Assembly (NCBI RefSeq): GCF_039532215.1
Contig: NZ_BAAARN010000005.1
Span: 408,422-472,421, forward strand
Reading direction: 5' to 3'
From: Pedococcus aerophilus
Lineage (GTDB): Bacteria; Actinomycetota; Actinomycetes; Actinomycetales; Dermatophilaceae
DNA: 64,000 nt
A model generated the notes under the pieces. The model worked only from the letters and a program-made list of their open reading frames with translations, ran no database searches and was not told the DNA's origin. Positions within the stretch are counted from its first letter, which is position 1. Each line of letters begins with the position of its first letter. Made by a program: the position numbers and the translations under genes. Shown here one piece after another: positions 1-64,000 of this stretch.

Positions 1-507
1 GTCGACGAGGCGTATGCCGCCGAGGTCGCCGACCGCTTCCACGCCGAGCACCGCGCGCTGTACGGCTACGACTTCCGGCACGACCCGACCCAGCAGGTCG
101 AGTGGGTCAACCTGCGGGTGACCGGTGTCGGCCCGATCACCCGCCCCGAGCTGCGCGACCTGCCCACTCGCCAGTCCCACGGTGACTCCGACTCCCCCAC
201 CACCACCGAGTCTTTGAGGGATCCGACGTGTCCTGGCACGTCGGATCCCTCAAAGACTGCCGGTCGCAGGGCGGTCTGCTTCGACGCCGACGAGGGGCCG
301 GTCGACACCCCGGTCTACTGGCGTCCCGACCTGCGCGCCGGCGACACCTTCGACGGCCCGGCGATCGTCGAGGAGTTCGGGTCCACCGTCCCCGTGCACC
401 CCGGGTTCACCGTCCGCGTCGACACCATCGGCAACCTCGTCATCACCCGTGCGGGCGCCGCCCCAGCCGACACCGCCGACCCCACACCCACCGGAGGCGA
501 CCGATGA
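1..507 (+). CDS. hyuA: Hydantoinase/oxoprolinase subunit A, C-terminal part (5' end outside window)
   Basis: This is the last 168 residues of an N-methylhydantoinase A/5-oxoprolinase alpha-type subunit, an ATP-dependent ring-opening amidohydrolase that works with HyuB. The reading frame is open from base 1. Family features are the VDTPVYWRPDLRAGD stretch and the GPAIVEEFGSTVPVHPG motif near the C-terminus. The stop overlaps the ATG of hyuB by 4 nt (ATGA), so the two are translationally coupled. Oddity: between LRDLP and GRRAVCF the linker is about 20-25 residues longer than I expect for the family. It is rich in Ser/Thr/Pro, and its DNA contains a 22-bp perfect inverted repeat that keeps the frame. 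The substrate cannot be read from the sequence. Confidence 0.85.
   Translation, partial: VDEAYAAEVADRFHAEHRALYGYDFRHDPTQQVEWVNLRVTGVGPITRPELRDLPTRQSHGDSDSPTTTESLRDPTCPGTSDPSKTAGRRAVCFDADEGPVDTPVYWRPDLRAGDTFDGPAIVEEFGSTVPVHPGFTVRVDTIGNLVITRAGAAPADTADPTPTGGDR
209..258. repeat. 22-bp perfect inverted repeat inside hyuA
   Basis: Bases 209-230 are the exact reverse complement of 237-258, with a 6-nt loop TCCTGG. The element lies inside the hyuA frame and is translated without a stop. The coded residues (around ESLRDPTCPGTSDPSKT) do not look like the surrounding family sequence. It has no T-tract and sits mid-gene, so it is unlikely to be a terminator. It looks like an inserted palindromic element. 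Confidence 0.9.
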
Positions 508-2441
508 ACCCCGCTGGCCTGCCCACGGCATACGAGCACGGCGGACGGCTCACTCCGCTTGGGCGCACCGTCGACCCGATCCTGGTCGAGATCGTCCAAG
601 GCACCCTGGCGAGCGTCGAGTTGGAGGTGGAGACCGCCATCGCGCGCACCAGCCGCTCCCCCATGATCCGCGACGCCCACGACTTCCGCGCCGGCATCCA
701 CGACCGGCAGCTGCGCAAGCTCACCGGGCGCTCGTACTCCGCGCTGGTGCACCCGATCGTCCGCGACTTCCCGTTGGCCGAGATGGCCGAGGGGGACGTC
801 TTCTTCCACAACGACGTCTACGAGTCCGAAGGTGGGATCGGGCACCTGCCCGACCTCTGCGTCACGGTGCCGGTCTTCGCCGACGGCGAGGTGGTGGCGT
901 TCGTCCAGGCGTTCGGGCACCACGACGACATCGGCGGCGCCGTGCCGGGATCGATGCCGAGCAATGCCACGAGCGTGCACGAGGAGGGCCTTGCCGTTCC
1001 GCCGATCAAGCTGTGGGACAAGGGAATCCCCAACAAGGCAGCCCTGCGCATCATGACCCGCAACTCGCGGATGCCTGACTCGCTGGCCGCCGACCTCGAC
1101 GCCGAGTGCTCTGCCTGCTTGATGGGGGCGAGGCGTCTCGGTGAGCTGTTCGCGCGCTACGGCCGGGCCGACATCGAGGCCGCATTCGACGCGATCCTCG
1201 ACGCCACGACCGAGACCTACCGCCGCGAGATCCTCTCCAAGATCCCCGACGGCACGTACGTCTGGGAGGACTACGCCGAGCACGACGGTGTCGACGAGCC
1301 GATGCTCCACACGCAGCGGATCACGCTGACCAAGGTGAGCGACGCTCCGGCCGATCCCGAGAACGGTCGTCCCGCCGGCCCCCGCCTCATCATCGACTTC
1401 ACCGGCACCGCGCCCCAGGCCAAGGGCCCGATCAACCACTGCGGCGACTACGTCGGCGGCAACTTCCTCAAGAAGTGGCTCGCCCCGATCCTGCGCAACC
1501 TGGCCGACACCCCGGAGCGGATGGCCGAGCTCGACGTCAACGAGGGGGTCGTGCCGCTCATCGAGATGCGCTTCCCCGACAAGGGAACGCTGCTCACCCC
1601 GATCTTCCCCGCGCCCACCAACGCCCGGACCTTCGTCATCCTGCGGCTGCTCGGCGTCCTCGCCGGCGTCGTGGCCAAGGCCGTGGACGGCAAGATGCCC
1701 GCCGACCAGGAGACGATCCGCTACACCGGCGTCTACGGCAAGGACCGCGACGGCAACGACTACCTCATGCGCGAGGTCCTCGGTGGCGGCTCGGGCGGCC
1801 GTTACTACGCCGACGGCGAGGACACGATCCACGTCGTGCCGGACTCGCGGAACCTGCCGACCGAGTTCACCGAGAGCCGCTTTCCCTTCATCGTCGAACG
1901 CCTCGGCCTCGCCGTCGACTCCGGCGGCGCAGGGCGCTACCGCGGCGGGCTGGGATACGAGAAGCAGATCCGGATGCTCAAGGACGCCCACTTCATGTCC
2001 ATCGCCGACCGCTCGATCCTCGCCTGCTGGGGGGTCAAGGGCGGCAAGGCCGGTATGTCGTTCAACGTCACCATCGATCCGGGCGGACCGGACGAGCGCG
2101 AGGTCGACGCCCTTGCCGACGCCGAGCCGATCAGGGCCGGTCAGGTGGTGCGCATCCGCACCACCGGTGGTGGCGGGTGGGGCGACCCGCTGGACCGTCC
2201 CTACGACGACGTCGAGCGCGACCTGCGCTGGGGCAAGGTGTCGTTCGAGGGAGCGCGCCGCGACTACGGCGTCGTCGCCACGGGGTCCAAGGACGCGCCG
2301 GTCGTCGACGTCGCGGCCTCCGACGCCCTGCGCTCCGAGCACCGGTCGGCGCTTCCGGAGAAGGCGGCCTTCTTCGACCGCGGGCCCGGCTACGCCCGCC
2401 TGGCCGAGGGACGGACGACCGCCGAGGTCGACTGGCTCTGA
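504..2441 (+). CDS. hyuB: Hydantoinase/oxoprolinase subunit B
   Basis: This 645-residue protein is a HyuB-type subunit that acts with HyuA in ATP-dependent opening of a hydantoin, oxoproline or similar ring. The N-terminus has DPILVEIVQGTLASVELE, followed by the FFHNDVYESEGGIGHLPD region, HHDDIGG and, near the C-terminus, TTGGGGWGDPLDRP, all usual for this family. The ATG at 504 follows GGAGG and overlaps the hyuA stop, which fixes the start. The length is slightly above the common 570-600 residues. No transporter or regulator gene lies beside it in the window, so the substrate remains open. Confidence 0.9.
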   Translation: MNPAGLPTAYEHGGRLTPLGRTVDPILVEIVQGTLASVELEVETAIARTSRSPMIRDAHDFRAGIHDRQLRKLTGRSYSALVHPIVRDFPLAEMAEGDVFFHNDVYESEGGIGHLPDLCVTVPVFADGEVVAFVQAFGHHDDIGGAVPGSMPSNATSVHEEGLAVPPIKLWDKGIPNKAALRIMTRNSRMPDSLAADLDAECSACLMGARRLGELFARYGRADIEAAFDAILDATTETYRREILSKIPDGTYVWEDYAEHDGVDEPMLHTQRITLTKVSDAPADPENGRPAGPRLIIDFTGTAPQAKGPINHCGDYVGGNFLKKWLAPILRNLADTPERMAELDVNEGVVPLIEMRFPDKGTLLTPIFPAPTNARTFVILRLLGVLAGVVAKAVDGKMPADQETIRYTGVYGKDRDGNDYLMREVLGGGSGGRYYADGEDTIHVVPDSRNLPTEFTESRFPFIVERLGLAVDSGGAGRYRGGLGYEKQIRMLKDAHFMSIADRSILACWGVKGGKAGMSFNVTIDPGGPDEREVDALADAEPIRAGQVVRIRTTGGGGWGDPLDRPYDDVERDLRWGKVSFEGARRDYGVVATGSKDAPVVDVAASDALRSEHRSALPEKAAFFDRGPGYARLAEGRTTAEVDWL

Positions 2442-2442
2442 C

Positions 2443-2452
2443 GCGCCATACC
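2443..2452 (-). repeat. Copy of recurrent 10-mer GGTATGGCGC
   Basis: GCGCCATACC starts two bases after the hyuB stop codon. The same 10-mer (either strand) is found at 8202, 19606, 37976, 38185, 41256, 41271, 44564 and 61810, mostly just outside coding regions. Confidence 0.8.
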
Positions 2453-2535
2453 GTCGGCGGTGCTGAGGATTCCGGCTCGCCCCGGTGAAGGGCATCCCGA
2501 TGGTTCTGCTGCCGGGGTCGCCGCCCGCGTCCACC

Positions 2536-2991
2536 TCAACCTGCTGAGAGCGGACCGATCTGCTCGGTGAGGGAGACGACGATGCCCTCCGGTCCGCGCA
2601 CGTAGGCCATCAACCACGTGTCCTCGTGGCGTCCCACTCCGCCGACGAGGCCGTACCCCTCACCGGCCAAGCGGTCCACGGTCGACTGCAGGTCGTGGAC
2701 GACGAAGCAGACGTTGCGCAGGCCGAGTTCGTTGGCCATGGCGTTTGGTGAACCGGGGATGAGCTCCGGACGCACGAAGGTGGCCAGCTCCAGGGCCGTG
2801 CCACCACCCGGCGGCCGCAGCATGGCAATCTCCGTCCGAGAGTCGGGGATGCCGCAGACGGTGTCGAGGAACTCGCCCTCGACGAACGTACGTCCCTCGA
2901 GCTCGAGTCCGAGCCCGACGAAGAAGTCCACGGCGGCGTCGAGGTCAGCGACGGTGACGCCGACGTGGTCGAAGCTCTTGATCTGGGTCAT
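2536..2991 (-). CDS. VOC (glyoxalase/dioxygenase) superfamily protein
   Basis: This 151-residue protein has the vicinal-oxygen-chelate fold signature: a start such as IKSFDHVGVTVADLDAAVDFF and a second half with LRNVCFVVHDLQ and a late EGIVVSLTEQ. Metal ligands would be His at the first beta strand and Glu at the C-terminal strand. The start at 2991 is chosen because GGAGG lies 9 nt upstream; an ATG three codons earlier directly abuts the GGAGG. It diverges from the aminotransferase gene. VOC proteins cover lyases, epimerases and dioxygenases, so no reaction can be named. Confidence 0.75.
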   Translation of the reverse strand: MTQIKSFDHVGVTVADLDAAVDFFVGLGLELEGRTFVEGEFLDTVCGIPDSRTEIAMLRPPGGGTALELATFVRPELIPGSPNAMANELGLRNVCFVVHDLQSTVDRLAGEGYGLVGGVGRHEDTWLMAYVRGPEGIVVSLTEQIGPLSAG

Positions 2992-3119
2992 GACGGTCAT
3001 CCTCCAACAGATCAGTCCTGCAGCGGCCGGGCAGCCCTGCACCTCTTGGACGGAGCGGACACCCCGTGTTCGACATCTCTGCGGCCGCGCTCTCGCGCCC
3101 GGTGTGGCAACCTGCTGAG

Positions 3120-4244
3120 GTGACCACGCTGCCCCGCCCCGAGATCGACCCCGACGGCCTGCTCGAGTACTCGGTGGTCTTCACCGACCGCTCGCTCAAC
3201 CACATGTCGAAGCGCTTCGTCGGCGTGATGCAGGACATCATCGACGTCCTGCGCACGACCTACTCGGCCCACACGGTCGCGGTCGTCCCGGGAGGTGGCA
3301 CGTACGCGATGGAAGCCGTCGCCCGACAGCTCGCCACCGATCAGCAGTGCCTCGTCGTGCGCAACGGCCTGTTCTCCTTCCGCTGGTCCCAGATCCTCGA
3401 CGCCGGATCGGTCGCCTCCGCGACGACCGTGTGCCGCGCACGTCCGGCGTCGGACGAGCCGCAGGCTCCTTGGTCGCCGGCACCGGTCGCCGAGGTGATC
3501 GAGGCCATCGAGCGGGACCGGCCCCAGGTCGTGTTCGCCGCGCACGTCGAGACGGCTGCCGGGATCCTCCTGCCCGACGACTACGTTCGCGCGATCGCCG
3601 ACGCGACGCACGCGGTCGGTGGGCTCTTCGTCCTCGACTGCATCGCCTCCGGAGCCCTGTGGGCGGACATGACCGACCTGCACGTCGACGTGCTGATCAG
3701 CGCACCCCAGAAGGGCTGGAGCGGATCGCCGTGCGCGGGCTTCGTCATGTTGTCGGAGTCCGGGCGCGAGCGCGTGATGGAGACGGCGTCGACGAGCTTC
3801 GCGGTCGACCTCCAGAAGTGGCTGACGATCACGGAGGCGTACACGCATGGCCAGACGCCGTACCACGCGACGATGCCCACCGACTCTCTCGCTCGGGACG
3901 CGGCGATCATGCTCGAGACCCGTTCGCTCGGGCTCGACGTCCTCAGGCAGGCCCAGGTGGCACTGGGTGGCAAGGTGCGGTCACTGCTGGCCGAGCGCGG
4001 TTTCGCCTCGGTCGCTGCCGACGGCTTTGCCGCGTCGAGCGTCGTGGTGTCGTTCACCGACGACCCGGAGATCAAGAGCGGGGCGAAGTTCAAGCCCGGT
4101 GGCATGCAGGTCGCCGCCGGGGTCCCCCTGATGTGCGGGGAACGCGACGACTTCTCGACGTTCCGGCTCGGGCTCTTCGGGCTCGACAAGCTCACCGACG
4201 TCGACGGGACCGTGCAGCGGCTGGCCGAACACCTGAGCCGTTGA
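3120..4244 (+). CDS. Class V PLP-dependent aminotransferase
   Basis: This 374-residue fold-type I aminotransferase resembles the alanine-glyoxylate/serine aminotransferase group. The PLP Schiff-base lysine is K198 in SAPQKGWSG; the Asp that binds the pyridine nitrogen is D173 in FVLDCIAS; the early glycine turn is VVPGGGTYAMEA. A GTG at 3066 is also in frame, but family similarity begins at PRPEIDPDGLLEY, so GTG 3120 is preferred. The MBL hydrolase follows after 7 nt, suggesting one transcript. The amino donor and acceptor are not evident. Confidence 0.8.
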   Translation: MTTLPRPEIDPDGLLEYSVVFTDRSLNHMSKRFVGVMQDIIDVLRTTYSAHTVAVVPGGGTYAMEAVARQLATDQQCLVVRNGLFSFRWSQILDAGSVASATTVCRARPASDEPQAPWSPAPVAEVIEAIERDRPQVVFAAHVETAAGILLPDDYVRAIADATHAVGGLFVLDCIASGALWADMTDLHVDVLISAPQKGWSGSPCAGFVMLSESGRERVMETASTSFAVDLQKWLTITEAYTHGQTPYHATMPTDSLARDAAIMLETRSLGLDVLRQAQVALGGKVRSLLAERGFASVAADGFAASSVVVSFTDDPEIKSGAKFKPGGMQVAAGVPLMCGERDDFSTFRLGLFGLDKLTDVDGTVQRLAEHLSR

Positions 4245-4251
4245 CCGAGCC

Positions 4252-4896
4252 ATGACCACCCACTCGGGCCCGGCCACGGTCACGGTCACGCCGATCCTGG
4301 TGGCCGAGCTGCTCGTCGAGGGCGGCCGCATGCCGGTCTACGTCCACGTCATCGACCACCCCGAGGGCCGCGTCCTCGTCGACACCGGTCTGACGCAGAC
4401 GCACCCCGCGGTGGCTGACATGGACCCGCGCGTGTTCCCGCTGGACACGCAGCCCGCCCTGGATCTCTCCGGGATCGACGTCGTCGTCAACACGCACCTT
4501 CACTTCGACCACTGCGGCGGCAACCACCTCTTTCCCGGGCTGCCCATCTACGTCCAGCGCCAAGAGCTCGAGGACGCTCGTACCCAAGACGACTACACGA
4601 TCAGCGAGTGGGTCGACGCGCCTGGCGTCACGTACGTCCCCGTGGACGGGACGCACGAGCTGTACCCCGGGGTCCGGTTGCTTCCCACGCCGGGACACAC
4701 CCGCGGCTCCCAGGTCGTCGTCGTGGAGGCGGACGGACGTCGGATCGTGGTCGCCGGTGACACCGCGGTCTTCTTCGACGAGCTCGACCACCCGCGCACC
4801 GAGGGCCAACGCGCCGTGTGCGCCCTCGACCCCACCGACGTGTGGCTCTCGCACGAGCACCAGGCGTGGCACCCGTCGTCCGAGGCGAGGGGCTGA
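4252..4896 (+). CDS. MBL-fold metallo-hydrolase (lactonase-like)
   Basis: The 214-residue protein has the metallo-beta-lactamase signature THLHFDHCGG (H82, H84, D86, H87), a later TPGHTRGS histidine, VAGDTAVF aspartate and a C-terminal LSHEHQAW histidine, so it should bind two metal ions, probably zinc. The layout is like N-acyl-homoserine lactonases and other small lactone hydrolases, but these motifs are shared by many MBL hydrolases. It starts 7 nt after the aminotransferase stop and is probably cotranscribed with it. Confidence 0.8.
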   Translation: MTTHSGPATVTVTPILVAELLVEGGRMPVYVHVIDHPEGRVLVDTGLTQTHPAVADMDPRVFPLDTQPALDLSGIDVVVNTHLHFDHCGGNHLFPGLPIYVQRQELEDARTQDDYTISEWVDAPGVTYVPVDGTHELYPGVRLLPTPGHTRGSQVVVVEADGRRIVVAGDTAVFFDELDHPRTEGQRAVCALDPTDVWLSHEHQAWHPSSEARG

Positions 4897-4946
4897 CCGC
4901 ACCCATCCTGTCGCCGTCGAACGGCCCGGCCAACGAGGGCAGTGGC

Positions 4947-4952
4947 TACATT
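4947..4952 (+). promoter_or_regulatory. Leaderless -10 element (TACATT)
   Basis: TACATT ends 6 nt before the ATG at 4959, with no ribosome binding site between, the usual spacing for a leaderless transcript. Confidence 0.55.
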
Positions 4953-4958
4953 GACCGG

Positions 4959-5588
4959 ATGACTGAGGTGGATGAGGGGACCCTCTCCGCGACCGGCCAG
5001 TCCTTCACCTGGCTGCCTGCCAACCAGGCGAGCGCGCAGGACGTCGAGGCGGTGTTCGCCACGGGCGGCGCGCACAAGTGTCGCTGCCAGGCGATGAAGG
5101 TACCCGGCTGGATCTGGCGCGACACGACGCAGGAGCAGCGGGACGTGGCGCTGGTCGAGCAGACCGCCTGCGGAATCGACGGTCCGACGTCGGGGCTGAT
5201 CGGCTACGTGGACGGCGAGGCGGCCGGTTGGGTCGCCATCGAACCGCGGGAGAACTACCCCCGTCTGTGGAGCCGCAAGCAGCCGTGGATGCGGATGGAC
5301 CCCGAGCTCGAAGGTGTCTGGTCGGTCACCTGCTTCGTCGTGCGCAAGGGTTTCCGCCGTTCAGGTCTCACCTACGAGCTCGCCGCAGCCACGATCGAGT
5401 ACGGCGAACAGGTCGGCGCCCACATCCTGGAGGGCTACCCGATCGAACCACCGCCGGGCAAGACCGTGATCTGGGACGAGGCCTCCGTCGGACTGCTCCA
5501 GGTCTTCCTCGAAGCCGGTTACGAGGTCGCGGCCTCCCCCACCCTGCGCCGACGCGTCGTGCGACGGCAGCTGCACACGCGTCAATGA
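4959..5588 (+). CDS. GNAT-type N-acetyltransferase
   Basis: This is a 209-residue protein with the GNAT layout: a core beta sheet around GYVDGEAAGWVAIEPRENYP, then the motif-A-like region VWSVTCFVVRKGFRRSGLTYEL, where the acetyl-CoA pyrophosphate loop is R-x-x-G-x-(S/T)-like. A Cys-rich N-terminal segment (GGAHKCRCQAMKVPGW) is unusual and could bind a metal or act in substrate recognition. The ATG at 4959 is preferred because a TACATT hexamer lies 6 nt upstream. Substrate unknown. Confidence 0.7.
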   Translation: MTEVDEGTLSATGQSFTWLPANQASAQDVEAVFATGGAHKCRCQAMKVPGWIWRDTTQEQRDVALVEQTACGIDGPTSGLIGYVDGEAAGWVAIEPRENYPRLWSRKQPWMRMDPELEGVWSVTCFVVRKGFRRSGLTYELAAATIEYGEQVGAHILEGYPIEPPPGKTVIWDEASVGLLQVFLEAGYEVAASPTLRRRVVRRQLHTRQ

Positions 5589-5613
5589 CCGTCGCCCCGG
5601 GACACCGCCCTGT

Positions 5614-5619
5614 CAGGAT
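5614..5619 (+). promoter_or_regulatory. Leaderless -10 element (CAGGAT)
   Basis: CAGGAT ends 6 nt before the GTG at 5626; the same hexamer precedes the starts at 49874 and 58233. Confidence 0.45.
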
Positions 5620-5625
5620 GCAGGG

Positions 5626-6795
5626 GTGAGCGCACCCCTTCAGGACATCACCGTCATCGACCTGTCCCGAGCCCTGGCCGGCCCGCACGCGGGAATGATG
5701 TTGGGAGACATGGGAGCCCGTGTCATCAAGGTGGAGACTCCCGGCACGGGCGATGAGTCGCGCGGCTGGGGACCACCGTTCGTCGGCCCCGAGGACGACC
5801 CGATCTCGACGTACTTCCTCTCCTGCAACCGCAACAAGGAGTCGCTCACCCTCGACCTCAAGTCCGACGACGGACGCGACGTCCTCACCCGCCTGGTGCG
5901 CCACAGCGACGTCCTCATCGAGAACTTTCGTCCCGGCGTCCTGGACCGCCTCGGCTTCACGGTCGAACGCCTCCACGAGCTCAACCCCCGCCTCGTCGTG
6001 CTGTCCATCAGCGGCTTCGGCCACGACGGACCCCAGGGCGGCCGCGCGGGATACGACCAGATCGCCCAGGGCGAGGCGGGCCTGATGTCGCTCACCGGAC
6101 AGGACCCCCGCTCCCCCATGCGCGTCGGCGTCCCGATCGGTGACCTGCTCGCCGGCATGTATGGCGCGTACGGAGTCGTCGCCGCCCTCCACGAACGTGC
6201 GACGACCGGGCGCGGCCGGCTGGTGCGCACCTCCCTGCTCGCGGCGATCGTCGGCGTGCACGCGTTCCAGGGAACGCGGTACACGGTGGCGCACGAGGTC
6301 GGTCACGGGCAGGGCAACCACCACCCGTCGATCTGTCCCTACGGCTTGTTCGAGTGCGCCGACGGGATGATCCAGATCGCCTGCGGCAGCCAGGCGCTGT
6401 GGGTGAAGCTCGCGACGGCGTTCGGGATCGACCCGGTCGCCCCCGGACTCGCCACCAACCGTGAGCGGGTCGCCCGCCGCGACGAGGTGACGCAGATCCT
6501 CAACGACGCCTTCGCCGACATCGGCCTGACCGACCTGCTCGCCCGCCTCGACGAGATCGGCGTCCCGGCCGGAGAGGTCCGGAGCATCGACCGCGTGTAC
6601 GACTGGGACCAGACCCGGTCGCAGGGCCTGGTCCTCGATGTCGACCACCCGGTGCTGGGGTCGATCGAGATCCCCGGGCCGCCGATCCGCTTCGACGACA
6701 ACGCCTTTGCCGGCGGTCGTGAGGTGCACGACGCCCCACCTGCCCTCGGGCAGCACAACGAGTCCATCCGAAAGTGGCTCGACGAGCTGGACTGA
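5626..6795 (+). CDS. Class III CoA-transferase (CaiB/BaiF family)
   Basis: The 389-residue protein is a family III acyl-CoA:carboxylate CoA-transferase. The N-terminus has the typical ITVIDLSRALAGPHAGMML followed by DMGARVIKVE, then SCNRNKESLTLDL and the DVLIENFRPGVLDRLG segment found in formyl-CoA and carnitine CoA-transferases. Enzymes of this family use an aspartyl-CoA thioester intermediate. GTG 5626 is supported by a CAGGAT hexamer 6 nt upstream. No acyl-CoA dehydrogenase or hydratase is adjacent, so the acid it activates is unknown. Confidence 0.85.
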   Translation: MSAPLQDITVIDLSRALAGPHAGMMLGDMGARVIKVETPGTGDESRGWGPPFVGPEDDPISTYFLSCNRNKESLTLDLKSDDGRDVLTRLVRHSDVLIENFRPGVLDRLGFTVERLHELNPRLVVLSISGFGHDGPQGGRAGYDQIAQGEAGLMSLTGQDPRSPMRVGVPIGDLLAGMYGAYGVVAALHERATTGRGRLVRTSLLAAIVGVHAFQGTRYTVAHEVGHGQGNHHPSICPYGLFECADGMIQIACGSQALWVKLATAFGIDPVAPGLATNRERVARRDEVTQILNDAFADIGLTDLLARLDEIGVPAGEVRSIDRVYDWDQTRSQGLVLDVDHPVLGSIEIPGPPIRFDDNAFAGGREVHDAPPALGQHNESIRKWLDELD

Positions 6796-6873
6796 CGCGC
6801 CATGCTCCCGCCACAGGGCTGCACGCCTCGTGGCGCCACCTGTCCTGCTTCTCGCTGACGAGCGATCGGAGCC

Positions 6874-7881
6874 TCAGGACTCGAGGTACCGCTCGTGCCA
6901 CCCGGCGGTCACGCCCTCCGCGACCTCGTCGAGGGACGGCGCCTGCCGCCAGGGCTGTCCGTGCGCCCGCAGGATCGCGAGACACTCGTCCAGTCGGGAC
7001 TGGCAGCGCGCCACCGCCTCGACGCGCTCGCTCTCGGGGACGCCGACGGACCCGGTCCAGATGGCCCGCCCGGCCATGAAGCCGCACGCACCTGCCTCGG
7101 CGACGATGGCCAGCTGTCGGCGGAACACGTCATACGTCCCCGAGCCGGACAGCATCACCCACGGCGTCCCGGCGCACGCGGCGTCGATGGCCCGTGCGGC
7201 ATCGACCGCGGCGGCCTCCGAGCCGTCCACCAGGTCACCGGGGAACTCGGACTTCAGGACGTCGATCCCCAGGCCCACGAACTCTCCGGCCGCCCCGACC
7301 AACGTCTCCTGGCGCTCGGCGCGCGCAGCCTCGCTCGTCGGGTCCTGGCCCTCGGCGGGGTACCAGAGCGGCTCGACCACCAAGGGGATCTGGTGGCGGT
7401 CGCAGTCTGCGACGAGGCCCTCGACGAGCCGACGGTTGTCGTCGGCGTCGGCAGCGTCGGGACGCCACCAGACGACCATCTTCACGGCGTCCGCACCGAG
7501 GGTCTTGATCTTCTCGACGGTCCACTGCTCGCGCAGCGCGGTCTGCGTCCCGAAGCCGCCGTCGGGCTGGTAGCTGAGCGCCTCGATGCCGGTGATGATC
7601 CCCGTGCTGGCCGGGATCATCCCGGTGACGATGCCCTGCGACAGGGACCAGAGCGGGTCCACGAGGAAGGCGCTCGCGTGGGGGGCGAGCTCGGCGATGA
7701 GCTCCAGCTTGCTGCGCGTGGCCTCGGCGGACGTGACCCGGCGCCAGTCCGGGTCGATCATCGCCAGGTAGTTCTCGGGGTGGTCGATGGCAAGCGTCGC
7801 GATGTACCCGTCCGCGGTGGAGATCCGCGTCATCGACCGCAGCTTGCCGAGGCTCTGGGGACCGCTCAACCAGTGAGTCAT
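6874..7881 (-). CDS. LacD/DeoC-type class I aldolase (tagatose-bisphosphate aldolase-like)
   Basis: The 335-residue protein matches class I LacD-type TIM-barrel aldolases. AIDHPENY (D33) opens the first strand, AVKMVVWWRP (K134) is the usual second lysine region, and DVLKSEFPG carries the likely Schiff-base lysine K210. Related enzymes cleave tagatose 1,6-bisphosphate or 6-deoxy-6-sulfofructose 1-phosphate. The start at 7881 is fixed by a TAGGTT hexamer 7 nt upstream. It diverges from a PfkB kinase, which could supply its sugar-phosphate substrate. Which sugar is used cannot be decided here. Confidence 0.75.
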   Translation of the reverse strand: MTHWLSGPQSLGKLRSMTRISTADGYIATLAIDHPENYLAMIDPDWRRVTSAEATRSKLELIAELAPHASAFLVDPLWSLSQGIVTGMIPASTGIITGIEALSYQPDGGFGTQTALREQWTVEKIKTLGADAVKMVVWWRPDAADADDNRRLVEGLVADCDRHQIPLVVEPLWYPAEGQDPTSEAARAERQETLVGAAGEFVGLGIDVLKSEFPGDLVDGSEAAAVDAARAIDAACAGTPWVMLSGSGTYDVFRRQLAIVAEAGACGFMAGRAIWTGSVGVPESERVEAVARCQSRLDECLAILRAHGQPWRQAPSLDEVAEGVTAGWHERYLES

Positions 7882-7888
7882 GCACCCC

Positions 7889-7894
7889 AACCTA
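7889..7894 (-). promoter_or_regulatory. Leaderless -10 element (TAGGTT) for the aldolase
   Basis: On the minus strand TAGGTT ends 7 nt before the ATG at 7881. Confidence 0.6.
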
Positions 7895-7961
7895 GTGACA
7901 TCGTCGAGAGGTCGGGCCACGATGGGGCCTTCGTGTCAGGTCGAGCTGTGGGGAGGGCGCC

Positions 7962-9017
7962 GTGGCCCGTGTCGCCGTCGCCGGTCACCTGTGCCTCGAC
8001 CTCACGCCCGAGCTCCTCGGTGGTGAACGCATCGACCCCGGGCACCTCCTAGAGGTGGGCCCCCTGTCCGTGCGGTTGGGCGGCAGTGTCGCCAACACCG
8101 GCGGCGACCTCGCCGACCTGGGCGTCCCGGTCGACGTGTTCGCTGCGGTCGGGGACGACGACCTCGGGGCGCTGCTTCGCCGGATGGTCGGGGAACGACC
8201 CGGTATGGCGCCGCACCTGCGGGAGGTGCGGGGCAGCACCACCTCCTACAGCCTGGTGTTCGAGTCCCCCGGCACCGACCGGACCTTCTGGCACCACGTC
8301 GGCAGCAACGCCCTCTTCGATGGCAGCGAGGTCGAGCCGGGCGCCGACCTGGACCTCCTCCACCTCGGCTACCCCAACCTCCTGCCCGCCCTCCTCACCG
8401 ACGACGCCGCTCCGATGCACGACCTGCTCGCGCGCCTGCGCCGTTCAGGCGTGACGACCTCGGTGGACCTGGCGGTCATCGACCCCCGGTCGCCGACCGG
8501 CGCGTTGGACTGGGAGCAGATCCTGCGTCGGACCGTGAGCGAGGTCGACGTCATCACCCCGAGCATCGACGACCTCGTGTCTGCGGTGCCCTCCCTGGCC
8601 GGCGAGGGGCCCCACGACGACGGCTACGTCGAGCGCCTCGCCGACATTCTGGTCGACTGGGGCGCCGCCGTGGTGGCAGTCTCCGCCGGTGCCCGTGGGG
8701 TCTTCCTGCGCACCGGAGACAGCGCTCGCCTCCGGTCGGCCGGCCGGGCCTTCCCCGACCCCGACACCTGGGTCGGGGTGCGTGAGTGGATCGAGCCGTA
8801 TGCCGTGACCCGCCTGGCCACGACGACCGGCGCCGGCGACGCGGCGACCGCCGGCCTGCTCCACGGCATTCTCGGAGGCCTGACGCCGCGACGCTCGGGA
8901 GCCGTGGCGATGGCCTGCGCGGCGGCAGTGGTGTCGGGACGCAGGCCCACCCCCGAGGTCCTCGTCGACATCGACCCCGCGCTCGCGTCGGCGAGGCTCC
9001 CACGCGATCACTCATGA
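7962..9017 (+). CDS. PfkB-family carbohydrate kinase
   Basis: The 351-residue ribokinase-fold kinase has the N-terminal GG motif region (RLGGSVANTGGDLADLG) and the C-terminal ATP/anion-hole motif TTTGAGDAATAG, whose Asp is the catalytic base. PfkB kinases phosphorylate sugars, sugar phosphates or nucleosides. The GTG at 7962 is preceded by GGGGAGG. The divergent LacD-like aldolase suggests a short sugar-catabolic module (kinase then aldolase). The S51 peptidase gene follows after 10 nt. Confidence 0.85.
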   Translation: MARVAVAGHLCLDLTPELLGGERIDPGHLLEVGPLSVRLGGSVANTGGDLADLGVPVDVFAAVGDDDLGALLRRMVGERPGMAPHLREVRGSTTSYSLVFESPGTDRTFWHHVGSNALFDGSEVEPGADLDLLHLGYPNLLPALLTDDAAPMHDLLARLRRSGVTTSVDLAVIDPRSPTGALDWEQILRRTVSEVDVITPSIDDLVSAVPSLAGEGPHDDGYVERLADILVDWGAAVVAVSAGARGVFLRTGDSARLRSAGRAFPDPDTWVGVREWIEPYAVTRLATTTGAGDAATAGLLHGILGGLTPRRSGAVAMACAAAVVSGRRPTPEVLVDIDPALASARLPRDHS

Positions 9018-9027
9018 CGGAGGCGGA

Positions 9028-9687
9028 ATGAAGCTGTTGCTCACCTCGGGAGGGGTCACCAACCCCAGCATCCGTGCGGCCTTGCTCGACCTGCTCGGCA
9101 AGCCGATCGAGGAGTGCCACGCCCTCGGCATACCGACGGCCCAGTGGGGGCACCCGATGTGCGGACCGGCCTCGGCCCAGGGGTTCGTCGCCGGCGGCAC
9201 CAGCTGGCGCCACCACACCGGACTGGGCTGGGCGTCGCTCGGCCTCCTCGAGCTCACGGCCCTGCCCACGATCGACCGCGCCCGGTGGGAACCGTGGGTC
9301 CGTGAGGCCGACGTGCTGCTCGTCGACGGCGGCGATGCGACGTACCTCGCGCACTGGATGCGGGAGTCCGGCCTCGCCGACCTGCTCCCGTCGCTGACCG
9401 ACACCGTCTGGGTGGGCGTCAGCGCCGGGAGCATGGTGCTGACCCCACGGATCGGCGACTGGTTCGTGGAGTGGTCAGGAGCCCCTGACGACCGGGCGCT
9501 GGGCGTCGTCGACTTCTCGATCTTCCCCCACCTCAACCTCTTTCCGACGAACACGCCGGAGCATGCCGAACGGTGGGCAGCCGACCTGGCCGCGCCCGCC
9601 TACGCCATCGACGAGCAGACGGCCATCTCGGTCGTCGACGATGAGGTCACCGTGGTCTCCGAGGGCGACTGGACCAGGTTCGGCTGA
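9028..9687 (+). CDS. Peptidase family S51 (dipeptidase E-like)
   Basis: The 219-residue protein starts MKLLLTSGGVTNPSI, has the DVLLVDGGDATYLA strand-turn and the nucleophile elbow WVGVSAGSMVL, with S132 as expected nucleophile. These are the marks of the class I glutamine-amidotransferase-like S51 peptidases: aspartyl dipeptidase (PepE) and cyanophycinase relatives. It is cytoplasmic, with no signal peptide. It is 10 nt downstream of the PfkB kinase and probably cotranscribed, ending at a strong hairpin. The physiological substrate is unknown. Confidence 0.8.
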   Translation: MKLLLTSGGVTNPSIRAALLDLLGKPIEECHALGIPTAQWGHPMCGPASAQGFVAGGTSWRHHTGLGWASLGLLELTALPTIDRARWEPWVREADVLLVDGGDATYLAHWMRESGLADLLPSLTDTVWVGVSAGSMVLTPRIGDWFVEWSGAPDDRALGVVDFSIFPHLNLFPTNTPEHAERWAADLAAPAYAIDEQTAISVVDDEVTVVSEGDWTRFG

Positions 9688-9783
9688 CGCAGGCCGCGCG
9701 GGACCGACGCGGGACCGGCGCGGGGCCCCGGCCGAGGTCGGTGGTCGGCCACGCCGCATGCCCCCTCACTGCCCGCGGACAGA

Positions 9784-9823
9784 CCGACGGCCCACGTCCT
9801 GGCGAGAGGAGGTGGGCCGTCGG
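9784..9823. terminator. Bidirectional hairpin between convergent genes
   Basis: The 12-bp perfect stem CCGACGGCCCAC (9784-9795) pairs with 9812-9823, between the convergent S51 peptidase and desaturase genes. It has no clear T-tract, as is common in high-GC actinobacteria. Confidence 0.8.
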
Positions 9824-9851
9824 CGTTCTGGAGCGTACCGCCGAGGTGGAC

Positions 9852-11168
9852 TCAGGCGGTGCGGCGGGGGGTCGCGTGGCGCAGCTTGCGGCGCAGGCGC
9901 TTGCCCACGGCCTCGGCGGCGATGCCGACGCGGGTGCGGCCTTCCTGCTTGTTCGGCAGGGACAGGACGACGACCTGCTTCCACGCGGACGCGACCTGCT
10001 TGGGCAGCGGACCCGTGGTGTAGGTGAGGCCGTAGCGCTCGCAGATCTCCTGGATGCGCGGGGCGATCTCGATGTAGCGGTTGCTCGGCAGGTCCGGGAA
10101 CAGGTGGTGCTCGATCTGGTGCGACAGGTTGCCGGTCATGAGGTGCATGGCCTTGCTGCCGCTGATGTTCGCGGAGCCGAGCATCTGGCGCAGGTACCAC
10201 TCGCCACGGGTCTCACCGTCGATCGAGGACTTGGCGAAGGTCTCGACGCCCTCGGGGAAGTGGCCGCACATGATGACCGAGTGGGTCCAGACGTTGCGGA
10301 CCGTGTTGGCGACGAAGTTCGCACCGATGGTGTGGAAGAACGACGGGCCGGACAGCAGCGGGTGGATCAGGTAGTCGCGACGGGCCTGGCGCCCGATCTT
10401 CTTGAGCACCTTGGCGCCGTCGTTGCGGAAGTCCTCCTTGGACTTGCCGCGACCCTTGACGTACGCGCCGACCTCGAGGTCGTACGCGGCGATGCCGTAC
10501 TCGAAGAACAGCATGTTCGTGAAGTTGTAGATCGGCTGGCCGAGGTAGGCGGGGACCCACTTCTGGTCCTCGTCGACGCGCATGATGCCGTAGCCGAGGT
10601 CGTTGTCACGGCCGATCACGTTGGTGAAGGTGTGGTGGAGCTGGTTGTGCGAGTGCTTCCAGAACTCCGACGGGGAGGCGTTGTCCCACTCCCACTCCTG
10701 GCTGTGGATCCGCGGGTCGCGCATCCAGTCCCACTGCCCGTGCATGATGTTGTGGCCGAGCTCCATGTTCTCGAGGATCTTCGCGACCGACAGGCCGGCG
10801 GTGCCGACGAACCAGGCCGGCGGGAAGATCGAGAACAGCAGGACGGCGCGGCTGCTCATCTCCAGCCCGCGCTGCCACTTGAGGACCTTGCGGATGTATG
10901 CCGCGTCGCGGGTGCCGCGCGAGTCGAGGATCTCCTGGCGCAGGGCGTCGAGCTCGTTGCCGAGGGCCTCGATGTCCTCCGGCGTCAGGTGCGCGGCCGG
11001 GTCCGGCTTGCCGGACGGCTTCGGCGCGTGGGTGCGCTCGGTCGTGACGACGGACAGGCGGCTGTTGACGGGCTTGGTGTTCTTCGGGGCGCTGGGCGTC
11101 CCGGCGAGCGACCCGTCGATGGACAGGTCGAAGTTGTCGGTCTCGCGGTTCTGGGCAATGGCAGCCAT
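9852..11168 (-). CDS. Membrane fatty acyl desaturase (DesA3-like)
   Basis: The 438-residue membrane di-iron desaturase has the three histidine clusters HNIMH (H139-H143), HSHNQLHH (H172-H179) and HQIEHH (H350-H355), the usual ligands of the oxo-bridged iron pair. Hydrophobic stretches lie around residues 108-130 and 212-230. It probably inserts a double bond into acyl-CoA or phospholipid acyl chains, adjusting membrane fluidity. It follows its electron-transfer partner by 11 nt with an AGGAG site 9 nt before the ATG. The arrangement matches the mycobacterial DesA3 (Rv3229c) and Rv3230c pair. Regiospecificity is inferred only from the family. Confidence 0.88.
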   Translation of the reverse strand: MAAIAQNRETDNFDLSIDGSLAGTPSAPKNTKPVNSRLSVVTTERTHAPKPSGKPDPAAHLTPEDIEALGNELDALRQEILDSRGTRDAAYIRKVLKWQRGLEMSSRAVLLFSIFPPAWFVGTAGLSVAKILENMELGHNIMHGQWDWMRDPRIHSQEWEWDNASPSEFWKHSHNQLHHTFTNVIGRDNDLGYGIMRVDEDQKWVPAYLGQPIYNFTNMLFFEYGIAAYDLEVGAYVKGRGKSKEDFRNDGAKVLKKIGRQARRDYLIHPLLSGPSFFHTIGANFVANTVRNVWTHSVIMCGHFPEGVETFAKSSIDGETRGEWYLRQMLGSANISGSKAMHLMTGNLSHQIEHHLFPDLPSNRYIEIAPRIQEICERYGLTYTTGPLPKQVASAWKQVVVLSLPNKQEGRTRVGIAAEAVGKRLRRKLRHATPRRTA

Positions 11169-11179
11169 GGAATTCGCTC

Positions 11180-12286
11180 CTAGAGGTCGATCTCGCAGGC
11201 GCCGGCAGCTGCCGACACGCAGGTCTGGATGCGGACGTCGTCGTCCGGGGTGGCCACGGTGAGCTCGCCGTTGCGCAGGTCGCGCACGGCTCCCTCACGC
11301 AGCGGGAGCACGCAGCCGAAGCAGATGCCCATGCGGCACCCGGACGGCATGAGGACGCCGGCTTCCTCGCCGGCGTCGAGGATCGGGGTGGCGCCGTCGG
11401 ACTCGATGACGGTGCCGTTCTTGCGGAAGGTGACCGTGCCACCCTCGCCCTCGGAGACGATCACGGGGCGGAAGCGCTCGGTGTGGATGCGGTCGGCGAG
11501 GCCGGCCTCGGCCCAGTGGGCCTCCATCGCGTCGAGCATGCCGGTCGGGCCGCAGCACCAGGTCTCGCGCTCGCGCCAGTCCGGCACGATGCGGTCGAGG
11601 TCGTCGGGGCTCAGCAGGCCGTCGGTGTCGGTGTGCAGCTCGACGAGGGTCAGCGACTCGGCGGACGCCCACGCGCGCAGCTCGTCACCGAAGATGACGT
11701 CGTCGCGGGTGGGGGCCGAGTGGACCATGACCGCGTCCGGAAGCTCGGTGAGGTGGTTGCGCAGCATGCCCATCACGGGGGTGATGCCGCTGCCGGCGGT
11801 GAGGAACAGCGCGTTGCGGGGAGCCGGGGCGGGGAGGGTGAACTCACCGGTCGCCTGGTCGAGGTGGATCAGCGTCCCCGGCGTCAGCTCGCGCACGACG
11901 TGGTTGCTGACCTTGCCGCCGTCGATCGCCTTGACCGTGATCGCCACGGCGCCGTCGGGGTCACCGATGAGCGAGGTGAGCGAGTAGGCGCGCCAGTTGC
12001 GGACACCGTTCACGTCGACGCCGATGCGGATGTACTGGCCGGGCACGTGGCCCTTCCAGCCGCGACCGGGCTTGATCCGCACGGTGGCGGCGTCACGCGT
12101 CTCGGCCGTGACGGACAGGACGCGCCCGCGCAGGTCGGCGCCGCTGCGCATCGGGGCGATGAGGTCGAGGTACTCGGCGGGCACGACAGGCGTCGTCACT
12201 GCCTGGGCCACCCGGGACAGGGTGTCGCGCAGCGAGCGCCGGGGTGGGGCGCCCTGAGCTGTGCGAGGAGGGAGGACTGCGGTCAT
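11180..12286 (-). CDS. Flavin/2Fe-2S oxidoreductase, electron donor to the desaturase
   Basis: The 368-residue ferredoxin-NADP reductase-type protein has an FAD-binding RAYSLTS motif, the NAD(P) loop TAGSGITPVMGML, and a C-terminal plant-type 2Fe-2S domain with SGCRMGICFGC plus a later QTCVS cysteine. It should pass electrons from NAD(P)H to the desaturase encoded 11 nt downstream, as Rv3230c does for DesA3 in mycobacteria. The ATG at 12286 begins MTAVLPPRT and is preferred over the longer in-frame extension, whose sequence is unlike the family. It diverges from a PucR-type regulator gene across 75 bp. Confidence 0.87.
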   Translation of the reverse strand: MTAVLPPRTAQGAPPRRSLRDTLSRVAQAVTTPVVPAEYLDLIAPMRSGADLRGRVLSVTAETRDAATVRIKPGRGWKGHVPGQYIRIGVDVNGVRNWRAYSLTSLIGDPDGAVAITVKAIDGGKVSNHVVRELTPGTLIHLDQATGEFTLPAPAPRNALFLTAGSGITPVMGMLRNHLTELPDAVMVHSAPTRDDVIFGDELRAWASAESLTLVELHTDTDGLLSPDDLDRIVPDWRERETWCCGPTGMLDAMEAHWAEAGLADRIHTERFRPVIVSEGEGGTVTFRKNGTVIESDGATPILDAGEEAGVLMPSGCRMGICFGCVLPLREGAVRDLRNGELTVATPDDDVRIQTCVSAAAGACEIDL

Positions 12287-12361
12287 GGTTCCATCATGGG
12301 CGCTCAGGGGTCTAAAATCCTGACCCAGAAGCGTGAGTTCTCCGACGAGAGTTGTTCGCAG

Positions 12362-13582
12362 ATGACAAAGATCGACGAAAATCCCCACGAATCGCCCACG
12401 GTCACCGCAGATCGGGCGGCTGCGCTCACCTTGTCCCTCGATGTGCAGACCGCGCTCAGGTCGCACCTGCCGTCCGTGGCCGAGCACGCGGTGGCCGCCA
12501 TCATCGTCGAGGTCCCTGTGTATGCAGCCGCGCGCAGCTTCATGGTGGACAACATCGAGGCTGCGGTCCAGATGGCCCTGGGCAGCTTCCTCACGCTCGC
12601 CGCCCGCTCCGGCGACGCCTCGACCCCGCTGCGCCCGGCGCAGCGCGGGTCGTACGAGCTGGGTCGCGGCGAGGCCCGCAGCGGGCGCAGCGTGGACGCC
12701 CTCCTGGCCGCCTACCGCGTCGGGGCACGGGTCTCGTGGCGACAGCTGTCAGCCGTCGCGGTCGAGGCCGGCATGGACGCCAGCCAGCTGGCACAGTTCG
12801 CCGAGCTCGTCTTCGCCTACATCGACGAGCTGTCTGCCGCGAGCGTCGCCGGTCACGCCGACGAGCTCGAAACCTCCGAACGGCTCCAGCGCCAGCACCG
12901 CGACCGCCTCGCGCTCGAGCTGCTACGCGGCGCGTCCGAGGAGGTGCTCCTGCGCCGACTCGACCGCGCCCGCTGGGAGAAGCCGAGCACGATCACCGCC
13001 CTGCTGACGCGCGAGACCGAGCTGCACGGCATACGAGGGCTCGTGGATCCCCGCTCCCTCGTCCTGGCGGAGGACCTGCCCGACGTCACCGCAGAGGAGA
13101 ACACCGCTGCGCTGCTCGTCCCCGACCTCTCTCCTGGCGCCCGGACCAAGCTGCTGCGCGCCATCGGCACCCGCCCCGTCGTCGTCGGGCCCACGCGGCC
13201 CTGGCTGCTCACCGCCGGTTCCTACCGTCGCGCCCTGCGCGCGCACCGGCTGCTCAGGGACGCAGGCAGTGGTGCGCAGGCGGCCTACGACACCGAACGG
13301 CACCTCGCCGACCTCGTCCGGGCGGCCGACCCCGAAGCCCTCGCAGACCTGCGCCGCATGGCGCTGGCACCGCTCGACGACCTCACCGAGGTGGCGCGTG
13401 AGAAGCTCGAGGAGACGCTGCGGCTGTGGCTGCTGCACCGGGGTCGGCGTGAGGCCGTCGCAGAGGCGTTGTTCGTGCACCAGCAGACCGTGCGCTACCG
13501 AGTCGGCCAGCTGCGCGACCTGTTCGGTGACGACCTCGACGACCCCGACGTCGTGCGCGACCTCGTCATCGCCCTGGGCTGA
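12362..13582 (+). CDS. PucR/CdaR-type helix-turn-helix regulator
   Basis: The 406-residue protein has a variable N-terminal sensor region and ends with the PucR C-terminal [22 protein letters not shown], then [18 protein letters not shown]. This family often controls purine, pyrimidine or nitrogen catabolism. The ATG at 12362 starts [11 protein letters not shown]. It stands between the divergent desaturase operon and the co-directional carbamate kinase/ring-opening amidohydrolase pair. Both are candidate targets; the paired palindromes at 13592-13635 favour the latter. The divergent region also holds a TAAAAT hexamer at 12313 inside a GGGTC...GACCC dyad. Confidence 0.8.
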
Positions 13583-13591
13583 GTGGGCGGA

Positions 13592-13635
13592 GGCAGATCT
13601 GCCAACCGCGGGACCGTGGTTGGGCAGGTCCTGCC
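13592..13635. promoter_or_regulatory. Two palindromic operator-like boxes before carbamate kinase
   Basis: GGCAGATCTGCC (13592-13603) and GGCAGGTCCTGCC (13623-13635) are each perfect palindromes, both followed by AAC. Their centres are about 31.5 bp apart, three helical turns. The second lies just upstream of where the -35 region would be for the TAGGCT hexamer at 13661. This is the geometry of an activator binding one DNA face. The neighbouring PucR-type protein is the first candidate. Confidence 0.65.
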
Positions 13636-13660
13636 AACGTCAGCGCCCGCTCCGTCTCCC

Positions 13661-13666
13661 TAGGCT
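13661..13666 (+). promoter_or_regulatory. -10 element (TAGGCT) for the carbamate kinase operon
   Basis: TAGGCT lies 27 nt before the ATG at 13694, which has a GGAGG site of its own, so this transcript would have a short leader. Confidence 0.45.
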
Positions 13667-13693
13667 CGCCGCACGACGACTGTGGGAGGTGGC

Positions 13694-14686
13694 ATGCGCG
13701 TCCTGATCGCGCTCGGCGGCAACGCCATGACCGGCCCCGACGGCAGCGCCACGCCCCAGGCGCAGCGCGACGCGATCGCCACGGCGATGGACCACGTCGC
13801 CTCCGTGGTGGCCGCCGGGCACGAGGTCGTCGTCACCCACGGCAACGGCCCCCAGGTCGGCAACCTGCTCGTCAAGAACGAGCTCGCCGCGCACGTCGTC
13901 CCACCGGTCCCGTTGGACTGGTGCGGTGCCCAGACGCAGGGAACCATCGGCTTCACCGCCCTCGACACGCTCGAGGCCGCCTTCGCCGTCCGCGGACTCG
14001 ACCGTCGCGCCGCCGCCGTCGTCACCCGCACGCTCGTGGACCCGCTCGACCCGGGGTTCACCACCCCCACCAAGCCCGTCGGCCGGTTCCTCCCCCACGA
14101 GCAGGCTCTGCCGCTCATCGAGCACGGCGAGACGTGGCAGGACCGTGGCGACAAGGGGTGGCGCCGCATGGTCGCCTCCCCCGAGCCGCTCGAGGTCCTC
14201 GACACCCACACGGTCCTGACCCTCCTCGCCGCGGGCTACGTCGTCGTCGCAGCCGGTGGCGGCGGCATACCGGTGGTGCGGCAGGCCGATGGGTCGGTCC
14301 AGGGCGTCGAGGCCGTCGTCGACAAGGACCTCACCGCGGCCGTCCTCGCCCAGGCTGTCGGTGCCGACGCCCTCGTCATCGCCACCGACGTCGCGCACGC
14401 CGTCGTGGGTTTTGGCCGCGAGTCCGCACGCCCGCTGGGCCGGGTGCCGCTCGAGGAGATGGAGGCGTATGCCGCGGACGGCGAGTTCGCCTCCGGCTCC
14501 ATGGGCCCCAAGGTCGAGGCGGCGCTCCGCTTCGTGCGGTGCGGCGGGCGTCGCAGCGTCATCACTGCTCTCGACCGCATCGCCGACGCCGTCGAGGGCG
14601 AGGTCGGCACCGTCATCGAGTCGGCCACTGCCACAACGACATCGACCACAACTCCCACAACCACCGCAACGCCAACCGGAAGGTGA
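13694..14686 (+). CDS. arcC: Carbamate kinase
   Basis: The 330-residue amino-acid-kinase-fold protein has LIALGGNAM at the N-terminus, [21 protein letters not shown] and [12 protein letters not shown], all diagnostic for carbamate kinase (carbamoyl phosphate + ADP to carbamate + ATP, reversible). A GGAGG box 4 nt upstream of ATG 13694 sets the start. The last 20 or so residues are almost only Thr, Ala, Ser and Pro and extend beyond the usual ~310 residues. The ring-opening amidohydrolase gene starts 5 nt later. No ornithine carbamoyltransferase or arginine deiminase is adjacent, so the carbamoyl group probably comes from N-heterocycle breakdown. Confidence 0.88.
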
Positions 14687-14691
14687 GTCAC

Positions 14692-15834
14692 GTGCCCGAA
14701 GCCATCGAGGTCCGCAAGGTGCCGCTCCACAGCGTCTCCGACGCCAGCGAGCTCGCGAAGCTCATCGACGACGGCGTCATCGAGGCCTCTCGTGTCGTCG
14801 CCGTCATCGGCAAGACCGAGGGCAACGGCGGCGTCAACGACTACACCCGCATCATCGCCGACCGGGCGTTCCGCGAGGTGCTGGTCGAGAAGGGCGCCGA
14901 CCCCGCCAAGGTCAAGGAGATCCCGATCGTCTGGTCCGGTGGGACCGACGGCGTCATCAGCCCGCACGCGACGATCTTCGCGACCGTGCCCGCCGACCAG
15001 GCCGAGCAGTCCGACGAGCCGCGGCTGACGGTGGGGTTCGCGATGAGCGAGGTGCTGCTCCCCGAGGACATCGGCCGCACCGCCATGGTCACCAAGGTCG
15101 CCGATGCCGTGAAGGTGGCGATGGAGCGCGCCGGCATCACCGACACGGCCGATGTCCACTACGTGCAGACCAAGACGCCGCTGCTCACGATCGACACCAT
15201 CCGGGACGCCAAGAGCCGCGGCCACGACGTCTTCACCGAGGACACCCTCACGTCGATGGACGTCTCCAACGGCGGCACCGCCCTCGGCATCGCCGTCGCC
15301 CTCGGCGAGATCGAGATGCCGCGCGACGAGGACGTCCTGCGCGACCGCACGCTCTTCTCCTCGGTCGCCTCCTGCTCGTCCGGCGTCGAGCTCGACCGCG
15401 CCCAGGTGGTCGTCGTCGGCAACACCCGCGGCATCGGCGGCCGCTACCGGATCGGCCACTCGGTCATGCGCGACGCCCTCGACGCCGACGGCATCTGGGA
15501 GTCGATCCGGGACGCCGGTCTCGAGCTTCCCGACCGCCCGCACTCCACGGACCTGCAGGGACGCCTGGTCAACGTGTTCCTCAAGTGCGAGACCAGCCAG
15601 GACGGAGCCGTCCGCGGTCGCCGCAACGCCATGCTCGACGACTCCGACGTGCACTGGCACCGCCAGATCAAGGCGGCCGTCGGTGGCGTCACGGCCTCGG
15701 TCACCGGCGACCCGGCGGTGTTCGTCTCGGTGTCAGCCGCCCACCAGGGCCCTGACGGAGGCGGCCCCGTGGCCGCGATCGTCGACCTCGGCTCCGGTGA
15801 CCCCACCGGATACCGGGGCCCCGACCCCGCCTGA
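14692..15834 (+). CDS. Ring-opening amidohydrolase (cyanuric acid hydrolase/barbiturase family)
   Basis: The 380-residue protein belongs to the small family of cyanuric acid amidohydrolases (AtzD/TrzD) and barbiturases, built from three similar domains with Ser-Lys pairs. Visible motifs are [47 protein letters not shown] and, in the third domain, [14 protein letters not shown]. Cyanuric acid hydrolase gives carboxybiuret/biuret; barbiturase gives ureidomalonate in oxidative pyrimidine degradation. The motifs do not separate the two. Translation likely starts at GTG 14692, 5 nt after the arcC stop with GGAAGG upstream. Coupling with carbamate kinase suggests recovery of nitrogen and energy from an N-heterocycle. 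Confidence 0.85.
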
Positions 15835-15861
15835 CCCGCTCACCCCTTCGGACCTCCCGCG

Positions 15862-15907
15862 GTTCGATGTAAACGCGCCCGGAAATCCCGGCGCGTTTAC
15901 ATCGAAC
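15862..15907. terminator. 18-bp perfect inverted repeat after the amidohydrolase gene
   Basis: 15862-15879 pairs exactly with 15890-15907 around a 10-nt loop. It lies 27 nt downstream of the stop at 15834 and may terminate the arcC transcript. The arms are AT-richer (GATGTAAAC) than their surroundings, which also fits a protein-binding site or a mobile palindrome like that inside hyuA. Confidence 0.65.
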
Positions 15908-15927
15908 GAGCCGAGCGTGTGGGGCCG

Positions 15928-16101
15928 TCAGGCGCCTGACGTGGGGCTGCCGCCTTGGTATCCGGTCCACGCCGCGTCGGAGTCGGCTTGGGCTCGCGCC
16001 TGGGTGTGCTGCGGCGTCGGGTCACCGCCCCACTTCCGGTCGTACAGCCACGCCAGCGCACAGACGACCGCGAGCACACTTCCCACGACGATCCAGAACA
16101 T
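15928..16101 (-). CDS. Small single-span membrane protein, 57 aa
   Basis: This short open frame is read on the minus strand, from an ATG with a GGAGGGGG site 7 nt upstream to a TGA. The protein starts MFWIVVGSVLAVVCALAWLY, one membrane helix, followed by a basic DRKW stop-transfer and a polar tail of about 35 residues rich in Ala, Gln, Ser and Gly. GC-rich third positions and the good ribosome site support coding. It is not related to any family I recognise. It lies between the amidohydrolase operon and the end of purH. Confidence 0.65.
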   Translation of the reverse strand: MFWIVVGSVLAVVCALAWLYDRKWGGDPTPQHTQARAQADSDAAWTGYQGGSPTSGA

Positions 16102-16214
16102 GTCGACACCCCCTCCGGTGCCGGACCCCGTGTCCGGTGACGCAACGGTCCCACGCAGCCGCCCGCCGCGCCAGAGAACCGCTCAGCCGTCGAGGGGCGT
16201 GCGGTGTGCGCCCG

Positions 16215-17837
16215 TCAGTGAGCGAAGTGGCGGGTGCCGGTGAAGTACATCGTGACGCCGGCCGCCTGGGCCGCCTCGACGACCTCGGGATCGCGCATCG
16301 ACCCACCGGGCGCGACCACGGCGCGGACCCCGGCGTCGAGCAGCACCTGCAGCCCGTCGGCGAAAGGGAAGAACGCATCCGACGACGCGACGGCCCCCTG
16401 CGCCCGGTCCGCACCGGCCCGCGACACCGCGAGGTGGCAGGAGTCGACGCGGTTGACCTGGCCCATGCCGATGCCGACAGCCGCACCGTCCTTGGCCAGC
16501 AGGATCGCGTTGGACTTCACCGCGCGCACCGAGCGCCACGCGAACGCGAGGTCGGCCAGGGTTGCCTCGTCGGCTGCCTCGCCCGAGACGAGCGTCCAGC
16601 GCGACGGGTCGTCGCCGCCCGGCTTCTCGCCCTCGATGACCGCATCGACCTTGTCGACAGTCTGCAGCAGCAGCCCACCGCTGATCGGACGCATCTCGAT
16701 GGCATCGGCGTTGGTGGAGGCCGACGCCGGCAGGCGCAGGATGCGGATGTTCTTCTTGCCCTGCAGCACCTCAAGCGCGTCGGCGTCGAAGTCGGGGGCG
16801 ATGATCACCTCGGTGAAGACGTCCTTGACCTGGTCGGCCATCGCGAGGTTCACCGTGCGGTTGGCAGCGATGATGCCCCCGAAGGCGGACACGGGGTCGG
16901 TGGCGTGCGCGGCGGCATACGCCTCGTCGATGGAGGACCCGACCGCGATCCCGCAAGGGTTGGCGTGCTTGACGATCGCGACGGTTGGCTGGTCGCCGTG
17001 GTCGTGCGCAGCGCGCACCGCGGCGTCGGTGTCGACGTAGTTGTTGTAGGACATCTCCTTGCCGTGCAGCTGCTCGGCGGAGGCGACGCCGCCGCGCCAG
17101 TGGCGGTAGATGGCGGCCTTCTGGTGCGGGTTCTCGCCGTACCGCAGGACAGCCGCCCGGGTGAACGTGGCGCCGGTCCACGCGGGGAAGCCGGTGCCGT
17201 CAGAGGTGTCGGTGTAGACGTTGCCCATCCAGTTGGCGACAGCGTTGTCGTAGTCGGCGGTGTGCACGAAAGCCTGTGCTGCCAACAGTTTCCGCTCATC
17301 CAGCGAGAAGCCGCCGGCCTCGACGGCAGCCAGCACGGCACCATACGCAGCGGGGTCGGTGACCACGGCGACGCTGGGGTGGTTCTTGGCAGCGGCGCGC
17401 ACCATCGACGGACCGCCGATGTCGATCTGCTCGATGACCTCGTCGGGTGAGGCGCCCGAGGCGACCGTCTCGCGGAACGGGTAGAGGTTCACGACGACGA
17501 GCTCGAACGGCTCGACCCCGAGCTCCTCGAGCTGGCGGACGTGGTCGTCCTTGCGGGTGTCGGCGAGGATGCCGGCGTGCACCCGTGGGTGCAGCGTCTT
17601 GACACGGCCCTCGAGGCACTCGGGGAACCCGGTCAGGTCGGCGACCTCGGTGACCGGGATGCCCAGGCCCTCGATGAGCTTGGCCGAGCCACCGGTCGAC
17701 ACGAGCGCGACCCCGGCGGCGTGCAGCCCGCGGGCCAGCTCCTCCAGCCCGGTCTTGTCGTAGACGGAGACGAGCGCCCGGCGGACCGGTCGGCGTCCTG
17801 CGTCGTCAGCGGGCTTCGGGCTGGACTGCTGGGTCAC
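16215..17837 (-). CDS. purH: AICAR transformylase/IMP cyclohydrolase
   Basis: The 540-residue bifunctional enzyme carries out the last two steps of IMP synthesis. The N-terminal MGS-like cyclohydrolase domain shows [32 protein letters not shown] and [14 protein letters not shown]. The C-terminal transformylase domain shows [37 protein letters not shown] and, near the end, [13 protein letters not shown] and TGTRHFAH. The GTG start at 17837 overlaps the purN stop by 4 nt (GTGA), the usual purN-purH coupling. Confidence 0.96.
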
Positions 17838-18454
17838 GGAATGCTGACCTTCCCATCGGTGACGGTGATTCCCTCGCGGGCCGCGCGGCCCACGATGGTG
17901 ACGAGCAACGGGTGCTCGACGGCTTTGATGCGTTCGTGGAGGGTGTCCTCCGTGTCGCCGGGGCGGACCTCGACGGTGGACTGGGCGATCACCGGACCGG
18001 TGTCGACCCCCGCGTCGACGACGTGGACGGTGCACCCCGTGACGGTCGCCCCGGCGGCGAGCGCGTCGCGGACGGCGTGCGCGCCGGGGAACGCCGGGAG
18101 CAGGGCCGGGTGCGTGTTGAGGACGACGTGCTCGGCCAAGACCCTGGGCCCGAGGATCTTCATGAACCCCGCCGACACGACGAACGCTGGCTCGTGGTCG
18201 GCGATCCGCTCGGCGAGGGCGACGTCCCAGTCGGCGCGGGTCTCGTGGTCCTCGACGCGGACGACGAACGTCGGGATGCCCGCGGCGGCGGCTTTGTGCA
18301 GGCCCGAGATCCCGGCCCGGTCGGCCCCGACCGCGAGTATGCGGACCCCGTATGCAGCGTCGGCCGTGGCGTCGATGAGCGCCTGGAGGTTCGTGCCCGA
18401 CCCGGAGATGAGGACGACGATGCCCGTGGGCTGCGTCGTCACGTCCGCGGTCAC
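17834..18454 (-). CDS. purN: Phosphoribosylglycinamide formyltransferase
   Basis: The 206-residue GART transfers formyl from 10-formyl-THF in purine synthesis. Motifs are [16 protein letters not shown] near the start, the [18 protein letters not shown] block containing the catalytic His region, and [19 protein letters not shown] 18454 is preferred because TATCGT lies 7 nt upstream (leaderless), though GTG 18442 is also possible. It overlaps purH by 4 nt. In M. tuberculosis the same genes follow perM. Confidence 0.94.
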
Positions 18455-18461
18455 GGCCTCG

Positions 18462-18467
18462 ACGATA
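18462..18467 (-). promoter_or_regulatory. Leaderless -10 element (TATCGT) for purN-purH
   Basis: On the minus strand TATCGT ends 7 nt before GTG 18454. Confidence 0.55.
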
Positions 18468-18509
18468 CCGACCGGGAAGCGGGCGACGGCACCCGCGTCC
18501 ACGGACGGG

Positions 18510-19520
18510 TCAGGGGGCGGCGGCGCGGAGCTTGTCCAGCAGTGGGCCGGCGGCCTCGTCGAGGAACTGCTGCTGCCCCTCGTCGCCCACCTGGACCAGC
18601 GCGACGTCGGTGAAGCCCGCCTTCCAGTAGGCGGAGACCGCCTCCACGATGGCGTCGAGGTCCGGTCCGCAGGGGATGTTCTCGGCGACCTGGTCCGGGG
18701 TGATGAACTGCGAAGCCCCGGCGAACCCCGCCGGGGTCGGCAGGTCGGCGTTGACCGCCCAGCCACCGGCGAACCAGCGGAACTGCTCGTGGGCGCGCTC
18801 CTTGGCGCGGTCTGCGTCGGTGTCCCAGCAGATCGGGATCTGCCCGATGGCCCTGGCCGCCCGCGAGCCGATGCCCAGGGCGTCGCCGCCGCTCTCGGCC
18901 GACTTGCGGTGGTTGAGGAACCCGGTGACGAGGTCGGCGTCCGGCTCGACGGCGATGACGTGGTCGGCCAGCGGACCGAACCGCGCGAACGACTTCTCCC
19001 CCGACACCGCCACCCCGATCGGCACCCCGCCCTCAGGGCAGTCCCAGATGCGGGCCGAGTCGACGCGGAAGTACTCGCCCTGCCAGGTCACGAGCTCGCC
19101 GGTGTGCAGCTCGCGGATGATGTGGATGGCCTCCTCGAGCATGTCCTGACGGACTCCCACCATGGGCCAGCCCTCGCCGACGACGTGCTCGTTGAGGTTC
19201 TCCCCGCTGCCGAGCCCGAGGGTGAAGCGCCCCTCACTGAGCAGCTGCAGGGTCGCCGCCTTCTGCGCGACGACGGCCGGCTCGTAGCGGATGGTCGGGC
19301 AGGTCACGTAGGTCATGAGCTCGAGCTGTGACGTGGCCTGAGCGACGGCGCCGAGCACCGTCCAGGCGTAGGGCGCGTGGCCCTGCTCGGTGAGCCACGG
19401 CGAGTAGTGGTCGCTGCTCACAGCGAAGTCGAAGCCCTGCTTCTCGGCATCGACGGCGTAGCCGACGAGCTCGCGGGGTCCGGACTGCTCGGTCATGAGG
19501 GTGTAGCCGAATCGCGTCAT
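18510..19520 (-). CDS. F420-dependent LLM-class oxidoreductase
   Basis: The 336-residue luciferase-like TIM-barrel protein resembles the F420-dependent glucose-6-phosphate dehydrogenase-like group: FGYTLMTEQSGPRELVGYA, DFAVSSDHYSPWLTEQGHAPYAW, GSGENLNEHVVGEGWP and a late DVALVQVGDEGQQQF. It should use reduced or oxidised deazaflavin F420. Its position between perM and purN fits the conserved neighbourhood (Rv0953c is an F420-type oxidoreductase beside sucCD in M. tuberculosis). ATG 19520 has a GAGCGT hexamer 6 nt upstream. Substrate unknown. Confidence 0.85.
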   Translation of the reverse strand: MTRFGYTLMTEQSGPRELVGYAVDAEKQGFDFAVSSDHYSPWLTEQGHAPYAWTVLGAVAQATSQLELMTYVTCPTIRYEPAVVAQKAATLQLLSEGRFTLGLGSGENLNEHVVGEGWPMVGVRQDMLEEAIHIIRELHTGELVTWQGEYFRVDSARIWDCPEGGVPIGVAVSGEKSFARFGPLADHVIAVEPDADLVTGFLNHRKSAESGGDALGIGSRAARAIGQIPICWDTDADRAKERAHEQFRWFAGGWAVNADLPTPAGFAGASQFITPDQVAENIPCGPDLDAIVEAVSAYWKAGFTDVALVQVGDEGQQQFLDEAAGPLLDKLRAAAP

Positions 19521-19605
19521 GCTCCAACGCTCACACGCGGCGCGAGCCTCCACCACTCGGGCACCGACACCCGCTCTGCCGGGGTGGCGCGCTGTGCAGC
19601 GCGCC

Positions 19606-19615
19606 GGTATGGCGC
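19606..19615 (+). repeat. Copy of recurrent 10-mer GGTATGGCGC
   Basis: Exact copy, 9 bp beyond the stop codon of the DUF6350 gene. Confidence 0.8.
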
Positions 19616-19623
19616 GGGGTGCG

Positions 19624-20856
19624 TCAGCGGCGCAGCTTCCAGCGGTCCCAGCCGAGGACCAGCCCGGCGCCGGCCAGCAGCTCGACGAGCAGGGCCAGCG
19701 TCATGGCCCCGGCCGGGGCACCGATCGAGGACAGGCGGTCCTGGCCGAGCGAGGCACCCCCGACGACGTCGAGCAGGCCCACCAGACCGGCCGCGACGAC
19801 GACGGCCACGCCAGCGACGGTGAGCTTGGTGCGCTCGGTGGACAACCGGGCCACGGAGCGCAGGGCCCGCCAGCCGACGAACGCACCCACCGCCACGGGC
19901 AGGAGGACGACGACCGGCAGCCACCCGGGGAAGGCCCCGGGCTCGGGCAGGGCACCGAACACCGGGACCATCGGCAGCAGCGAGGTGCGCGAACCGGTCC
20001 AGGTCGCGGAGGCTCCCTCGACCGCGGAGAACCCGGTGCCGGCGACGAACGAGACGGCCCACAACGCGAGGTTGGGCAGGACGAGCAGCTGGGCCAGGGA
20101 GAGCACGACTCCCCCGATGACACCCGGAGCCAGCGCGGCCTGGAGGTTGGTGACGTTGCCCAGGTGCAGGACGACGAACCCGACGCAGATCAGCACCCCG
20201 GCACCGAGCAGCGCGGCAGCGCCCTCCACCCCCGGACGCAGGCCACGACGGACCGCCTCGGGCAGCCAGGCGGGCCGCCGCAACCGCTCACCCGCCAGCT
20301 CGGGGCGTCGGCGCAGCAGGTGGACGAGGGCCAGCAGGGCCGCCCCGACGGGCACGACCAGCACGGGGAAGACGAGGGTCCACAGGACCGGGCGCGGCTC
20401 GGCGAGTGAGGCGACCACCGCCCAGAGGGCAGCGACGACGGCATACCCGAAGGTCCACGCACCCAGCGCGAGCGCCAGGGGCCGGTGCAGCAGGCCGGCG
20501 AGCAGGACCACGGTGCGGTCCTCGGCGCTCTCGCGCACCGCCCGGACCGCGGCCCAGGCCGCACCGAGGACGGCGAGCGCGAGGAAGAGGAGGGGGACGA
20601 CCGTGACGACTGCGCCACCCAGAGCGAGGTGGGCCCCGGTGCCGAGCAGCCAGAGGCTGGCCCCGACGCCGAGCGACGTCGTCCACGGGACGGTGCTCTC
20701 GGACGCAGCCACCCACACGAGCAGCGCGGGGAGCACGAAGACGAGGGCGGAGGCCGCCGCGGCACCCGCTCCCTCGAGCAGGGTGCGCTGGTACGCCCTC
20801 GGGTCGGGCCCGCCCGAAGTCGGCGTGGCCCGGCGCAGCAACTCCATCACAGTCAT
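19624..20856 (-). CDS. perM: DUF6350/PerM-like multi-span membrane protein
   Basis: The 410-residue protein is made of about ten hydrophobic segments separated by short Arg-rich loops, with the HLGNVTNLQAALAPG and VEGASATWTG regions typical of DUF6350. The mycobacterial member PerM (Rv0955) is an integral membrane protein linked to cell division and persistence, and it lies in the same sucCD-perM-purN-purH order. The start is ATG 20856 (MTVMELL); ATG 20847 is possible. Family assignment rests on topology plus synteny rather than a catalytic motif. Confidence 0.75.
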   Translation of the reverse strand: MTVMELLRRATPTSGGPDPRAYQRTLLEGAGAAAASALVFVLPALLVWVAASESTVPWTTSLGVGASLWLLGTGAHLALGGAVVTVVPLLFLALAVLGAAWAAVRAVRESAEDRTVVLLAGLLHRPLALALGAWTFGYAVVAALWAVVASLAEPRPVLWTLVFPVLVVPVGAALLALVHLLRRRPELAGERLRRPAWLPEAVRRGLRPGVEGAAALLGAGVLICVGFVVLHLGNVTNLQAALAPGVIGGVVLSLAQLLVLPNLALWAVSFVAGTGFSAVEGASATWTGSRTSLLPMVPVFGALPEPGAFPGWLPVVVLLPVAVGAFVGWRALRSVARLSTERTKLTVAGVAVVVAAGLVGLLDVVGGASLGQDRLSSIGAPAGAMTLALLVELLAGAGLVLGWDRWKLRR

Positions 20857-21028
20857 GTCTGCCCCATCGTCGCCGACCACCGCACCGCCAGGGCGCAGGC
20901 AACGCCGGAGCGCCCCGAGAAATGTGCGAACGCGCCGCAACCGGGCACCGCGCGACCGCGTCTGCTGCGGTGTGATGGCACTGAGGAACGGAAGCGTCGA
21001 CGCGACGCCGGGCGAGCGGGAGGCGGGG

Positions 21029-21538
21029 ATGGGGCCGAGGTCCGCAGAAGCGGAGTTCGACGCGTTCTACCGCGACACCGCCCGTCGGGTGATCCACCTC
21101 GTCTACGGCTTCACCGGTGACCTCACCGTCGCCCAGGACGCGACGCAGGAGGCGTACGCCCGGGCCTGGCAGCAGTGGTCCACCGTCCGCACGCACGACG
21201 ACCCGCTGGCCTGGGTCCGGACCGTGGCCCGGCGGGTGGCCATCTCCGGGTGGCGCAAGAAGACCACCCAGGACCGCGCCTACGAACGGCACGGTGCCCA
21301 CGACACCACCGGCCCACCCACCGAGGACCGGGTGGCCGTGGTCGCAGCCCTGCGGACGCTGTCCGAACCGCTGCGCGAGGCCGTGACGCTGCACTACATC
21401 GGCGACCTGTCCATCGAGCAGATCGCCCACGAGACCAACACCCCCGCAGGCACCGTCAAGGCGCGCCTGCACCGGGGCCGAGCGCAGCTCGCGCTGGCCC
21501 TGCGGCACGAGGAGAGCTCCGGTGATCGACATGGCTGA
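21029..21538 (+). CDS. ECF sigma factor (SigE-family type)
   Basis: The 169-residue extracytoplasmic-function sigma factor has region 2 at FDAFYRDTARRVIHLVYGFTG...AQDATQEAYARAW and region 4 at LSEPLREAVTLHYIGDLSIEQIA followed by TPAGTVKARLHRGRAQL. A GGGAGG site 5 nt before ATG 21029 sets the start; an upstream ATG at 20975 is in frame but would add non-family residues. The downstream gene overlaps it by 17 nt, so the pair is coupled. It has inserted, with its partner, into the otherwise conserved suc-pur neighbourhood. Confidence 0.88.
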   Translation: MGPRSAEAEFDAFYRDTARRVIHLVYGFTGDLTVAQDATQEAYARAWQQWSTVRTHDDPLAWVRTVARRVAISGWRKKTTQDRAYERHGAHDTTGPPTEDRVAVVAALRTLSEPLREAVTLHYIGDLSIEQIAHETNTPAGTVKARLHRGRAQLALALRHEESSGDRHG

Positions 21539-22982
21539 GCACGAGGACTGGTCGGCGCACGACGACGCCCAGCTGCGTGGCACCCTCGCCACGCTCTGGG
21601 CGGACGTCGACGCCCTGCCCCTGCCCGACGTGCGGTTCGTCCGGGCGCGAGGCGTACGGCGCCGCCGCCAGCGGGCGCTGGCCCTCACCGCTGCTGCCGC
21701 GGCCGCCGCGGTCGTGGTCGGCTCCGTGGGCTTCAGCCAGCTGGGGCGGGACGCGAGCCTGCCCGTGACACCCTCGACACGGACGACGGGTGCCCCCGTG
21801 CCGACAGCGGCACCCACCGCCGCCCCGACGGCCAGCGCGACGGCCGACCCACTGGCCGAGCCGGGTCTGCTCCCGCTTCCAGGGGAGTGGGAAGACACGC
21901 TCGACCTGCCGAAGAGCTCCGTCACCATCACCCCCGTGACCAAGGGCGGAGGCGTCGAGTGCGGCGACACCCTCGGCGCGCCCTCCCGGCAGGAGGCCAT
22001 CACCCAGGACAACTCACCGGTCAGCGGTGGGGCCACCTACTGGCGCACGGACCGGGCCGAGGCTGCGGCCAACACCCTCATCCAGGGCGTCAGCACCTGC
22101 CAGGTCGGGCCGTCGTTCAAGGTCAGGTCCGAGTACGTCGGGGCGTACGCCGTCTTCTCCTACTCCACCCCCGAGGCCGGCTCGGGCTGGTTCGCCGTCG
22201 TCCCCGGTGGTGAGGGCGTCGTCCTGCTGCAGGTCGTCGACCCCGCCTTCAGCGACGTCTCCCTGGGTGGTTTCACCCGGACCGAGGTGAGCGCACTGGC
22301 CGAGGTGGCACGCCAGCGACTCGAGCGGTACGGCTCGGGACCGGGGTCGTCGGCCACCGCGTCGTCGACCGCCGCTCCAGCCATCATCGGCCCGACCGGC
22401 AGCACCCGCGCCCTCTCCGAGGACATGCCCGTGTCGGGCGCCCAGCCGGTGCCGACGTCCCCGCTGTTCGTGGCGGCCTCCCAGTGGCGGTCGCAGGCCC
22501 TCAGCGGCGGCACCGCCACCTCGGCAGGACGTGGCGCCCTCGAGGGGTCCAGCGCCGTCGCCTCGTGTGAGACCGACGCCCAGCAGGACGGTATCGGCGG
22601 TCGCGTCGGGGTGGTCTCGGTGATGGCCGGGACGGGCACCAGCAGCTACGTCGGGCGCCAACGGGTCCAGCTCGACGAGTCCTCGACGCCTTCGGCCCAG
22701 CAGTCGTACGTCGCCGCACGCCTGGCCGAGGCGAACGCCCTGTACGCCAAGGGCTGCACCTTCCCCAACGGCACGGTCAAGGCCACGGCGGGTCCGTCGC
22801 AGGGCACCTACCGGCTCGACACCGTCTTCACCGACGGCAGTGCCACCCTGTCGGAGTGGGTCGGGGTGACCGCCCAGAAGACCGCTGGAGCCGTCTCGAC
22901 CGTCGTCATCACGAAGATGAGCGACCCGAAGCAGGGCTTCGCCGAGCTGGACCGGCTCCTCATGCTGGCCCGCCAGAAGTAG
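21522..22982 (+). CDS. Single-span membrane protein coupled to the sigma factor (candidate anti-sigma)
   Basis: The 486-residue protein has a ~45-residue N-terminal cytoplasmic part ending in RARGVRRRRQR, one membrane helix (ALALTAAAAAAAVVVGSVGF), a Thr/Pro/Ala linker, and a ~380-residue outer region of two comparable halves, each with a conserved-looking cysteine pair. No HxxxCxxC zinc motif of classical anti-sigma factors is visible. Overlap with the sigma gene and topology make it the likely membrane partner. GTG 21522 has an AGGAG 7 nt upstream; ATG 21531 is the alternative. Confidence 0.7.
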   Translation: MIDMAEHEDWSAHDDAQLRGTLATLWADVDALPLPDVRFVRARGVRRRRQRALALTAAAAAAAVVVGSVGFSQLGRDASLPVTPSTRTTGAPVPTAAPTAAPTASATADPLAEPGLLPLPGEWEDTLDLPKSSVTITPVTKGGGVECGDTLGAPSRQEAITQDNSPVSGGATYWRTDRAEAAANTLIQGVSTCQVGPSFKVRSEYVGAYAVFSYSTPEAGSGWFAVVPGGEGVVLLQVVDPAFSDVSLGGFTRTEVSALAEVARQRLERYGSGPGSSATASSTAAPAIIGPTGSTRALSEDMPVSGAQPVPTSPLFVAASQWRSQALSGGTATSAGRGALEGSSAVASCETDAQQDGIGGRVGVVSVMAGTGTSSYVGRQRVQLDESSTPSAQQSYVAARLAEANALYAKGCTFPNGTVKATAGPSQGTYRLDTVFTDGSATLSEWVGVTAQKTAGAVSTVVITKMSDPKQGFAELDRLLMLARQK

Positions 22983-23005
22983 GACTCCCCCGACGGCGAG
23001 GCACG

Positions 23006-23014
23006 CGCCATACG
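23006..23014 (-). repeat. Partial copy (9 of 10) of the GGTATGGCGC repeat
   Basis: GCGCCATAC lies 23 nt after the stop of the sigma-partner gene, again just past a coding end. Confidence 0.6.
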
Positions 23015-23054
23015 CCGCCCACGGGAGGTGGCCACGGACGAACCCGGCACACGA

Positions 23055-23095
23055 ACAGCGGGCGACACCGGCCCCGTGCCGGTATCGCCCGCTGT
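23055..23095. terminator. Hairpin between convergent genes
   Basis: ACAGCGGGCGA (23055-23065) pairs with 23085-23095, continuing after one mismatch with ACCGGC/GCCGGT, between the converging sigma-partner and beta-propeller genes. Its arms share the GCGGGCGA core with the hairpin at 26308. Confidence 0.8.
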
Positions 23096-23113
23096 GGTCC
23101 GTGCGTCCCGCAG

Positions 23114-26089
23114 CTACTTGATGATGACCTCTTTCAGGGTCGAACCCTGCGGGACGAAGAGCTGGTTGCCCTGGACGACGAGCTGGGCCGGGGTGATCCC
23201 CGAGGACACCGGGACGCTCACCCGCAGCGTGGCCGGGTCGACGGCGTACGCCCGACCGGCGGCCACGAGGTAGAGCATCCCGTTGACGTTGGCCAGCGCG
23301 GTGTTCCGGAAGACCGGGGTGGTCTGCTTGCCCTGGGTCTGGACCATGATCGAGCGCAGCGTGGCGCCGGTCTTGGGGTCCAGCTCGTAGAGCGTGGTGC
23401 TCCCGGCGGCCCAGAGGGTGCCGGTCGGGCCCATGACGACCGCACCGAACGCCTCCATGCCGGCCGCGGGGGTGACCTGCCAGGCGACCTTGCCCGTCGC
23501 GGCGTTGTAGGCGAACACCTTCGCGGAGGACTGCGTGGGCGTCGCGCCCAGGCCGCCCCAGCGCGACGTCCCGCCGTAGACCATGTACCCGGATGCGGTC
23601 AGCGACACGATGCTCTGGTCGGCCACCGGCTCGCTGACGATCTTGGGCGTGCCGGTGTCGCCGTCGAAGACGCCGAGGACGCCACCGAGGACGCCGTACT
23701 TCGGGATGGTGCCGAAGAAGGTGCGGCTCCCCGCGGTCGCCCAGGCCAGCGGACGGTCCTGGCGGTAGGTCGGGCCGAGCGTCGTGACGAGGGCCGGGTT
23801 GGTCCCGTCCACCCACGGCGCCAGGGTGTCGTAGCGGAAGATCCGTCCGTCGGTGTAGGTGCCGATGTACTGGTACCGACCGTGCTCGACCGAGCCCTCG
23901 ACCTCGCCGATGACACCGGGGCCGTACGGCACGAGCGGGTACTGCGAGCGCTGGCTGAGGTCGGCGTCCACCATGGCCAGGCTGGAGCCGCCGAACCCGC
24001 CGACGAGGAGCTTGCCGCCGCCGAAGCCGACCGACTTGATCTGCATCTTGGTCGGGGCGAACTCGGCGCGGAAGGACTTCTGCTGCAGGGACCGCGTCTC
24101 CAGGGCCGAGATGGTGCCGGACGGGTCGTAGGCCAGCAGCCAGTTGCCCGCGTCACCGCCCAGGGTGCCCTTGAGGACCATGCGGTCCCGTCCAGCGGCG
24201 GTCGCCGTGTCGCCGCGGATCTCGTAGGACCCCGTGGCGGCGTCGACGGCGCGCAGCTGCTTGTACTGGAGGAAGTAGAACGCGCCGGCGCCGTCCATCG
24301 GCGAGGGTCGCTGCACCGGGTAGTTGGCCGCCACGGACCACGAGCCGGAGACCGTGTCGTAGAGGCGACGCTCCCCGGTGATGATCGTGCCGCCGGACGT
24401 GGTGCCGCTGGGCGTCTTCACCGACAGGTAGCGGCCCAGCAGGTCGAGCTCGGCCACCTGCCCGCTCGTCACGGGCTGCGGCACGTTGAGCGTGGTCTTG
24501 CTGGCCGGGTTCGACAGCGAGACGCGGACGATCTTCGGGTTGGTCGAGCCGAGGCCGACCCACGCGTAGCTGCCGTTGACGGCCAGGCTCCGGGCGTAGT
24601 CGTGGGAGGTGCTCACCGTGCCGAGGGACGCGAACCGGCTGGTGCTCGGGCTGAAGTTCCACAGCTCCGACTTGGGGTAGGACGCGCCCCAGATCCGGCC
24701 GTCCGGTCCCTCCTCGAGGTCGAAGATGGTGGTGCCCGTCGCCGTGGCCCGTCCGAGGTCGGTGATCGTCGAGGACCCGGTGGCCCAGCGCCACAGGTGT
24801 CCGTCGTTGCCGGCGGTGTAGACCCCGGTGTCGGCGACCACGAGGGACCAGGCCGCCTCCATGTCACCGAGGGGGAAGCGGCGCTCCACGCGGTTGGTCT
24901 CGATGTCCACGACCTGGAGCTCGGCCGGGCTGCCCGACACGACACCAAGCAGCTTGGCCTTGCCACCGATGATGGCGGTGCGGACGACGTTGGTGTTGGC
25001 GAAGGCATCCACCGGCTGGGTGTCCCGGCCGTCGCTGAAGCTCTGGGTGGATGACCCGGCCGACGGGCGGAGGTCGACGACGTCGAAGTCGCCGGTCGCC
25101 TTGGATGAGGTGCCCGTGGACAGCTCGACGGTGGCCCAGTGCCCGTTGTTGGGCACCACCAGCTGCTTGGTGACCAGGCTCCAGGTGTTGGCGGGCTTGC
25201 TGACCGGGACGGCGACGGACCTGATGACACCCAGCTTGGTGTCGAGGAAGCGCACCGTGGCCGTGAAGCTGCCGCTCGCGGGTCGCACCCAGGCCCGCAG
25301 GTCGTAGGAGACGCCCGCGAACACGGCGGTCCTCGTGCTGGTCACCTTGACGAGGCCCGTGGTGCTGGCGTCACTGAGGTAGAGGCTCCTCGACCCGAGC
25401 TTGGGGTAACCGGTGCGGATCTTGGCAGAGGTGCCGGAGGCCGCGGACGTCGTCCACGAGGCCACCGGGAGGGTGGACGAGGTCGACTCGAAGCCGCTGT
25501 TCGCGACCCCCGGCTGGAGCACCTCGACGGCGTCCCACCAGACCTTGGACTGGGTCGCGGTGGTGGACGAGAGCTCGACCACGACGCGGGTGGCGGTGGC
25601 GGGTGCAACTGCCTTGACCGAGATGCGCGACCAGAGCATGGTGGCGCCGGTCGAGGGCGCTGCGACGCGCGAGACGACGGCGCCCGCAGCGTCGTAGAAG
25701 CGGAGCGCGAGGGTCTGGGTGCCGTTCAGCGTGTAGGCGTAGCCCTGTCCCTGGTACTCGACGCCGGGGGTGACGGTACGGACGGAGCGCAGCGCGGTGG
25801 TCGCGGCGCCGGACGAGGTGTCCTCGAGGCAGAGCGACTTGGCCCCCGACAGGGCGACGGTCGTCGACGTGTAGATGCGGTTGGGCGACGCGGCCGACAG
25901 CGACCATCCGGGCGGAGCCAGCGTCGTGCTCTCGAAGTCGCCGTACGAGTAGTTGGTCGAGACAGACGTGAGTGCGGACGCCGTGGGTGCCTGCATGGAC
26001 AGACCGGTGACGGCCACGGCCGTCGCGGCGATGGCAGCTGCTGCCCGAGCGCGCACAGGGCGTCGAGGAGCGTGCGGGGTCGTTGACAT
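23114..26089 (-). CDS. Large secreted protein: two carbohydrate-binding-like domains plus PQQ-like beta-propeller
   Basis: This 991-residue protein begins with a Sec signal peptide (basic start, AAIAATAVAVTGLSMQAPTA, then ASA). Two similar jelly-roll-type domains follow (about residues 30-170 and 175-320), the second beginning NSGFESTSSTLPVASW. The rest is blade-like repeats with phrases such as GVYTAGNDGHLWRW, RIWGASYPKSELWNF, AYNAATGKVAWQV and LYELDPKTGATLRS, typical of PQQ-type propellers. No lipobox or sorting signal is seen. It probably binds cell-surface or environmental polysaccharide; no catalytic residues can be named. ATG 26089 is chosen at the signal-peptide start. Confidence 0.7.
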   Translation of the reverse strand: MSTTPHAPRRPVRARAAAAIAATAVAVTGLSMQAPTASALTSVSTNYSYGDFESTTLAPPGWSLSAASPNRIYTSTTVALSGAKSLCLEDTSSGAATTALRSVRTVTPGVEYQGQGYAYTLNGTQTLALRFYDAAGAVVSRVAAPSTGATMLWSRISVKAVAPATATRVVVELSSTTATQSKVWWDAVEVLQPGVANSGFESTSSTLPVASWTTSAASGTSAKIRTGYPKLGSRSLYLSDASTTGLVKVTSTRTAVFAGVSYDLRAWVRPASGSFTATVRFLDTKLGVIRSVAVPVSKPANTWSLVTKQLVVPNNGHWATVELSTGTSSKATGDFDVVDLRPSAGSSTQSFSDGRDTQPVDAFANTNVVRTAIIGGKAKLLGVVSGSPAELQVVDIETNRVERRFPLGDMEAAWSLVVADTGVYTAGNDGHLWRWATGSSTITDLGRATATGTTIFDLEEGPDGRIWGASYPKSELWNFSPSTSRFASLGTVSTSHDYARSLAVNGSYAWVGLGSTNPKIVRVSLSNPASKTTLNVPQPVTSGQVAELDLLGRYLSVKTPSGTTSGGTIITGERRLYDTVSGSWSVAANYPVQRPSPMDGAGAFYFLQYKQLRAVDAATGSYEIRGDTATAAGRDRMVLKGTLGGDAGNWLLAYDPSGTISALETRSLQQKSFRAEFAPTKMQIKSVGFGGGKLLVGGFGGSSLAMVDADLSQRSQYPLVPYGPGVIGEVEGSVEHGRYQYIGTYTDGRIFRYDTLAPWVDGTNPALVTTLGPTYRQDRPLAWATAGSRTFFGTIPKYGVLGGVLGVFDGDTGTPKIVSEPVADQSIVSLTASGYMVYGGTSRWGGLGATPTQSSAKVFAYNAATGKVAWQVTPAAGMEAFGAVVMGPTGTLWAAGSTTLYELDPKTGATLRSIMVQTQGKQTTPVFRNTALANVNGMLYLVAAGRAYAVDPATLRVSVPVSSGITPAQLVVQGNQLFVPQGSTLKEVIIK

Positions 26090-26381
26090 GGCGAGTTCTC
26101 TCGTGTGAGGGCCGGGGGTCCCTGCTCCTGCATCGACGAGCTCACCGCCAGGGGTGCGGTTCACTGCTCTGGTCCTGCAGGAGGCTCACAGAAAACCATC
26201 CGGATCAGGCTGCGTGAACAGACTTGACCAAGTGCATACCCAAACGTGGACAGACCTCCTCCGGACGGCTGAGTTGCCGACGTCGAAAGGCCAGCCGCCC
26301 CCTACGCCGAGCGGGCGACCACCGTTCCCGGTGATCGCCCGCTCGTCATGCTCAGCGCGTGTTGCCTACTGCTGCAAGCGC
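26090..26381. other. Intergenic region with sucD hairpin and leader of the propeller gene
   Basis: This stretch of 292 bp has no convincing open frame. The sucD-side end holds the hairpin 26308-26345. The part before the propeller gene is comparatively AT-rich around 26190-26250 and contains the dyad ACTTG-AC-CAAGT (26222-26233), a possible operator. I could not identify a known riboswitch. Confidence 0.5.
26308..26345 (-). terminator. Hairpin downstream of sucD
   Basis: CGAGCGGGCGA (26308-26318) pairs with 26335-26345, extended past one mismatch by CACC/GGTG, 37 bp after the sucD stop. Confidence 0.8.
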
Positions 26382-27275
26382 TCAGCCCGCCAGGCCGCGC
26401 ATGATCTCGCGCATCAGGTCGGCCGTGGCGGACGGCGTCTTGCCGACCTTCACGCCGGCGGCCTCGAGGGCCTCCTGCTTCGCGGCAGCAGTGCCGGCCG
26501 AGCCGGACACGATGGCGCCGGCGTGGCCCATCGTCTTTCCCTCGGGCGCGGTGAAGCCCGCGACGTAGCCGACGACCGGCTTGGTCACGTGCTCCTTGAT
26601 GTAGGCCGCCGCGCGCTCCTCGGCGTCGCCGCCGATCTCGCCGATCATGACGATCGCGTCGGTCTCGGGGTCGTTCTCGAACGCCTCGAGGCAGTCGATG
26701 TGCGTGGTCCCGATGATCGGGTCGCCACCGATGCCGACGGCGGAGGAGAAACCGAACTCCCGCAGCTCGTACATCATCTGGTAGGTCAGGGTTCCCGACT
26801 TGGAGACCAGGCCGATGCGACCCGGGCCCGCGATGTTGGCGGGGATGATGCCGGCGTTGGACTTGCCGGGGCTGATGAGGCCGGGGCAGTTCGGGCCGAC
26901 GATGCGGGTCGTGCCCTTCTCCTTGGAGTACGCGTAGAACTCGGCGGAGTCCTTGACCGCGATGCCCTCGGTGATGACGACCGCGAGCGGGATGGCCGCG
27001 TCGATCGCCTCGACCACGGCGGACTTCGCGAACGCCGGCGGGACGAAGATGACGGACACGTTCGCACCGGTGGCCTCGATGGCCTCGGCCACCGTGCCGA
27101 ACACCGGCACCGAGACGCCGCCGTCGAACTCGACCGTGGTGCCGGCCTTGCGCGGGTTCACGCCGCCGACGATCGAGGTGCCCGAGGCGAGCATGCGCTG
27201 CGTGTGCTTCATGCCCTCGGAGCCGGTCATGCCCTGGACGATGACCTTGGAGTTCTCGTCGAGAAAGATTGCCAT
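26382..27275 (-). CDS. sucD: Succinyl-CoA synthetase alpha subunit
   Basis: The 297-residue alpha subunit of succinate-CoA ligase (TCA cycle) has the CoA-binding N-terminus [50 protein letters not shown], and the phospho-histidine loop [13 protein letters not shown]. It lies 22 nt downstream of sucC and ends at a strong hairpin. Length and motifs are standard. Confidence 0.97.
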
Positions 27276-27297
27276 TGTTGTTGTCTCCCGGCCCTTG

Positions 27298-28485
27298 TCA
27301 GTTCGTCGCGGCCGAAGCCAGCTCGGCGGCCTTGCGGGCCGCGCCGTCCATGGTCTCTTCGATGGTCACCAGCGGGTGGTTGGCGTCGGCGAGGATGCGT
27401 CGGCCCTCCTCCACGTTGTTGCCGTCGAGGCGCACGACGAGCGGCTTGGTCGCCTGGTCGCCGAGGGCCTCGAGGGCGCCGACGATGCCGTTGGCCACCG
27501 CGTCGCAGGAGGTGATGCCGCCGAACACGTTGACGAACACCGACTTCACCTGCTCGTCGCCGAGGATGATGTGCAGGCCGTTGGCCATGACCTCGGCCGA
27601 GGCGCCGCCACCGATGTCGAGGAAGTTGGCGGGCTTGGGCGACCCGGCGAACTCCTCACCGGCGTAGGCGACGACGTCGAGGGTCGACATGACCAGGCCC
27701 GCGCCGTTGCCGATGATGCCGACGGAGCCGTCGAGCTTGACGTAGTTGAGGCCCTTCTCCTTGGCCGCGGCCTCGAGCGGGTCGGCTGCGTCCTTGTCCT
27801 CGAGCGCCTCGTGGTCCGGGTGCCGGAAGTCCGCGTTGGCGTCGAGGGTGACCTTGCCGTCGAGGGCGACGATGTCGCCGTCCTCGGTCTTCACGAGCGG
27901 GTTGACCTCGACCAGCGTGGCGTCCTCGTCGCGGTAGACGGCCCACAGCTTCTCGAGGACGGGCGCGATCTTCGCGCCGGTCTCGGCGTCAAACCCGGCG
28001 GCCTCGACGATCTCGGCGGCCTTGGCCGCGTCGATGCCGGTGTTGGGGTCGACCGCGATGCGCGCGAGGGCCTCGGGACGTTCGACCGCGAGCTGCTCGA
28101 TCTCCATACCGCCCTCCTTGCTGCACATCGCGAGGTAGGTGCGGTTGGCCCGGTCGAGCAGCACGGAGAAGTAGTACTCCTCGGCGATGCGCGCGCCCTG
28201 AGCGATCATCACGGTGCCGACGGTGTGGCCCTTGATGTCCATGCCGAGGATCGCCTTCGCGTGCTCCTCGGCCTCGTCGGCGCTCTTGGCGACCTTGACG
28301 CCTCCGGCCTTGCCGCGGCCACCGGTCTTCACCTGGGCCTTGACGACGGTGACCCCGCCGCTCTTGGGTCCGATGGCCTCCGCGGCCTCGCGCGCCTGCG
28401 CGGGGGTGGTGGCGGTGGCACCGGCGAGCACGGGCACACCGTGCTTCTCGAACATGTCTCGAGCCTGGTATTCGAACAGATCCAC
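27298..28485 (-). CDS. sucC: Succinyl-CoA synthetase beta subunit
   Basis: The 395-residue ADP/GDP-forming beta subunit starts [19 protein letters not shown] (GTG 28485), has the ATP-grasp motifs [20 protein letters not shown] and VEVNPLV, and the C-terminal [18 protein letters not shown] and [16 protein letters not shown]. It forms the heterodimer with SucD. A GAGG lies 9 nt upstream, and a TAGTCT hexamer at 28527-28532 (minus strand) is a possible -10. Confidence 0.97.
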
Positions 28486-28526
28486 GTCTGACGTCCTCGT
28501 CTGCTGATGGGTGAGGTTCGGCCCCG

Positions 28527-28532
28527 AGACTA
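28527..28532 (-). promoter_or_regulatory. Possible -10 element (TAGTCT) of sucCD
   Basis: TAGTCT on the minus strand would give a start of transcription near 28520 and a leader of about 35 nt before GTG 28485. No good -35 is seen. Confidence 0.35.
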
Positions 28533-28672
28533 GTCCTGTCCGAGCACGGCCGGGCCCACGGGTGCGGTGGGTGGGAGCAATCTCACGACGAGCGGCGTCT
28601 GTGCTCAGTCCCGTGCGCGTCCGCGCCGCGCACCCTCCCCCGCCCGGCGGGGACCGTGGGAGGGTGTCCGGT

Positions 28673-29146
28673 ATGTCGCGTCCCACCACCGTGCCCGCGT
28701 TCAGTCTCGTCGCCCTCACCGCAGTACTCCTCACCGGAGGCTGCGGGTCCTCCAGCGACACCGCGACCACTCGGACGGTGACGAGCTCGTCCAGCAGCGC
28801 CTCCTCCTACCCGATCACCATCGAACGCAGCGGGGGCATCGCCGGGTTCGCCGACAAGGTCGTCGTGGAGCAGGACGGCTCGGCCACCGTGACGACGAAG
28901 TCCGGCACCAGCACGTGCACCGTGGGCCCCGAGACGCTCACGGCGCTCGCCCGGACGGCCACGGCCGGGGCGACCGGATCGACCACGACGGCCCCGCCCG
29001 GCGCGGACGCGATGGTCGTCACCCTCACGACCTCGAGGGGCACCATGGCCCTCGACGAGGGAGATCTCCCCGGCACCGCGCCCGAGGTGGGTGCCCTGCT
29101 CGAGGACCTCGCCAGGTCTGCCGCTGAACGGACCACCTGCCGCTGA
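28673..29146 (+). CDS. Emfourin-like lipoprotein (candidate M4 protease inhibitor)
   Basis: The 157-residue protein has a lipoprotein signal (hydrophobic [11 protein letters not shown] with the modified Cys in LLTGGC) and a Ser/Thr linker. Its small domain begins [20 protein letters not shown], continues with alternating [11 protein letters not shown], and ends [18 protein letters not shown] then [11 protein letters not shown]. The R-S-G-G-(F/I)-A-G start, mid-domain D-G, and final strand followed by a short helix are the pattern I know for protealysin inhibitor (emfourin) proteins. It converges on an M4 protease gene 59 bp away, the classic gene pairing. Membrane anchoring of such an inhibitor is unusual. 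Inhibition itself is inferred. Confidence 0.65.
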
Positions 29147-29150
29147 ACGC

Positions 29151-29190
29151 GATGGTGCGCCGCCGACCTCGTGGTCGGCGGCGCACCATC
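29151..29190. terminator. 18-bp perfect hairpin between emfourin-like and M4 genes
   Basis: 29151-29168 pairs exactly with 29173-29190 around a TCGT loop, directly after the stop at 29146 and before the end of the converging M4 gene at 29206. It probably serves both directions. Confidence 0.88.
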
Positions 29191-29205
29191 ATCGATGGGC
29201 GTTGG

Positions 29206-30777
29206 TCAGCAGGTCTGCGAACCCGCCGGGACGGCGATGGCGTCGAACGCGGACTTCACGGCGACACAGGTCGGAGAGCCGGCGCCGTACAGCTCCTTGG
29301 CCGAGGCGATGGCGCCTTCACGGGCGGCCTTGTAGTCGCTGCGCGAGGTGAGCTTCGTGGACAGCGTGCGGTACCAGACCTTCTCGATGTTGGTCCGCCC
29401 TGCGCCGGTGACGGCAGGGGCGCTGCCGCACACGGGGCTGTTGTATGCGACGCCGTTGACGGTCTTCGCGCCAGAGCCCTCGGAGGCCAGGAAGAACCAG
29501 TGATTCAGCGGGCCGGAGGAGTAGTGCGGGTCGAGGTTCCGGGTGCCGGTGGTCCAGCAGTCCTGGGACCGGCCGTCCTTGCTCGGCCTGTCCATGTAGC
29601 GCAGCGGCGTGCCGTTGCCGTTGATGTCGATCTTCTCGCCGATGAGGTAGTCACCCGGGTCGGCGGCAGAGGCGGCGTAGAACTCCACGGCGGTGCCGAA
29701 GATGTCGGACGTCGACTCGTTCAGGCCCCCCGCGTCACCGCGGTAGACGAGGCCGGCCGTGTTCTCGGTGACGCCGTGGCTCATCTCGTGCCCGGCCACG
29801 TCGATCGAGGTGAGGGGCTTGGCGTTGCCGGCCCCGTCGCCGTACGTCATCTGGGTGCCGTCCCAGAACGCGTTGACGTAGGCGTTGCCGTAGTGGACCC
29901 GGCTGCGCGCGCCGACGCCGGTGTCCCAGATGCCGCTTCGGCCCTGGACGTTCTTGTAGTAGTCGAACGTCTTCTCGGCGCCGTAGTGGGCGTCGACCGC
30001 GGCGGTCTGGCGCGAGCTCACCGAGCCGTTGCCCCAGATGTCGTCGGCATCGGTGAACTGCGTGCCGGTCCCCGTCGTCGCGCCGTTGAGGTCGGTTGTG
30101 TAGTTCCCGACCGAGTCCTTGAGCTGGTAGCTGCCCCCGGACAGGGTCGTGCCGAGCGTGACGGTGCCGGAGTACTGCGAGTTGCCGGTGCCCTCCACGA
30201 TGTCGTCGTAGCTGTCCAGCGTGGCCCCGCTCCTCGCGTCGACGATGGTGTGCAGACGACTCGGGGTCTGGTCGGCCCTGACCCCCTCGGTGACGACGTC
30301 GTAGGCGAGGCGCGGTCCGGAGGCCGCGGCATACACGACGAGGTCCGAGCCGGCGGCGGTCCCGGCCTTGGCCGCCTTGCGGGCCTGCCCGGCCGACAGG
30401 CTGGGCGACGTCGCGACCTCGACCGACTTCGTGGCGTTCCAGCGCACCGACTTCGTGGCACCGCCTGCGGCCCGTTCGACGACGAGGTCGCCGCCGATCA
30501 CCCTGAGGCCGTTGAAGGTCCGCTCGTACCGCACGTGCTTCGTGCCGTCGGTGTCGGTGACGACGCTCTTGGCCACGAGCTTCTGTCCGGAGCCGAGGCC
30601 GAGGGCCTTGGCCGCGTCGGCCACCTTGGACTGCTCGGCGACGACGGCCGGGGCCGCCGCGGCGGACCGGGCGGTCGAACCGCCGGTGGCCGGGGCGGCC
30701 TGGGCGGCGGCGAGCGGCGTCGCGACAGCTGCTGCGACGACCACGCCGAACGCGAGGCCTGCTGACATCTTCTTCAC
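29206..30777 (-). CDS. Secreted M4 (thermolysin-family) metalloprotease, short form
   Basis: The 523-residue preproprotease has a Sec signal (MKKMSAGLAFGVVVAAAVA, cleavage near AQAAPA), an FTP/PepSY propeptide (about residues 55-195), then the M4 catalytic domain. H330-E-M-S-H334 binds zinc with E331 as catalytic base; E354 in GGLNESTSD is the third ligand; GPLNHWFFLASEGS is the later active-site region. It ends in a Cys (SQTC) without the extra C-terminal domain of its paralogue at 32489. GTG 30777 has AAGGAG 5 nt upstream. It lies 106 bp downstream of the M28 gene. Confidence 0.93.
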   Translation of the reverse strand: MKKMSAGLAFGVVVAAAVATPLAAAQAAPATGGSTARSAAAAPAVVAEQSKVADAAKALGLGSGQKLVAKSVVTDTDGTKHVRYERTFNGLRVIGGDLVVERAAGGATKSVRWNATKSVEVATSPSLSAGQARKAAKAGTAAGSDLVVYAAASGPRLAYDVVTEGVRADQTPSRLHTIVDARSGATLDSYDDIVEGTGNSQYSGTVTLGTTLSGGSYQLKDSVGNYTTDLNGATTGTGTQFTDADDIWGNGSVSSRQTAAVDAHYGAEKTFDYYKNVQGRSGIWDTGVGARSRVHYGNAYVNAFWDGTQMTYGDGAGNAKPLTSIDVAGHEMSHGVTENTAGLVYRGDAGGLNESTSDIFGTAVEFYAASAADPGDYLIGEKIDINGNGTPLRYMDRPSKDGRSQDCWTTGTRNLDPHYSSGPLNHWFFLASEGSGAKTVNGVAYNSPVCGSAPAVTGAGRTNIEKVWYRTLSTKLTSRSDYKAAREGAIASAKELYGAGSPTCVAVKSAFDAIAVPAGSQTC

Positions 30778-30818
30778 GAGATCTCCTTCGGGGGGAAGTG
30801 CGCCGGTGTGGCGCTGTG

Positions 30819-30860
30819 GTGGTGGCGGGAACGAGCTGGAGGTCTCGCTCCCACCACCAC
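30819..30860 (-). terminator. Hairpin after the M28 aminopeptidase gene
   Basis: 30819-30835 pairs with 30844-30860 (15 of 17 matched, the other two possible G-U in RNA), loop 8 nt, 24 bp past the M28 stop and before the M4 start. Confidence 0.65.
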
Positions 30861-30883
30861 CGGCTCTGGGGTGGCCGCTGCGG

Positions 30884-32323
30884 TCAGCTCACGGTCACGG
30901 CGGTGTCGTCGACGACGAACGAGGTCTGGAGCGAGGAGTCCTCTGACATCAGGAGCTTCACCGAGACGGTCCTGCCCTTGTAGGCGGTGAGGTTGAAGGA
31001 CTTCTGGGCGTACGTGGCGTTGGCACCGACGTTGGAGTAGGTCGCCAGCGTCGTGGTGGTGGCGCCGTCGACCACCTGCGCACGCAGGGTGTCGTAGGCG
31101 GTGCTCCCGGTCTCGGCCGTGTCGACCCGGAGCCAGAACGTCAGCGTCGCCGAGGTGGCCGTCGAGGGGATGGTCACGGACTGTGCGATGTTCTCCGACG
31201 ACGTCGCGCCGTTGCCGCCGAGCCACGCCTTCCACGACCCGGTGCGCGCCGGGCGCCCGGTGTTGTTGGTGATCGGGCCGGACGTCCCGGTCCAGCTCAC
31301 CGCGCCGGACTCGAAGCCGGGGTTCGCCAGCAGGTTCGAGCCGGCGGGGGGCGTCGTCGTCCCGTAGTCCTTGGCCGCATAGAGCCAGAGCATGTGACCC
31401 AGGGCGTCGATGTTGCGGTCGAGGGCGGTGAGGTCGAGGTTCGAGACCGAGTCGCACGAGGAGTGGTAGCAGGGGTCGAAGGCCCGCCCGGAGGTCCCGC
31501 CCCACTTCTGCGCCTGGGCCGACGTCTTGAGGGTCTCCGCGCCGCTGAAGATGCCCGCGGTGGGGATGCCATAGGAGCGGAACGCGGCGTGGTCGCTGCG
31601 ACCCTGCACGTCGATGTACTCCCAAGGGATGCCCTTGGACGTGTAGTAGCTGGTGAACTCGTCGCGTGCGCTGTTGCCGGCGGGGTTGTCGTCGTAGACG
31701 AAGTAGCCCGGGTTGGGCGAAGCGATCATGTCGACGTTGAGGTAGACCCGGATCTTGTCCTTCTCCGCGGTGGAGAGGCTGTTCATGTAGTACTTCGAGC
31801 CGAGCAGACCGAGCTCCTCGGCGCCCCAGAACCCCACGCGCAGCTTGTTCTTCGCGCTCTGGCCGCTCGCGGCATACGCGAGGGCCGCCTCGAGCACCCC
31901 CGCGCTCCCGGAGCCGTTGTCGTTGATGCCGGGGCCGTTCGACACGCTGTCGAGGTGGCCACCGAGCATGACCACGTTGTTGGCGTCGCCGCCGGGGAGC
32001 TCGGCGATGAGGTTCTGCGTGGTGCCGGCACTGGTACTGAAGCTCTGCACCGTGGTCGTGAAGCCCGCTGCGTCGAGCTTGCCCTTCACGTAGTTGATGG
32101 AGGCCGTGTACCCCGAGCGGCCGGTGTAGCGGTTGCCGCCGTTGGCGGTCGCGATCGCCTGGAGCTGGTCGAGGTGCGCCTTGGTGTTGGTGACCGAGAT
32201 GTCGGGGCTGGCGGCGGCCTGCGTGGCGGGCGCGAGGGCGACCAGGCCGGCTGCGGCGACGGCCGTGGCGGTCAGCGGCGCGAGGAGGCGGGCGAGTGGG
32301 GACCGGTGCTGCGTGGGAGGCAT
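30884..32323 (-). CDS. Secreted M28 zinc aminopeptidase with C-terminal binding domain
   Basis: The 479-residue Streptomyces griseus aminopeptidase-like protein begins with a signal peptide ending ATQAAA. The catalytic domain shows the zinc ligands and bases H123 (GGHLDS), D135 (GINDNGSG), E169/E170 (GAEELGLLG), D198 (NVDMIASP) and H287 (CYHSSCD). From about residue 330 a separate ~150-residue domain starts NLLANPGFESGAVSW and ends SFVVDDTAVTVS; it is nearly the same as the C-terminal domain of the M4 protease just upstream. It should remove N-terminal residues from peptides made by the M4 enzymes. An AGGAAG site precedes ATG 32323. Confidence 0.92.
   Translation of the reverse strand: MPPTQHRSPLARLLAPLTATAVAAAGLVALAPATQAAASPDISVTNTKAHLDQLQAIATANGGNRYTGRSGYTASINYVKGKLDAAGFTTTVQSFSTSAGTTQNLIAELPGGDANNVVMLGGHLDSVSNGPGINDNGSGSAGVLEAALAYAASGQSAKNKLRVGFWGAEELGLLGSKYYMNSLSTAEKDKIRVYLNVDMIASPNPGYFVYDDNPAGNSARDEFTSYYTSKGIPWEYIDVQGRSDHAAFRSYGIPTAGIFSGAETLKTSAQAQKWGGTSGRAFDPCYHSSCDSVSNLDLTALDRNIDALGHMLWLYAAKDYGTTTPPAGSNLLANPGFESGAVSWTGTSGPITNNTGRPARTGSWKAWLGGNGATSSENIAQSVTIPSTATSATLTFWLRVDTAETGSTAYDTLRAQVVDGATTTTLATYSNVGANATYAQKSFNLTAYKGRTVSVKLLMSEDSSLQTSFVVDDTAVTVS
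30887..31336 (-). repeat. 450-bp C-terminal module, copy A (in M28 gene)
   Basis: This codes for the NPGFESGAVSW...SFVVDDTA domain. It aligns without gaps to 32492-32941 at both DNA and protein level, with long identical stretches such as the TGTSGPITNNTGR block. Confidence 0.85.
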
Positions 32324-32443
32324 GGGTGGCTTCCTGGTGGGCGTTCCCGGCAGCGGTGGCCGGCGCGGGACACGGACGGGGTGCACGTGCGGAGGGACGC
32401 GGTGGGCGCCCTGGGGTGACACGGGGACGCGGGGGTGTGGCAC

Positions 32444-32483
32444 GGACGTGGGCCGGCGCTCGCACGGGCGCCGGCCCACGTCC
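32444..32483 (-). terminator. 16-bp perfect hairpin after the long M4 gene
   Basis: 32444-32459 pairs exactly with 32468-32483 (8-nt loop), 6 bp beyond the stop of the M4 gene at 32489 and upstream of the M28 gene. Confidence 0.85.
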
Positions 32484-32488
32484 CCTCG

Positions 32489-34534
32489 TCAGCTGGTGGC
32501 GAGGGCGGTGTCGTCCACGACGAACGACGTCTGCAGCGAGGAGTCCTCGTTCATGAGGAACTTCACCGAGATCGTCTTGCCCTTGTAGGCCGTCACGTTG
32601 AACGACTTCTGGGTGTACGTCGCGTTGGTGCCGACGTTGGAGTACGTCGCCAGCGTCGTGGTCGTGGCGCCGTCGACGACCTGGACCTTCATGGTGTCGT
32701 AGGCCGTGCTGCCGGACTCAGCGGTGTCGCTGGACAGGTAGAACGACAGCGTGGCCGCGGTCACCGTCGACGGGATGGTGACGCTCTGCTGGATCGTCTC
32801 CGTCGTGGTGGCGCCGTTGCCGCCGAGCCAGGCCTTCCACGAGCCCGTGCGGGCTGCGCGGCCGGTGTTGTTCGTGATCGGGCCGGACGTGCCGGTCCAG
32901 CTCACGGCACCGGACTCGAAGCCCGGGTTCTGCAGGAGGTTGCCACCGGTGGGCGGCGGCGTGGTGCCACCGCAGGTCTCGGTGCCGGCCGGGACGGCGA
33001 TTGCCGTGAAGGCCTTCTCCACCGCGGTGCAGGTCGCGCTCGTCGCGCCGAACAGCTCCTTGGCCGAGGCGATCGCACCGTTGCGGGCCGCGGCGTAGTT
33101 GCTGCTCGAGGTGAGCTTCGTCGACAGCGTGCGGTACCAGACCTTCTCGACGTTGCTGCGGCCGGCGCCGGTCACGGTCGAGCCGTCACAGGTGGGGCTG
33201 TTGTAGGCGACACCGTTGACGGTGCGGGCACCGGAGCCCTCGGAGGCCAGGAAGAACCAGTGGTTGAGCGGACCCGAGGAGTAGTGCGGGTCGAGGTTCT
33301 TCGTGTTGGTGGTCCAGCAGTCCTGCGAGGCGCCGTCCTTGCTGGGCTTGTCCATGTAGCGCAGCGGGGTGCCGTTGCCGTTGATGTTGATCTTCTCGCC
33401 GATGAGGTAGTCACCCGGGTCGGCGGAGGAGTTCGCGTAGAACTCGACGGCGGTGCCGAAGATGTCGGAGGTCGCCTCGTTCAGGCCACCCGCGTCACCC
33501 GAGTAGGCCAGGCCCGCGGTGTTCTCGGTGACGCCGTGGCTCATCTCGTGGGCGGCGACGTCGATGGAGGTGAGCGGCTTGGCGTTGCCGGCGCCGTCGC
33601 CATAGGTCATCTGGGTGCCGTCCCAGAACGCGTTGTTGTACGCGTTGCCGTAGTGCACGCGGCTGCGTGCGCCGACACCGGTGTTCCAGATCCCGTTGCG
33701 GCCCAACACGTTCTTGTAGTAGGCGAAGGTCTTCTCAGCGCCGTACTGGGCGTCGACGCCAGCGGTCTGGCGCGACGTGGTGGAGCCGTTGCCCCAGACG
33801 TCGTCGGCGTCCGTGAACTGGGTGCCCGTGCCGGAGGTCGCACCGTTGAGGTCGGTCGTGTAGTTCCCGACCGAGTCCTTCAGCTGGTAGGTGCTGCCCG
33901 ACAGGGTCGAGTTGAGGGTCACGGTGCCGGAGTACATCGAGTTGCCGGTGCCGTTGACGACCTCGTCCCACGAGGTCAGGACGGCGCCGCTCCTGGCGTC
34001 GACGAGGGTGTGCAGGCGGCTCGGGGTCTGGTCGGCCTTGACCCCCTCGGTGACGACGTCCCAGGCCAGGCGCGGCGATCCGCTGCCGGCCCAGACGACG
34101 AGCTCGCCGTCGTTCTTCTTCGGCGCGTAGCCGGCGCGCTTGGCGCCCGAGCTCTCGGCCGAGGTCTCGCTGACGGAGGGGCTGGTCGAGGCGACGGCCA
34201 CCTTGCCGTTGCCGTTCCAGCGCACGTCGCGCACCGACCCGGACTTCGCCTTCTCGACGACGAGGTCGCCGCCGACGACGCGCAGGCCCTTGTAGGTGCG
34301 GTCGTAGCGGACGTGCTTGGTGCCGTCGGGGTCGGTGACGGCGTTGCGGACGACGAGCTTCTCGTCGCTCGAGAGCCCCAGGGCGGTGCGGTCCTGGTCG
34401 GCCCCTGCCTGGGCGGTGGCGGCAGGCGCCTGGTTCGGTGCCGCGGTGGGGGCGGCGGAGGCGGCAGACAGTGGGGTGGCCACTGCTGCTGCGACTGCGA
34501 CGCCGAGTGCGGCGCCGGTGGACAGTCGGATCAC
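32489..34534 (-). CDS. Secreted M4 (thermolysin-family) metalloprotease, long form with C-terminal domain
   Basis: The 681-residue preproprotease has a signal peptide (VIRLSTGAALGVAVAAAVA), an FTP/PepSY propeptide to about residue 195, then an M4 catalytic domain with H329-E-M-S-H333 and E353 (GGLNEATSD). After a GGTTPPPTGG linker it carries the ~150-residue binding-type domain shared with the M28 enzyme. The catalytic half is highly similar to the protease at 29206, with long identical stretches, so the two are recent paralogues. GTG 34534 has AGAGGA 7 nt upstream. A vegetative-type promoter is visible about 110 bp upstream. Confidence 0.93.
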   Translation of the reverse strand: MIRLSTGAALGVAVAAAVATPLSAASAAPTAAPNQAPAATAQAGADQDRTALGLSSDEKLVVRNAVTDPDGTKHVRYDRTYKGLRVVGGDLVVEKAKSGSVRDVRWNGNGKVAVASTSPSVSETSAESSGAKRAGYAPKKNDGELVVWAGSGSPRLAWDVVTEGVKADQTPSRLHTLVDARSGAVLTSWDEVVNGTGNSMYSGTVTLNSTLSGSTYQLKDSVGNYTTDLNGATSGTGTQFTDADDVWGNGSTTSRQTAGVDAQYGAEKTFAYYKNVLGRNGIWNTGVGARSRVHYGNAYNNAFWDGTQMTYGDGAGNAKPLTSIDVAAHEMSHGVTENTAGLAYSGDAGGLNEATSDIFGTAVEFYANSSADPGDYLIGEKININGNGTPLRYMDKPSKDGASQDCWTTNTKNLDPHYSSGPLNHWFFLASEGSGARTVNGVAYNSPTCDGSTVTGAGRSNVEKVWYRTLSTKLTSSSNYAAARNGAIASAKELFGATSATCTAVEKAFTAIAVPAGTETCGGTTPPPTGGNLLQNPGFESGAVSWTGTSGPITNNTGRAARTGSWKAWLGGNGATTTETIQQSVTIPSTVTAATLSFYLSSDTAESGSTAYDTMKVQVVDGATTTTLATYSNVGTNATYTQKSFNVTAYKGKTISVKFLMNEDSSLQTSFVVDDTALATS
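32492..32941 (-). repeat. 450-bp C-terminal module, copy B (in long M4 gene)
   Basis: This partner of 30887-31336 codes for NLLQNPGFESGAVSW...SFVVDDTALATS. The two copies have the same length, pointing to duplication or gene conversion within the protease island. Confidence 0.85.
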
Positions 34535-34947
34535 GAGTGTTCCTCTTCTCGGACAGGGCGCGGGTGGGACCCCGCACCATGAGGCGACGTCGATCCCCTC
34601 CGAACCGGCACGAGATGACCGTGGGCGTCGGCGCCGTGCCGACCTAACCTGTCGGGCGAACACAGGGTCAATGAAACTTGCGAAGACTTTGCCAAATGCG
34701 TGGGAACCTGCGGTTCAAGGGGATTCGTGGCGCACCTTCTTCTGCTCTTGGCCAAGTCCGTGCCAGCGACGACCCGTCGACCCCGCTGCACCGTCCACCA
34801 CTCGACACGACTCATCCACCATGCGGACCTACGTGTCGTTCGGGTGTGAAGGCGAGGGTTCGGTGAACGTAACCCCCGGATCCAGGCCCTCGTTGTCCCG
34901 TCACGAGGCGCGGTCACCCGGCCCGCCGACCCACCCGCGGAGGCCCG
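34535..34947. other. 413-bp divergent intergenic region between protease and CocE genes
   Basis: No credible gene is present. It holds the minus-strand promoter at 34642-34671, a relatively AT-rich stretch just upstream of it (34672-34705), a CTTGGCCAAG palindrome near 34748, and, on the plus strand side, the GGAGG 4 nt before ATG 34948. I see no hairpin terminator. Confidence 0.5.
34642..34671 (-). promoter_or_regulatory. Promoter of the long M4 protease gene
   Basis: On the minus strand TTGACC (34666-34671), an 18-bp spacer and TTAGGT (34642-34647) form a housekeeping-type promoter. Transcription would start near 34635, giving a leader of about 100 nt. Confidence 0.5.
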
Positions 34948-36897
34948 ATGTCGCGCCGATCACCGTTCCGAGCCCGTCGCCTCACAGCACTCGCGCTCTC
35001 GCCCCTCGCCGCTGTCGGGGCCCTGGGCGCCCTCGGCACCGGGACCGCCGGGAGCGCGTCGGCCGCCGTCGCTCCGGCCGCCGTCGCTCCGGCCGCTGTC
35101 GCTCCGGCCGCCTCCACCGAGTTGGGCGCCGTCGACACCTACACGGGCCTGGAGTTCACCGTGCCGGCCGGTCGTGACGACCTCGGCCGACCCCAGACGT
35201 GCACCATCGACGCGGACCTCTACAAGCCGCGGACGGCCAGTTCATCGGCCCGGGTCGCCACGATCCTCACGACCAACGGCTTCGGCGGCAGCAAGGACGA
35301 CCAGGCCGGGCTCGGCCGCGCGTTCGCGGCACGCGGCTACACCGTGCTGTCCTACACCGGACTCGGCTTCCCTGACAGCGGGTGCAAGATCTCGCTCGAC
35401 GACCCGGGGGTCGACGGGGTCGCGGCCTCCTCGCTGGTGACGTTCCTCGGTGGCGGCGGCAGCGCGCCATACGCCTCGGCGCAGGTCGGCGGCACGACGC
35501 AGGGCGCCGGTTCGCTGCACGTGGACTGGACCGTGCTCGACGACGCTGCCACCCACGACCCCCGCCTCGGCATGCTCGGCGGCTCGTACGGTGGCCAGAT
35601 CCAGTTCGCCACTGCTGCAACAGATCGCCGCGTCGACACGCTCGTGCCGCTGATCACCTGGAACGACCTGCGCTACTCGCTGGCACCCAACAACACGAGC
35701 CTGACGCGAGGCGTGACCTACGCGAACTCCAACCCCGGCACGCAGAAGATCGGCTGGACCGGACTGTTCTTCGGCGTCGGCATCCTCGACGGGATCCAGG
35801 GCGCGGCGATCGACCCGAAGCGCAACGTGGGCTGCCCCAACTTCGTGCTCGAGGCGTGCAGGGCCAAGGCGACCCTCGACACCCTCGGCCACCCGACGTC
35901 CGACACCTACGAGCTCACCGACCGCGTCTCGGTCGCTCACTACGTCGACGACGTGAAGGTGCCGACGTTCCTCATCCAGGGCGAGAACGACACCTTGTTC
36001 AACCTCCAGGAGTCGGTCGCGACCTACAAGTCCCTCAAGTCGCGCGGCGTCCCCGTGACGATGGCCTGGCAGTCGTGGGGACACTCCGGTGGCTCGAACG
36101 GCCGCACCGGCGCGGCCCCCGGTGAGCTCGACCTGACCGGGCAGCACATCGAGGACACCTACCTCGGGCTGCGGATCAAGAACTGGTTCGACCACCACCT
36201 CAAGGGATCCAGCGTCACCACCGGCCCGGGGTTCGCCTACTTCCGTGACTGGGTCGGCTACACCGGATCGGCGTCCCCGGCCTACGCGAGCGCATCGAGC
36301 TACCCCGTCGGCACCCGTCGCTCCTGGTACCTCTCGGCCGCCGACGAGCTCGTGGGCGCGAAGAGCCAGATCCAGCCCGGTTCGAGGTCGTGGTCCAACC
36401 CCGGCCTCGGCGCGCCCGCCTCGTACTCCGAGGTGTCGGGGCTCGAGGGACAGATCCCGCTGCCCGACGGGCTCAAGACCCCCTACGACACCCCCGGCAC
36501 GTTCGGGGCGTGGTCGACCGCTCCCCTGGCCTCGGCCGTCGACGTCGTCGGCTCCCCCACGTTGGACGTCAGGTTCGAGTCGCCCGCCGTGGCAGCGACC
36601 CAGGCCATCGGCCCCAGCGGTCAGCTCCAGGTCTTCGCGAAGCTCTACGACATCGCCCCCGACGGCTCGAAGACGTTGGTGCACAAGCTGATCAGCCCGG
36701 TGCGGGTCGCCGACGTGACCCAGCCCGTGCACATCGAGCTCCCGGCCATCGTCCACCGCGTCGAGGCCGGGCACCGCCTCCAGCTGGCCCTCGCCAGCAC
36801 CGACGCGGCATACAAGAACGCGTATGCCTTGCAGCCCGTGACCGTGCGCGCGTCACCGACGGCGCCCGCGACCCTGAGCATCCCGGTGGTCCCGTAG
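34948..36897 (+). CDS. Secreted CocE/S15-type alpha/beta hydrolase (X-Pro dipeptidyl-peptidase-like)
   Basis: The 649-residue protein has a long signal peptide (RRLTALALSPLAAVGALGAL...GSASA) followed by an APAAV repeat. Its alpha/beta-hydrolase core has the nucleophile elbow GMLGGSYGGQIQ, an Asp in LIQGENDTLFN, and a His in WGHSGGSNG. The C-terminal ~200 residues are the jelly-roll X-Pro dipeptidyl-peptidase C domain (HIELPAIVHRVEAGHRLQLAL). It may cleave proline dipeptides or esters outside the cell. GGAGG lies 4 nt before ATG 34948. It diverges from the M4/M28 protease genes and fits with them as part of extracellular protein digestion. Confidence 0.87.
   Translation: MSRRSPFRARRLTALALSPLAAVGALGALGTGTAGSASAAVAPAAVAPAAVAPAASTELGAVDTYTGLEFTVPAGRDDLGRPQTCTIDADLYKPRTASSSARVATILTTNGFGGSKDDQAGLGRAFAARGYTVLSYTGLGFPDSGCKISLDDPGVDGVAASSLVTFLGGGGSAPYASAQVGGTTQGAGSLHVDWTVLDDAATHDPRLGMLGGSYGGQIQFATAATDRRVDTLVPLITWNDLRYSLAPNNTSLTRGVTYANSNPGTQKIGWTGLFFGVGILDGIQGAAIDPKRNVGCPNFVLEACRAKATLDTLGHPTSDTYELTDRVSVAHYVDDVKVPTFLIQGENDTLFNLQESVATYKSLKSRGVPVTMAWQSWGHSGGSNGRTGAAPGELDLTGQHIEDTYLGLRIKNWFDHHLKGSSVTTGPGFAYFRDWVGYTGSASPAYASASSYPVGTRRSWYLSAADELVGAKSQIQPGSRSWSNPGLGAPASYSEVSGLEGQIPLPDGLKTPYDTPGTFGAWSTAPLASAVDVVGSPTLDVRFESPAVAATQAIGPSGQLQVFAKLYDIAPDGSKTLVHKLISPVRVADVTQPVHIELPAIVHRVEAGHRLQLALASTDAAYKNAYALQPVTVRASPTAPATLSIPVVP
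35061..35105 (+). repeat. Three 15-bp tandem units coding APAAV
   Basis: Units at 35061-35075, 35076-35090 and 35091-35105 differ by one base and code a short Ala-Pro linker after the signal peptide of the CocE-type hydrolase. Confidence 0.85.
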
Positions 36898-36906
36898 GAG
36901 CGACGG

Positions 36907-36925
36907 TTCTGCTCACAGCAGCGAA
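36907..36925 (+). promoter_or_regulatory. ClgR/PopR-like box upstream of the clpP pair
   Basis: TTCTGCT-CAC-AGCAGCGAA is an interrupted dyad close to the TCTGCC-N3-GGCAGA sites reported for PopR in Streptomyces. It ends 27 bp before the GACGGT hexamer at 36953, just upstream of the -35 position. A related box lies at 38548 upstream of the regulator gene. Confidence 0.55.
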
Positions 36926-36952
36926 GCCTCGGCGCGAGCGGCCCCACCGGTC

Positions 36953-36958
36953 GACGGT
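36953..36958 (+). promoter_or_regulatory. Leaderless -10 element (GACGGT) for the clpP pair
   Basis: GACGGT ends 6 nt before ATG 36965, with no ribosome binding site between. Confidence 0.45.
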
Positions 36959-36964
36959 GGTGCC

Positions 36965-37582
36965 ATGCGCGACACCACCACCTCCGCCCAGCCCCATGAC
37001 GCCCTCCTCGCCAGCCGTCTGCTCGAGCAGCGGATCATCGTCCTCGACGGTGAGCTAGACGACCGTGGCGGCACCCGACTCTGCTCCCAGCTGTTCCTGC
37101 TGTCGGCCGAGGACGCGCGAGCCGACATCAGCCTGTGGATCAACTCCCCCGGCGGCTCCGTCCCCGCGATGCTCGCCATCCACGACGCCATGCGCCTCGT
37201 GCCCAACGACGTCTCGACCCTCGCGCTGGGCCTGGCCTGCAGCGCCGGTCAGTTCCTGCTGACGGCCGGGACGCACGGCAAGCGGTACGCCCTTCGCCAC
37301 TCGCGGATCCTCATGCACCAGGGCTCCGCAGGCATCGGCGGCACCGCCGTCGACATCGAGCTCCAGGCCGAGGACCTGCGCTCCACCGTCGAGACCGTCC
37401 TGGGGCTGATCGCCGCCCACACGGGCCAACCCCTGGAGAAGGTCAGGGAGGACTCCGCCCGCGACCGCTGGTACTCGGCCGAGCAGGCCCTGGAGTACGG
37501 GTTCGTCGACCACGTGCTGGAGTCGCTCGACAGCGTGCGACCACGGCGAGCCACCCGCACCGGGCTGGGAGGTGCGCGATGA
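36965..37582 (+). CDS. clpP: ClpP-family serine protease subunit, first of pair
   Basis: The 205-residue ClpP-fold protein has the triad S93 (LACSAGQF), H118 (LMHQGSAG) and D163 (REDSARDRW). The start is LLEQRIIVLDGELDD, then ISLWINSPGGSVPAM. Several positions differ from the housekeeping ClpP consensus, and the C-terminus is basic. Together with the next gene (4-nt ATGA overlap) it probably forms a mixed two-ring ClpP. Streptomyces has such a second pair, clpP3-clpP4, controlled by PopR. The main clpP1P2 operon normally sits beside tig and clpX, which are absent here. Confidence 0.88.
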   Translation: MRDTTTSAQPHDALLASRLLEQRIIVLDGELDDRGGTRLCSQLFLLSAEDARADISLWINSPGGSVPAMLAIHDAMRLVPNDVSTLALGLACSAGQFLLTAGTHGKRYALRHSRILMHQGSAGIGGTAVDIELQAEDLRSTVETVLGLIAAHTGQPLEKVREDSARDRWYSAEQALEYGFVDHVLESLDSVRPRRATRTGLGGAR

Positions 37583-38178
37583 GCAGCTACACGATCCCCA
37601 ACGTCATCCGCACGCACCCGCGCGGCGACCGGGTCATGGACGTCTACAGCCACCTGCTCAGCGAGCGGATCGTCTACCTCGGGACCGAGATCGACGACGG
37701 CGTCTCCAACGCCCTGATCGCCCAGATCCTGCACCTCGACGCCGAGGACCCGGAGCGCCCCATCGACCTCTACATCAACTCGCCGGGCGGCTCGCTCACC
37801 GCGACGTTCGCCGTCTACGACGCGATGCAGTTCGTCCATGCCCCGGTCGCCACGACGTGCATCGGCCAGGCCTGCTCGACCGCCGCCATCCTGCTGGCAG
37901 CCGGGGCTCAGGGGCAGCGCAGCATCCTCCCGCATGCACGCGTCCTGCTGCACCAGCCCTCGGCCCGCAGCCAGGGCGCCATACCGGACCTCATCCTCGA
38001 GGCGGACGAGGTGATCCGGCTGCGCTCGGCGGCCGAGGTCGTCCTGTCCCGCCACACGGGTCAACCGCTCGACGCGCTGCGGCGCGACACCGACCGGGAC
38101 CGCATCTTCACCCCCGAGGCCGCTGTGGCCTACGGACTGGTGGACCACCTCGTCGCCGCACGGACGACGCAGGAGTGA
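37579..38178 (+). CDS. clpP: ClpP-family serine protease subunit, second of pair
   Basis: The 199-residue protein has S100 (IGQACSTAAIL), H125 (VLLHQPSA) and D170 (RRDTDRDRIF), with YSHLLSERIVYLGTEIDD and IDLYINSPGGSLTA; it is closer to the standard ClpP consensus than its partner. It overlaps the preceding clpP by 4 nt and has a GGAGG site. The gene contains one copy of the GCGCCATACC repeat at 37976, and another copy follows the stop at 38185. Confidence 0.9.
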   Translation: MSSYTIPNVIRTHPRGDRVMDVYSHLLSERIVYLGTEIDDGVSNALIAQILHLDAEDPERPIDLYINSPGGSLTATFAVYDAMQFVHAPVATTCIGQACSTAAILLAAGAQGQRSILPHARVLLHQPSARSQGAIPDLILEADEVIRLRSAAEVVLSRHTGQPLDALRRDTDRDRIFTPEAAVAYGLVDHLVAARTTQE

Positions 38179-38184
38179 CCGAGG

Positions 38185-38194
38185 GGTATGGCGC
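38185..38194 (+). repeat. Copy of recurrent 10-mer GGTATGGCGC
   Basis: Exact copy in the 25-bp gap between the second clpP and the convergent XRE regulator gene. Confidence 0.8.
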
Positions 38195-38203
38195 CGGGAG
38201 GGC

Positions 38204-38506
38204 TCAGGCGGCCAGCCTGATCTCCCCCGGCGGCGGCGCCGCCAGCGATCCGTGCCGGCGGCGCAGGTCCAGCGAGGCGAGGTGGGTGACCTCGACGAGC
38301 TCGCTGCCGAGGGCCCCGGTGATGGCCGCCAGCACCTCGGACGACGGGTCCTTGCGGCCGCGCTCCACCTCGGAGAGGTACTGCGGCGAGATGCCGGCGC
38401 GCCGGGCGGCCTCGACCAGCGTCAGCCCTCGTCGGCGTCGCAGGTGGCGCAGCCGGGCGCCCACGACCTCGCGCCACAGGGGTTCTGCCAGGGTCAGGCT
38501 GCTCAT
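38204..38506 (-). CDS. XRE-family regulator, ClgR/PopR-like
   Basis: The 100-residue protein has a single Cro/C1-type HTH: VVGARLRHLRRRRGLTLVEAARRAGI followed by SPQYLSEVERGRKDPSSEVLAAI. The SxxYLSEVERGxKxxSSE stretch is the hallmark of ClgR, the actinobacterial activator of clp genes, and of its paralogue PopR. The gene converges with the clpP pair. A TACCGT hexamer lies 6 nt before ATG 38506 (leaderless), and a ClgR/PopR-like box lies farther upstream, suggesting control of both the pair and itself. Confidence 0.82.
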   Translation of the reverse strand: MSSLTLAEPLWREVVGARLRHLRRRRGLTLVEAARRAGISPQYLSEVERGRKDPSSEVLAAITGALGSELVEVTHLASLDLRRRHGSLAAPPPGEIRLAA

Positions 38507-38512
38507 CACCTC

Positions 38513-38518
38513 ACGGTA
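38513..38518 (-). promoter_or_regulatory. Leaderless -10 element (TACCGT) for the XRE regulator
   Basis: On the minus strand TACCGT ends 6 nt before ATG 38506. Confidence 0.65.
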
Positions 38519-38547
38519 GGTGCGGCGACGGGGCGTCGGAAGGCGAG

Positions 38548-38563
38548 TTCGCCGTCGGCAGAA
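38548..38563 (-). promoter_or_regulatory. ClgR/PopR-like box upstream of the XRE regulator
   Basis: On the minus strand TTCTGCC-GAC-GGCGAA; it ends 29 bp before the TACCGT hexamer, almost the same spacing as the box before the clpP pair (27 bp). Confidence 0.5.
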
Positions 38564-38572
38564 CCGGTGCGA

Positions 38573-38974
38573 CTACTGCTGGGTGACGTTGCCCCGGACC
38601 CACTCCACGATCTCGGTCGTGGTCGCGCCGGGGGTGAAGACCTTGGCCACACCGATCTTCGTGAGCTCGGGGATGTCGCCCTCGGGGATGATCCCGCCAC
38701 CGAAGACGACGATGTCGGCGGCGTCGCGCGCCTTGAGCAGGTCCATGACCTTGGCGAACAGCGTCATGTGGGCGCCGGAGAGGACCGACAGGCCCACCGC
38801 GTCGGCGTCCTCCTGGATGGCGGCTTCGACGATCTGCTCCGGGGTCTGGTGCAGGCCGGTGTAGACGACCTCCATGCCGGCGTCGCGCAGGGCGCGGGCG
38901 ACGACCTTGGCGCCGCGGTCGTGCCCGTCGAGTCCGGGCTTGGCCACGACCACGCGCAACGGTGAGCTAGTCAT
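38573..38974 (-). CDS. Stand-alone B12-binding mutase subunit
   Basis: The 133-residue protein is only the cobalamin-binding domain of acyl-CoA mutases: [22 protein letters not shown], with H18 in the D-x-H-x-x-G motif that ligates cobalt, then GLSVLSGAH and [12 protein letters not shown]. Such small subunits work with a separate large mutase subunit, as in isobutyryl-CoA or 2-hydroxyisobutyryl-CoA mutase. No large subunit is in this window. TAGTGT lies 6 nt before ATG 38974 (leaderless). Confidence 0.9.
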
Positions 38975-38980
38975 AGGCGC

Positions 38981-38986
38981 ACACTA
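38981..38986 (-). promoter_or_regulatory. Leaderless -10 element (TAGTGT) for the B12-binding protein
   Basis: On the minus strand TAGTGT ends 6 nt before ATG 38974. Confidence 0.6.
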
Positions 38987-39065
38987 TCCACTCCGTGGAC
39001 ACTTCCGGGCATCGCCTCCGGGCGACGTCGACCACACCCGCCGCCTCCTCCCCCACCCCTCCACC

Positions 39066-39140
39066 CCGACTTGGTACCCGCCGTTCCGCTCAACCTCTGC
39101 ATCACGGGGACCATGAGCGGAACACCGGGCACGAAGTCGG
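39066..39140. repeat. 75-bp imperfect palindrome (27-bp arms)
   Basis: 39066-39092 matches the reverse complement of 39114-39140 at 23 of 27 positions, with the innermost 10 bp (GTTCCGCTCA) perfect and a 21-nt loop. It stands alone between the B12-binding and lipase genes, which diverge, so it is not placed as a terminator. Confidence 0.75.
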
Positions 39141-39198
39141 AGGGTATGGGGCGCGCCAGCGGGGGCGTGGTGCACGGGCGGTCGGCGGTCTGCTGGGC

Positions 39199-39204
39199 TA
39201 GGTT
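39199..39204 (+). promoter_or_regulatory. -10 element (TAGGTT) for the lipase-like gene
   Basis: TAGGTT ends 9 nt before ATG 39214; the transcript would have almost no leader. Confidence 0.45.
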
Positions 39205-39213
39205 CGGCAGGTC

Positions 39214-40245
39214 ATGTCGCAGAGCCTCCCTCGCCCGCGCCGACGCCCCGCAGCGCTGCGGTCGGCCTCGGGCGACGTCCCGCGCCAGGCGAAGGCCCTC
39301 GGCCGACTGGCCGGTGGAGCCGTCGGGCGCGTGACCGGCACCGTCGTCACGGCGACGACGACGGCCACCGCTGCTGCCACCGATGTCGTGGGTGGTGCGG
39401 CGAAGGCCCTGGCCACCCCGACGGGGCTGCTCGGCGCCGCGGTCGAGGCGGCGTGGCTCACCACGCACCTGGCGCTGTACCCGTGGGGGCTGGTCGGGCG
39501 CCACGGACGCGACAGCCAGCTGGAGTACCGCGTCGAGCACCTGCCGCCGACCCAGCGCGGGCTGGTCATCTCCGACGTCGAGGCCGCAGGGACGCCGATC
39601 CTGCTGGTCCACGGCATGGTCGACAACCGCTCGATCTTCACCCTGCTGCGGCTGGGGCTGCGCCGTCGTGGCTTCGGCCGTGTCGTGAGCATGAACTACT
39701 CGCCGTTCACCGCCGACGTCCGCGTCGCGGCGGCCCAGCTGGCCGAGGAGGTCGAGGCGCTCGTCGCCGAGACAGGGTACGAGCGCATCCACGTCGTCGG
39801 GCACTCGATGGGCGGCCTGATCGCCCGGTACTACGTCACCCGCCTCGGGGGCGATGCCCGGGTCCACACGCTCGTCACCCTCGGCACACCCCACCAGGGG
39901 ACGTACACGGCCTACGGCTGGCACAACCAGCTGACCCGGCAGCTGCGGCCGCACAGCGGGCTGATGCGCGAGCTGGACCAGCCGGTGCCGCAGTGCCGCA
40001 CGCGGTTCGTCGTCTACTGGTCCGACCTCGACCAGATGGTCTTCCCGCAGCGGAACGCCGCCCTCGAGCACCCTGACCTCAGCGTCCGCAACATCGACCT
40101 GCACGGGGTCGGCCACATGTCGCTGCCCATCATCGGCAGCGTCGTCCACGGCATCTCCTCGACGCTCGCGCACCTGGACTCCGAGGGCCACACCGTGACC
40201 CCGGGTGTGACGGTCCTCCCACGACGGGCCCGCGCGACCTCCTGA
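39214..40245 (+). CDS. Lipase/esterase-like alpha/beta hydrolase
   Basis: The 343-residue protein has an Ala/Thr-rich N-terminal third, then an alpha/beta-hydrolase with the oxyanion strand TPILLVHGMVDNRS, nucleophile elbow VVGHSMGGLIARYY, TLGTPHQGT, an Asp in YWSDLDQMV and a late GVGHMSLP histidine. The GHSMGG plus LGTPHxGT combination is typical of triacylglycerol lipases and PGAP1-like esterases. No clear cleavable signal peptide is present, although residues 40-75 are moderately hydrophobic. It is probably membrane-associated or cytoplasmic; the substrate is unknown. Confidence 0.82.
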   Translation: MSQSLPRPRRRPAALRSASGDVPRQAKALGRLAGGAVGRVTGTVVTATTTATAAATDVVGGAAKALATPTGLLGAAVEAAWLTTHLALYPWGLVGRHGRDSQLEYRVEHLPPTQRGLVISDVEAAGTPILLVHGMVDNRSIFTLLRLGLRRRGFGRVVSMNYSPFTADVRVAAAQLAEEVEALVAETGYERIHVVGHSMGGLIARYYVTRLGGDARVHTLVTLGTPHQGTYTAYGWHNQLTRQLRPHSGLMRELDQPVPQCRTRFVVYWSDLDQMVFPQRNAALEHPDLSVRNIDLHGVGHMSLPIIGSVVHGISSTLAHLDSEGHTVTPGVTVLPRRARATS

Positions 40246-40322
40246 CCTGCGACGACGCAGACCCGGAGCAGAACGCCTGGCGGAACCGGCGGATGGTAGC
40301 GCCGGATCTGGGGACACGCATT

Positions 40323-40350
40323 TTGGATAACGAACTGGTCACGCTACGGT
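40323..40350 (+). promoter_or_regulatory. Promoter with MtrA-like direct repeat before the M23 peptidase
   Basis: TTGGAT (40323) and TACGGT (40345) form a -35/-10 pair with 16-bp spacing. Within it, ATAACG (40327) and GTCACG (40338) are direct half-sites 11 bp apart, like sites described for MtrA, the actinobacterial regulator of cell-wall hydrolase genes (including the M23 gene mepA of Corynebacterium). Confidence 0.5.
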
Positions 40351-40360
40351 GGTGGCTTCC

Positions 40361-41194
40361 GTGTCCCCGCACGCAAGGCAACTTTTCTACGTGAGCTCTT
40401 CCCCCTCCTACCAGGGCCGTCACCGCGCCCCGGGCCGCCACCGTGCGCCCCGGCGTGGACCGCGCATCCCCGCAGGACTGCGCGGCGGCTTCATCCTCCC
40501 CACCTGTGCGGCAGCCGCGCTGGTCGTCACCACGACCGGCGCCACCGTCGCCGAGTCCTCCCCGGTGCACCTCGACCTGGCGGGGACGACTGCCAAGACG
40601 CGCGCCCAGAGCGCCGCGCTGGCCGAGTTCGACCGCGTCGAGACCACGCAGCAGCGCGAGCTCCAGGTCACCGCGGCCGAGACCCGGGTCATCGAGGCCC
40701 AGCGGATCGCCCGCAGCGCGGAGCGCAAGGCCGTCGCGAAGAAGAAGGCCGCCAAGGCCGCCGCTGCCGCTGCGGTCGCCAAGGCCGAGGCCGAGCGCAA
40801 GAACCGCGAGAAGTGGCAGCTGCCGATCAAGGGCGCGACCTTCACCTCCGGGTACGGCTGGCGCTGGGGCCGCATGCACCAGGGCAACGACTTCGGCACC
40901 CCGGTCGGCACGCCGCTGCACTCGATGTCGACCGGCACGATCGTCTTCGCCGGCGTCGAGGGCGGCTACGGCAACAAGGTCGAGATCGAGTACTGGGACG
41001 GCACCGTGTCGGTGTACGGCCACATGGACTCCATCGGCGTCCAGGTCGGCGACAAGGTCGCCCCAGGTGACATCGTCGGCACGTCCGGCAACACCGGCCA
41101 CTCCACCGGCCCGCACCTGCACCTCGAGATCCACCCGAACGGCGGCGCGGCGATCGACCCCGCTCCGTGGCTCGAGGACCGCAACCTGCAGTAG
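40361..41194 (+). CDS. M23 (LytM-type) peptidoglycan endopeptidase, exported
   Basis: The 277-residue protein has a basic N-terminus, one hydrophobic export segment (GFILPTCAAAALVVTTTGATV), a Lys/Ala-rich coiled coil (about residues 90-150), and a C-terminal M23 domain: SGYGWRWGRMHQGNDFGTP (zinc His and Asp) and GPHLHLEIHPNG. It cleaves peptidoglycan cross-links. It sits beside pcrA, as Rv0950c does beside uvrD1/pcrA in M. tuberculosis. The start is uncertain: GTG 40361, or GTG 40391 with weak upstream AAGG. Confidence 0.88.
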   Translation: MSPHARQLFYVSSSPSYQGRHRAPGRHRAPRRGPRIPAGLRGGFILPTCAAAALVVTTTGATVAESSPVHLDLAGTTAKTRAQSAALAEFDRVETTQQRELQVTAAETRVIEAQRIARSAERKAVAKKKAAKAAAAAAVAKAEAERKNREKWQLPIKGATFTSGYGWRWGRMHQGNDFGTPVGTPLHSMSTGTIVFAGVEGGYGNKVEIEYWDGTVSVYGHMDSIGVQVGDKVAPGDIVGTSGNTGHSTGPHLHLEIHPNGGAAIDPAPWLEDRNLQ

Positions 41195-41212
41195 GACCCA
41201 GCACACTCGACA

Positions 41213-41243
41213 GAGGCGCCCGCGGACATCCGCCGGGCGCCTC
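41213..41243 (+). terminator. Hairpin after the M23 peptidase gene
   Basis: GAGGCGCCCG (41213-41222) pairs with 41234-41243, followed by TTCGTGT; 19 bp after the stop at 41194. Confidence 0.85.
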
Positions 41244-41255
41244 TTCGTGTCTCCC

Positions 41256-41280
41256 GCGCCATACCCCGCCGGTATGGCGC
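41256..41280. terminator. Inverted pair of the 10-mer GGTATGGCGC
   Basis: GCGCCATACC (41256-41265) and GGTATGGCGC (41271-41280) form a perfect 10-bp stem with a CCGCC loop, 38 bp beyond the pcrA stop. This is the only place where the recurrent 10-mer is present as an inverted pair. Confidence 0.75.
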
Positions 41281-41317
41281 CGCAGCCTTAACGCGCGGAC
41301 CGCGCCAGCGGAGTGGG

Positions 41318-43780
41318 CTAGAGCTTCTCGAGCGGGGCGTACCGCAGCAGGAAGCGCTTGACGCCGGTGTCGCCACCGAAGTCGACGTGCGCCTGCGTCT
41401 TGTCGCCGTCGCCCTCGGTCTTGACGACGGTGCCCATGCCATAGCTGTCGTGGGTGACCTTGTCGCCCGCGTGCAGCGAGATGAGCGGCCGGTTGCCGGG
41501 TGAACGCACACCGGGACGCTGGGCCAGGCGCGCGACCGCGGGGGTGGACGAGCGGCGGTAGCTGGTCGCGGCCTCGGCGCGCTGCCACTCCACGAGGTGG
41601 TCGGGGATCTCGTCGAGGAAGCGGCTGGCCGGGTTGTACTGCGGCGCACCCCAGGCCGAACGCACGGCGGCGCGCGACAGGTGCAGCCGCTCACGGGCGC
41701 GGGTGATGCCGACGTAGGCGAGACGGCGCTCCTCCTCGAGCTCCTTGGGGTCACCGAGCGACCGCAGGTGCGGGAAGGTGCCGTCCTCGAGACCGGTGAC
41801 GAACACGACGGGGAACTCCAGGCCCTTCGCCGTGTGCAGCGTCATCAGCGTCACGACGCCGAGGTCCTCGGCCTCCTCGCCGTCCGGGATCTCGTCGGCG
41901 TCGGCCACGAGCGACACCTGCTCGAGGAAGTCCTCGAGCGAGGCGACCTCGCCGGTCTCGGCGCGGGTCTCGTCGAACTCCTGCGCCACGGCGACGAGCT
42001 CGGCGAGGTTCTCGATGCGGGTCTCGTCCTGCGGGTCGTGGGAGGCGCGCAGCTCGGCGAGGTAGCCGGACTTCTCGATGACGGCCTCGAGCAGAGCTCC
42101 GACGCCCTGCTCGTCGTCCTCGTGGACGCGACCGAGCTCCTCGAGCAGACCGGTGAAGCCCTTGATCGCCGCGACCGAGCGGGTCGCGATGCCGGGGGCG
42201 TCGTCGGGACGCCCCAGCGCCGCGACGAACGGGATGCGCTCGCGCTCGGCCAGTGCCGAGATGCACGCCTCGGCACGGTCGCCGATGCCGCGCTTGGGGA
42301 CGTTGAGGATGCGCCGCAGGTTGACCGTGTCGGTGGGGTTGGAGATGACGCGCAGGTAGGCCAGCGCGTCCTTGACCTCGCGGCGCTCGTAGAACCGCGT
42401 GCCGCCGACCACCTTGTAGGGCAGGCCGACCCGCACGAAGACCTCTTCCAGCGCACGGGACTGGGCGTTGGTGCGGTAGAACACCGCGACGTCCTTGGGC
42501 TTGACCCCGGCCGAGTCGCCGAGCTCGTCGATCTGCTTGGCGACGAAGGCCGCCTCGTCGTGCTCGTTGTCGCCCACGTAGCCGACGATGAGGGCGCCGT
42601 CACCGCTGTCGGTCCAGAGGTTCTTCTTGCGGCGCTCGGGGTTCTTGGCGATGACCGAGTTGGCGGCCTGCAGGATCGTCTGGGTCGAGCGGTAGTTCTG
42701 CTCGAGCAGGATGGTCCGCGCGTTCGGGTAGTCCTCCTCGAACTCGACGATGTTGCGGATCGTCGCACCACGGAACGCGTAGATGGACTGGTCGGCGTCG
42801 CCGACCACCACGAGCTCGGCGGGCGGCACCTCGGGGCCGTCACCGAGCGGCATACCGGCGGTGCCCGCGGCACCACCGACCAGCTCACGGACCAGCTGGT
42901 ACTGCGCGTGGTTGGTGTCCTGGTACTCGTCGACGAGGACGTGGCGGAACCGGCGGCGGTAGTGCTCGGCGACGTCGGGGAACGCCTGGAGGATGTTGAC
43001 CGTGGTCATGATGAGGTCGTCGAAGTCGAGGGCGTTGGCCTGGCGCAGGCGGCGCTGGTAGCCGGTGTAGGCCTCGGCGAGCATCCGCTCCTGGTGGGTG
43101 CCCTCGGCGACCTGGGAGGAGAACGTCTCCTCGTCGACGAGCTCGTTCTTGAGGTTGGACACCTGGTGGCTGAACGACCGCGGCGGGTAGCGCTTGGGGT
43201 CGAGGTCGAGGTCGCGCATGACCATCGCCATGAGGCGCTGGCTGTCGGCGGCGTCGTAGATGGAGAAGGTCGACTTGAGCCCGACCTTGCCGGCCTCGCG
43301 ACGCAGGATGCGCACGCAGGCCGAGTGGAAGGTCATGACCCACATGGCCTTCGCCCGCGGGCCGACGAGGGCGGCGACGCGCTCGCGCATCTCGGCCGCA
43401 GCCTTGTTGGTGAAGGTGATGGCAAGGACCTGGCCGGGCTGCACGCCGCGGGCGCCGAGCAGGTAGGCGATGCGGTTGGTGAGGACGCGGGTCTTGCCCG
43501 ACCCCGCGCCGGCGACGATGAGCAGCGGGGACCCCTCGTGCAGGACGGCCTCGCGCTGCTGGGTGTTGAGGCCCTCGAGCAGGCTCTCGGGGTCGGCGTG
43601 CCGGGCGGTGGCACCGGGACCACCGGGGGCTCCGTCGGGGCCGTGGCCCTCGGCGGCGGCCTGGGCCCACGTGGGGACACCGCGTTCGTCCACAGCGGTC
43701 GCCCGGGCAGCGGCTGCCGAGGGTCGGGAGTCGGGAGACGGGTGACCGTCGAAGGGCAGGTCGTCGAACAGCGTGCTCAT
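41318..43780 (-). CDS. pcrA: UvrD/PcrA-type superfamily 1 DNA helicase
   Basis: The 820-residue 3'-5' helicase has all SF1 motifs: Q motif GLNTQQREAV, Walker A VAGAGSGKTRVL, Ia ITFTNKAAAEM, Walker B VDEYQDTNHAQY, III VVGDADQSIYAFRGA, IV EQNYRST, V LMTLHTAKGLEFPVVF and VI YVGITRARERL. The ~60-residue N-terminal extension is rich in Ala/Pro, and the C-terminal region has a Tudor-like DKVTHDSYGMGTVV segment known to bind RNA polymerase in PcrA. TAGGCT lies 9 nt before ATG 43780. Confidence 0.96.
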   Translation of the reverse strand: MSTLFDDLPFDGHPSPDSRPSAAAARATAVDERGVPTWAQAAAEGHGPDGAPGGPGATARHADPESLLEGLNTQQREAVLHEGSPLLIVAGAGSGKTRVLTNRIAYLLGARGVQPGQVLAITFTNKAAAEMRERVAALVGPRAKAMWVMTFHSACVRILRREAGKVGLKSTFSIYDAADSQRLMAMVMRDLDLDPKRYPPRSFSHQVSNLKNELVDEETFSSQVAEGTHQERMLAEAYTGYQRRLRQANALDFDDLIMTTVNILQAFPDVAEHYRRRFRHVLVDEYQDTNHAQYQLVRELVGGAAGTAGMPLGDGPEVPPAELVVVGDADQSIYAFRGATIRNIVEFEEDYPNARTILLEQNYRSTQTILQAANSVIAKNPERRKKNLWTDSGDGALIVGYVGDNEHDEAAFVAKQIDELGDSAGVKPKDVAVFYRTNAQSRALEEVFVRVGLPYKVVGGTRFYERREVKDALAYLRVISNPTDTVNLRRILNVPKRGIGDRAEACISALAERERIPFVAALGRPDDAPGIATRSVAAIKGFTGLLEELGRVHEDDEQGVGALLEAVIEKSGYLAELRASHDPQDETRIENLAELVAVAQEFDETRAETGEVASLEDFLEQVSLVADADEIPDGEEAEDLGVVTLMTLHTAKGLEFPVVFVTGLEDGTFPHLRSLGDPKELEEERRLAYVGITRARERLHLSRAAVRSAWGAPQYNPASRFLDEIPDHLVEWQRAEAATSYRRSSTPAVARLAQRPGVRSPGNRPLISLHAGDKVTHDSYGMGTVVKTEGDGDKTQAHVDFGGDTGVKRFLLRYAPLEKL

Positions 43781-43789
43781 GTTGGCTCC

Positions 43790-43795
43790 AGCCTA
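43790..43795 (-). promoter_or_regulatory. -10 element (TAGGCT) for pcrA
   Basis: On the minus strand TAGGCT ends 9 nt before ATG 43780, giving a leader of few or no bases. Confidence 0.5.
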
Positions 43796-43860
43796 CGTGC
43801 CGCGGCGGACACCGCGGGTCACGCGCCCACAGGCGCGGCGCCGGCCGTGGCCTGCGACCA

Positions 43861-43904
43861 CGGCCCTCACCCGGCCCTCACCCGGCCCTCACCCGGCCCT
43901 CACC
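43861..43904 (+). repeat. Four 11-bp tandem units CGGCCCTCACC
   Basis: Four identical head-to-tail units lie in the region between the divergent pcrA and acetyltransferase genes, about 55 bp before the TACCGT promoter hexamer of the latter. Confidence 0.9.
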
Positions 43905-43957
43905 CGGGACCCCCGGCTCCCGCCCGGCAGCGCCGCGCGGCGGCGGGCGGCCGGGGC

Positions 43958-43963
43958 TACCGT
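43958..43963 (+). promoter_or_regulatory. Leaderless -10 element (TACCGT)
   Basis: TACCGT ends 6 nt before ATG 43970 of the acetyltransferase gene. Confidence 0.6.
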
Positions 43964-43969
43964 CGGTGC

Positions 43970-44536
43970 ATGACCCGTCTCGTCACGCCGCACGTGCGCC
44001 ACCAGGACTCCTACCTGGCGGCGAGCGACGAGTTCCTCGCCTCCCGGGAGCAGCGCGACGGCGACGGGGACTGGGTGCAGGAGCCCGAGCCCGGGTACGA
44101 CGGGTTCACCTTCACGCGGGTGGGACTGCAGGACCCCGACGAGTTCGCCCGGTTCGTCGACCAGCGGCGCCGTGCGGCCGACCCGGACGAGCCCCGCCGA
44201 CGCGCCTGGCCTCCCGTGACCTTCACGTGGATGGTCGTGGGCGGCGAGTACGTCGGGTCGCTCGCCATCCGTCACCGGCTGACCGATCGGCTGCTCGAGG
44301 AGGGAGGCCACATCGGCTACTCCGTGCGACCCACCGCCCGCCGGCGCGGCCACGCGACCCGGGCGCTGGACCGGGCCCTCGTCCTGGCCCACGGCGTCAT
44401 CGACAGCCCGAGCGTGCTCGTCACCTGCCTCGAGGAGAACACCGGTTCGCGCGCCGTCATCGAGGCCAACGGCGGCGAGTACGAGGACAGCCGCGGCGGA
44501 GTGCGCCGTTACTGGATCCCCACCCGTCCGTCCTAG
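43970..44536 (+). CDS. GNAT acetyltransferase, paralogue A
   Basis: The 188-residue protein opens VTPHVRHQDSYLAASDEFLA and contains the GNAT core with acetyl-CoA loop GYSVRPTARRRGHATRALD and the C-terminal LVTCLEENTGSRAVIEANGGEYED. This is the predicted-acetyltransferase group (COG3981 type). A paralogue with the same opening and the same ANGG ending lies at 48230. Start fixed by TACCGT 6 nt upstream. Substrate unknown. Confidence 0.85.
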   Translation: MTRLVTPHVRHQDSYLAASDEFLASREQRDGDGDWVQEPEPGYDGFTFTRVGLQDPDEFARFVDQRRRAADPDEPRRRAWPPVTFTWMVVGGEYVGSLAIRHRLTDRLLEEGGHIGYSVRPTARRRGHATRALDRALVLAHGVIDSPSVLVTCLEENTGSRAVIEANGGEYEDSRGGVRRYWIPTRPS

Positions 44537-44563
44537 GGCGAGTGGCGCGCGCGGCGCGCGTCC

Positions 44564-44573
44564 GCGCCATACC
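44564..44573 (-). repeat. Copy of recurrent 10-mer GGTATGGCGC
   Basis: Exact copy (GCGCCATACC) 28 bp after the stop of the acetyltransferase at 44536. Confidence 0.8.
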
Positions 44574-44606
44574 GTCCTGCACGCAAAACCCGGTTGCCCC
44601 GCTGCG

Positions 44607-44612
44607 TAGCGT
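44607..44612 (+). promoter_or_regulatory. Leaderless -10 element (TAGCGT) for the MFS gene
   Basis: TAGCGT ends 6 nt before GTG 44619. Confidence 0.65.
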
Positions 44613-44618
44613 GGAGAG

Positions 44619-45956
44619 GTGGTTGACCAGACCCCCGATCAGACCCCCGACCAGACCCCCGACCAGACCCCGGTGAGGGACCTCCTGCGCGAGCGCCAGT
44701 TCGCGCTGCTCATCAGTGCCCGGACGCTGTCGATGCTCGCGGTGGCGTTCGCGCCGGTGGCGCTGGCGTTCGGCATCCTCGACCTCCCGGGCGCGACCCC
44801 GACCACGCTGTCGATCGTGCTCGCGTCCGAGGCGATCGCGGTCGTCCTGTTCATGCTGGTGGGCGGCGTGGTCGCCGACCGCTACCCGCGGCACCGCGTG
44901 CTCCAGGTCGCCGAGTGGGTCAACGCCCTCGCCCACGCGGCCCTGGCCCTCATGGTCGGTATGGAGCGTGCGCCCCTCTGGGGCCTCGTCGCCGCCGCGG
45001 TGGTGTCAGGCACGGCCACGGCAACGGTCTGGCCGGCGCTGACGGGGATCATCCCCGAGGTCGTGCCGCAGGAGCACCTCCAGCAGGGCAACGCGCTGCT
45101 CGCCCTCGGCACGAACATCGCCCGAGTGACGGGGCTGGTCGCCGGTGGCCTGGTGGTCGCGGCCGTCGGCGGTGGCTGGGCGCTCGCCATCGCGAGCGCA
45201 TCCTTTGCCGCGTCCGGCGTCATGGTCGCGCTGATGCGGTTGCCCCTGCGCGTCCCTGCCGCCGATGCAGGCAGTGAGGGCGAGGTCGGCTCGAGCTCCG
45301 TGCTGGCGGACCTGCGCGACGGGTGGGACGAGTTCCGGTCGCGCCAGTGGCTGTGGGTCGTCGTCGTGCAGTTCTCACTGCTGGTCATGGTGTTCCAGGC
45401 CGCCCACCTCGTGCTGGGACCGGTCGTCGCCCGGGACGAGCTCGGCGGTCCGAAGGCGTGGACCGCGGTCCTGACCGGGGAGGCCGTCGGGCTCATCGTC
45501 GGCGTGCTCGTGGCCCTGCGGCTGCGTCCCCGCCGACCGATCCTGCTCGGTGTCATCCTCACGATCGGCGCGGCGCCTCCGTACCTCCTGCTCGGGTTCA
45601 GCGCCCCCTTGTACGTCGTCGTCGCGTCAGCGTTCGTCATGGGCGTGTGCTTCGACCTCTTCGGCATCCTGTGGCAGACCACGATGCAACGAGTCGTCCC
45701 GGCGGCGTCGCTGTCGCGGGTGAGCTCCTACGACGCGCTGGGTTCGCTCATGCTCGGGCCGATCGGCCTGGTGCTGGCGGGGCCGGCTGCGGAACGGTTC
45801 GGCGCCCACAAGGCGCTGGTGGTCTGCGGCATCGTCATGGTCGTCTCGACCGGCGGGGCGCTGCTGTCTCCCGGCGTCCGCAACCTCGTGGCCCCCGGCC
45901 CGGTGTCTGCGGCCGCGCTCGAGCCCGAGCCCGACCCGGTGCGGCCACCGGCCTGA
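44619..45956 (+). CDS. MFS transporter
   Basis: The 445-residue major facilitator protein has about twelve hydrophobic segments and the loop 2-3 signature VGGVVADRYPRHRVL (G-x-x-x-D-R/K pattern). The second half includes LTGEAVGLIVGVLVAL. It resembles drug/H+ antiporters of the EntS/MFS-3 type. The N-terminus is a DQTP tetrapeptide repeated four times by a 12-bp DNA repeat just after the start codon; repeat changes would not shift the frame. A TAGCGT hexamer fixes GTG 44619. Substrate unknown. Confidence 0.85.
   Translation: MVDQTPDQTPDQTPDQTPVRDLLRERQFALLISARTLSMLAVAFAPVALAFGILDLPGATPTTLSIVLASEAIAVVLFMLVGGVVADRYPRHRVLQVAEWVNALAHAALALMVGMERAPLWGLVAAAVVSGTATATVWPALTGIIPEVVPQEHLQQGNALLALGTNIARVTGLVAGGLVVAAVGGGWALAIASASFAASGVMVALMRLPLRVPAADAGSEGEVGSSSVLADLRDGWDEFRSRQWLWVVVVQFSLLVMVFQAAHLVLGPVVARDELGGPKAWTAVLTGEAVGLIVGVLVALRLRPRRPILLGVILTIGAAPPYLLLGFSAPLYVVVASAFVMGVCFDLFGILWQTTMQRVVPAASLSRVSSYDALGSLMLGPIGLVLAGPAAERFGAHKALVVCGIVMVVSTGGALLSPGVRNLVAPGPVSAAALEPEPDPVRPPA
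44625..44672 (+). repeat. Four 12-bp tandem units (codes DQTP x4)
   Basis: Near-identical 12-bp units (GACCAGACCCCC and two single-base variants) sit immediately after the start codon of the MFS gene; length changes would alter only the number of tetrapeptides. Confidence 0.85.
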
Positions 45957-45983
45957 CGGCGGTCTGTGCCGGTCCGGCGCGGG

Positions 45984-47306
45984 TCAGCGGGGGTGGTGCG
46001 TGCTGCGGGTCGGGGTGACGGCGTCGGGGGCGTGCTGCCAGCTGGCGGCAGAGCGCGCACGGGCTCTCGGAAGTGCGTCGCGCACCAGGGGTGCCACCGC
46101 CGCGATCGGTGCAGGGCGCTGCCACGCGGCACGGAGCCTGGCCCGGCGCTCGAGGTCGAGCTGCACGAGGACCTGCTCGACCGCGGCAAGGACCGACCCG
46201 CGCAGCAGCCACAGCTCCACCCGGCCCTCTGTGCGACTGGTCAGCAGCTCGGTCAGGATGGCTCGGGTCTCCCGGAGGATCTCCAGGCTCTCGGCCAGCG
46301 CCTCCTCGGCCCGCTCCTGCGCTCCCCCGGCCTCGGCGTGGACCAGGCGTCCGTACGCCCGCAGGCAGTCGCCGACATCGGCCAGCACCACCGAGAACGC
46401 CTGCCGCGCGTCCTCGTCGAAGACCTCGTCGCGCTCGTCGTCACCCTCTCGAGGGAGCTCGGCGAGGATCACCGTGAAGAGGGCGCGGATGGCGAGCACG
46501 GTCGCCTCGAGGCGGTCGAGGCCCTCGCGCAGCCCTGGTTCGACGTCTGCCGTCGTGAGCGCGCGCGGGTTGAAGCGCCGGCCCTCCTTGACCTGGGTGA
46601 CGACGGCCGACGCCGCAGCGACCTGCGTGGCGACACCGCGGGTCTCGTCGGCCCAGCGCTCGACCTCGGACCGCTGCAGGCGTTCGGTCGCCATCGACCG
46701 GGAGGCGCGGTCCAGGCAGTCGGCCGTGGCATAGGCGACGCGCAGCACCGCGGAACCCGCGCGCCCGCTCGGCACCGCGGACGGCAGCAGGAGGTTGAAC
46801 ACGATCCCCACCAAAGCGCCCACGAGGGTCAGCGCGACGCGCGCCTCGGCGGCCACGTCCGGCGAGACGACGGCCAGGATGAGCATGGCGCTGATCGGCA
46901 CCTCGAGCGCCTGCTCCCCCAGGCGGAACACCTTGGACAGCGCCAGCGAGGCGGCGATCACGGCGCCGAGGCTCCACCACGACAATCCCGCGAGGGTCGA
47001 GAACCCCACTGCGACAAGCACTCCCGTCAGGACGGCCCCCACCCTCAGGACGCTCATCCGCAGCGTCGAGAACGCCGACGCCTGCACGACGAGCAGCGCC
47101 GTGAGTGGCGCCGTCAGGTCGGTCGTGATGCCGGTGACCCGCCCGGCGATCAGCCAGGCGATGACCGCCGCCGAGGTCAGGCGCAGCACCCACGCGATCG
47201 TGGGGCGCAGGCGCAGGGGCAGGTCCGCCCACCGCGTCGGACGGCCGGGCCACGCCCAGTCGGCGACTGCTGCCAGCCGCCGGCGTCCACCTCCTGTCCC
47301 GGCCAC
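45984..47306 (-). CDS. FUSC/ArAE-type membrane protein
   Basis: The 440-residue protein has about six closely spaced membrane helices in its first 190 residues (LRPTIAWVLRLTSAAVIAWLIAG through VALTLVGALVGIVFNLLLP) and a long, charged, helical cytoplasmic C-terminal half. This is the half-size form of the fusaric-acid-resistance/aromatic acid exporter fold. It could export aromatic acids or other anions. The gene converges with the MFS gene and diverges from the uracil-DNA glycosylase. GTG 47306 begins VAGTGGG. Confidence 0.75.
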   Translation of the reverse strand: MAGTGGGRRRLAAVADWAWPGRPTRWADLPLRLRPTIAWVLRLTSAAVIAWLIAGRVTGITTDLTAPLTALLVVQASAFSTLRMSVLRVGAVLTGVLVAVGFSTLAGLSWWSLGAVIAASLALSKVFRLGEQALEVPISAMLILAVVSPDVAAEARVALTLVGALVGIVFNLLLPSAVPSGRAGSAVLRVAYATADCLDRASRSMATERLQRSEVERWADETRGVATQVAAASAVVTQVKEGRRFNPRALTTADVEPGLREGLDRLEATVLAIRALFTVILAELPREGDDERDEVFDEDARQAFSVVLADVGDCLRAYGRLVHAEAGGAQERAEEALAESLEILRETRAILTELLTSRTEGRVELWLLRGSVLAAVEQVLVQLDLERRARLRAAWQRPAPIAAVAPLVRDALPRARARSAASWQHAPDAVTPTRSTHHPR

Positions 47307-47385
47307 GTCCCGAGGGTCGCACGCTCGGCGCGATGACGACAGCGGACCGAGCCGTCCACCACGCGCGCTGCACCCGGCGCGCGTC

Positions 47386-47391
47386 TACGGT
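47386..47391 (+). promoter_or_regulatory. Leaderless -10 element (TACGGT) for the uracil-DNA glycosylase
   Basis: TACGGT ends 6 nt before GTG 47398. Confidence 0.65.
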
Positions 47392-47397
47392 GACCGG

Positions 47398-48225
47398 GTG
47401 GGCGATGCGCACCCGGTGACGGGTCAGGTGTTCGAGTCCCCCGTGCCGCCGGGAGCCGGGTGGCCCGGGGACCCGGCCACGCGGCATACGCCGGTCGCGG
47501 GCTCGGGCGAGGAGGTGTTGACGCTCGCGGCGAGCGCCACCGACGTGCCCGAGCTCGACGCGCGTGTGAGCGTCTGCCGCGCCTGCCCGCGCCTGGTGCG
47601 CTGGCGCGAGGACGTGGCCACGACGGGGCGACGGGCGTCGTTCGCCGACCAGCCCTACTGGGGACGTCCGGGACCGGGCTTCGGCGACCCGGACGCGGAG
47701 GTCCTCGTCGTCGGGCTCGCTCCCGCTGCCAACGGCACCAACCGCACGGGCCGCATGTTCACCGGGGACCGGTCCGGCGACTGGTTGTATGCCGCGCTGC
47801 ACCGCGGCGGGTACGCCAACCAGCCGCAGTCGTGGGCCGCCGGCGACGGGCTCGTCCTCACCAACCTGCGCATCGTCGCCGCCGTCCGGTGCGCTCCCCC
47901 GGACAACAAGCCGACCACGGCCGAGAAGGCGACCTGCGCGCCGTGGCTGGACCGCGACCTCGCCCTCGCGGCACCCCGGTTGCGGTCGGTGCTCGCGCTG
48001 GGTGCGATCGGGTGGGATGCGTTCCTCGGCAGCGCCCGACGGTCCGGGTGGGTCGTCCCTAAGCCGAAACCGAAGTTCGGTCATGGCTCCGAAACGGTCC
48101 TCACGACTCCCGCCGGACGCGAGGTGCGGCTGGTCGGCAGCTACCACGTGAGCCAGCAGAACACCTTCACGGGCAAGCTCACCGAGCCGATGCTCGATGC
48201 GGTTGTCAACCGGTTGGGAGAGTAG
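47398..48225 (+). CDS. udgB: Uracil-DNA glycosylase, family 5 type (Fe-S)
   Basis: The 275-residue protein is a UDG-superfamily enzyme with the iron-sulphur cysteines at CRACPRL, AVRCAPP and ATCAPW. The water-activating region is VVGLAPAANGTNRTGRMFTGD, in which the family 4 Glu/Asp is absent as in family 5, and the late motif is GSYHVSQQNTFTGKLT. It removes uracil, and in known family 5 members also hypoxanthine and ethenocytosine, from DNA. TACGGT 6 nt upstream fixes GTG 47398. The next gene starts 4 nt later and is probably cotranscribed. Confidence 0.88.
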   Translation: MGDAHPVTGQVFESPVPPGAGWPGDPATRHTPVAGSGEEVLTLAASATDVPELDARVSVCRACPRLVRWREDVATTGRRASFADQPYWGRPGPGFGDPDAEVLVVGLAPAANGTNRTGRMFTGDRSGDWLYAALHRGGYANQPQSWAAGDGLVLTNLRIVAAVRCAPPDNKPTTAEKATCAPWLDRDLALAAPRLRSVLALGAIGWDAFLGSARRSGWVVPKPKPKFGHGSETVLTTPAGREVRLVGSYHVSQQNTFTGKLTEPMLDAVVNRLGE

Positions 48226-48229
48226 GCAG

Positions 48230-48799
48230 ATGGTGCTCCTGTCGACCCCGCACACGCGGTTCCACCGGTCGTTCCTCGCGGCAGCGGACGAGTTCCGGGC
48301 GGCCGGCGAGGCGCAGCACGACGGCGTCGTGAACTGGCCCGCGGAGGGCGAATTCCCCGGGGTGGTGTTCACCCGCGAGGCGCTGGACGACCCCGCGGAG
48401 TTCGAGCGTTTGGTGGCCAACCGTGTCGGGGACGCCGACGAGGCCAGCCCGCGCCCGCCGGGCTGGTCGAGCGCGACGTACTGGTGGATGGAGGATCCCG
48501 AACGGCCGCACGAGTACGTCGGGTCCATCTCCCTGCGGCACCGGATCGACCACCCCCTGCTGGCGAGCATCGGGGGCCACGTCGGCTACGGAGTGCGCCC
48601 CGGTGCCCGGCGACGCGGGTACGCCAGCGACGCGCTGCGACAGGTCGTCCCGCTCGCCGCGGCCCGTGGCATCGAGCGGCTGCTCGTCACCTGCGACCTC
48701 GACAACATCGCCTCGGCGCGGACCATCGAGGCCAACGGCGGACGCTTCGAGCGGGAGCAGAGCGGCAAGCGGCGCTACTGGATCGAGACCGGCGCCTGA
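48230..48799 (+). CDS. GNAT acetyltransferase, paralogue B
   Basis: The 189-residue protein opens LSTPHTRFHRSFLAAADEFRA, with GHVGYGVRPGARRRGYASDALR as acetyl-CoA loop and the ending LVTCDLDNIASARTIEANGGRFE. Both ends match the protein at 43970, so the two are paralogues separated by three unrelated genes. It follows the glycosylase by 4 nt with GGGAG upstream. Substrate unknown. Confidence 0.85.
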   Translation: MVLLSTPHTRFHRSFLAAADEFRAAGEAQHDGVVNWPAEGEFPGVVFTREALDDPAEFERLVANRVGDADEASPRPPGWSSATYWWMEDPERPHEYVGSISLRHRIDHPLLASIGGHVGYGVRPGARRRGYASDALRQVVPLAAARGIERLLVTCDLDNIASARTIEANGGRFEREQSGKRRYWIETGA

Positions 48800-48830
48800 G
48801 CGACGGCTCGCTCGTCCCGACGGGCTGTCC

Positions 48831-48836
48831 TAGGGT
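48831..48836 (+). promoter_or_regulatory. Leaderless -10 element (TAGGGT) for the quinone oxidoreductase
   Basis: TAGGGT ends 6 nt before ATG 48843. Confidence 0.7.
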
Positions 48837-48842
48837 CGAAGC

Positions 48843-49841
48843 ATGACCTCCGAAGCAGCGCAGACCCGCACCCGCGCCCTCGTCGTCACCCAGAACGGCG
48901 ACTCCTCGGTGCTCGAGGTGCAGGACCGTGACGTCCAGGCCCCCGGGCAGGGCGAGGTGCAGGTGGAGGTGGCCGCGGTCGGCGTCAACTTCATCGACGT
49001 CTACCAGCGCGAGGGCATCTACCCCCTTTCCACCCCGTTCGTCTCCTGCTCCGAGGGCGCCGGCACCATCAGCGCCGTCGGCCCCGGCACGAGCGAGTTC
49101 GCCGTCGGCGACCGCGTGGCATGGGGCCAGGGGCTCGGCGCCGCGACCGGCCTCGTCAACCGCGACGTCGAGTCGCTCGTCCCCGTCCCCGACGGTGTGG
49201 ACCTCGACGTCGCCGCCGCCGCGATGCTCCAGGGCATGACGGCGCACTACCTCGTCAACTCCACGTATGCCGTGCAGCCGGGGACCGTGGCCCTCGTCCA
49301 CGCCGCCGCGGGTGGGGTCGGACAGCTGCTCGTGCAGATGGTCAAGGCCAAGGGTGGCCGCGTCATCGCGACGGCAGGCTCGGCCGACAAGCTGGAGATC
49401 GCCCGAGGTCGTGGCGCCGATGCGCTGATCGACTACAGCGACGTCGACGACCTCGCTGTGGAGGTGCGAAAGGCCAATGACGGCAAGGGAGTCGACGTCG
49501 TCTATGACGGCGTCGGCAAGTCCACGTTCGACGCGTCCCTCGCGTCGTTGCGGCCCCGCGGGATGATGGTCCTGTTCGGTGGAGCCAGCGGCCAGGTGCC
49601 GCCGTTCGACCTGCAGCGGCTCAACACCGGCGGTTCGCTGTTCGTGACGCGACCCACCCTCGGCAGCTACCTCGCCGACCGCGAGGAGCTCCTCGAACGT
49701 GGCACCTCGGTGCTCGAGGACATCGCCGCCGGGCGGCTCGCCATCGACATCGGTGGTCGATACCCGTTGGCCGAGGCGGCCCGCGCCTACGACGACCTCG
49801 AGGGCCGCCGCACCCGCGGCAAGCTGCTGCTCATCCCCTGA
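48843..49841 (+). CDS. Zinc-free quinone oxidoreductase (MDR family)
   Basis: The 332-residue medium-chain dehydrogenase/reductase of the zeta-crystallin/QOR type has AVGVNFIDVYQREGIYPL, the NADPH-binding VHAAAGGVGQLLVQMVKAKGG, and GVGKSTFDASLASLRPRGMMVLFG. The catalytic-zinc cysteines of alcohol dehydrogenases are absent. It probably reduces quinones with NADPH in the cytoplasm. TAGGGT 6 nt upstream fixes ATG 48843. Confidence 0.92.
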   Translation: MTSEAAQTRTRALVVTQNGDSSVLEVQDRDVQAPGQGEVQVEVAAVGVNFIDVYQREGIYPLSTPFVSCSEGAGTISAVGPGTSEFAVGDRVAWGQGLGAATGLVNRDVESLVPVPDGVDLDVAAAAMLQGMTAHYLVNSTYAVQPGTVALVHAAAGGVGQLLVQMVKAKGGRVIATAGSADKLEIARGRGADALIDYSDVDDLAVEVRKANDGKGVDVVYDGVGKSTFDASLASLRPRGMMVLFGGASGQVPPFDLQRLNTGGSLFVTRPTLGSYLADREELLERGTSVLEDIAAGRLAIDIGGRYPLAEAARAYDDLEGRRTRGKLLLIP

Positions 49842-49860
49842 CACCGTCACACCCGGACGG

Positions 49861-49866
49861 CAGGAT
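49861..49866 (+). promoter_or_regulatory. Leaderless -10 element (CAGGAT) for dinB
   Basis: CAGGAT ends 7 nt before ATG 49874, arguing for that ATG rather than the one at 49865, which overlaps the hexamer. Confidence 0.5.
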
Positions 49867-49873
49867 GGGCTCC

Positions 49874-50998
49874 ATGGCACCCGAGCCCTCCGAGCCGCCC
49901 GAGGTCGCGCCGGCCGTCCGGCCGTGGGTCCTGCACGTCGACCTCGACCAGTTCATCGCGGCGGTCGAGATCCTGCGGCGACCCGAGCTGGCCGGGCTGC
50001 CCGTGATCGTCGGTGGTCGCGGCGACCCCACGGAACGGGCTGTGGTGTCGACGGCGTCCTACGAGGCGCGCGCCTTCGGCGTCCACTCCGGCATGCCGCT
50101 CAAGCTCGCCGTCCGCAAGTGCAAGGAGGCCGTGGTGCTCGCGGTCGACGCCCCTGCCTACGACGCCGCCTCGGCCGAGGTCATGGCCACCCTCAAGGCC
50201 GTCCCGGGGGCGAAGGTGCAGGTCCTCGGCTGGGACGAGGCATTCGTCGGCATCGAGACCGACGACCCGTGGGCCGTGGCCCGCTCGATCCAGGCTGCCG
50301 TGCTGAAGCGCACCGACCTGCACTGCTCGGTGGGGGTGGGCGACTCGACGGTCCGGGCCAAGATCGCCACCGACTTCGGCAAGCCGCGTGGTGTCTTCGA
50401 GCTGACCCGGGAGAACTGGTTCGAGGTGATGGGCGACCGGCCGACCACTGCGCTGTGGGGCGTCGGGTCGCGCATCGCCGCTCGTCTGGCCGGTCACGGC
50501 ATCGAGACCGTGCACGACCTCGCACACGCCGACGAGTCGGTCCTCGTCGACGAGTTCGGGCCCGCGATGGGACCGCACTACCGGAGGCTCGGCCGGGGCA
50601 TCGGCACGACGACCGTCGATGACACCCCGTGGGTCGCCCGCGCCCACGGGCGGGAGACGACCTACCAGACGAATCTCGTTGAGCCCGAGGAGATCTCTGG
50701 GGCGTTGACCGCGTTGTCCGAGCAGGTCGTCGAGGACATCCGGCGGGAGGAACGCGCGTGCATGCGGGTGCACCTCAAGGTCCGGTTCGCGCCGTTCTTC
50801 ACGACGACCCGCATCCGCAAGCTCGCGGAACCGACCTTCGACGCGAGCGTCATCGCGGCGACTGCCTTCGACCTGCTCACCGGCCTCGGTGACGACCGAC
50901 CGATCAGGCTGCTCGGGGTGCGCGCCGAGATGGTGCCGCCCGAGGGCGGCTACGACCCGCCGCGCACCGTCGGCCGGGGAGGTCCACCCGCGCGCTGA
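49874..50998 (+). CDS. dinB: Y-family DNA polymerase IV, DinB2 type
   Basis: The 374-residue translesion polymerase has palm carboxylates D23 (HVDLDQFIAAVE) and D121/E122 (LGWDEAFVG), finger residues YEARAFGVHSGMPL, and CSVGVGDSTVRAKIATDFGKPRG. The HVDLDQF and GWDEA forms, instead of HVDMDAFF and SIDEAF, are those of mycobacterial DinB2. The steric-gate position, Phe in DinB and Leu14 in M. smegmatis DinB2, is I28 here. No C-terminal clamp-binding peptide is evident. The expected activity is lesion bypass with poor sugar discrimination. Confidence 0.88.
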   Translation: MAPEPSEPPEVAPAVRPWVLHVDLDQFIAAVEILRRPELAGLPVIVGGRGDPTERAVVSTASYEARAFGVHSGMPLKLAVRKCKEAVVLAVDAPAYDAASAEVMATLKAVPGAKVQVLGWDEAFVGIETDDPWAVARSIQAAVLKRTDLHCSVGVGDSTVRAKIATDFGKPRGVFELTRENWFEVMGDRPTTALWGVGSRIAARLAGHGIETVHDLAHADESVLVDEFGPAMGPHYRRLGRGIGTTTVDDTPWVARAHGRETTYQTNLVEPEEISGALTALSEQVVEDIRREERACMRVHLKVRFAPFFTTTRIRKLAEPTFDASVIAATAFDLLTGLGDDRPIRLLGVRAEMVPPEGGYDPPRTVGRGGPPAR

Positions 50999-51060
50999 GG
51001 CCTGCCTCCGGCCTGCTCCCGACGACGCAGGAGCCGCCGAGGCTGCCCCGGCCAGGAGCC

Positions 51061-51417
51061 TCAGTGCCAGACGGCGGCGACGACGACGTTGAGGACGCCG
51101 AGGGCACCCGCGGCCCGGACCAGGGCAGCACCGTCCTGACCACGCTTCGTGCGTGCCCGACCGATCTCCACGAGAGCGACCGCAGCGATGGCGACGACCA
51201 GCTTCACACCGATCTTGGCGTGGTCGAGGTCCTCGTCGAGCGAGCTCACACCCTCCGCGAGACCTACGAGGACCAGGCCAGTGACGAGCTGGGCGCGGGC
51301 ACCCCAGGCCATCACCGTCGTGGAGCCGGCGCCGGCCAGCAGGACCAGCCAGCCACCGACGAGGGCGGCCATGCCGAGGAGGTGGGCAACGACGAGGAGG
51401 TCGTACACGAGCTGCAT
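51061..51417 (-). CDS. Small four-helix membrane protein
   Basis: The 118-residue protein has hydrophobic segments at about 5-25, 35-52, 65-85 and 98-116, starting MQLVYDLLVVAHLLGMAALVGGW. This small integral membrane protein type (His in the first helix, Lys/Arg-rich loop RARTKRGQD) is common in actinobacteria and has no assigned role. TACGCT lies 7 nt before ATG 51417, so it is probably leaderless. It converges with dinB. Confidence 0.75.
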   Translation of the reverse strand: MQLVYDLLVVAHLLGMAALVGGWLVLLAGAGSTTVMAWGARAQLVTGLVLVGLAEGVSSLDEDLDHAKIGVKLVVAIAAVALVEIGRARTKRGQDGAALVRAAGALGVLNVVVAAVWH

Positions 51418-51424
51418 ACCGCCG

Positions 51425-51430
51425 AGCGTA
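51425..51430 (-). promoter_or_regulatory. Leaderless -10 element (TACGCT)
   Basis: On the minus strand TACGCT ends 7 nt before ATG 51417. Confidence 0.6.
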
Positions 51431-51510
51431 GCGGCGCGTCGTCGGGAGGCTCCGCAGCACGCGCACCCCACCCGGCCCCTGCAGGAGGTGCCGCGCCCCA
51501 CGCTCCGGGT

Positions 51511-51516
51511 TAGCGT
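51511..51516 (+). promoter_or_regulatory. -10 element (TAGCGT) with a leadered transcript
   Basis: TAGCGT would start transcription near 51523, giving a ~41-nt leader that ends with GAAGGA 7 nt before GTG 51564, a contrast to the leaderless neighbours. Confidence 0.45.
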
Positions 51517-51563
51517 CGAAGGACAGGCCCCTGAGCAGGGCAGATGCCGACGAAGGAACCACC

Positions 51564-52079
51564 GTGACCGACTCCACCCAGACCACGACCACCACCACGC
51601 ACGACCCCGACGCCGTCGCGAAGGTCCGTGAGCTCGTCAAGGACGAGCGCACCTGCATGTTCACCACGATCGGCCCGGACGGCGCGATCGTCAGCCGCCC
51701 GATGGCGACGCAGGACGTCGAGTTCGACGGCGACCTGTGGTTCTTCGCCTCGGCCTCCTCCCCGAAGGTCTCCGAGGTGCAGGCCGACCCGCGCGTCAAC
51801 ATCGGCTACGCCGGCTCGTCCTCGTGGGTGTCGGTCTCCGGCACGGCCGAGGTCGTCCGCGACGTGGCGAAGAACAAGGAGCTGTGGAACCCGTTCGCCG
51901 AGGCGTGGTTCGCCAACGGTCCCGAGGACCCGGACGTGGTCCTGCTCAAGGTGAGCAGCGACACCGCCGAGTACTGGGACACCCCCGGTGGTCGCGTGGC
52001 CAGCGTCATCGCGCTCGTGAAGAGCAAGGTCACCGGCGACCGCCCCGACGTGGGCGAAAACGAGACCGTCCAGCTCTAG
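51564..52079 (+). CDS. Pyridoxamine 5'-phosphate oxidase-fold (general stress protein-like) protein
   Basis: The 171-residue split-barrel flavin-binding protein has ERTCMFTTIGPDGAIVSRPMATQ, LWFFASASSPKVSEVQADPRVNI and SSSWVSVSGTAEVVRD, as in the general stress protein 26 group, which binds FMN or F420. The Thr-rich first dozen residues are probably disordered. GAAGGA lies 7 nt before GTG 51564. The cofactor and reaction are not established. Confidence 0.82.
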   Translation: MTDSTQTTTTTTHDPDAVAKVRELVKDERTCMFTTIGPDGAIVSRPMATQDVEFDGDLWFFASASSPKVSEVQADPRVNIGYAGSSSWVSVSGTAEVVRDVAKNKELWNPFAEAWFANGPEDPDVVLLKVSSDTAEYWDTPGGRVASVIALVKSKVTGDRPDVGENETVQL

Positions 52080-52103
52080 TCGGTCGGTCTGTCGACGGGT
52101 CGG

Positions 52104-52133
52104 TGGGTCGCCGTCAGAGCAGGCGGCGACCCA
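52104..52133. terminator. Hairpin overlapping the stop of the LuxR gene
   Basis: TGGGTCGCCG (52104-52113) pairs with 52124-52133. It lies 24 bp after the flavoprotein stop and includes the end of the convergent response-regulator gene. Confidence 0.6.
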
Positions 52134-52794
52134 TCGCCCAGGCGGTGAGCTCGTGGCGTGAGGACAGCTGGAGCTTGCGCAGCACCGAGGACACGTGGGT
52201 CTCGACCGTCTTCACCGAGATGAAGAGCTCCTTGGCGACCTCCTTGTACTGGTAGCCACGGGCGATGAGGCGCATGACCTCGCGCTCCCGTGCTGACAGT
52301 CGGTCCAGCTCCTCGTCGACCTCCGCGATCTCGCCGGCCGCCGCGCCGAACGCATCGAGGACGAACCCCGCCAGGCGTGGGGAGAACACGGCATCGCCGT
52401 CGGCGACCCGCTGGATGGCTCGCGTCAGGTCGGTCGCGCTGATCGTCTTGGTGACGTAGCCCCGCGCCCCTGCGCGGATGACGGCGATGACGTCCTCGGC
52501 CGCGTCGGACACCGAGAGTGCGAGGAACCGCACCGGTTGGGCGTCAGCGGTCTCGAGTCCACGGCAGCCGTGCAGCACGTCGACGCCACCGTTGCCGTTG
52601 CCGCCGGGAAGGTGCACGTCCAGCAGCACGACCGGTGGCTTGGTCTGGCGGATCACCGCGATGGCGCTGTCGACGTCCGGGGCCTCGCCGACGATGGTGA
52701 CTGCGCCGCCGAGCTCCGCCTTGACCCCGGAGCGGAACATCCGGTGGTCGTCGACCAGGACGACCTCGACGGGCTTGCGGTCAGGCGTGTTCAC
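52114..52794 (-). CDS. LuxR/NarL-type response regulator
   Basis: The 226-residue protein has a receiver domain (VEVVLVDDHRMFRSGV; phospho-acceptor D59 in VVLLDVHLPGG; the conserved Lys in YVTKTIS) and a C-terminal LuxR HTH: LSAREREVMRLIARGYQYKEVAKEL, then ISVKTVETHVSSVLRKL. It is phosphorylated by the kinase whose gene overlaps it by 14 nt upstream. Likely targets are the divergent PspC/LiaF-like genes at 54325. Confidence 0.92.
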   Translation of the reverse strand: MNTPDRKPVEVVLVDDHRMFRSGVKAELGGAVTIVGEAPDVDSAIAVIRQTKPPVVLLDVHLPGGNGNGGVDVLHGCRGLETADAQPVRFLALSVSDAAEDVIAVIRAGARGYVTKTISATDLTRAIQRVADGDAVFSPRLAGFVLDAFGAAAGEIAEVDEELDRLSAREREVMRLIARGYQYKEVAKELFISVKTVETHVSSVLRKLQLSSRHELTAWAMGRRLL

Positions 52795-54208
52795 GGGTCT
52801 CCTCGGGGACGGGACGTGGGGAGTCAGGACGTGGTGACTCGGGGTTCTGGGGGTCGACCGGGGACGGAGCCGTAGCGGCGGGAAGGGTGAGCACCACCTC
52901 GGTGCCGTGCTCGAGTCGGCGCACCCGCGCCGTACCTCCATGACGGTCCATCCGCCCGAGGATGGACTGGCGGACCCCCAGGCGGTCGTCGGGGACCTCG
53001 TCGAGCTCGAACCCCGGGCCGTGGTCGCGCACGAACGCCTCGACCCCGGTCGGCCCGACCTCGAGGTAGAGCGAGACCGGGGGCTCGCCGTGGCGGACTG
53101 CGTTGAGCAGGGCCTCGCGGACCGCGCGGGTGAGCGCCTGTCCGCCGTCGTCGAGCGGGCGGTCGCCGGTGGAGACGACGTCGATCGGGGTGCCGTGCAG
53201 GTCCTCGACCTCGTGCGCCGCCTCGGCCACAGCGGCAGCGAGCGTCGCGTCGCTGTCGGCCGGCCCGGCATACAGCCACGAGCGCAGCTCTCGCTCCTGG
53301 GCCCGTGCGAGCTGGGTGACCGCGGCCGGGTCGTCGGCCTTGCGCTGGATGAGCGCGAGGGTCTGCAGGACGGAGTCGTGCAGGTGGGCGGCGATGTCGG
53401 CGCGCTCGGTGGCGCGGGCCCGCTCGGCCTGCTCGTGCCGCAGGTCCGACCAGAGGCTCAGGCCCCACGGGGCGGCGATGAGGGCGACCCCGGCGAGGAC
53501 CGCGACCACGGCGGCCCCGATGTCCCAGATGGCCTCCAGCGAGCGGCCGCGGGTGGCCATGATGACCAGGCCGGCGAGCGCGAGCACCCCGCCGAACACC
53601 AGCCTGGCCGCGCTGAACCGACCGGTCCCCGACTCCGCGCCGAGCCACCGGCCACGCTGGCGCTCGTCGAGCTGCGACCAGGCGAGGACCGCCCCGGCTG
53701 CCACGACGAGCAGCGGGAGCAGGATGCCGAGGCGGGCGTTGAGGCCGGCGTTCTGGGCCACGACGACGAGGCCGACCGCGAGCATCAGGCCGCCGACGAG
53801 CAGCACCCGGGTGGCGTCGCGCTCGGCCTCGGGCAGCTCGGTGGGAGTGGCGGGGGCCCCGGCCGCACCATCCGAAGCGACACCCGAGAGCCCAGGGGCA
53901 CCGGTCGGGACGGCAGGGGCAGCGGGGTCCATCGTGCGGCGCTGGCCGTGGACGAGCCCACCCCGCGACAACGGGGTCAGCGCCCAGAGGAAGACGTACG
54001 CCACGAGTCCCGCACCCGTCGGGAACGACAGCAGCACGAACAAGACCCTGATCCAGCGCACCGACCAGCCCAGGTGCTCGGCCAGGCCGGCGCTCACCCC
54101 GGCGATGACCTTGCCCTTCGCAGGGCGCGTCAGGACACGTCGAGCGGCGCGGCGCTCTGCTGCCCGCGCCTCCTGTGGGGGGACGGGCCGCTCGTAGGGA
54201 GTCGGCAT
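52781..54208 (-). CDS. PspC-domain sensor histidine kinase
   Basis: The 475-residue kinase starts with a PspC domain (KGKVIAGVSAGLAEHLGW...RVLFVLLSFPTGAGLVAYVFLWAL, residues 31-77). Next come several further membrane helices (about 135-250), a HisKA_3 domain with phospho-acceptor H277 in HLHDSVLQTL, and an HATPase domain ending GTEVVLTLPAA. It lacks a large extracytoplasmic sensor, so it probably senses membrane state. This is like LiaS-type intramembrane-sensing kinases, but with a fused PspC. It shares its operon with the response regulator and diverges from a second PspC protein. Confidence 0.9.
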   Translation of the reverse strand: MPTPYERPVPPQEARAAERRAARRVLTRPAKGKVIAGVSAGLAEHLGWSVRWIRVLFVLLSFPTGAGLVAYVFLWALTPLSRGGLVHGQRRTMDPAAPAVPTGAPGLSGVASDGAAGAPATPTELPEAERDATRVLLVGGLMLAVGLVVVAQNAGLNARLGILLPLLVVAAGAVLAWSQLDERQRGRWLGAESGTGRFSAARLVFGGVLALAGLVIMATRGRSLEAIWDIGAAVVAVLAGVALIAAPWGLSLWSDLRHEQAERARATERADIAAHLHDSVLQTLALIQRKADDPAAVTQLARAQERELRSWLYAGPADSDATLAAAVAEAAHEVEDLHGTPIDVVSTGDRPLDDGGQALTRAVREALLNAVRHGEPPVSLYLEVGPTGVEAFVRDHGPGFELDEVPDDRLGVRQSILGRMDRHGGTARVRRLEHGTEVVLTLPAATAPSPVDPQNPESPRPDSPRPVPEETREHA

Positions 54209-54324
54209 GTCCTCATCCTGACCTACTCAGGGGCCGAAACCGAGCCTGCTCAGGGTGCAGCACGGGCGATTGGGGGTCGGTTCAGGGTCGACCCTCATGG
54301 TTGGTGGCCTCCCCCGCCGACACC

Positions 54325-55737
54325 ATGGATGACATGACGCAGACCTCTGGGCCGACGACCGGCCCGACGAACGACACCAACGCCTCCGGCCTCGACCGGT
54401 TCTTCGGCTGGCTCCGGTCCATCGACCTGCGCCGCGACGGCGAGGACAAGTGGCTCGCCGGCGTGTGCTCCGGCATCGCCACTCGACTCGGCGTGGACCC
54501 CATCGTCATCCGGGCGGTCCTGGTGCTGCTCGTCGTGATGGGTGGGCTCGGCATCACCGTCTACCTCATCGCTTGGGCGTTCCTGCCCAACGACAAGGAG
54601 GACATCGTCGCCGAGCGCGCCCTGCGCGACGGAGACGTGCTCGGCATCATCCTGCTGCTCGTGGTCGGGCTCTCGCTCGTCGGCGGCACGGGGTTCGCCG
54701 GAGACGTCCCCGGCATGGGCTGGATCTGGTGGGTCGTCCTGCCGGTGGGTCTGGTCGTCTGGTTCGTCACGCGCAAGCGCAACGCCGATGTCTCCACCAC
54801 GGGGCCCGGCGCCGCCCCTGCCGGCGTCGCCACCGCCGGCCCCGCCCAGGGCGCCTCGTGGAGCACCGCCGCGCCGGCCATGGCCAGCGCCCCGTCGACG
54901 GTCGCGACCACCGCGCCCACGGCTCCCTACGGCTCACCCGCCGCTCCCCACGGCTCTCCCACCTCCCCGTATGGCGCCGCAACGCCTCCCGGCAGCGGCT
55001 TCCCTCCTGCTCCTCCCGCGGGGCAGCAGCCCCGCCCGCCCAAGCCTCCGCGCGCTCCTCGGGCACCGCGTCGTCGGTCCGGAGGTCTCGGCGCGACGCT
55101 GCTCATCAGCGGACTGGCCGTCGCGGCATACGGGCTCACGTCCTGGGCCCACCAGGCGAACGACTGGTCGGGCAGCGACCAGACCGTCGCCCTCTGCGCC
55201 GCCCTCGGCGTGGTCGGGCTCGGTGTGCTGGCCCTCGGGTCAGCCGGTCGACGGGCCGGGCTGACCGGGTTCCTCGCGGTGGTGCTCACGTTCGTCACGT
55301 GGACCGCGTCGGTGGTGCCGGACGTGACGTTCGGAGGCGGGATCGGTGAGCGGGTCTGGCGCCCCTCGGCGACGGACACGACGCAGACGTACAAGCTGAG
55401 CATCGGCTCGGCCGACCTCGACCTCTCCGAGCTGCCTGAGAACCCGGGCACGGCCCGCACCATCGAGGCGCGGGTCGGCATGGGGGAGCTCAGGATCCGT
55501 ATCCCGAGCGGCCTCACGGTCGAGGTCCGCAGCTCGGTGGGTGCCGGTGACATCACGCGGGCCGACTTTGGAAACTTCAACTCCATAGGGGACCCGGTGG
55601 ACTCCGAACCCCTCGTCGACGAGAGCAACGACAACGGCCGCAACATCAGCACGGTCCAGACCTTCGGCACCGGCGAGCCCGATGTCGTCGTCGACGCCCA
55701 CGTCGGCCTCGGCCAGATCCTGATCGGCAAGGAGTGA
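54325..55737 (+). CDS. PspC/LiaF-like membrane protein
   Basis: The 470-residue protein has an N-terminal PspC domain (KWLAGVCSGIATRLGVDPIVIRAVLVLL, then GLGITVYLIAWAFLP), two further helices, a Pro/Ala-rich linker, three more helices, and a soluble C-terminal beta-rich domain. The last includes KLSIGSADLDLSELP, ARVGMGELRIRIP and VVVDAHVGLGQILIG, the repeated-strand toast-rack/LiaF-C type. Together with the divergent PspC kinase it forms an envelope-stress unit in which the LiaF-like domain could restrain the kinase. ATG 54334 is an alternative start. Confidence 0.85.
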   Translation: MDDMTQTSGPTTGPTNDTNASGLDRFFGWLRSIDLRRDGEDKWLAGVCSGIATRLGVDPIVIRAVLVLLVVMGGLGITVYLIAWAFLPNDKEDIVAERALRDGDVLGIILLLVVGLSLVGGTGFAGDVPGMGWIWWVVLPVGLVVWFVTRKRNADVSTTGPGAAPAGVATAGPAQGASWSTAAPAMASAPSTVATTAPTAPYGSPAAPHGSPTSPYGAATPPGSGFPPAPPAGQQPRPPKPPRAPRAPRRRSGGLGATLLISGLAVAAYGLTSWAHQANDWSGSDQTVALCAALGVVGLGVLALGSAGRRAGLTGFLAVVLTFVTWTASVVPDVTFGGGIGERVWRPSATDTTQTYKLSIGSADLDLSELPENPGTARTIEARVGMGELRIRIPSGLTVEVRSSVGAGDITRADFGNFNSIGDPVDSEPLVDESNDNGRNISTVQTFGTGEPDVVVDAHVGLGQILIGKE

Positions 55738-55742
55738 ACCCC

Positions 55743-56303
55743 ATGAAGGACAACGACATGAGCACCCAGAACGACTCGACCGACGACCGCGACCAGACCG
55801 AGCAGCTGACCCGCACCGACGCGACCCAGCAGCTCCCCGTCGGCGGGAAGGACTCGACCGAGCAGCTGTCCGTCAGCGACATGGACTCGACCCAGCACCT
55901 CCCCGTCGGCGACACGGATGCCACGGAGACGCGTGAGCCCGTGGCGACTACCGTGTTCGGTGCAGCCGACCGGGCAGAGGACGAGGCCAGCGCTTCTTCG
56001 TCGGCCGCTGGACCCGCAGCTTCGACCTCGGACACGGCTTCGACCTCGACCTCGCCCGACCGCCCGGCAGGCGCCTGGCCGCCTCCGGTGCCACCGCGCC
56101 CGACCGGTCCGCACGCGCCGGCGATCATCCTGGGCATCGTGGCCCTGGCCGTCGCCGGGATCGTCCTGGCCCAGGAGCTCGGTGGCCTCACCGTCGACTG
56201 GGGCGATGTGGGCCCGCTCGGGTTCGTCGCCGTGGGTGCCGTCCTGGTGGTCCTCGGTGCGGTCGGCCTGGTCAGCTCCAACCGCCGCAACGCCCGGACC
56301 TGA
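55743..56303 (+). CDS. Repeat-bearing two-span membrane protein of the PspC operon
   Basis: The 186-residue protein follows the PspC/LiaF gene by 5 nt with AAGGAG 8 nt before ATG 55743. The first ~60 residues are acidic repeats of the type D-(Q/S)-T-(E/Q)-(Q/H)-L-(P)-V (DQTEQL, DATQQLPV, DSTEQLSV, DSTQHLPV). A Ser/Thr/Pro linker and two membrane helices (APAIILGIVALAVAGIVLAQ and LGFVAVGAVLVVLGAVGLV) follow, then a basic tail. No enzyme motif is present; it probably belongs to the stress unit as a structural or sensing partner. Confidence 0.75.
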   Translation: MKDNDMSTQNDSTDDRDQTEQLTRTDATQQLPVGGKDSTEQLSVSDMDSTQHLPVGDTDATETREPVATTVFGAADRAEDEASASSSAAGPAASTSDTASTSTSPDRPAGAWPPPVPPRPTGPHAPAIILGIVALAVAGIVLAQELGGLTVDWGDVGPLGFVAVGAVLVVLGAVGLVSSNRRNART

Positions 56304-56308
56304 CGACA

Positions 56309-56350
56309 GCAGCACGGCAACACGTCACTGTGGTCAGTTGCCGTTGCTGC
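56309..56350. terminator. Hairpin between the PspC operon and the Nudix gene
   Basis: GCAGCACGGCAAC (56309-56321) pairs with 56337-56350 with one bulged T, just after the stop at 56303 and before the convergent Nudix gene end. Confidence 0.65.
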
Positions 56351-56389
56351 ACCGCGCGATCGACAACAACATGCCGTCACGGTGAGCGC

Positions 56390-57076
56390 TCAGCGGGCGA
56401 GCCAGCGGGACATGTGCGGCGCGAACGACCGGCCCAGGTGGTAGCGCCCGAGGTCCTCGACCGCCACCCACCGCACCGACTCCGTCGACCCACCCACGTC
56501 GTGGACGACGGGGTCGGTCGGCGTCGGGCACCACGCGGCATACACGATCCGCACGGCGTGGAAGTCCTCGAGGCGCCCGCTCGGGGCGCGGCCGATCCAG
56601 TGGGAGGTGCGGGCCTCGAGGAGGCGCACGTCCTGCACGACCTGGCCGCTCTCCTCCCAGATCTCCCGGTGCAGCGCGGCGAGCGGCGCCTCGCCGGGGT
56701 CGAGGCCGCCACCGGGCAGCGCCCACCGTCCCGGCGCGGAGGTCAGGGCCGAGAGCTCGGTGAGCAGGACCCCGCGCTCGCTGGTGACCACGCCGTACGC
56801 GGCGGTGCGCTGGTAGGGCTCGGCCACCTCGCCGGGTTCGACGACGAGGCCGGGGTCGGTGGGGACGGGCGCCGGCTCGACGTCCACGGACGGTGCGGGG
56901 CGGATGGCGTAGCGCAGCGCGAGGGAGCCGTCGTCGTCGCGCAGGGCGTCGAGCAGCTCGGTGACCGCCCAGCCGGACCTGGCCAGCTCGCGGACCGGGT
57001 CGGCTCCGTGCCCCAGGACGAACGAGACCTCCTGACCGTCGGGGGCGAGGCCGTTCACGTGGAGGGAGACGCTCAC
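56390..57076 (-). CDS. Nudix hydrolase
   Basis: The 228-residue protein has a canonical Nudix box at residues 122-144 (PGGGLDPGEAPLAALHREIW followed by EESGQ), matching G-x5-E-x7-R-E-U-x-E-E-x-G. An ~85-residue N-terminal domain (SVSLHVNGLAPDGQEVSF) with no known function precedes it. Nudix enzymes cleave nucleoside diphosphates linked to another moiety. Its GTG start overlaps the stop of the glycosyltransferase gene by 4 nt. Confidence 0.88.
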   Translation of the reverse strand: MSVSLHVNGLAPDGQEVSFVLGHGADPVRELARSGWAVTELLDALRDDDGSLALRYAIRPAPSVDVEPAPVPTDPGLVVEPGEVAEPYQRTAAYGVVTSERGVLLTELSALTSAPGRWALPGGGLDPGEAPLAALHREIWEESGQVVQDVRLLEARTSHWIGRAPSGRLEDFHAVRIVYAAWCPTPTDPVVHDVGGSTESVRWVAVEDLGRYHLGRSFAPHMSRWLAR

Positions 57077-58197
57077 ACCGCACCGGCCCGGCGGTACTCG
57101 GCCTCGGCGAGGTCGACGATGCTCGGCCAGGTCTGGGCCGGGGGCACGGTTGCGTTGTGGGTGGCCATGCGCTGGCGCAAGGCGTCGTCGGACACCAGCT
57201 GCACCAGCCCGGCGACGAGGGCTCCGTCGTCGGCACCGAGGACGCCGGACTCCCCGTCGACGACGAAGTCACCCACCCCGGTGTCGGCACGGGCGAGCAC
57301 CGGCAGACCGGCGGTCCGTGCCTCGAGGGCGGCGATGCCGAACGCCTCCAGCCGCGCGGGCGTGAGGTAGACGTGGCTGCGCCAGTAGCTCTCGCGCAGC
57401 TCGTCGCGGGTGACGCGTCCGGGCAGGTGCACCCAGTCCCCCATCGCGTGCGCGGCGACGAACTTCTCCAGCCGTCGGCGTTCCGGCCCCTCGCCGTAGA
57501 CGGTCAGGCGCATCTGGTGGTCGGCCGGCAGCAGCTTCCGCGCGCGGGCAGCGACCTCGAGGACGGCCAGCGGCCGCTTCCTCGCGGCGAACCGCATCGA
57601 CGCGACGACCTCGACCGGTCCACCGTGGTCGCGCACCCCTCCGGCCGGCGGAGCCCAGCGGTCGGTGTCGATGCCGTTGGGGAAGACGGCGACCTCGTGG
57701 TCACCGACGACCGTCTGCACGGAGGCCGCGGCGACACCGGACACGGCGGACAGGGCGGCTCCCTGTTCACCCCAGCGACGGGCGTGGCCGAGCAGCCGGA
57801 AGACGGCGCGCGAACGCTCCATCAGGCAGTGCCAGGTGATCGCGGTCGGGAGGCCGAGGCCCAGGGCGACACCCGCGAGGTCGGTCGCGAACGGGCTCAC
57901 CACCCCCATGTGGACGTGCGCCACGTCGAACCCGCCGGCCTGGAGCCGACGCCTGACCTCGGGCGGCGCGAGCGGGTTGACCGGCAGCTCCCACGGCAGC
58001 CGCAGCGCCATCCGGTGGACGGGCACGTCGTCGACGACCTCGACCACGCCGTGGCGCTCGCCGAGGGGTCCGGGGGTCGCGGTGAACACCTCGACCTCGT
58101 GCCCTCGGGCCATCAGGTGAGCGGCGAGGTCATGCGTCTGGACCTCGATACCGCCCAACCGGGGCAGGTAACAGTCCGTCAGCAGGGCCACCTTCAC
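57073..58197 (-). CDS. GT4-family glycosyltransferase
   Basis: The 374-residue GT-B fold protein starts VKVALLTDCYLPRLGGIEVQTHDLA and has FPNGIDTDRW, VYGEGPERRRLEKFV, HLPGRVTRDELRESYWRSHVYLTPA and the E-x7-E-type donor motif EAFGIAALEARTAGLPV. It retains sugar nucleotide-binding features of PimB/PimA and MshA-type enzymes. It diverges by 35 bp from a PIG-L deacetylase gene, and a flippase-like gene follows that one, suggesting synthesis of a GlcNAc- or mannose-containing lipid or soluble glycoconjugate. The start is GTG 58197. Confidence 0.88.
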   Translation of the reverse strand: MKVALLTDCYLPRLGGIEVQTHDLAAHLMARGHEVEVFTATPGPLGERHGVVEVVDDVPVHRMALRLPWELPVNPLAPPEVRRRLQAGGFDVAHVHMGVVSPFATDLAGVALGLGLPTAITWHCLMERSRAVFRLLGHARRWGEQGAALSAVSGVAAASVQTVVGDHEVAVFPNGIDTDRWAPPAGGVRDHGGPVEVVASMRFAARKRPLAVLEVAARARKLLPADHQMRLTVYGEGPERRRLEKFVAAHAMGDWVHLPGRVTRDELRESYWRSHVYLTPARLEAFGIAALEARTAGLPVLARADTGVGDFVVDGESGVLGADDGALVAGLVQLVSDDALRQRMATHNATVPPAQTWPSIVDLAEAEYRRAGAV

Positions 58198-58218
58198 GGT
58201 GCAGAGCCTGCCATGCGA

Positions 58219-58224
58219 CAGGAT
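58219..58224 (+). promoter_or_regulatory. Leaderless -10 element (CAGGAT) for the PIG-L gene
   Basis: CAGGAT ends 8 nt before ATG 58233 (5 nt before GTG 58230). Confidence 0.45.
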
Positions 58225-58232
58225 GGCTCGTG

Positions 58233-59054
58233 ATGACCCACACCCTGGTGGCTTTCCACGCCCACCCCGATGACGAGGCGCTCCTCACCTCGGGGACCAT
58301 GGCGCGTGCCGCGGCGGAGGGCCACCGCGTCGTCGTCGTGGTCGCCACGGACGGCGACCTGGGCCTGGCGTCGGACGAGTTCGCCGGTGACGGACGCCTC
58401 GGTGACCGGCGTCTGGCCGAGCTCCACGAGAGCGCCCGCGCCCTCGGCGTCGCGCGGGTGGAGTGGCTGGGGTACGCCGACAGCGGCATGGGTCCCGAGC
58501 TCCTCCCCGACCCCGACGAGCGGGTGCGGTTCATCCGCGCGGACGTTGACGAGGCGGCCGCGCGACTGGCGGAGGTGCTGCGCGAGGAGGACGCCGATGT
58601 GCTCCTCACCTACGACCGCAACGGCGGCTACGGCCACCGCGACCACGTCCGGGTCCACGAGGTCGGCGCCCGGGCGGCCGAGCTCGCCGGCACCCGCCGG
58701 GTCCTGCAGGCCACGGTCCCTCGCGACACCATGACCCGTGCGCTCGACCTCGCGGCGAAGGTCTACCGCTTTCCGCCGGAGTTCGACCGCGAGGGGTTCA
58801 CCCGCGCCTTCAGTGCGCGCGACGAGATCACCCACCGCATCAACGTCCGCCGGTATGCCGCCGCGAAGCGGGCTTCGATGCGCGCCCACGCCTCCCAGGC
58901 GAGTGCGGAGGCGGGGGCCGACCGGACGCTCGCGGCGTTCCTGCGCATCCCACGTCCCTTGTACGACCTGGTGTTCGGGCGCGAATGGTTCGTCGACCCC
59001 GCTCGCCCGAAGGGCTCGCGCATCGCGACCGACGTCTTCGAGGACCTGCCGTGA
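58233..59054 (+). CDS. PIG-L/LmbE-type deacetylase
   Basis: The 273-residue zinc deacetylase has AFHAHPDDEALLTSGTMA (zinc His, Asp and the catalytic Asp) and YGHRDHVRVHEVG (third zinc ligand region), the signatures shared by MshB, Mca and N-acetylglucosaminyl-PI deacetylase. It removes an acetyl or amide group from a GlcNAc-type or mycothiol-type substrate. The stop overlaps the GTG of the flippase-like gene by 4 nt. The dedicated mycothiol genes are not nearby, so a glycolipid substrate is at least as likely. Confidence 0.87.
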   Translation: MTHTLVAFHAHPDDEALLTSGTMARAAAEGHRVVVVVATDGDLGLASDEFAGDGRLGDRRLAELHESARALGVARVEWLGYADSGMGPELLPDPDERVRFIRADVDEAAARLAEVLREEDADVLLTYDRNGGYGHRDHVRVHEVGARAAELAGTRRVLQATVPRDTMTRALDLAAKVYRFPPEFDREGFTRAFSARDEITHRINVRRYAAAKRASMRAHASQASAEAGADRTLAAFLRIPRPLYDLVFGREWFVDPARPKGSRIATDVFEDLP

Positions 59055-60133
59055 GCGCCGCCACGACCGCCGAAGAGCCGGGCACCGCGCCGGCTCGGTC
59101 ACGCGGCCGCACGATCGTGCAGGGCGTGTTCGGACTCGGCCTCGCCGCCGCCCTGCTGATCTGGGGGTTGCCGCGGGTCTCCAACGTCACCTGGTCGGAG
59201 ATCTGGCACGTCCTGAGCGGGGTCCCGGTCACGACGGCGGTGCTCCTGCTGGTCGGCGTGGTCATCGGGCTCTACTGCTACACCTTCACCCTGACCGGGT
59301 CGTTGCGCGGCCTGCGGCACTGGCAGGCGCTGATCGTCAACGTGGCCGGGTCGTCCGTGGGCAACCTGCTGCCCGGTGGTGGCGCTGCCGGGCTGGCCGC
59401 CACCTACACGATCTGCCGTTCGTGGGGCTTCTCCCGACGCGACATCTCGACCTCGGCGATCGTCACCGGCGTCTGGAACGTCCTGGCGCGGATCGCCCTG
59501 CCGCTCATCGCGATCGCCGCACTGCTGGCCGGACGCGACCCCGACGTGCCGAACGCCCTCGAGGACGCCGCGGTCGCCGGGGCGGTGAGCGGCCTGCTCA
59601 TCCTCGGGATCTTCGTGGCGATCCTCGTGTCCGAGCGGGCTGCGGTCGTGATCGGCCAGACCTTCGACAAGGTGCTGGGCCGGTTGTTCCGACGACGCAC
59701 CATGCGCGTCAAGGACCTCGTCATCGACCTGCGGGCCCGGATCAGTGACGTCGTGCGCACCGGGTGGCTCAGCATGACGCTCGGCCTGGTCGGCTTCTTC
59801 GGCGTCTACTACGTGCTCTTCCTCGTCTGCATGCGCACGACGGGGGTCGACCTGTTCTACGGCCAGCTCTTCGCGGCCTACGCCCTGGGCCGCCTGCTCA
59901 CCGCGGTCGGCGTCACCCCGGGCGGGCTGGGCGTCACCGAGGCCGCAACCTCTGCCGCGCTCATCGCTTGGGGCGCCGACCCCGCGCAAGCGGTCGCCGG
60001 CGCGGTGCTGTTCTCGGTCTACACCCACCTCATGGAGATCCCGCTGGGTGCGCTGGGGTGGCTCGCGTGGTCGGTCAGCCCGAAGAAGGAGCCGGTCGAG
60101 GACGCCGCCCCCGTGGAGGCCTCGCATGGCTGA
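59051..60133 (+). CDS. Flippase-like LPG_synthase_TM membrane protein
   Basis: The 360-residue protein has about eight membrane helices with the family blocks NVAGSSVGNLLPGGGAAGLAA and AVGVTPGGLGVTEAATSAAL of the UPF0104/lysylphosphatidylglycerol synthase TM region. Stand-alone members are thought to move lipids or accompany glycosyltransferases. It lies in an operon with the PIG-L deacetylase, overlapping it by 4 nt and the next gene by 8 nt. Confidence 0.85.
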   Translation: MSAATTAEEPGTAPARSRGRTIVQGVFGLGLAAALLIWGLPRVSNVTWSEIWHVLSGVPVTTAVLLLVGVVIGLYCYTFTLTGSLRGLRHWQALIVNVAGSSVGNLLPGGGAAGLAATYTICRSWGFSRRDISTSAIVTGVWNVLARIALPLIAIAALLAGRDPDVPNALEDAAVAGAVSGLLILGIFVAILVSERAAVVIGQTFDKVLGRLFRRRTMRVKDLVIDLRARISDVVRTGWLSMTLGLVGFFGVYYVLFLVCMRTTGVDLFYGQLFAAYALGRLLTAVGVTPGGLGVTEAATSAALIAWGADPAQAVAGAVLFSVYTHLMEIPLGALGWLAWSVSPKKEPVEDAAPVEASHG

Positions 60134-60590
60134 GGACGGGACCCGGTCGGACGGTCCGGCCGACGACGCCGCTGCACGCCGGGCCGAACGCGCCGAGCGC
60201 GCGGACTACCACGTCGAGGCCGACCGCAAGCGCCGTGAGCGCGAGGCGGTGAAGGCCCAGGCGATGATCGACGAGTTCGTCCAGCAGGTGGCAGCCGCCG
60301 GCTACCCGACCCAGGAGCTCACCGCTCGTCCGTGGTCCGGCAAGGGCCGCTACAAGACCGGGATCACCGGGTGGTACCTGCGCCGCGACCAGTCGATCGG
60401 CATCGGCACCGACGGCGCCTACTACGTGCTCGTCGTCCCCACCGAGCGGTTCGGGCGTTGGCGCACCGTCACGGTCGAGCCGACCCAGCCAGTGCTCCAG
60501 GTCGGGGCAGGCGCCCGCGACGGCGAGTCGGCGACGCTCGAGGAGCTGCTGCGGCTGCGCCTCGAGTGGGGCACCGACCCCGACGCCTGA
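60126..60590 (+). CDS. Hypothetical basic/coiled N-terminal protein
   Basis: The 154-residue protein overlaps the flippase-like gene by 8 nt, so it is cotranslated with the deacetylase/flippase operon. The first ~60 residues are charged and helical (RRAERAERADYHVEADRKRR). The rest forms a small mixed domain with GYPTQELTARPWSGKGRYKT, GWYLRRDQSIGIGTDGAYYVLVVP and a C-terminal ATLEELLRLRLEWG. I do not recognise the family. It has no signal peptide or membrane span. Confidence 0.75.
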   Translation: MAEDGTRSDGPADDAAARRAERAERADYHVEADRKRREREAVKAQAMIDEFVQQVAAAGYPTQELTARPWSGKGRYKTGITGWYLRRDQSIGIGTDGAYYVLVVPTERFGRWRTVTVEPTQPVLQVGAGARDGESATLEELLRLRLEWGTDPDA

Positions 60591-60603
60591 AACGGCGACC
60601 GGC

Positions 60604-60975
60604 TCAGGCGCGACGGATGTTCCAGCGGTGGCCGAACGGGTCCACCAGCCATCCCGATCGGCCGCCGGGGTCGTCAGCCACCGGTCGGGTGGCGGTCGCA
60701 CCGGCCCCCACTGCGGCCGCAAAGGTCCGGTCGGGGTCCTCGACACCGAGGACCGTGGCCGAAGTGGCATGGCCGAGCGTCGACGGGGAGTAGGCGCCGA
60801 GGTCCTGGTACTCGTCGGAGACGTGGAAGGTCGCGCTGTCGACGGCGAGGGTCGCATGGGCGAGCCGATCACCGTCGTCGAAGCGTTCGACCACGGTCGC
60901 CCCGAAGGCCGCGACGTAGAAGGCCAGAGCCGCCGATCCGTCATGGACGCTGAGGTAGGGGGTCACGGTCGTCAT
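60604..60975 (-). CDS. VOC-superfamily protein (PhnB-like)
   Basis: The 123-residue protein has TPYLSVHDGSAALAFYVAAFGATVVERF at the start, HATLAVDSATFHVSDE in the middle and GWLVDPFGHRWNI at the end, as in PhnB/YkgJ-like VOC proteins of unknown reaction. TACGGT 6 nt before ATG 60975 fixes the start. It converges with the hypothetical gene and is followed upstream by the phosphotransferase-like gene on the same strand. Confidence 0.82.
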   Translation of the reverse strand: MTTVTPYLSVHDGSAALAFYVAAFGATVVERFDDGDRLAHATLAVDSATFHVSDEYQDLGAYSPSTLGHATSATVLGVEDPDRTFAAAVGAGATATRPVADDPGGRSGWLVDPFGHRWNIRRA

Positions 60976-60979
60976 CGCT

Positions 60980-61816
60980 TCACCGTAGCGTCGGATGTCC
61001 CGCCGGTGGGTCGCTGAGGAGGCGGAAGAGCCGCGCCCGCAGCATCGCCTGGCACTCTCGACCCTGGCTCCAGGAGTCGACCACGGCCGGGTCGGCACCG
61101 TGCCAGGTCACCGCATCCAGGACGCAGACCGCCTCGGCCCACAGCGCAGGCCGCCAGTACGGCGCGAGGTCGATGACGACCGGTGTCCCGTGCGCGTCCA
61201 GCAGGACGTTGCCGGCGAGGTCGCCGTGGACGAGCTGGTCCGGCCCGAGGTCGGCGTCGGGGTCCAGCTCACCGACCCATCGCTTCGCCTCGGACCCGTA
61301 TGGCGCTACGGCGGCTGCCAGCGCGTCCGCCGGCCCCCAGACCAGGCGGTCGGCTCGAGCCCACCGGTCGTTGCGCTCGTCGAGGCCGGCCGGTCGCTCG
61401 CGCACGGTGACGTCAAGACGGGCATGCAGCACCCGGCCGGTGGCCACCAGGACGTCGAGGTCGGTGCAGGCGGTCGTGTCGGGTTCGTAGCGGCTCGCTG
61501 CCCAGCCGTCGACGACCCACGACCCAGCTCGTGACGGGATGGGCATGGCGATCCGCATCGCGCGTGGTCGCTCGAGGTCCAGTCCGACAGCGAGACGGGC
61601 GAGCACCGGGCTGAGCCAGTCCTGGGTCGTCGCGTCCCGCCCCGGCGAGAGCACGAGGTCGCCGGCCACGACGCTGCCGCCGTGGCCGCCGGGCAGCGGC
61701 CGGACGTCGTCGGGGACGGCGAACAGGTCGAGCACCCGAGCCGGGACCGCCGGGACCGTGGCGGTGGTGACCGGCGACGGAGCCGAGCCGTCGGGCACGA
61801 GGTGCGCAGGCGCCAT
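60980..61816 (-). CDS. Aminoglycoside phosphotransferase-like kinase
   Basis: The 278-residue protein shows the APH/choline kinase catalytic loop DQLVHGDLAGNVLLD and a following metal-binding GTPVVIDLAPYWRPALWAEAV, with a short N-lobe (VVAGDLVLSPGRD). The group contains actinobacterial kinases of unknown small substrates besides resistance enzymes. ATG 61816 coincides with a copy of the GCGCCATACC repeat (61810-61819). Resistance function should not be assumed. Confidence 0.72.
   Translation of the reverse strand: MAPAHLVPDGSAPSPVTTATVPAVPARVLDLFAVPDDVRPLPGGHGGSVVAGDLVLSPGRDATTQDWLSPVLARLAVGLDLERPRAMRIAMPIPSRAGSWVVDGWAASRYEPDTTACTDLDVLVATGRVLHARLDVTVRERPAGLDERNDRWARADRLVWGPADALAAAVAPYGSEAKRWVGELDPDADLGPDQLVHGDLAGNVLLDAHGTPVVIDLAPYWRPALWAEAVCVLDAVTWHGADPAVVDSWSQGRECQAMLRARLFRLLSDPPAGHPTLR
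60982..60987 (-). promoter_or_regulatory. Leaderless -10 element (TACGGT) for the VOC gene
   Basis: On the minus strand TACGGT ends 6 nt before ATG 60975; it lies inside the end of the upstream phosphotransferase gene. Confidence 0.6.
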
Positions 61817-61832
61817 ACCGGAGCCGTTGCCG

Positions 61833-62726
61833 TCAGCGCTTGACGAGGCGACGCACCTGACGGGTGCGGGCCTCATCGGCGAAGGCGTCGTCCTGCGCGA
61901 CCGGCTCGAACGGGCGCCCGGTGGCGCGCTCGGCGGCGAGCCCGATGAGGGCGTCGGCGAGCGCGGGGTTCGCGGGCAGGATCGGGCCGTGGAGGTAGGA
62001 GCCGAATACGTTGCCGGTGCGGGCGCCCTCGGTCTGGTCGGTGCCGTTGTTGCCGAATCCCGACTTCACCGTGCCGAAGGCAGCCTGGCCGGAGCCCAAA
62101 GTCGTTGAGCCAGAGTGGTTCTCGTAGCCCACAACATCCCCGAACTCGGTGTCGAGGACGACCGGGCCGATCATGCGCTTGGCGTTGCCCTGGGTCGTGA
62201 CGTCGAGGATGCCGAGGCCGGGCAGGCGCTTGCCCTCGACGGTGATGAAGGCGTTGCCGAAGAGCTGGTACATCCCGCAGATCATGAGCATCGGCGTGCC
62301 TTCTGCGGCGAGGCCGCGCAGCCGGTCGGCGATCTGCTCGAGGTCCTCCTCGACGCGGACCTGGCCGGAGTCCTGGCCGCCACCGCCGAGGACGAGGTGC
62401 ACCGTCTCGGGGAACGCGCTGCCCGGGTGGTGCTGGTGGACGACGGGGCTGTACCCGTGGCGGCGGATGCGGGCGGCGAGCGCACGCGTGTTGCCGAGGT
62501 CGCCGTAGATGCTCATCTCGCGCGGGTAGAGGTGCACGAGGTGGATGGCGCCCTTGCCGACGCGGTCGCCCTCGGGGACCACCGCGGAGTCCGTCGGCTC
62601 ACCGGGGATGAAGACGTCCTGCGGGTATGCCGCGGACTCACCCGCGTGGGCGGCGCTGGCCGGCGCGTCGGTCGGGCCGGGCGTCGGGTCGGTCGGGACC
62701 GCACCGGGGGGTGGCTGGATGGTCAT
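61833..62726 (-). CDS. gatD: Lipid II isoglutaminyl synthase, glutaminase subunit
   Basis: The 297-residue class I glutamine amidotransferase-like protein has the nucleophile C150 in MLMICGMYQLFG and a later GSYLHGPILPANP His, as in GatD. With MurT it amidates the alpha-carboxyl of D-Glu2 in lipid II. The ~55 N-terminal residues are Pro/Ala/Thr-rich and precede the conserved IHLVHLYPREMSIYGDLGN start; they are not part of known GatD structures. Its ATG overlaps the murT stop by 4 nt. Confidence 0.92.
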   Translation of the reverse strand: MTIQPPPGAVPTDPTPGPTDAPASAAHAGESAAYPQDVFIPGEPTDSAVVPEGDRVGKGAIHLVHLYPREMSIYGDLGNTRALAARIRRHGYSPVVHQHHPGSAFPETVHLVLGGGGQDSGQVRVEEDLEQIADRLRGLAAEGTPMLMICGMYQLFGNAFITVEGKRLPGLGILDVTTQGNAKRMIGPVVLDTEFGDVVGYENHSGSTTLGSGQAAFGTVKSGFGNNGTDQTEGARTGNVFGSYLHGPILPANPALADALIGLAAERATGRPFEPVAQDDAFADEARTRQVRRLVKR

Positions 62727-64000
62727 GAGGCCTCCTCGCCGATGTCGGGCAGGTCGTAGCGGGCGGCGAGCACCCGGCGCAGCGCCATCATCGCGGTGTA
62801 GGTGCAGAAGATCCGCTTGGGCTCGCTCGGGTGGGCGGCGAGGAACGCGTCGAGCGCCGTCTCCAGGTCCGGCTCGACCCGCTCGACGGCGACGTCGTCG
62901 TACTGAAGGCGCAGCGCCATGTCGTAGCCGCGGACACCACTGGTCACCGCGACCCCGCGGTCGCGCAGGCTCTCGAAGCTGACGTCGTAGAGCCAGGAGA
63001 CGTCGCGGCCGTCGGCGTAGTTGTCGTTGATGGCGACCATGGTCGCGACGGGTGTCGTGCCGTAGGTGCCGAGGGCCACGGTGAAGCCGGCGGGGTTCTT
63101 GACCAGGACGAGCTCGAGCGGCTGGCCGTCGACGTCGACGACCTCACCGCGGCCGAACGGCGGGGTCACCGCGCGCAGAGCCGATGCCGCCCGGTCCGGG
63201 TCGAAGGCGTCCCCGAGCAGCATCCGGGCGGTGGCCGTCGCGGCGGTGGCGTTGATCATCGCGGCGAGTCCGCGCTGCTGGAGCTCGAGCGGGCCGACCG
63301 TGCCGGACCCGGGGGCACCGTCGCCGAAGAGGACCTCGAAGGAGCGTTCGTCGCTGGGCTTGAGCAGGCCGTCGTCGGGGCCGGCGGTCGGCGGGACGAA
63401 GTCGTCCTCGAACCGGACGTCCTGCTCCTGGAGCTCTGGCAGCCGGTCGGCGATGGAAGCGTCGACACCGAAGTAGTGGACGCCGACTCCGGGGGCGACG
63501 CGGTCGCGGATCCGGGAGACGAAGGAGTCGTCGAGGTTGAGCACGACCCCGCTCGTGGTCTGTTCGGCGAGGCTGGCCAGCAGCTGGGCCGTGTGGTCGA
63601 TCTCTGCGAACCGGTCGAGCTGGTCGCGCGCGACGTTGAGCAGCAGGGCGTGGGTGGGCTTCACGGCGGCGACGAACTTGAGGGCGTGCGCCTCGTCGAG
63701 CTCGAGGACGGCCATGTCGGCCACCAGCCGGCCGCGCAACGGCAGCTCGCCGAGCATCGAGGAGATGACGCCGCGGGTGAAGTTGCTGCCGGTGGGGTTG
63801 GTGAAGACGGTCCGGCCGTGCGCCCGGAGCACGGCGACGAGCATCTTCGTCGTCGTGGTCTTGCCGTTGGTGCCGGTCACCACGAGGATCCCGCCGCGGA
63901 CGTCCGCGAGCGCGTGGGCGAGGAACCCGGGGTCCACCTTCTCGGCCACCAGGCCCGGGAGGGCGGAGCCACCGCCGCGCAGGCGTGACGCAGCCCTTGC
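62723..64000 (-). CDS. murT: Lipid II isoglutaminyl synthase, MurT ligase subunit (5' end outside window)
   Basis: The open frame continues to the right edge (AASRLRGGGSALPGLVAEKVDP), so about 425 residues are present without the start. The Mur-ligase core shows VVTGTNGKTTTTKMLVAVL, TNPTGSNFTRGV and LELDEAHAL, and the C-terminal DUF1727 region has INDNYADGRDVSWLYD, whose Asp pairs with GatD. The Cys4 zinc-ribbon insertion described in the Staphylococcus and Streptococcus enzymes is missing: only one Cys is present, and the corresponding stretch (around VPPTAGPDDGLLKPSDERSF) is acidic and Cys-free. It forms an operon with gatD. Confidence 0.93.
   Translation of the reverse strand, partial: ARAASRLRGGGSALPGLVAEKVDPGFLAHALADVRGGILVVTGTNGKTTTTKMLVAVLRAHGRTVFTNPTGSNFTRGVISSMLGELPLRGRLVADMAVLELDEAHALKFVAAVKPTHALLLNVARDQLDRFAEIDHTAQLLASLAEQTTSGVVLNLDDSFVSRIRDRVAPGVGVHYFGVDASIADRLPELQEQDVRFEDDFVPPTAGPDDGLLKPSDERSFEVLFGDGAPGSGTVGPLELQQRGLAAMINATAATATARMLLGDAFDPDRAASALRAVTPPFGRGEVVDVDGQPLELVLVKNPAGFTVALGTYGTTPVATMVAINDNYADGRDVSWLYDVSFESLRDRGVAVTSGVRGYDMALRLQYDDVAVERVEPDLETALDAFLAAHPSEPKRIFCTYTAMMALRRVLAARYDLPDIGEEAS

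Follow-up and report, generated by a model that had tools for sequence, protein, structure and literature searches.

The window, the 64,000-nucleotide stretch analysed here (source genome 4.02 Mb), encodes a small lipoprotein. Sequence comparison places it in a real branch of lipoproteins within the emfourin superfamily, and its gene is linked to those of secreted M4 proteases. We put a probability of about 0.65 on the reading that this lipid-anchored emfourin branch inhibits the neighbouring secreted M4 enzyme at the surface and thereby guards the cell's own surface proteins. Inhibition of these M4 enzymes and protection of surface proteins are plausible steps; lipidation, the contact residues and the protective purpose are predicted. 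The features are as follows.

28673..29146, + strand: emfourin-like lipoprotein, 157 aa, whole coding sequence with stop (ATG at 28673, stop at 29146; from the sequence and family homologues)
28673..28741, + strand: signal peptide, residues 1–23, hydrophobic, with a lipobox-like TGG preceding Cys24 (from the sequence)
28742..28744, + strand: Cys24, predicted lipidated residue (from the sequence)
28745..28807, + strand: Ser/Thr-rich linker from lipid anchor to domain (from the sequence)
28808..29143, + strand: emfourin-like domain (hhalign; AlphaFold2 model with the order bbbb-a-bb-aa)
28826..28846, + strand: RSGGIAG loop between strands 1 and 2, residues 52–58 (conserved in homologues and in the emfourin set)
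29006..29008, + strand: Asp112, immediately before strand 5, candidate active-loop residue (from the alignment)
29151..29190, no strand assigned: perfect 18-bp inverted repeat with a 4-nt loop between the convergent stop codons (from the sequence)
29206..30777, − strand: secreted M4 protease A, 523 aa, with FTP propeptide, M4 and M4_C domains, candidate target (sequence, Pfam)
30884..32323, − strand: secreted M28 peptidase between the two M4 genes, with a C-terminal domain like that of M4 protease B (predicted start)
32489..34534, − strand: secreted M4 protease B with a C-terminal domain weakly like InhA-like MAM, candidate target (predicted GTG start)

The preliminary description had a lipoprotein gene converging on an M4 protease gene and adjoining two exported M4 enzymes. 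This arrangement was found as described: the lipoprotein gene (+) and the gene of protease A (−) lie on opposite strands with 59 bp between their stop codons, and the second M4 gene lies outside the span that was described. A Pfam search identified FTP, Peptidase_M4 and Peptidase_M4_C domains in both M4 proteins, and HEMSH...E active-site motifs were recognized in both by eye. The inverted repeat between the convergent genes is perhaps a two-way terminator. A scan for terminator patterns, which requires a T run, did not call it; no T run follows the repeat.

The lipoprotein carries a signal peptide, a lipobox and a cysteine at +1, as expected for bacterial lipoproteins. The signal ends in LLTGGC and the domain starts with [14 protein letters not shown]. 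The lipobox, TGGC, falls outside the strict form [LVI][ASTVI][GAS]C; its conservation was assessed with the looser pattern [LVIMFAT][ASTGVILPQ][GASN]C. A profile search detected homologues in 43 of 186 family genomes (45 copies), and a lipobox-like cysteine lies upstream in 43 of these copies: in 41 of 42 by the loose pattern and, for copies added later, by eye (present in L080 and L129, none in L071). The distance from this cysteine, the nearer candidate being used, to the motif arginine is 18–76 residues. The hydrophobic signal, Cys24 and this conserved setting uphold the lipoprotein reading made earlier, with Cys24 as the putative site of lipidation.

At E 0.001 the lipoprotein profile matched 44 of the 186 genomes, and the weakest match, G035 (E 8e-4), was removed since it has no motif, which left 43. 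G357 (E 7e-4) is another row that was not used, as the matching stretch reads as an ABC transporter ATPase. Also left out were three weak matches that the profile search did not confirm: L077 (G127), L079 (G054) and, of the two loci in G051, L081. L036 and L006 are one locus and were counted once; L041 and L058 are near contig ends.

Two cysteines are conserved in the family, at core positions 40 (41 of 42 copies) and 114 (42 of 42), and they fit an exported protein. Two copies, L064 and L071 (G088 and G089), have no signal peptide, and the same two have lost the first of these cysteines, as would be expected if the pair formed an extracellular disulfide. Both belong to genus g35, and their genes (L064:6953-7333 and L071:6951-7340) are still downstream of M4 and M28 genes. 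The cysteine pair was not found in the lipoproteins of other families (L125-L127). In this family the membrane-tethered emfourin branch is probably disulfide-stabilised.

The RSGGIAG sequence of the 157-aa protein had been noted previously as an emfourin-like RSGG(I/F)AG pattern. It is present in the window protein, and in alignment A1 its R, GG and A are invariant (n = 42 copies), with the G after RxGGxA retained in 40. Three copies added later read GGIVG (L071), GGAAA (L080) or have lost the motif (L129, the second copy in G141). The position of Asp112 is D in 36 of the 42 aligned copies.

By itself, the window protein gave no relevant match in Pfam, NCBIfam or PDB, and none to PF20242 in Pfam at E up to 5; homologues were therefore collected for profile comparison. 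PF20242 touches just two of the 42 homologues (best E 0.03), and the window protein stays below the curated Pfam score. Emfourins were gathered independently with PF20242, which matched 91 of the 186 family genomes at E 0.01 (86 above the cut-off) and 20 of 266 genomes of the phylum. The phylum set comprised 18 emfourins, 17 stand-alone and one fused; three of 21 phylum loci (L193, L194 and L207) were not recovered, and two of the 18 used (L192 and L204) have no motif in the stretch.

Compared profile to profile, the lipoproteins matched the 18 phylum emfourins over 86 columns with 95.3% and P 2.3e-8. The match to 30 family emfourins (A2) was weaker (82%, P 1e-5). Scores exceeded the maximum of 200 column shuffles for both the phylum set (48.8 vs 19.4) and the family set (34.5 vs 19.8), and the reversed-profile controls scored 8.7 and 10.4. 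When the RxGGxAG block was cut from both sides, the phylum comparison remained above 200 shuffles (26.7 vs a maximum of 15.5), while the family comparison at 18.5 was not beyond them (1 of 200 higher). Moreover, L125 and L126, lipoproteins from another family of the order, bridge the two groups: they match the lipoprotein profile (E 4.4e-16 and 2.0e-14) and exceed the Pfam Emfourin cut-off of 27 bits with 33.1 and 34.4 bits in the part after the motif.

Individual positions show the same mixture of likeness and divergence. The emfourin set, like the lipoproteins, has the R and GG of the motif without exception, and the window protein carries RxGGxAG. Asp112, where the strand following the first helix begins, aligns with an aspartate that is invariant in the 30 A2 emfourins. 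The tyrosine four residues after it, likewise invariant in A2, is Val in the window protein. Homology of the lipoprotein to the emfourin superfamily can thus be considered established from these comparisons, while the lipoprotein falls outside the curated PF20242 family. Of what had been proposed, the relation to emfourins stood, through the profile match and the bridging proteins L125 and L126; the window protein itself is not recognized by the Pfam Emfourin model. The check recommended at that time, a profile search against the emfourin domain, gave the 95.3% match that survives removal of the motif in the phylum set.

The best AlphaFold2 model, built from two sequences, has a pLDDT of 77.6 and a pTM of 0.69 with the order bbbb-a-bb-aa. 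Relative to emfourins the lipoprotein is longer by some 15 columns, which in the model form a beta-hairpin (strands 3 and 4) preceding the first helix; the two conserved cysteines are a further difference. PDB 6zyg, a 'Protealysin-associated protein' that we take to be emfourin (PF20242; M4in of Serratia proteamaculans), was not among the matches listed in a fold comparison that used this two-sequence model as query. The Streptomyces subtilisin inhibitor (SSI), which is freely secreted and acts on subtilisins, gave a Z too low to mean a relation.

In the family, an M4 gene of the window's subtype lies within 2.6 kb of 35 of the 45 lipoprotein copies and within 400 bp of 32. Thirty-four of these linked pairs are tail to tail (convergent) and one is head to head (divergent); the M4 of L052 is read as two fragments. 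Outside the family, ten emfourin-like lipoproteins were read (L125-L127 and L182-L188), each of which, by eye, has a cysteine in a lipobox-like setting. Within the 14–16 kb fetched, four of the ten have a secreted-type M4, head to head in every case: near the lipoprotein gene in L127 and L182, about 1.3 kb away in L184 and 3.6 kb in L185.

Such linkage could also arise by shared descent, if an unrelated lipoprotein had been inherited beside the M4 gene and its RSGGIAG were coincidental. Consistent with this, the window protein is missed by the Pfam Emfourin model, and sucC occurs in the fetched stretch with the pair in 13 of the 35 linked loci, which are therefore not independent of one another. 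Nevertheless, sucC is absent from the fetched stretch in the other 22, some of these stretches being short, so that the pair is not merely part of a sucCD neighbourhood. The head-to-head arrangement in L054, L127 and L182, the recurrence of the pairing in other families, and the profile-profile and bridging evidence all argue against a bystander, and we regard this explanation as very improbable.

Lipoprotein and M4 subtype also occur together across genomes. Among the 186 genomes, with M4 matches at or above 59% identity counted as the subtype, 36 have both, 7 the lipoprotein only, 30 the M4 only and 113 neither (Fisher P 1e-13); counted by genus, the figures are 15, 5, 8 and 25 (Fisher P 5e-4). 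Both P values overstate the significance, because the genomes are related. One of the seven lipoprotein-only genomes, G048, is 84% complete. In the 30 M4-only genomes, where one M4 locus each was read, no lipoprotein homologue was found (best E 0.74), which indicates that the M4 enzyme does not need the lipoprotein.

Linkage and co-occurrence also fit a domain that binds in the manner of emfourin and does not inhibit; it would help to dock, fold or retain the M4 precursor or enzyme at the membrane and so keep the protease on the surface. The lipid anchor and the linker of variable length would suit that role. Nevertheless, the M4 enzymes have their own FTP propeptide, and the 30 genomes with an M4 and no lipoprotein at the locus read speak against such a requirement. 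Emfourin itself inhibits: it is reported to act on protealysin and thermolysin and to bind the active-site region of protealysin 1:1 (PMC9505478). Binding without inhibition is accordingly judged unlikely.

The state of the putative contact loops was compared with the presence of the M4. A copy was scored as intact when it had GGxxG plus D, E or N before strand 5, a criterion chosen after the alignment had been viewed. By this measure, all 36 copies from genomes that have the M4 keep both loop elements, as do five of eight from genomes that lack it (P 0.004). The 36 copies are the 35 linked ones plus L058, whose genome has its M4 on another contig. Counting the unlinked second copy of G141 (L129) weakens the test, giving 36 of 37 vs five of eight (P 0.014). 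The same three M4-less copies have lost both elements: G018, one of two in G017, and G051, with G017 and G018 belonging to one genus. The decayed second copy in G141 coexists with an intact, M4-linked first copy. Coupled decay of this kind would be the behaviour of an inhibitor without its enzyme, with the events few in number (two genera and one second copy). A tRNA-Leu gene (6919-7004) lies immediately upstream of the motif-less G141 copy (L129:6905-7468), and the stretch fetched there has no M4.

The seven genomes with the lipoprotein and no M4 of this subtype also allow for a domain directed at M4 proteases of other organisms, competitors or predators, rather than at the cell's own, since five of their eight copies are intact. 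Against a foreign target, a self-encoded M4 is linked to 35 of the 45 copies, and both loops are lost in three of eight copies without an M4 vs one of 37 with it. We consider this reading improbable, somewhat more so than binding without inhibition.

According to the self-protection reading that we favour, the lipoprotein would be exported and lipidated on Cys24, and the flexible linker would hold the domain on the outer face of the cytoplasmic membrane. There, the RSGGIAG loop and the loop that runs up to Asp112, which are the positions conserved in both lipoproteins and emfourins, may obstruct the active-site cleft of the secreted thermolysin-like protease, or proteases, encoded nearby. From the order of the structural elements the two loops are predicted to share one edge of the sheet, the edge that would enter the M4 cleft. 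For emfourin, an NMR study reportedly points to a hydrophobic loop and an Asp that binds zinc. An enzyme maturing at the membrane would be kept from digesting surface proteins of the cell itself. Enzyme that has diffused away would stay active; with its lipid anchor and linker, the lipoprotein would inhibit at the membrane surface only.

Self-protection of organisms that secrete thermolysin-like proteases is usually ascribed to the propeptide; if our reading is true, a tethered inhibitor encoded next to the enzyme would add a second layer, and the emfourin superfamily would extend from the cytoplasm to the cell surface. That lipid-anchored emfourins are, more generally, an actinobacterial self-immunity against the cell's own secreted thermolysin-like proteases, derived from the cytoplasmic protealysin inhibitors or arisen beside them and protecting the zone immediately outside the membrane, seems to us an evenly balanced proposition. 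Some M4 proteases are virulence factors, and small lipoprotein inhibitors of M4 enzymes would be possible leads.

The lipoprotein resembles emfourin (PF20242) in its homologous domain, the RxGGxAG loop, the Asp before the following strand and the adjoining M4 gene. It differs in location and gene arrangement. No lipobox was seen by eye in the upstream residues of the 18 emfourins, whereas the lipoprotein branch has a lipobox-like setting in 43 of 45 copies and so departs from the emfourin trait of lacking an export signal (cytoplasmic). Seventeen of the 18 emfourins have a protealysin-like M4 in the fetched stretch, paired on the same strand or fused to it, while the lipoprotein shows neither arrangement and is convergent with a secreted M4.

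The potempins of Tannerella forsythia are unlike the present lipoprotein in having KLIKK proteases as targets, a gene that directly precedes that of the protease and a Gram-negative host. They nevertheless set a precedent: small inhibitory lipoproteins, each encoded next to its target, an exported protease (PMC7296668). A literature search covering titles and abstract openings, with most subscription journals outside its scope, returned no report of lipoprotein emfourins.

A single PF20242 domain of the source genome scores above the cut-off; it forms the C-terminal part of a protealysin-like M4 encoded on another contig (L004:1489-3153). Of the family's 91 PF20242 rows over the cut-off, 76 fall in open frames of at least 480 aa, some of which were read, so that fusion of M4 and emfourin looks common there. 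Three further emfourin-type matches, in G132, G106 and G128 (L130-L132), were set aside, as they gave no match to our own emfourin model. Within the window, the C-terminal domain shared by the M28 peptidase and the second M4 (30884-34534) is 83% identical at the protein level and has weak InhA-like MAM matches; this identity suggests a recent exchange between the neighbouring exopeptidase genes.
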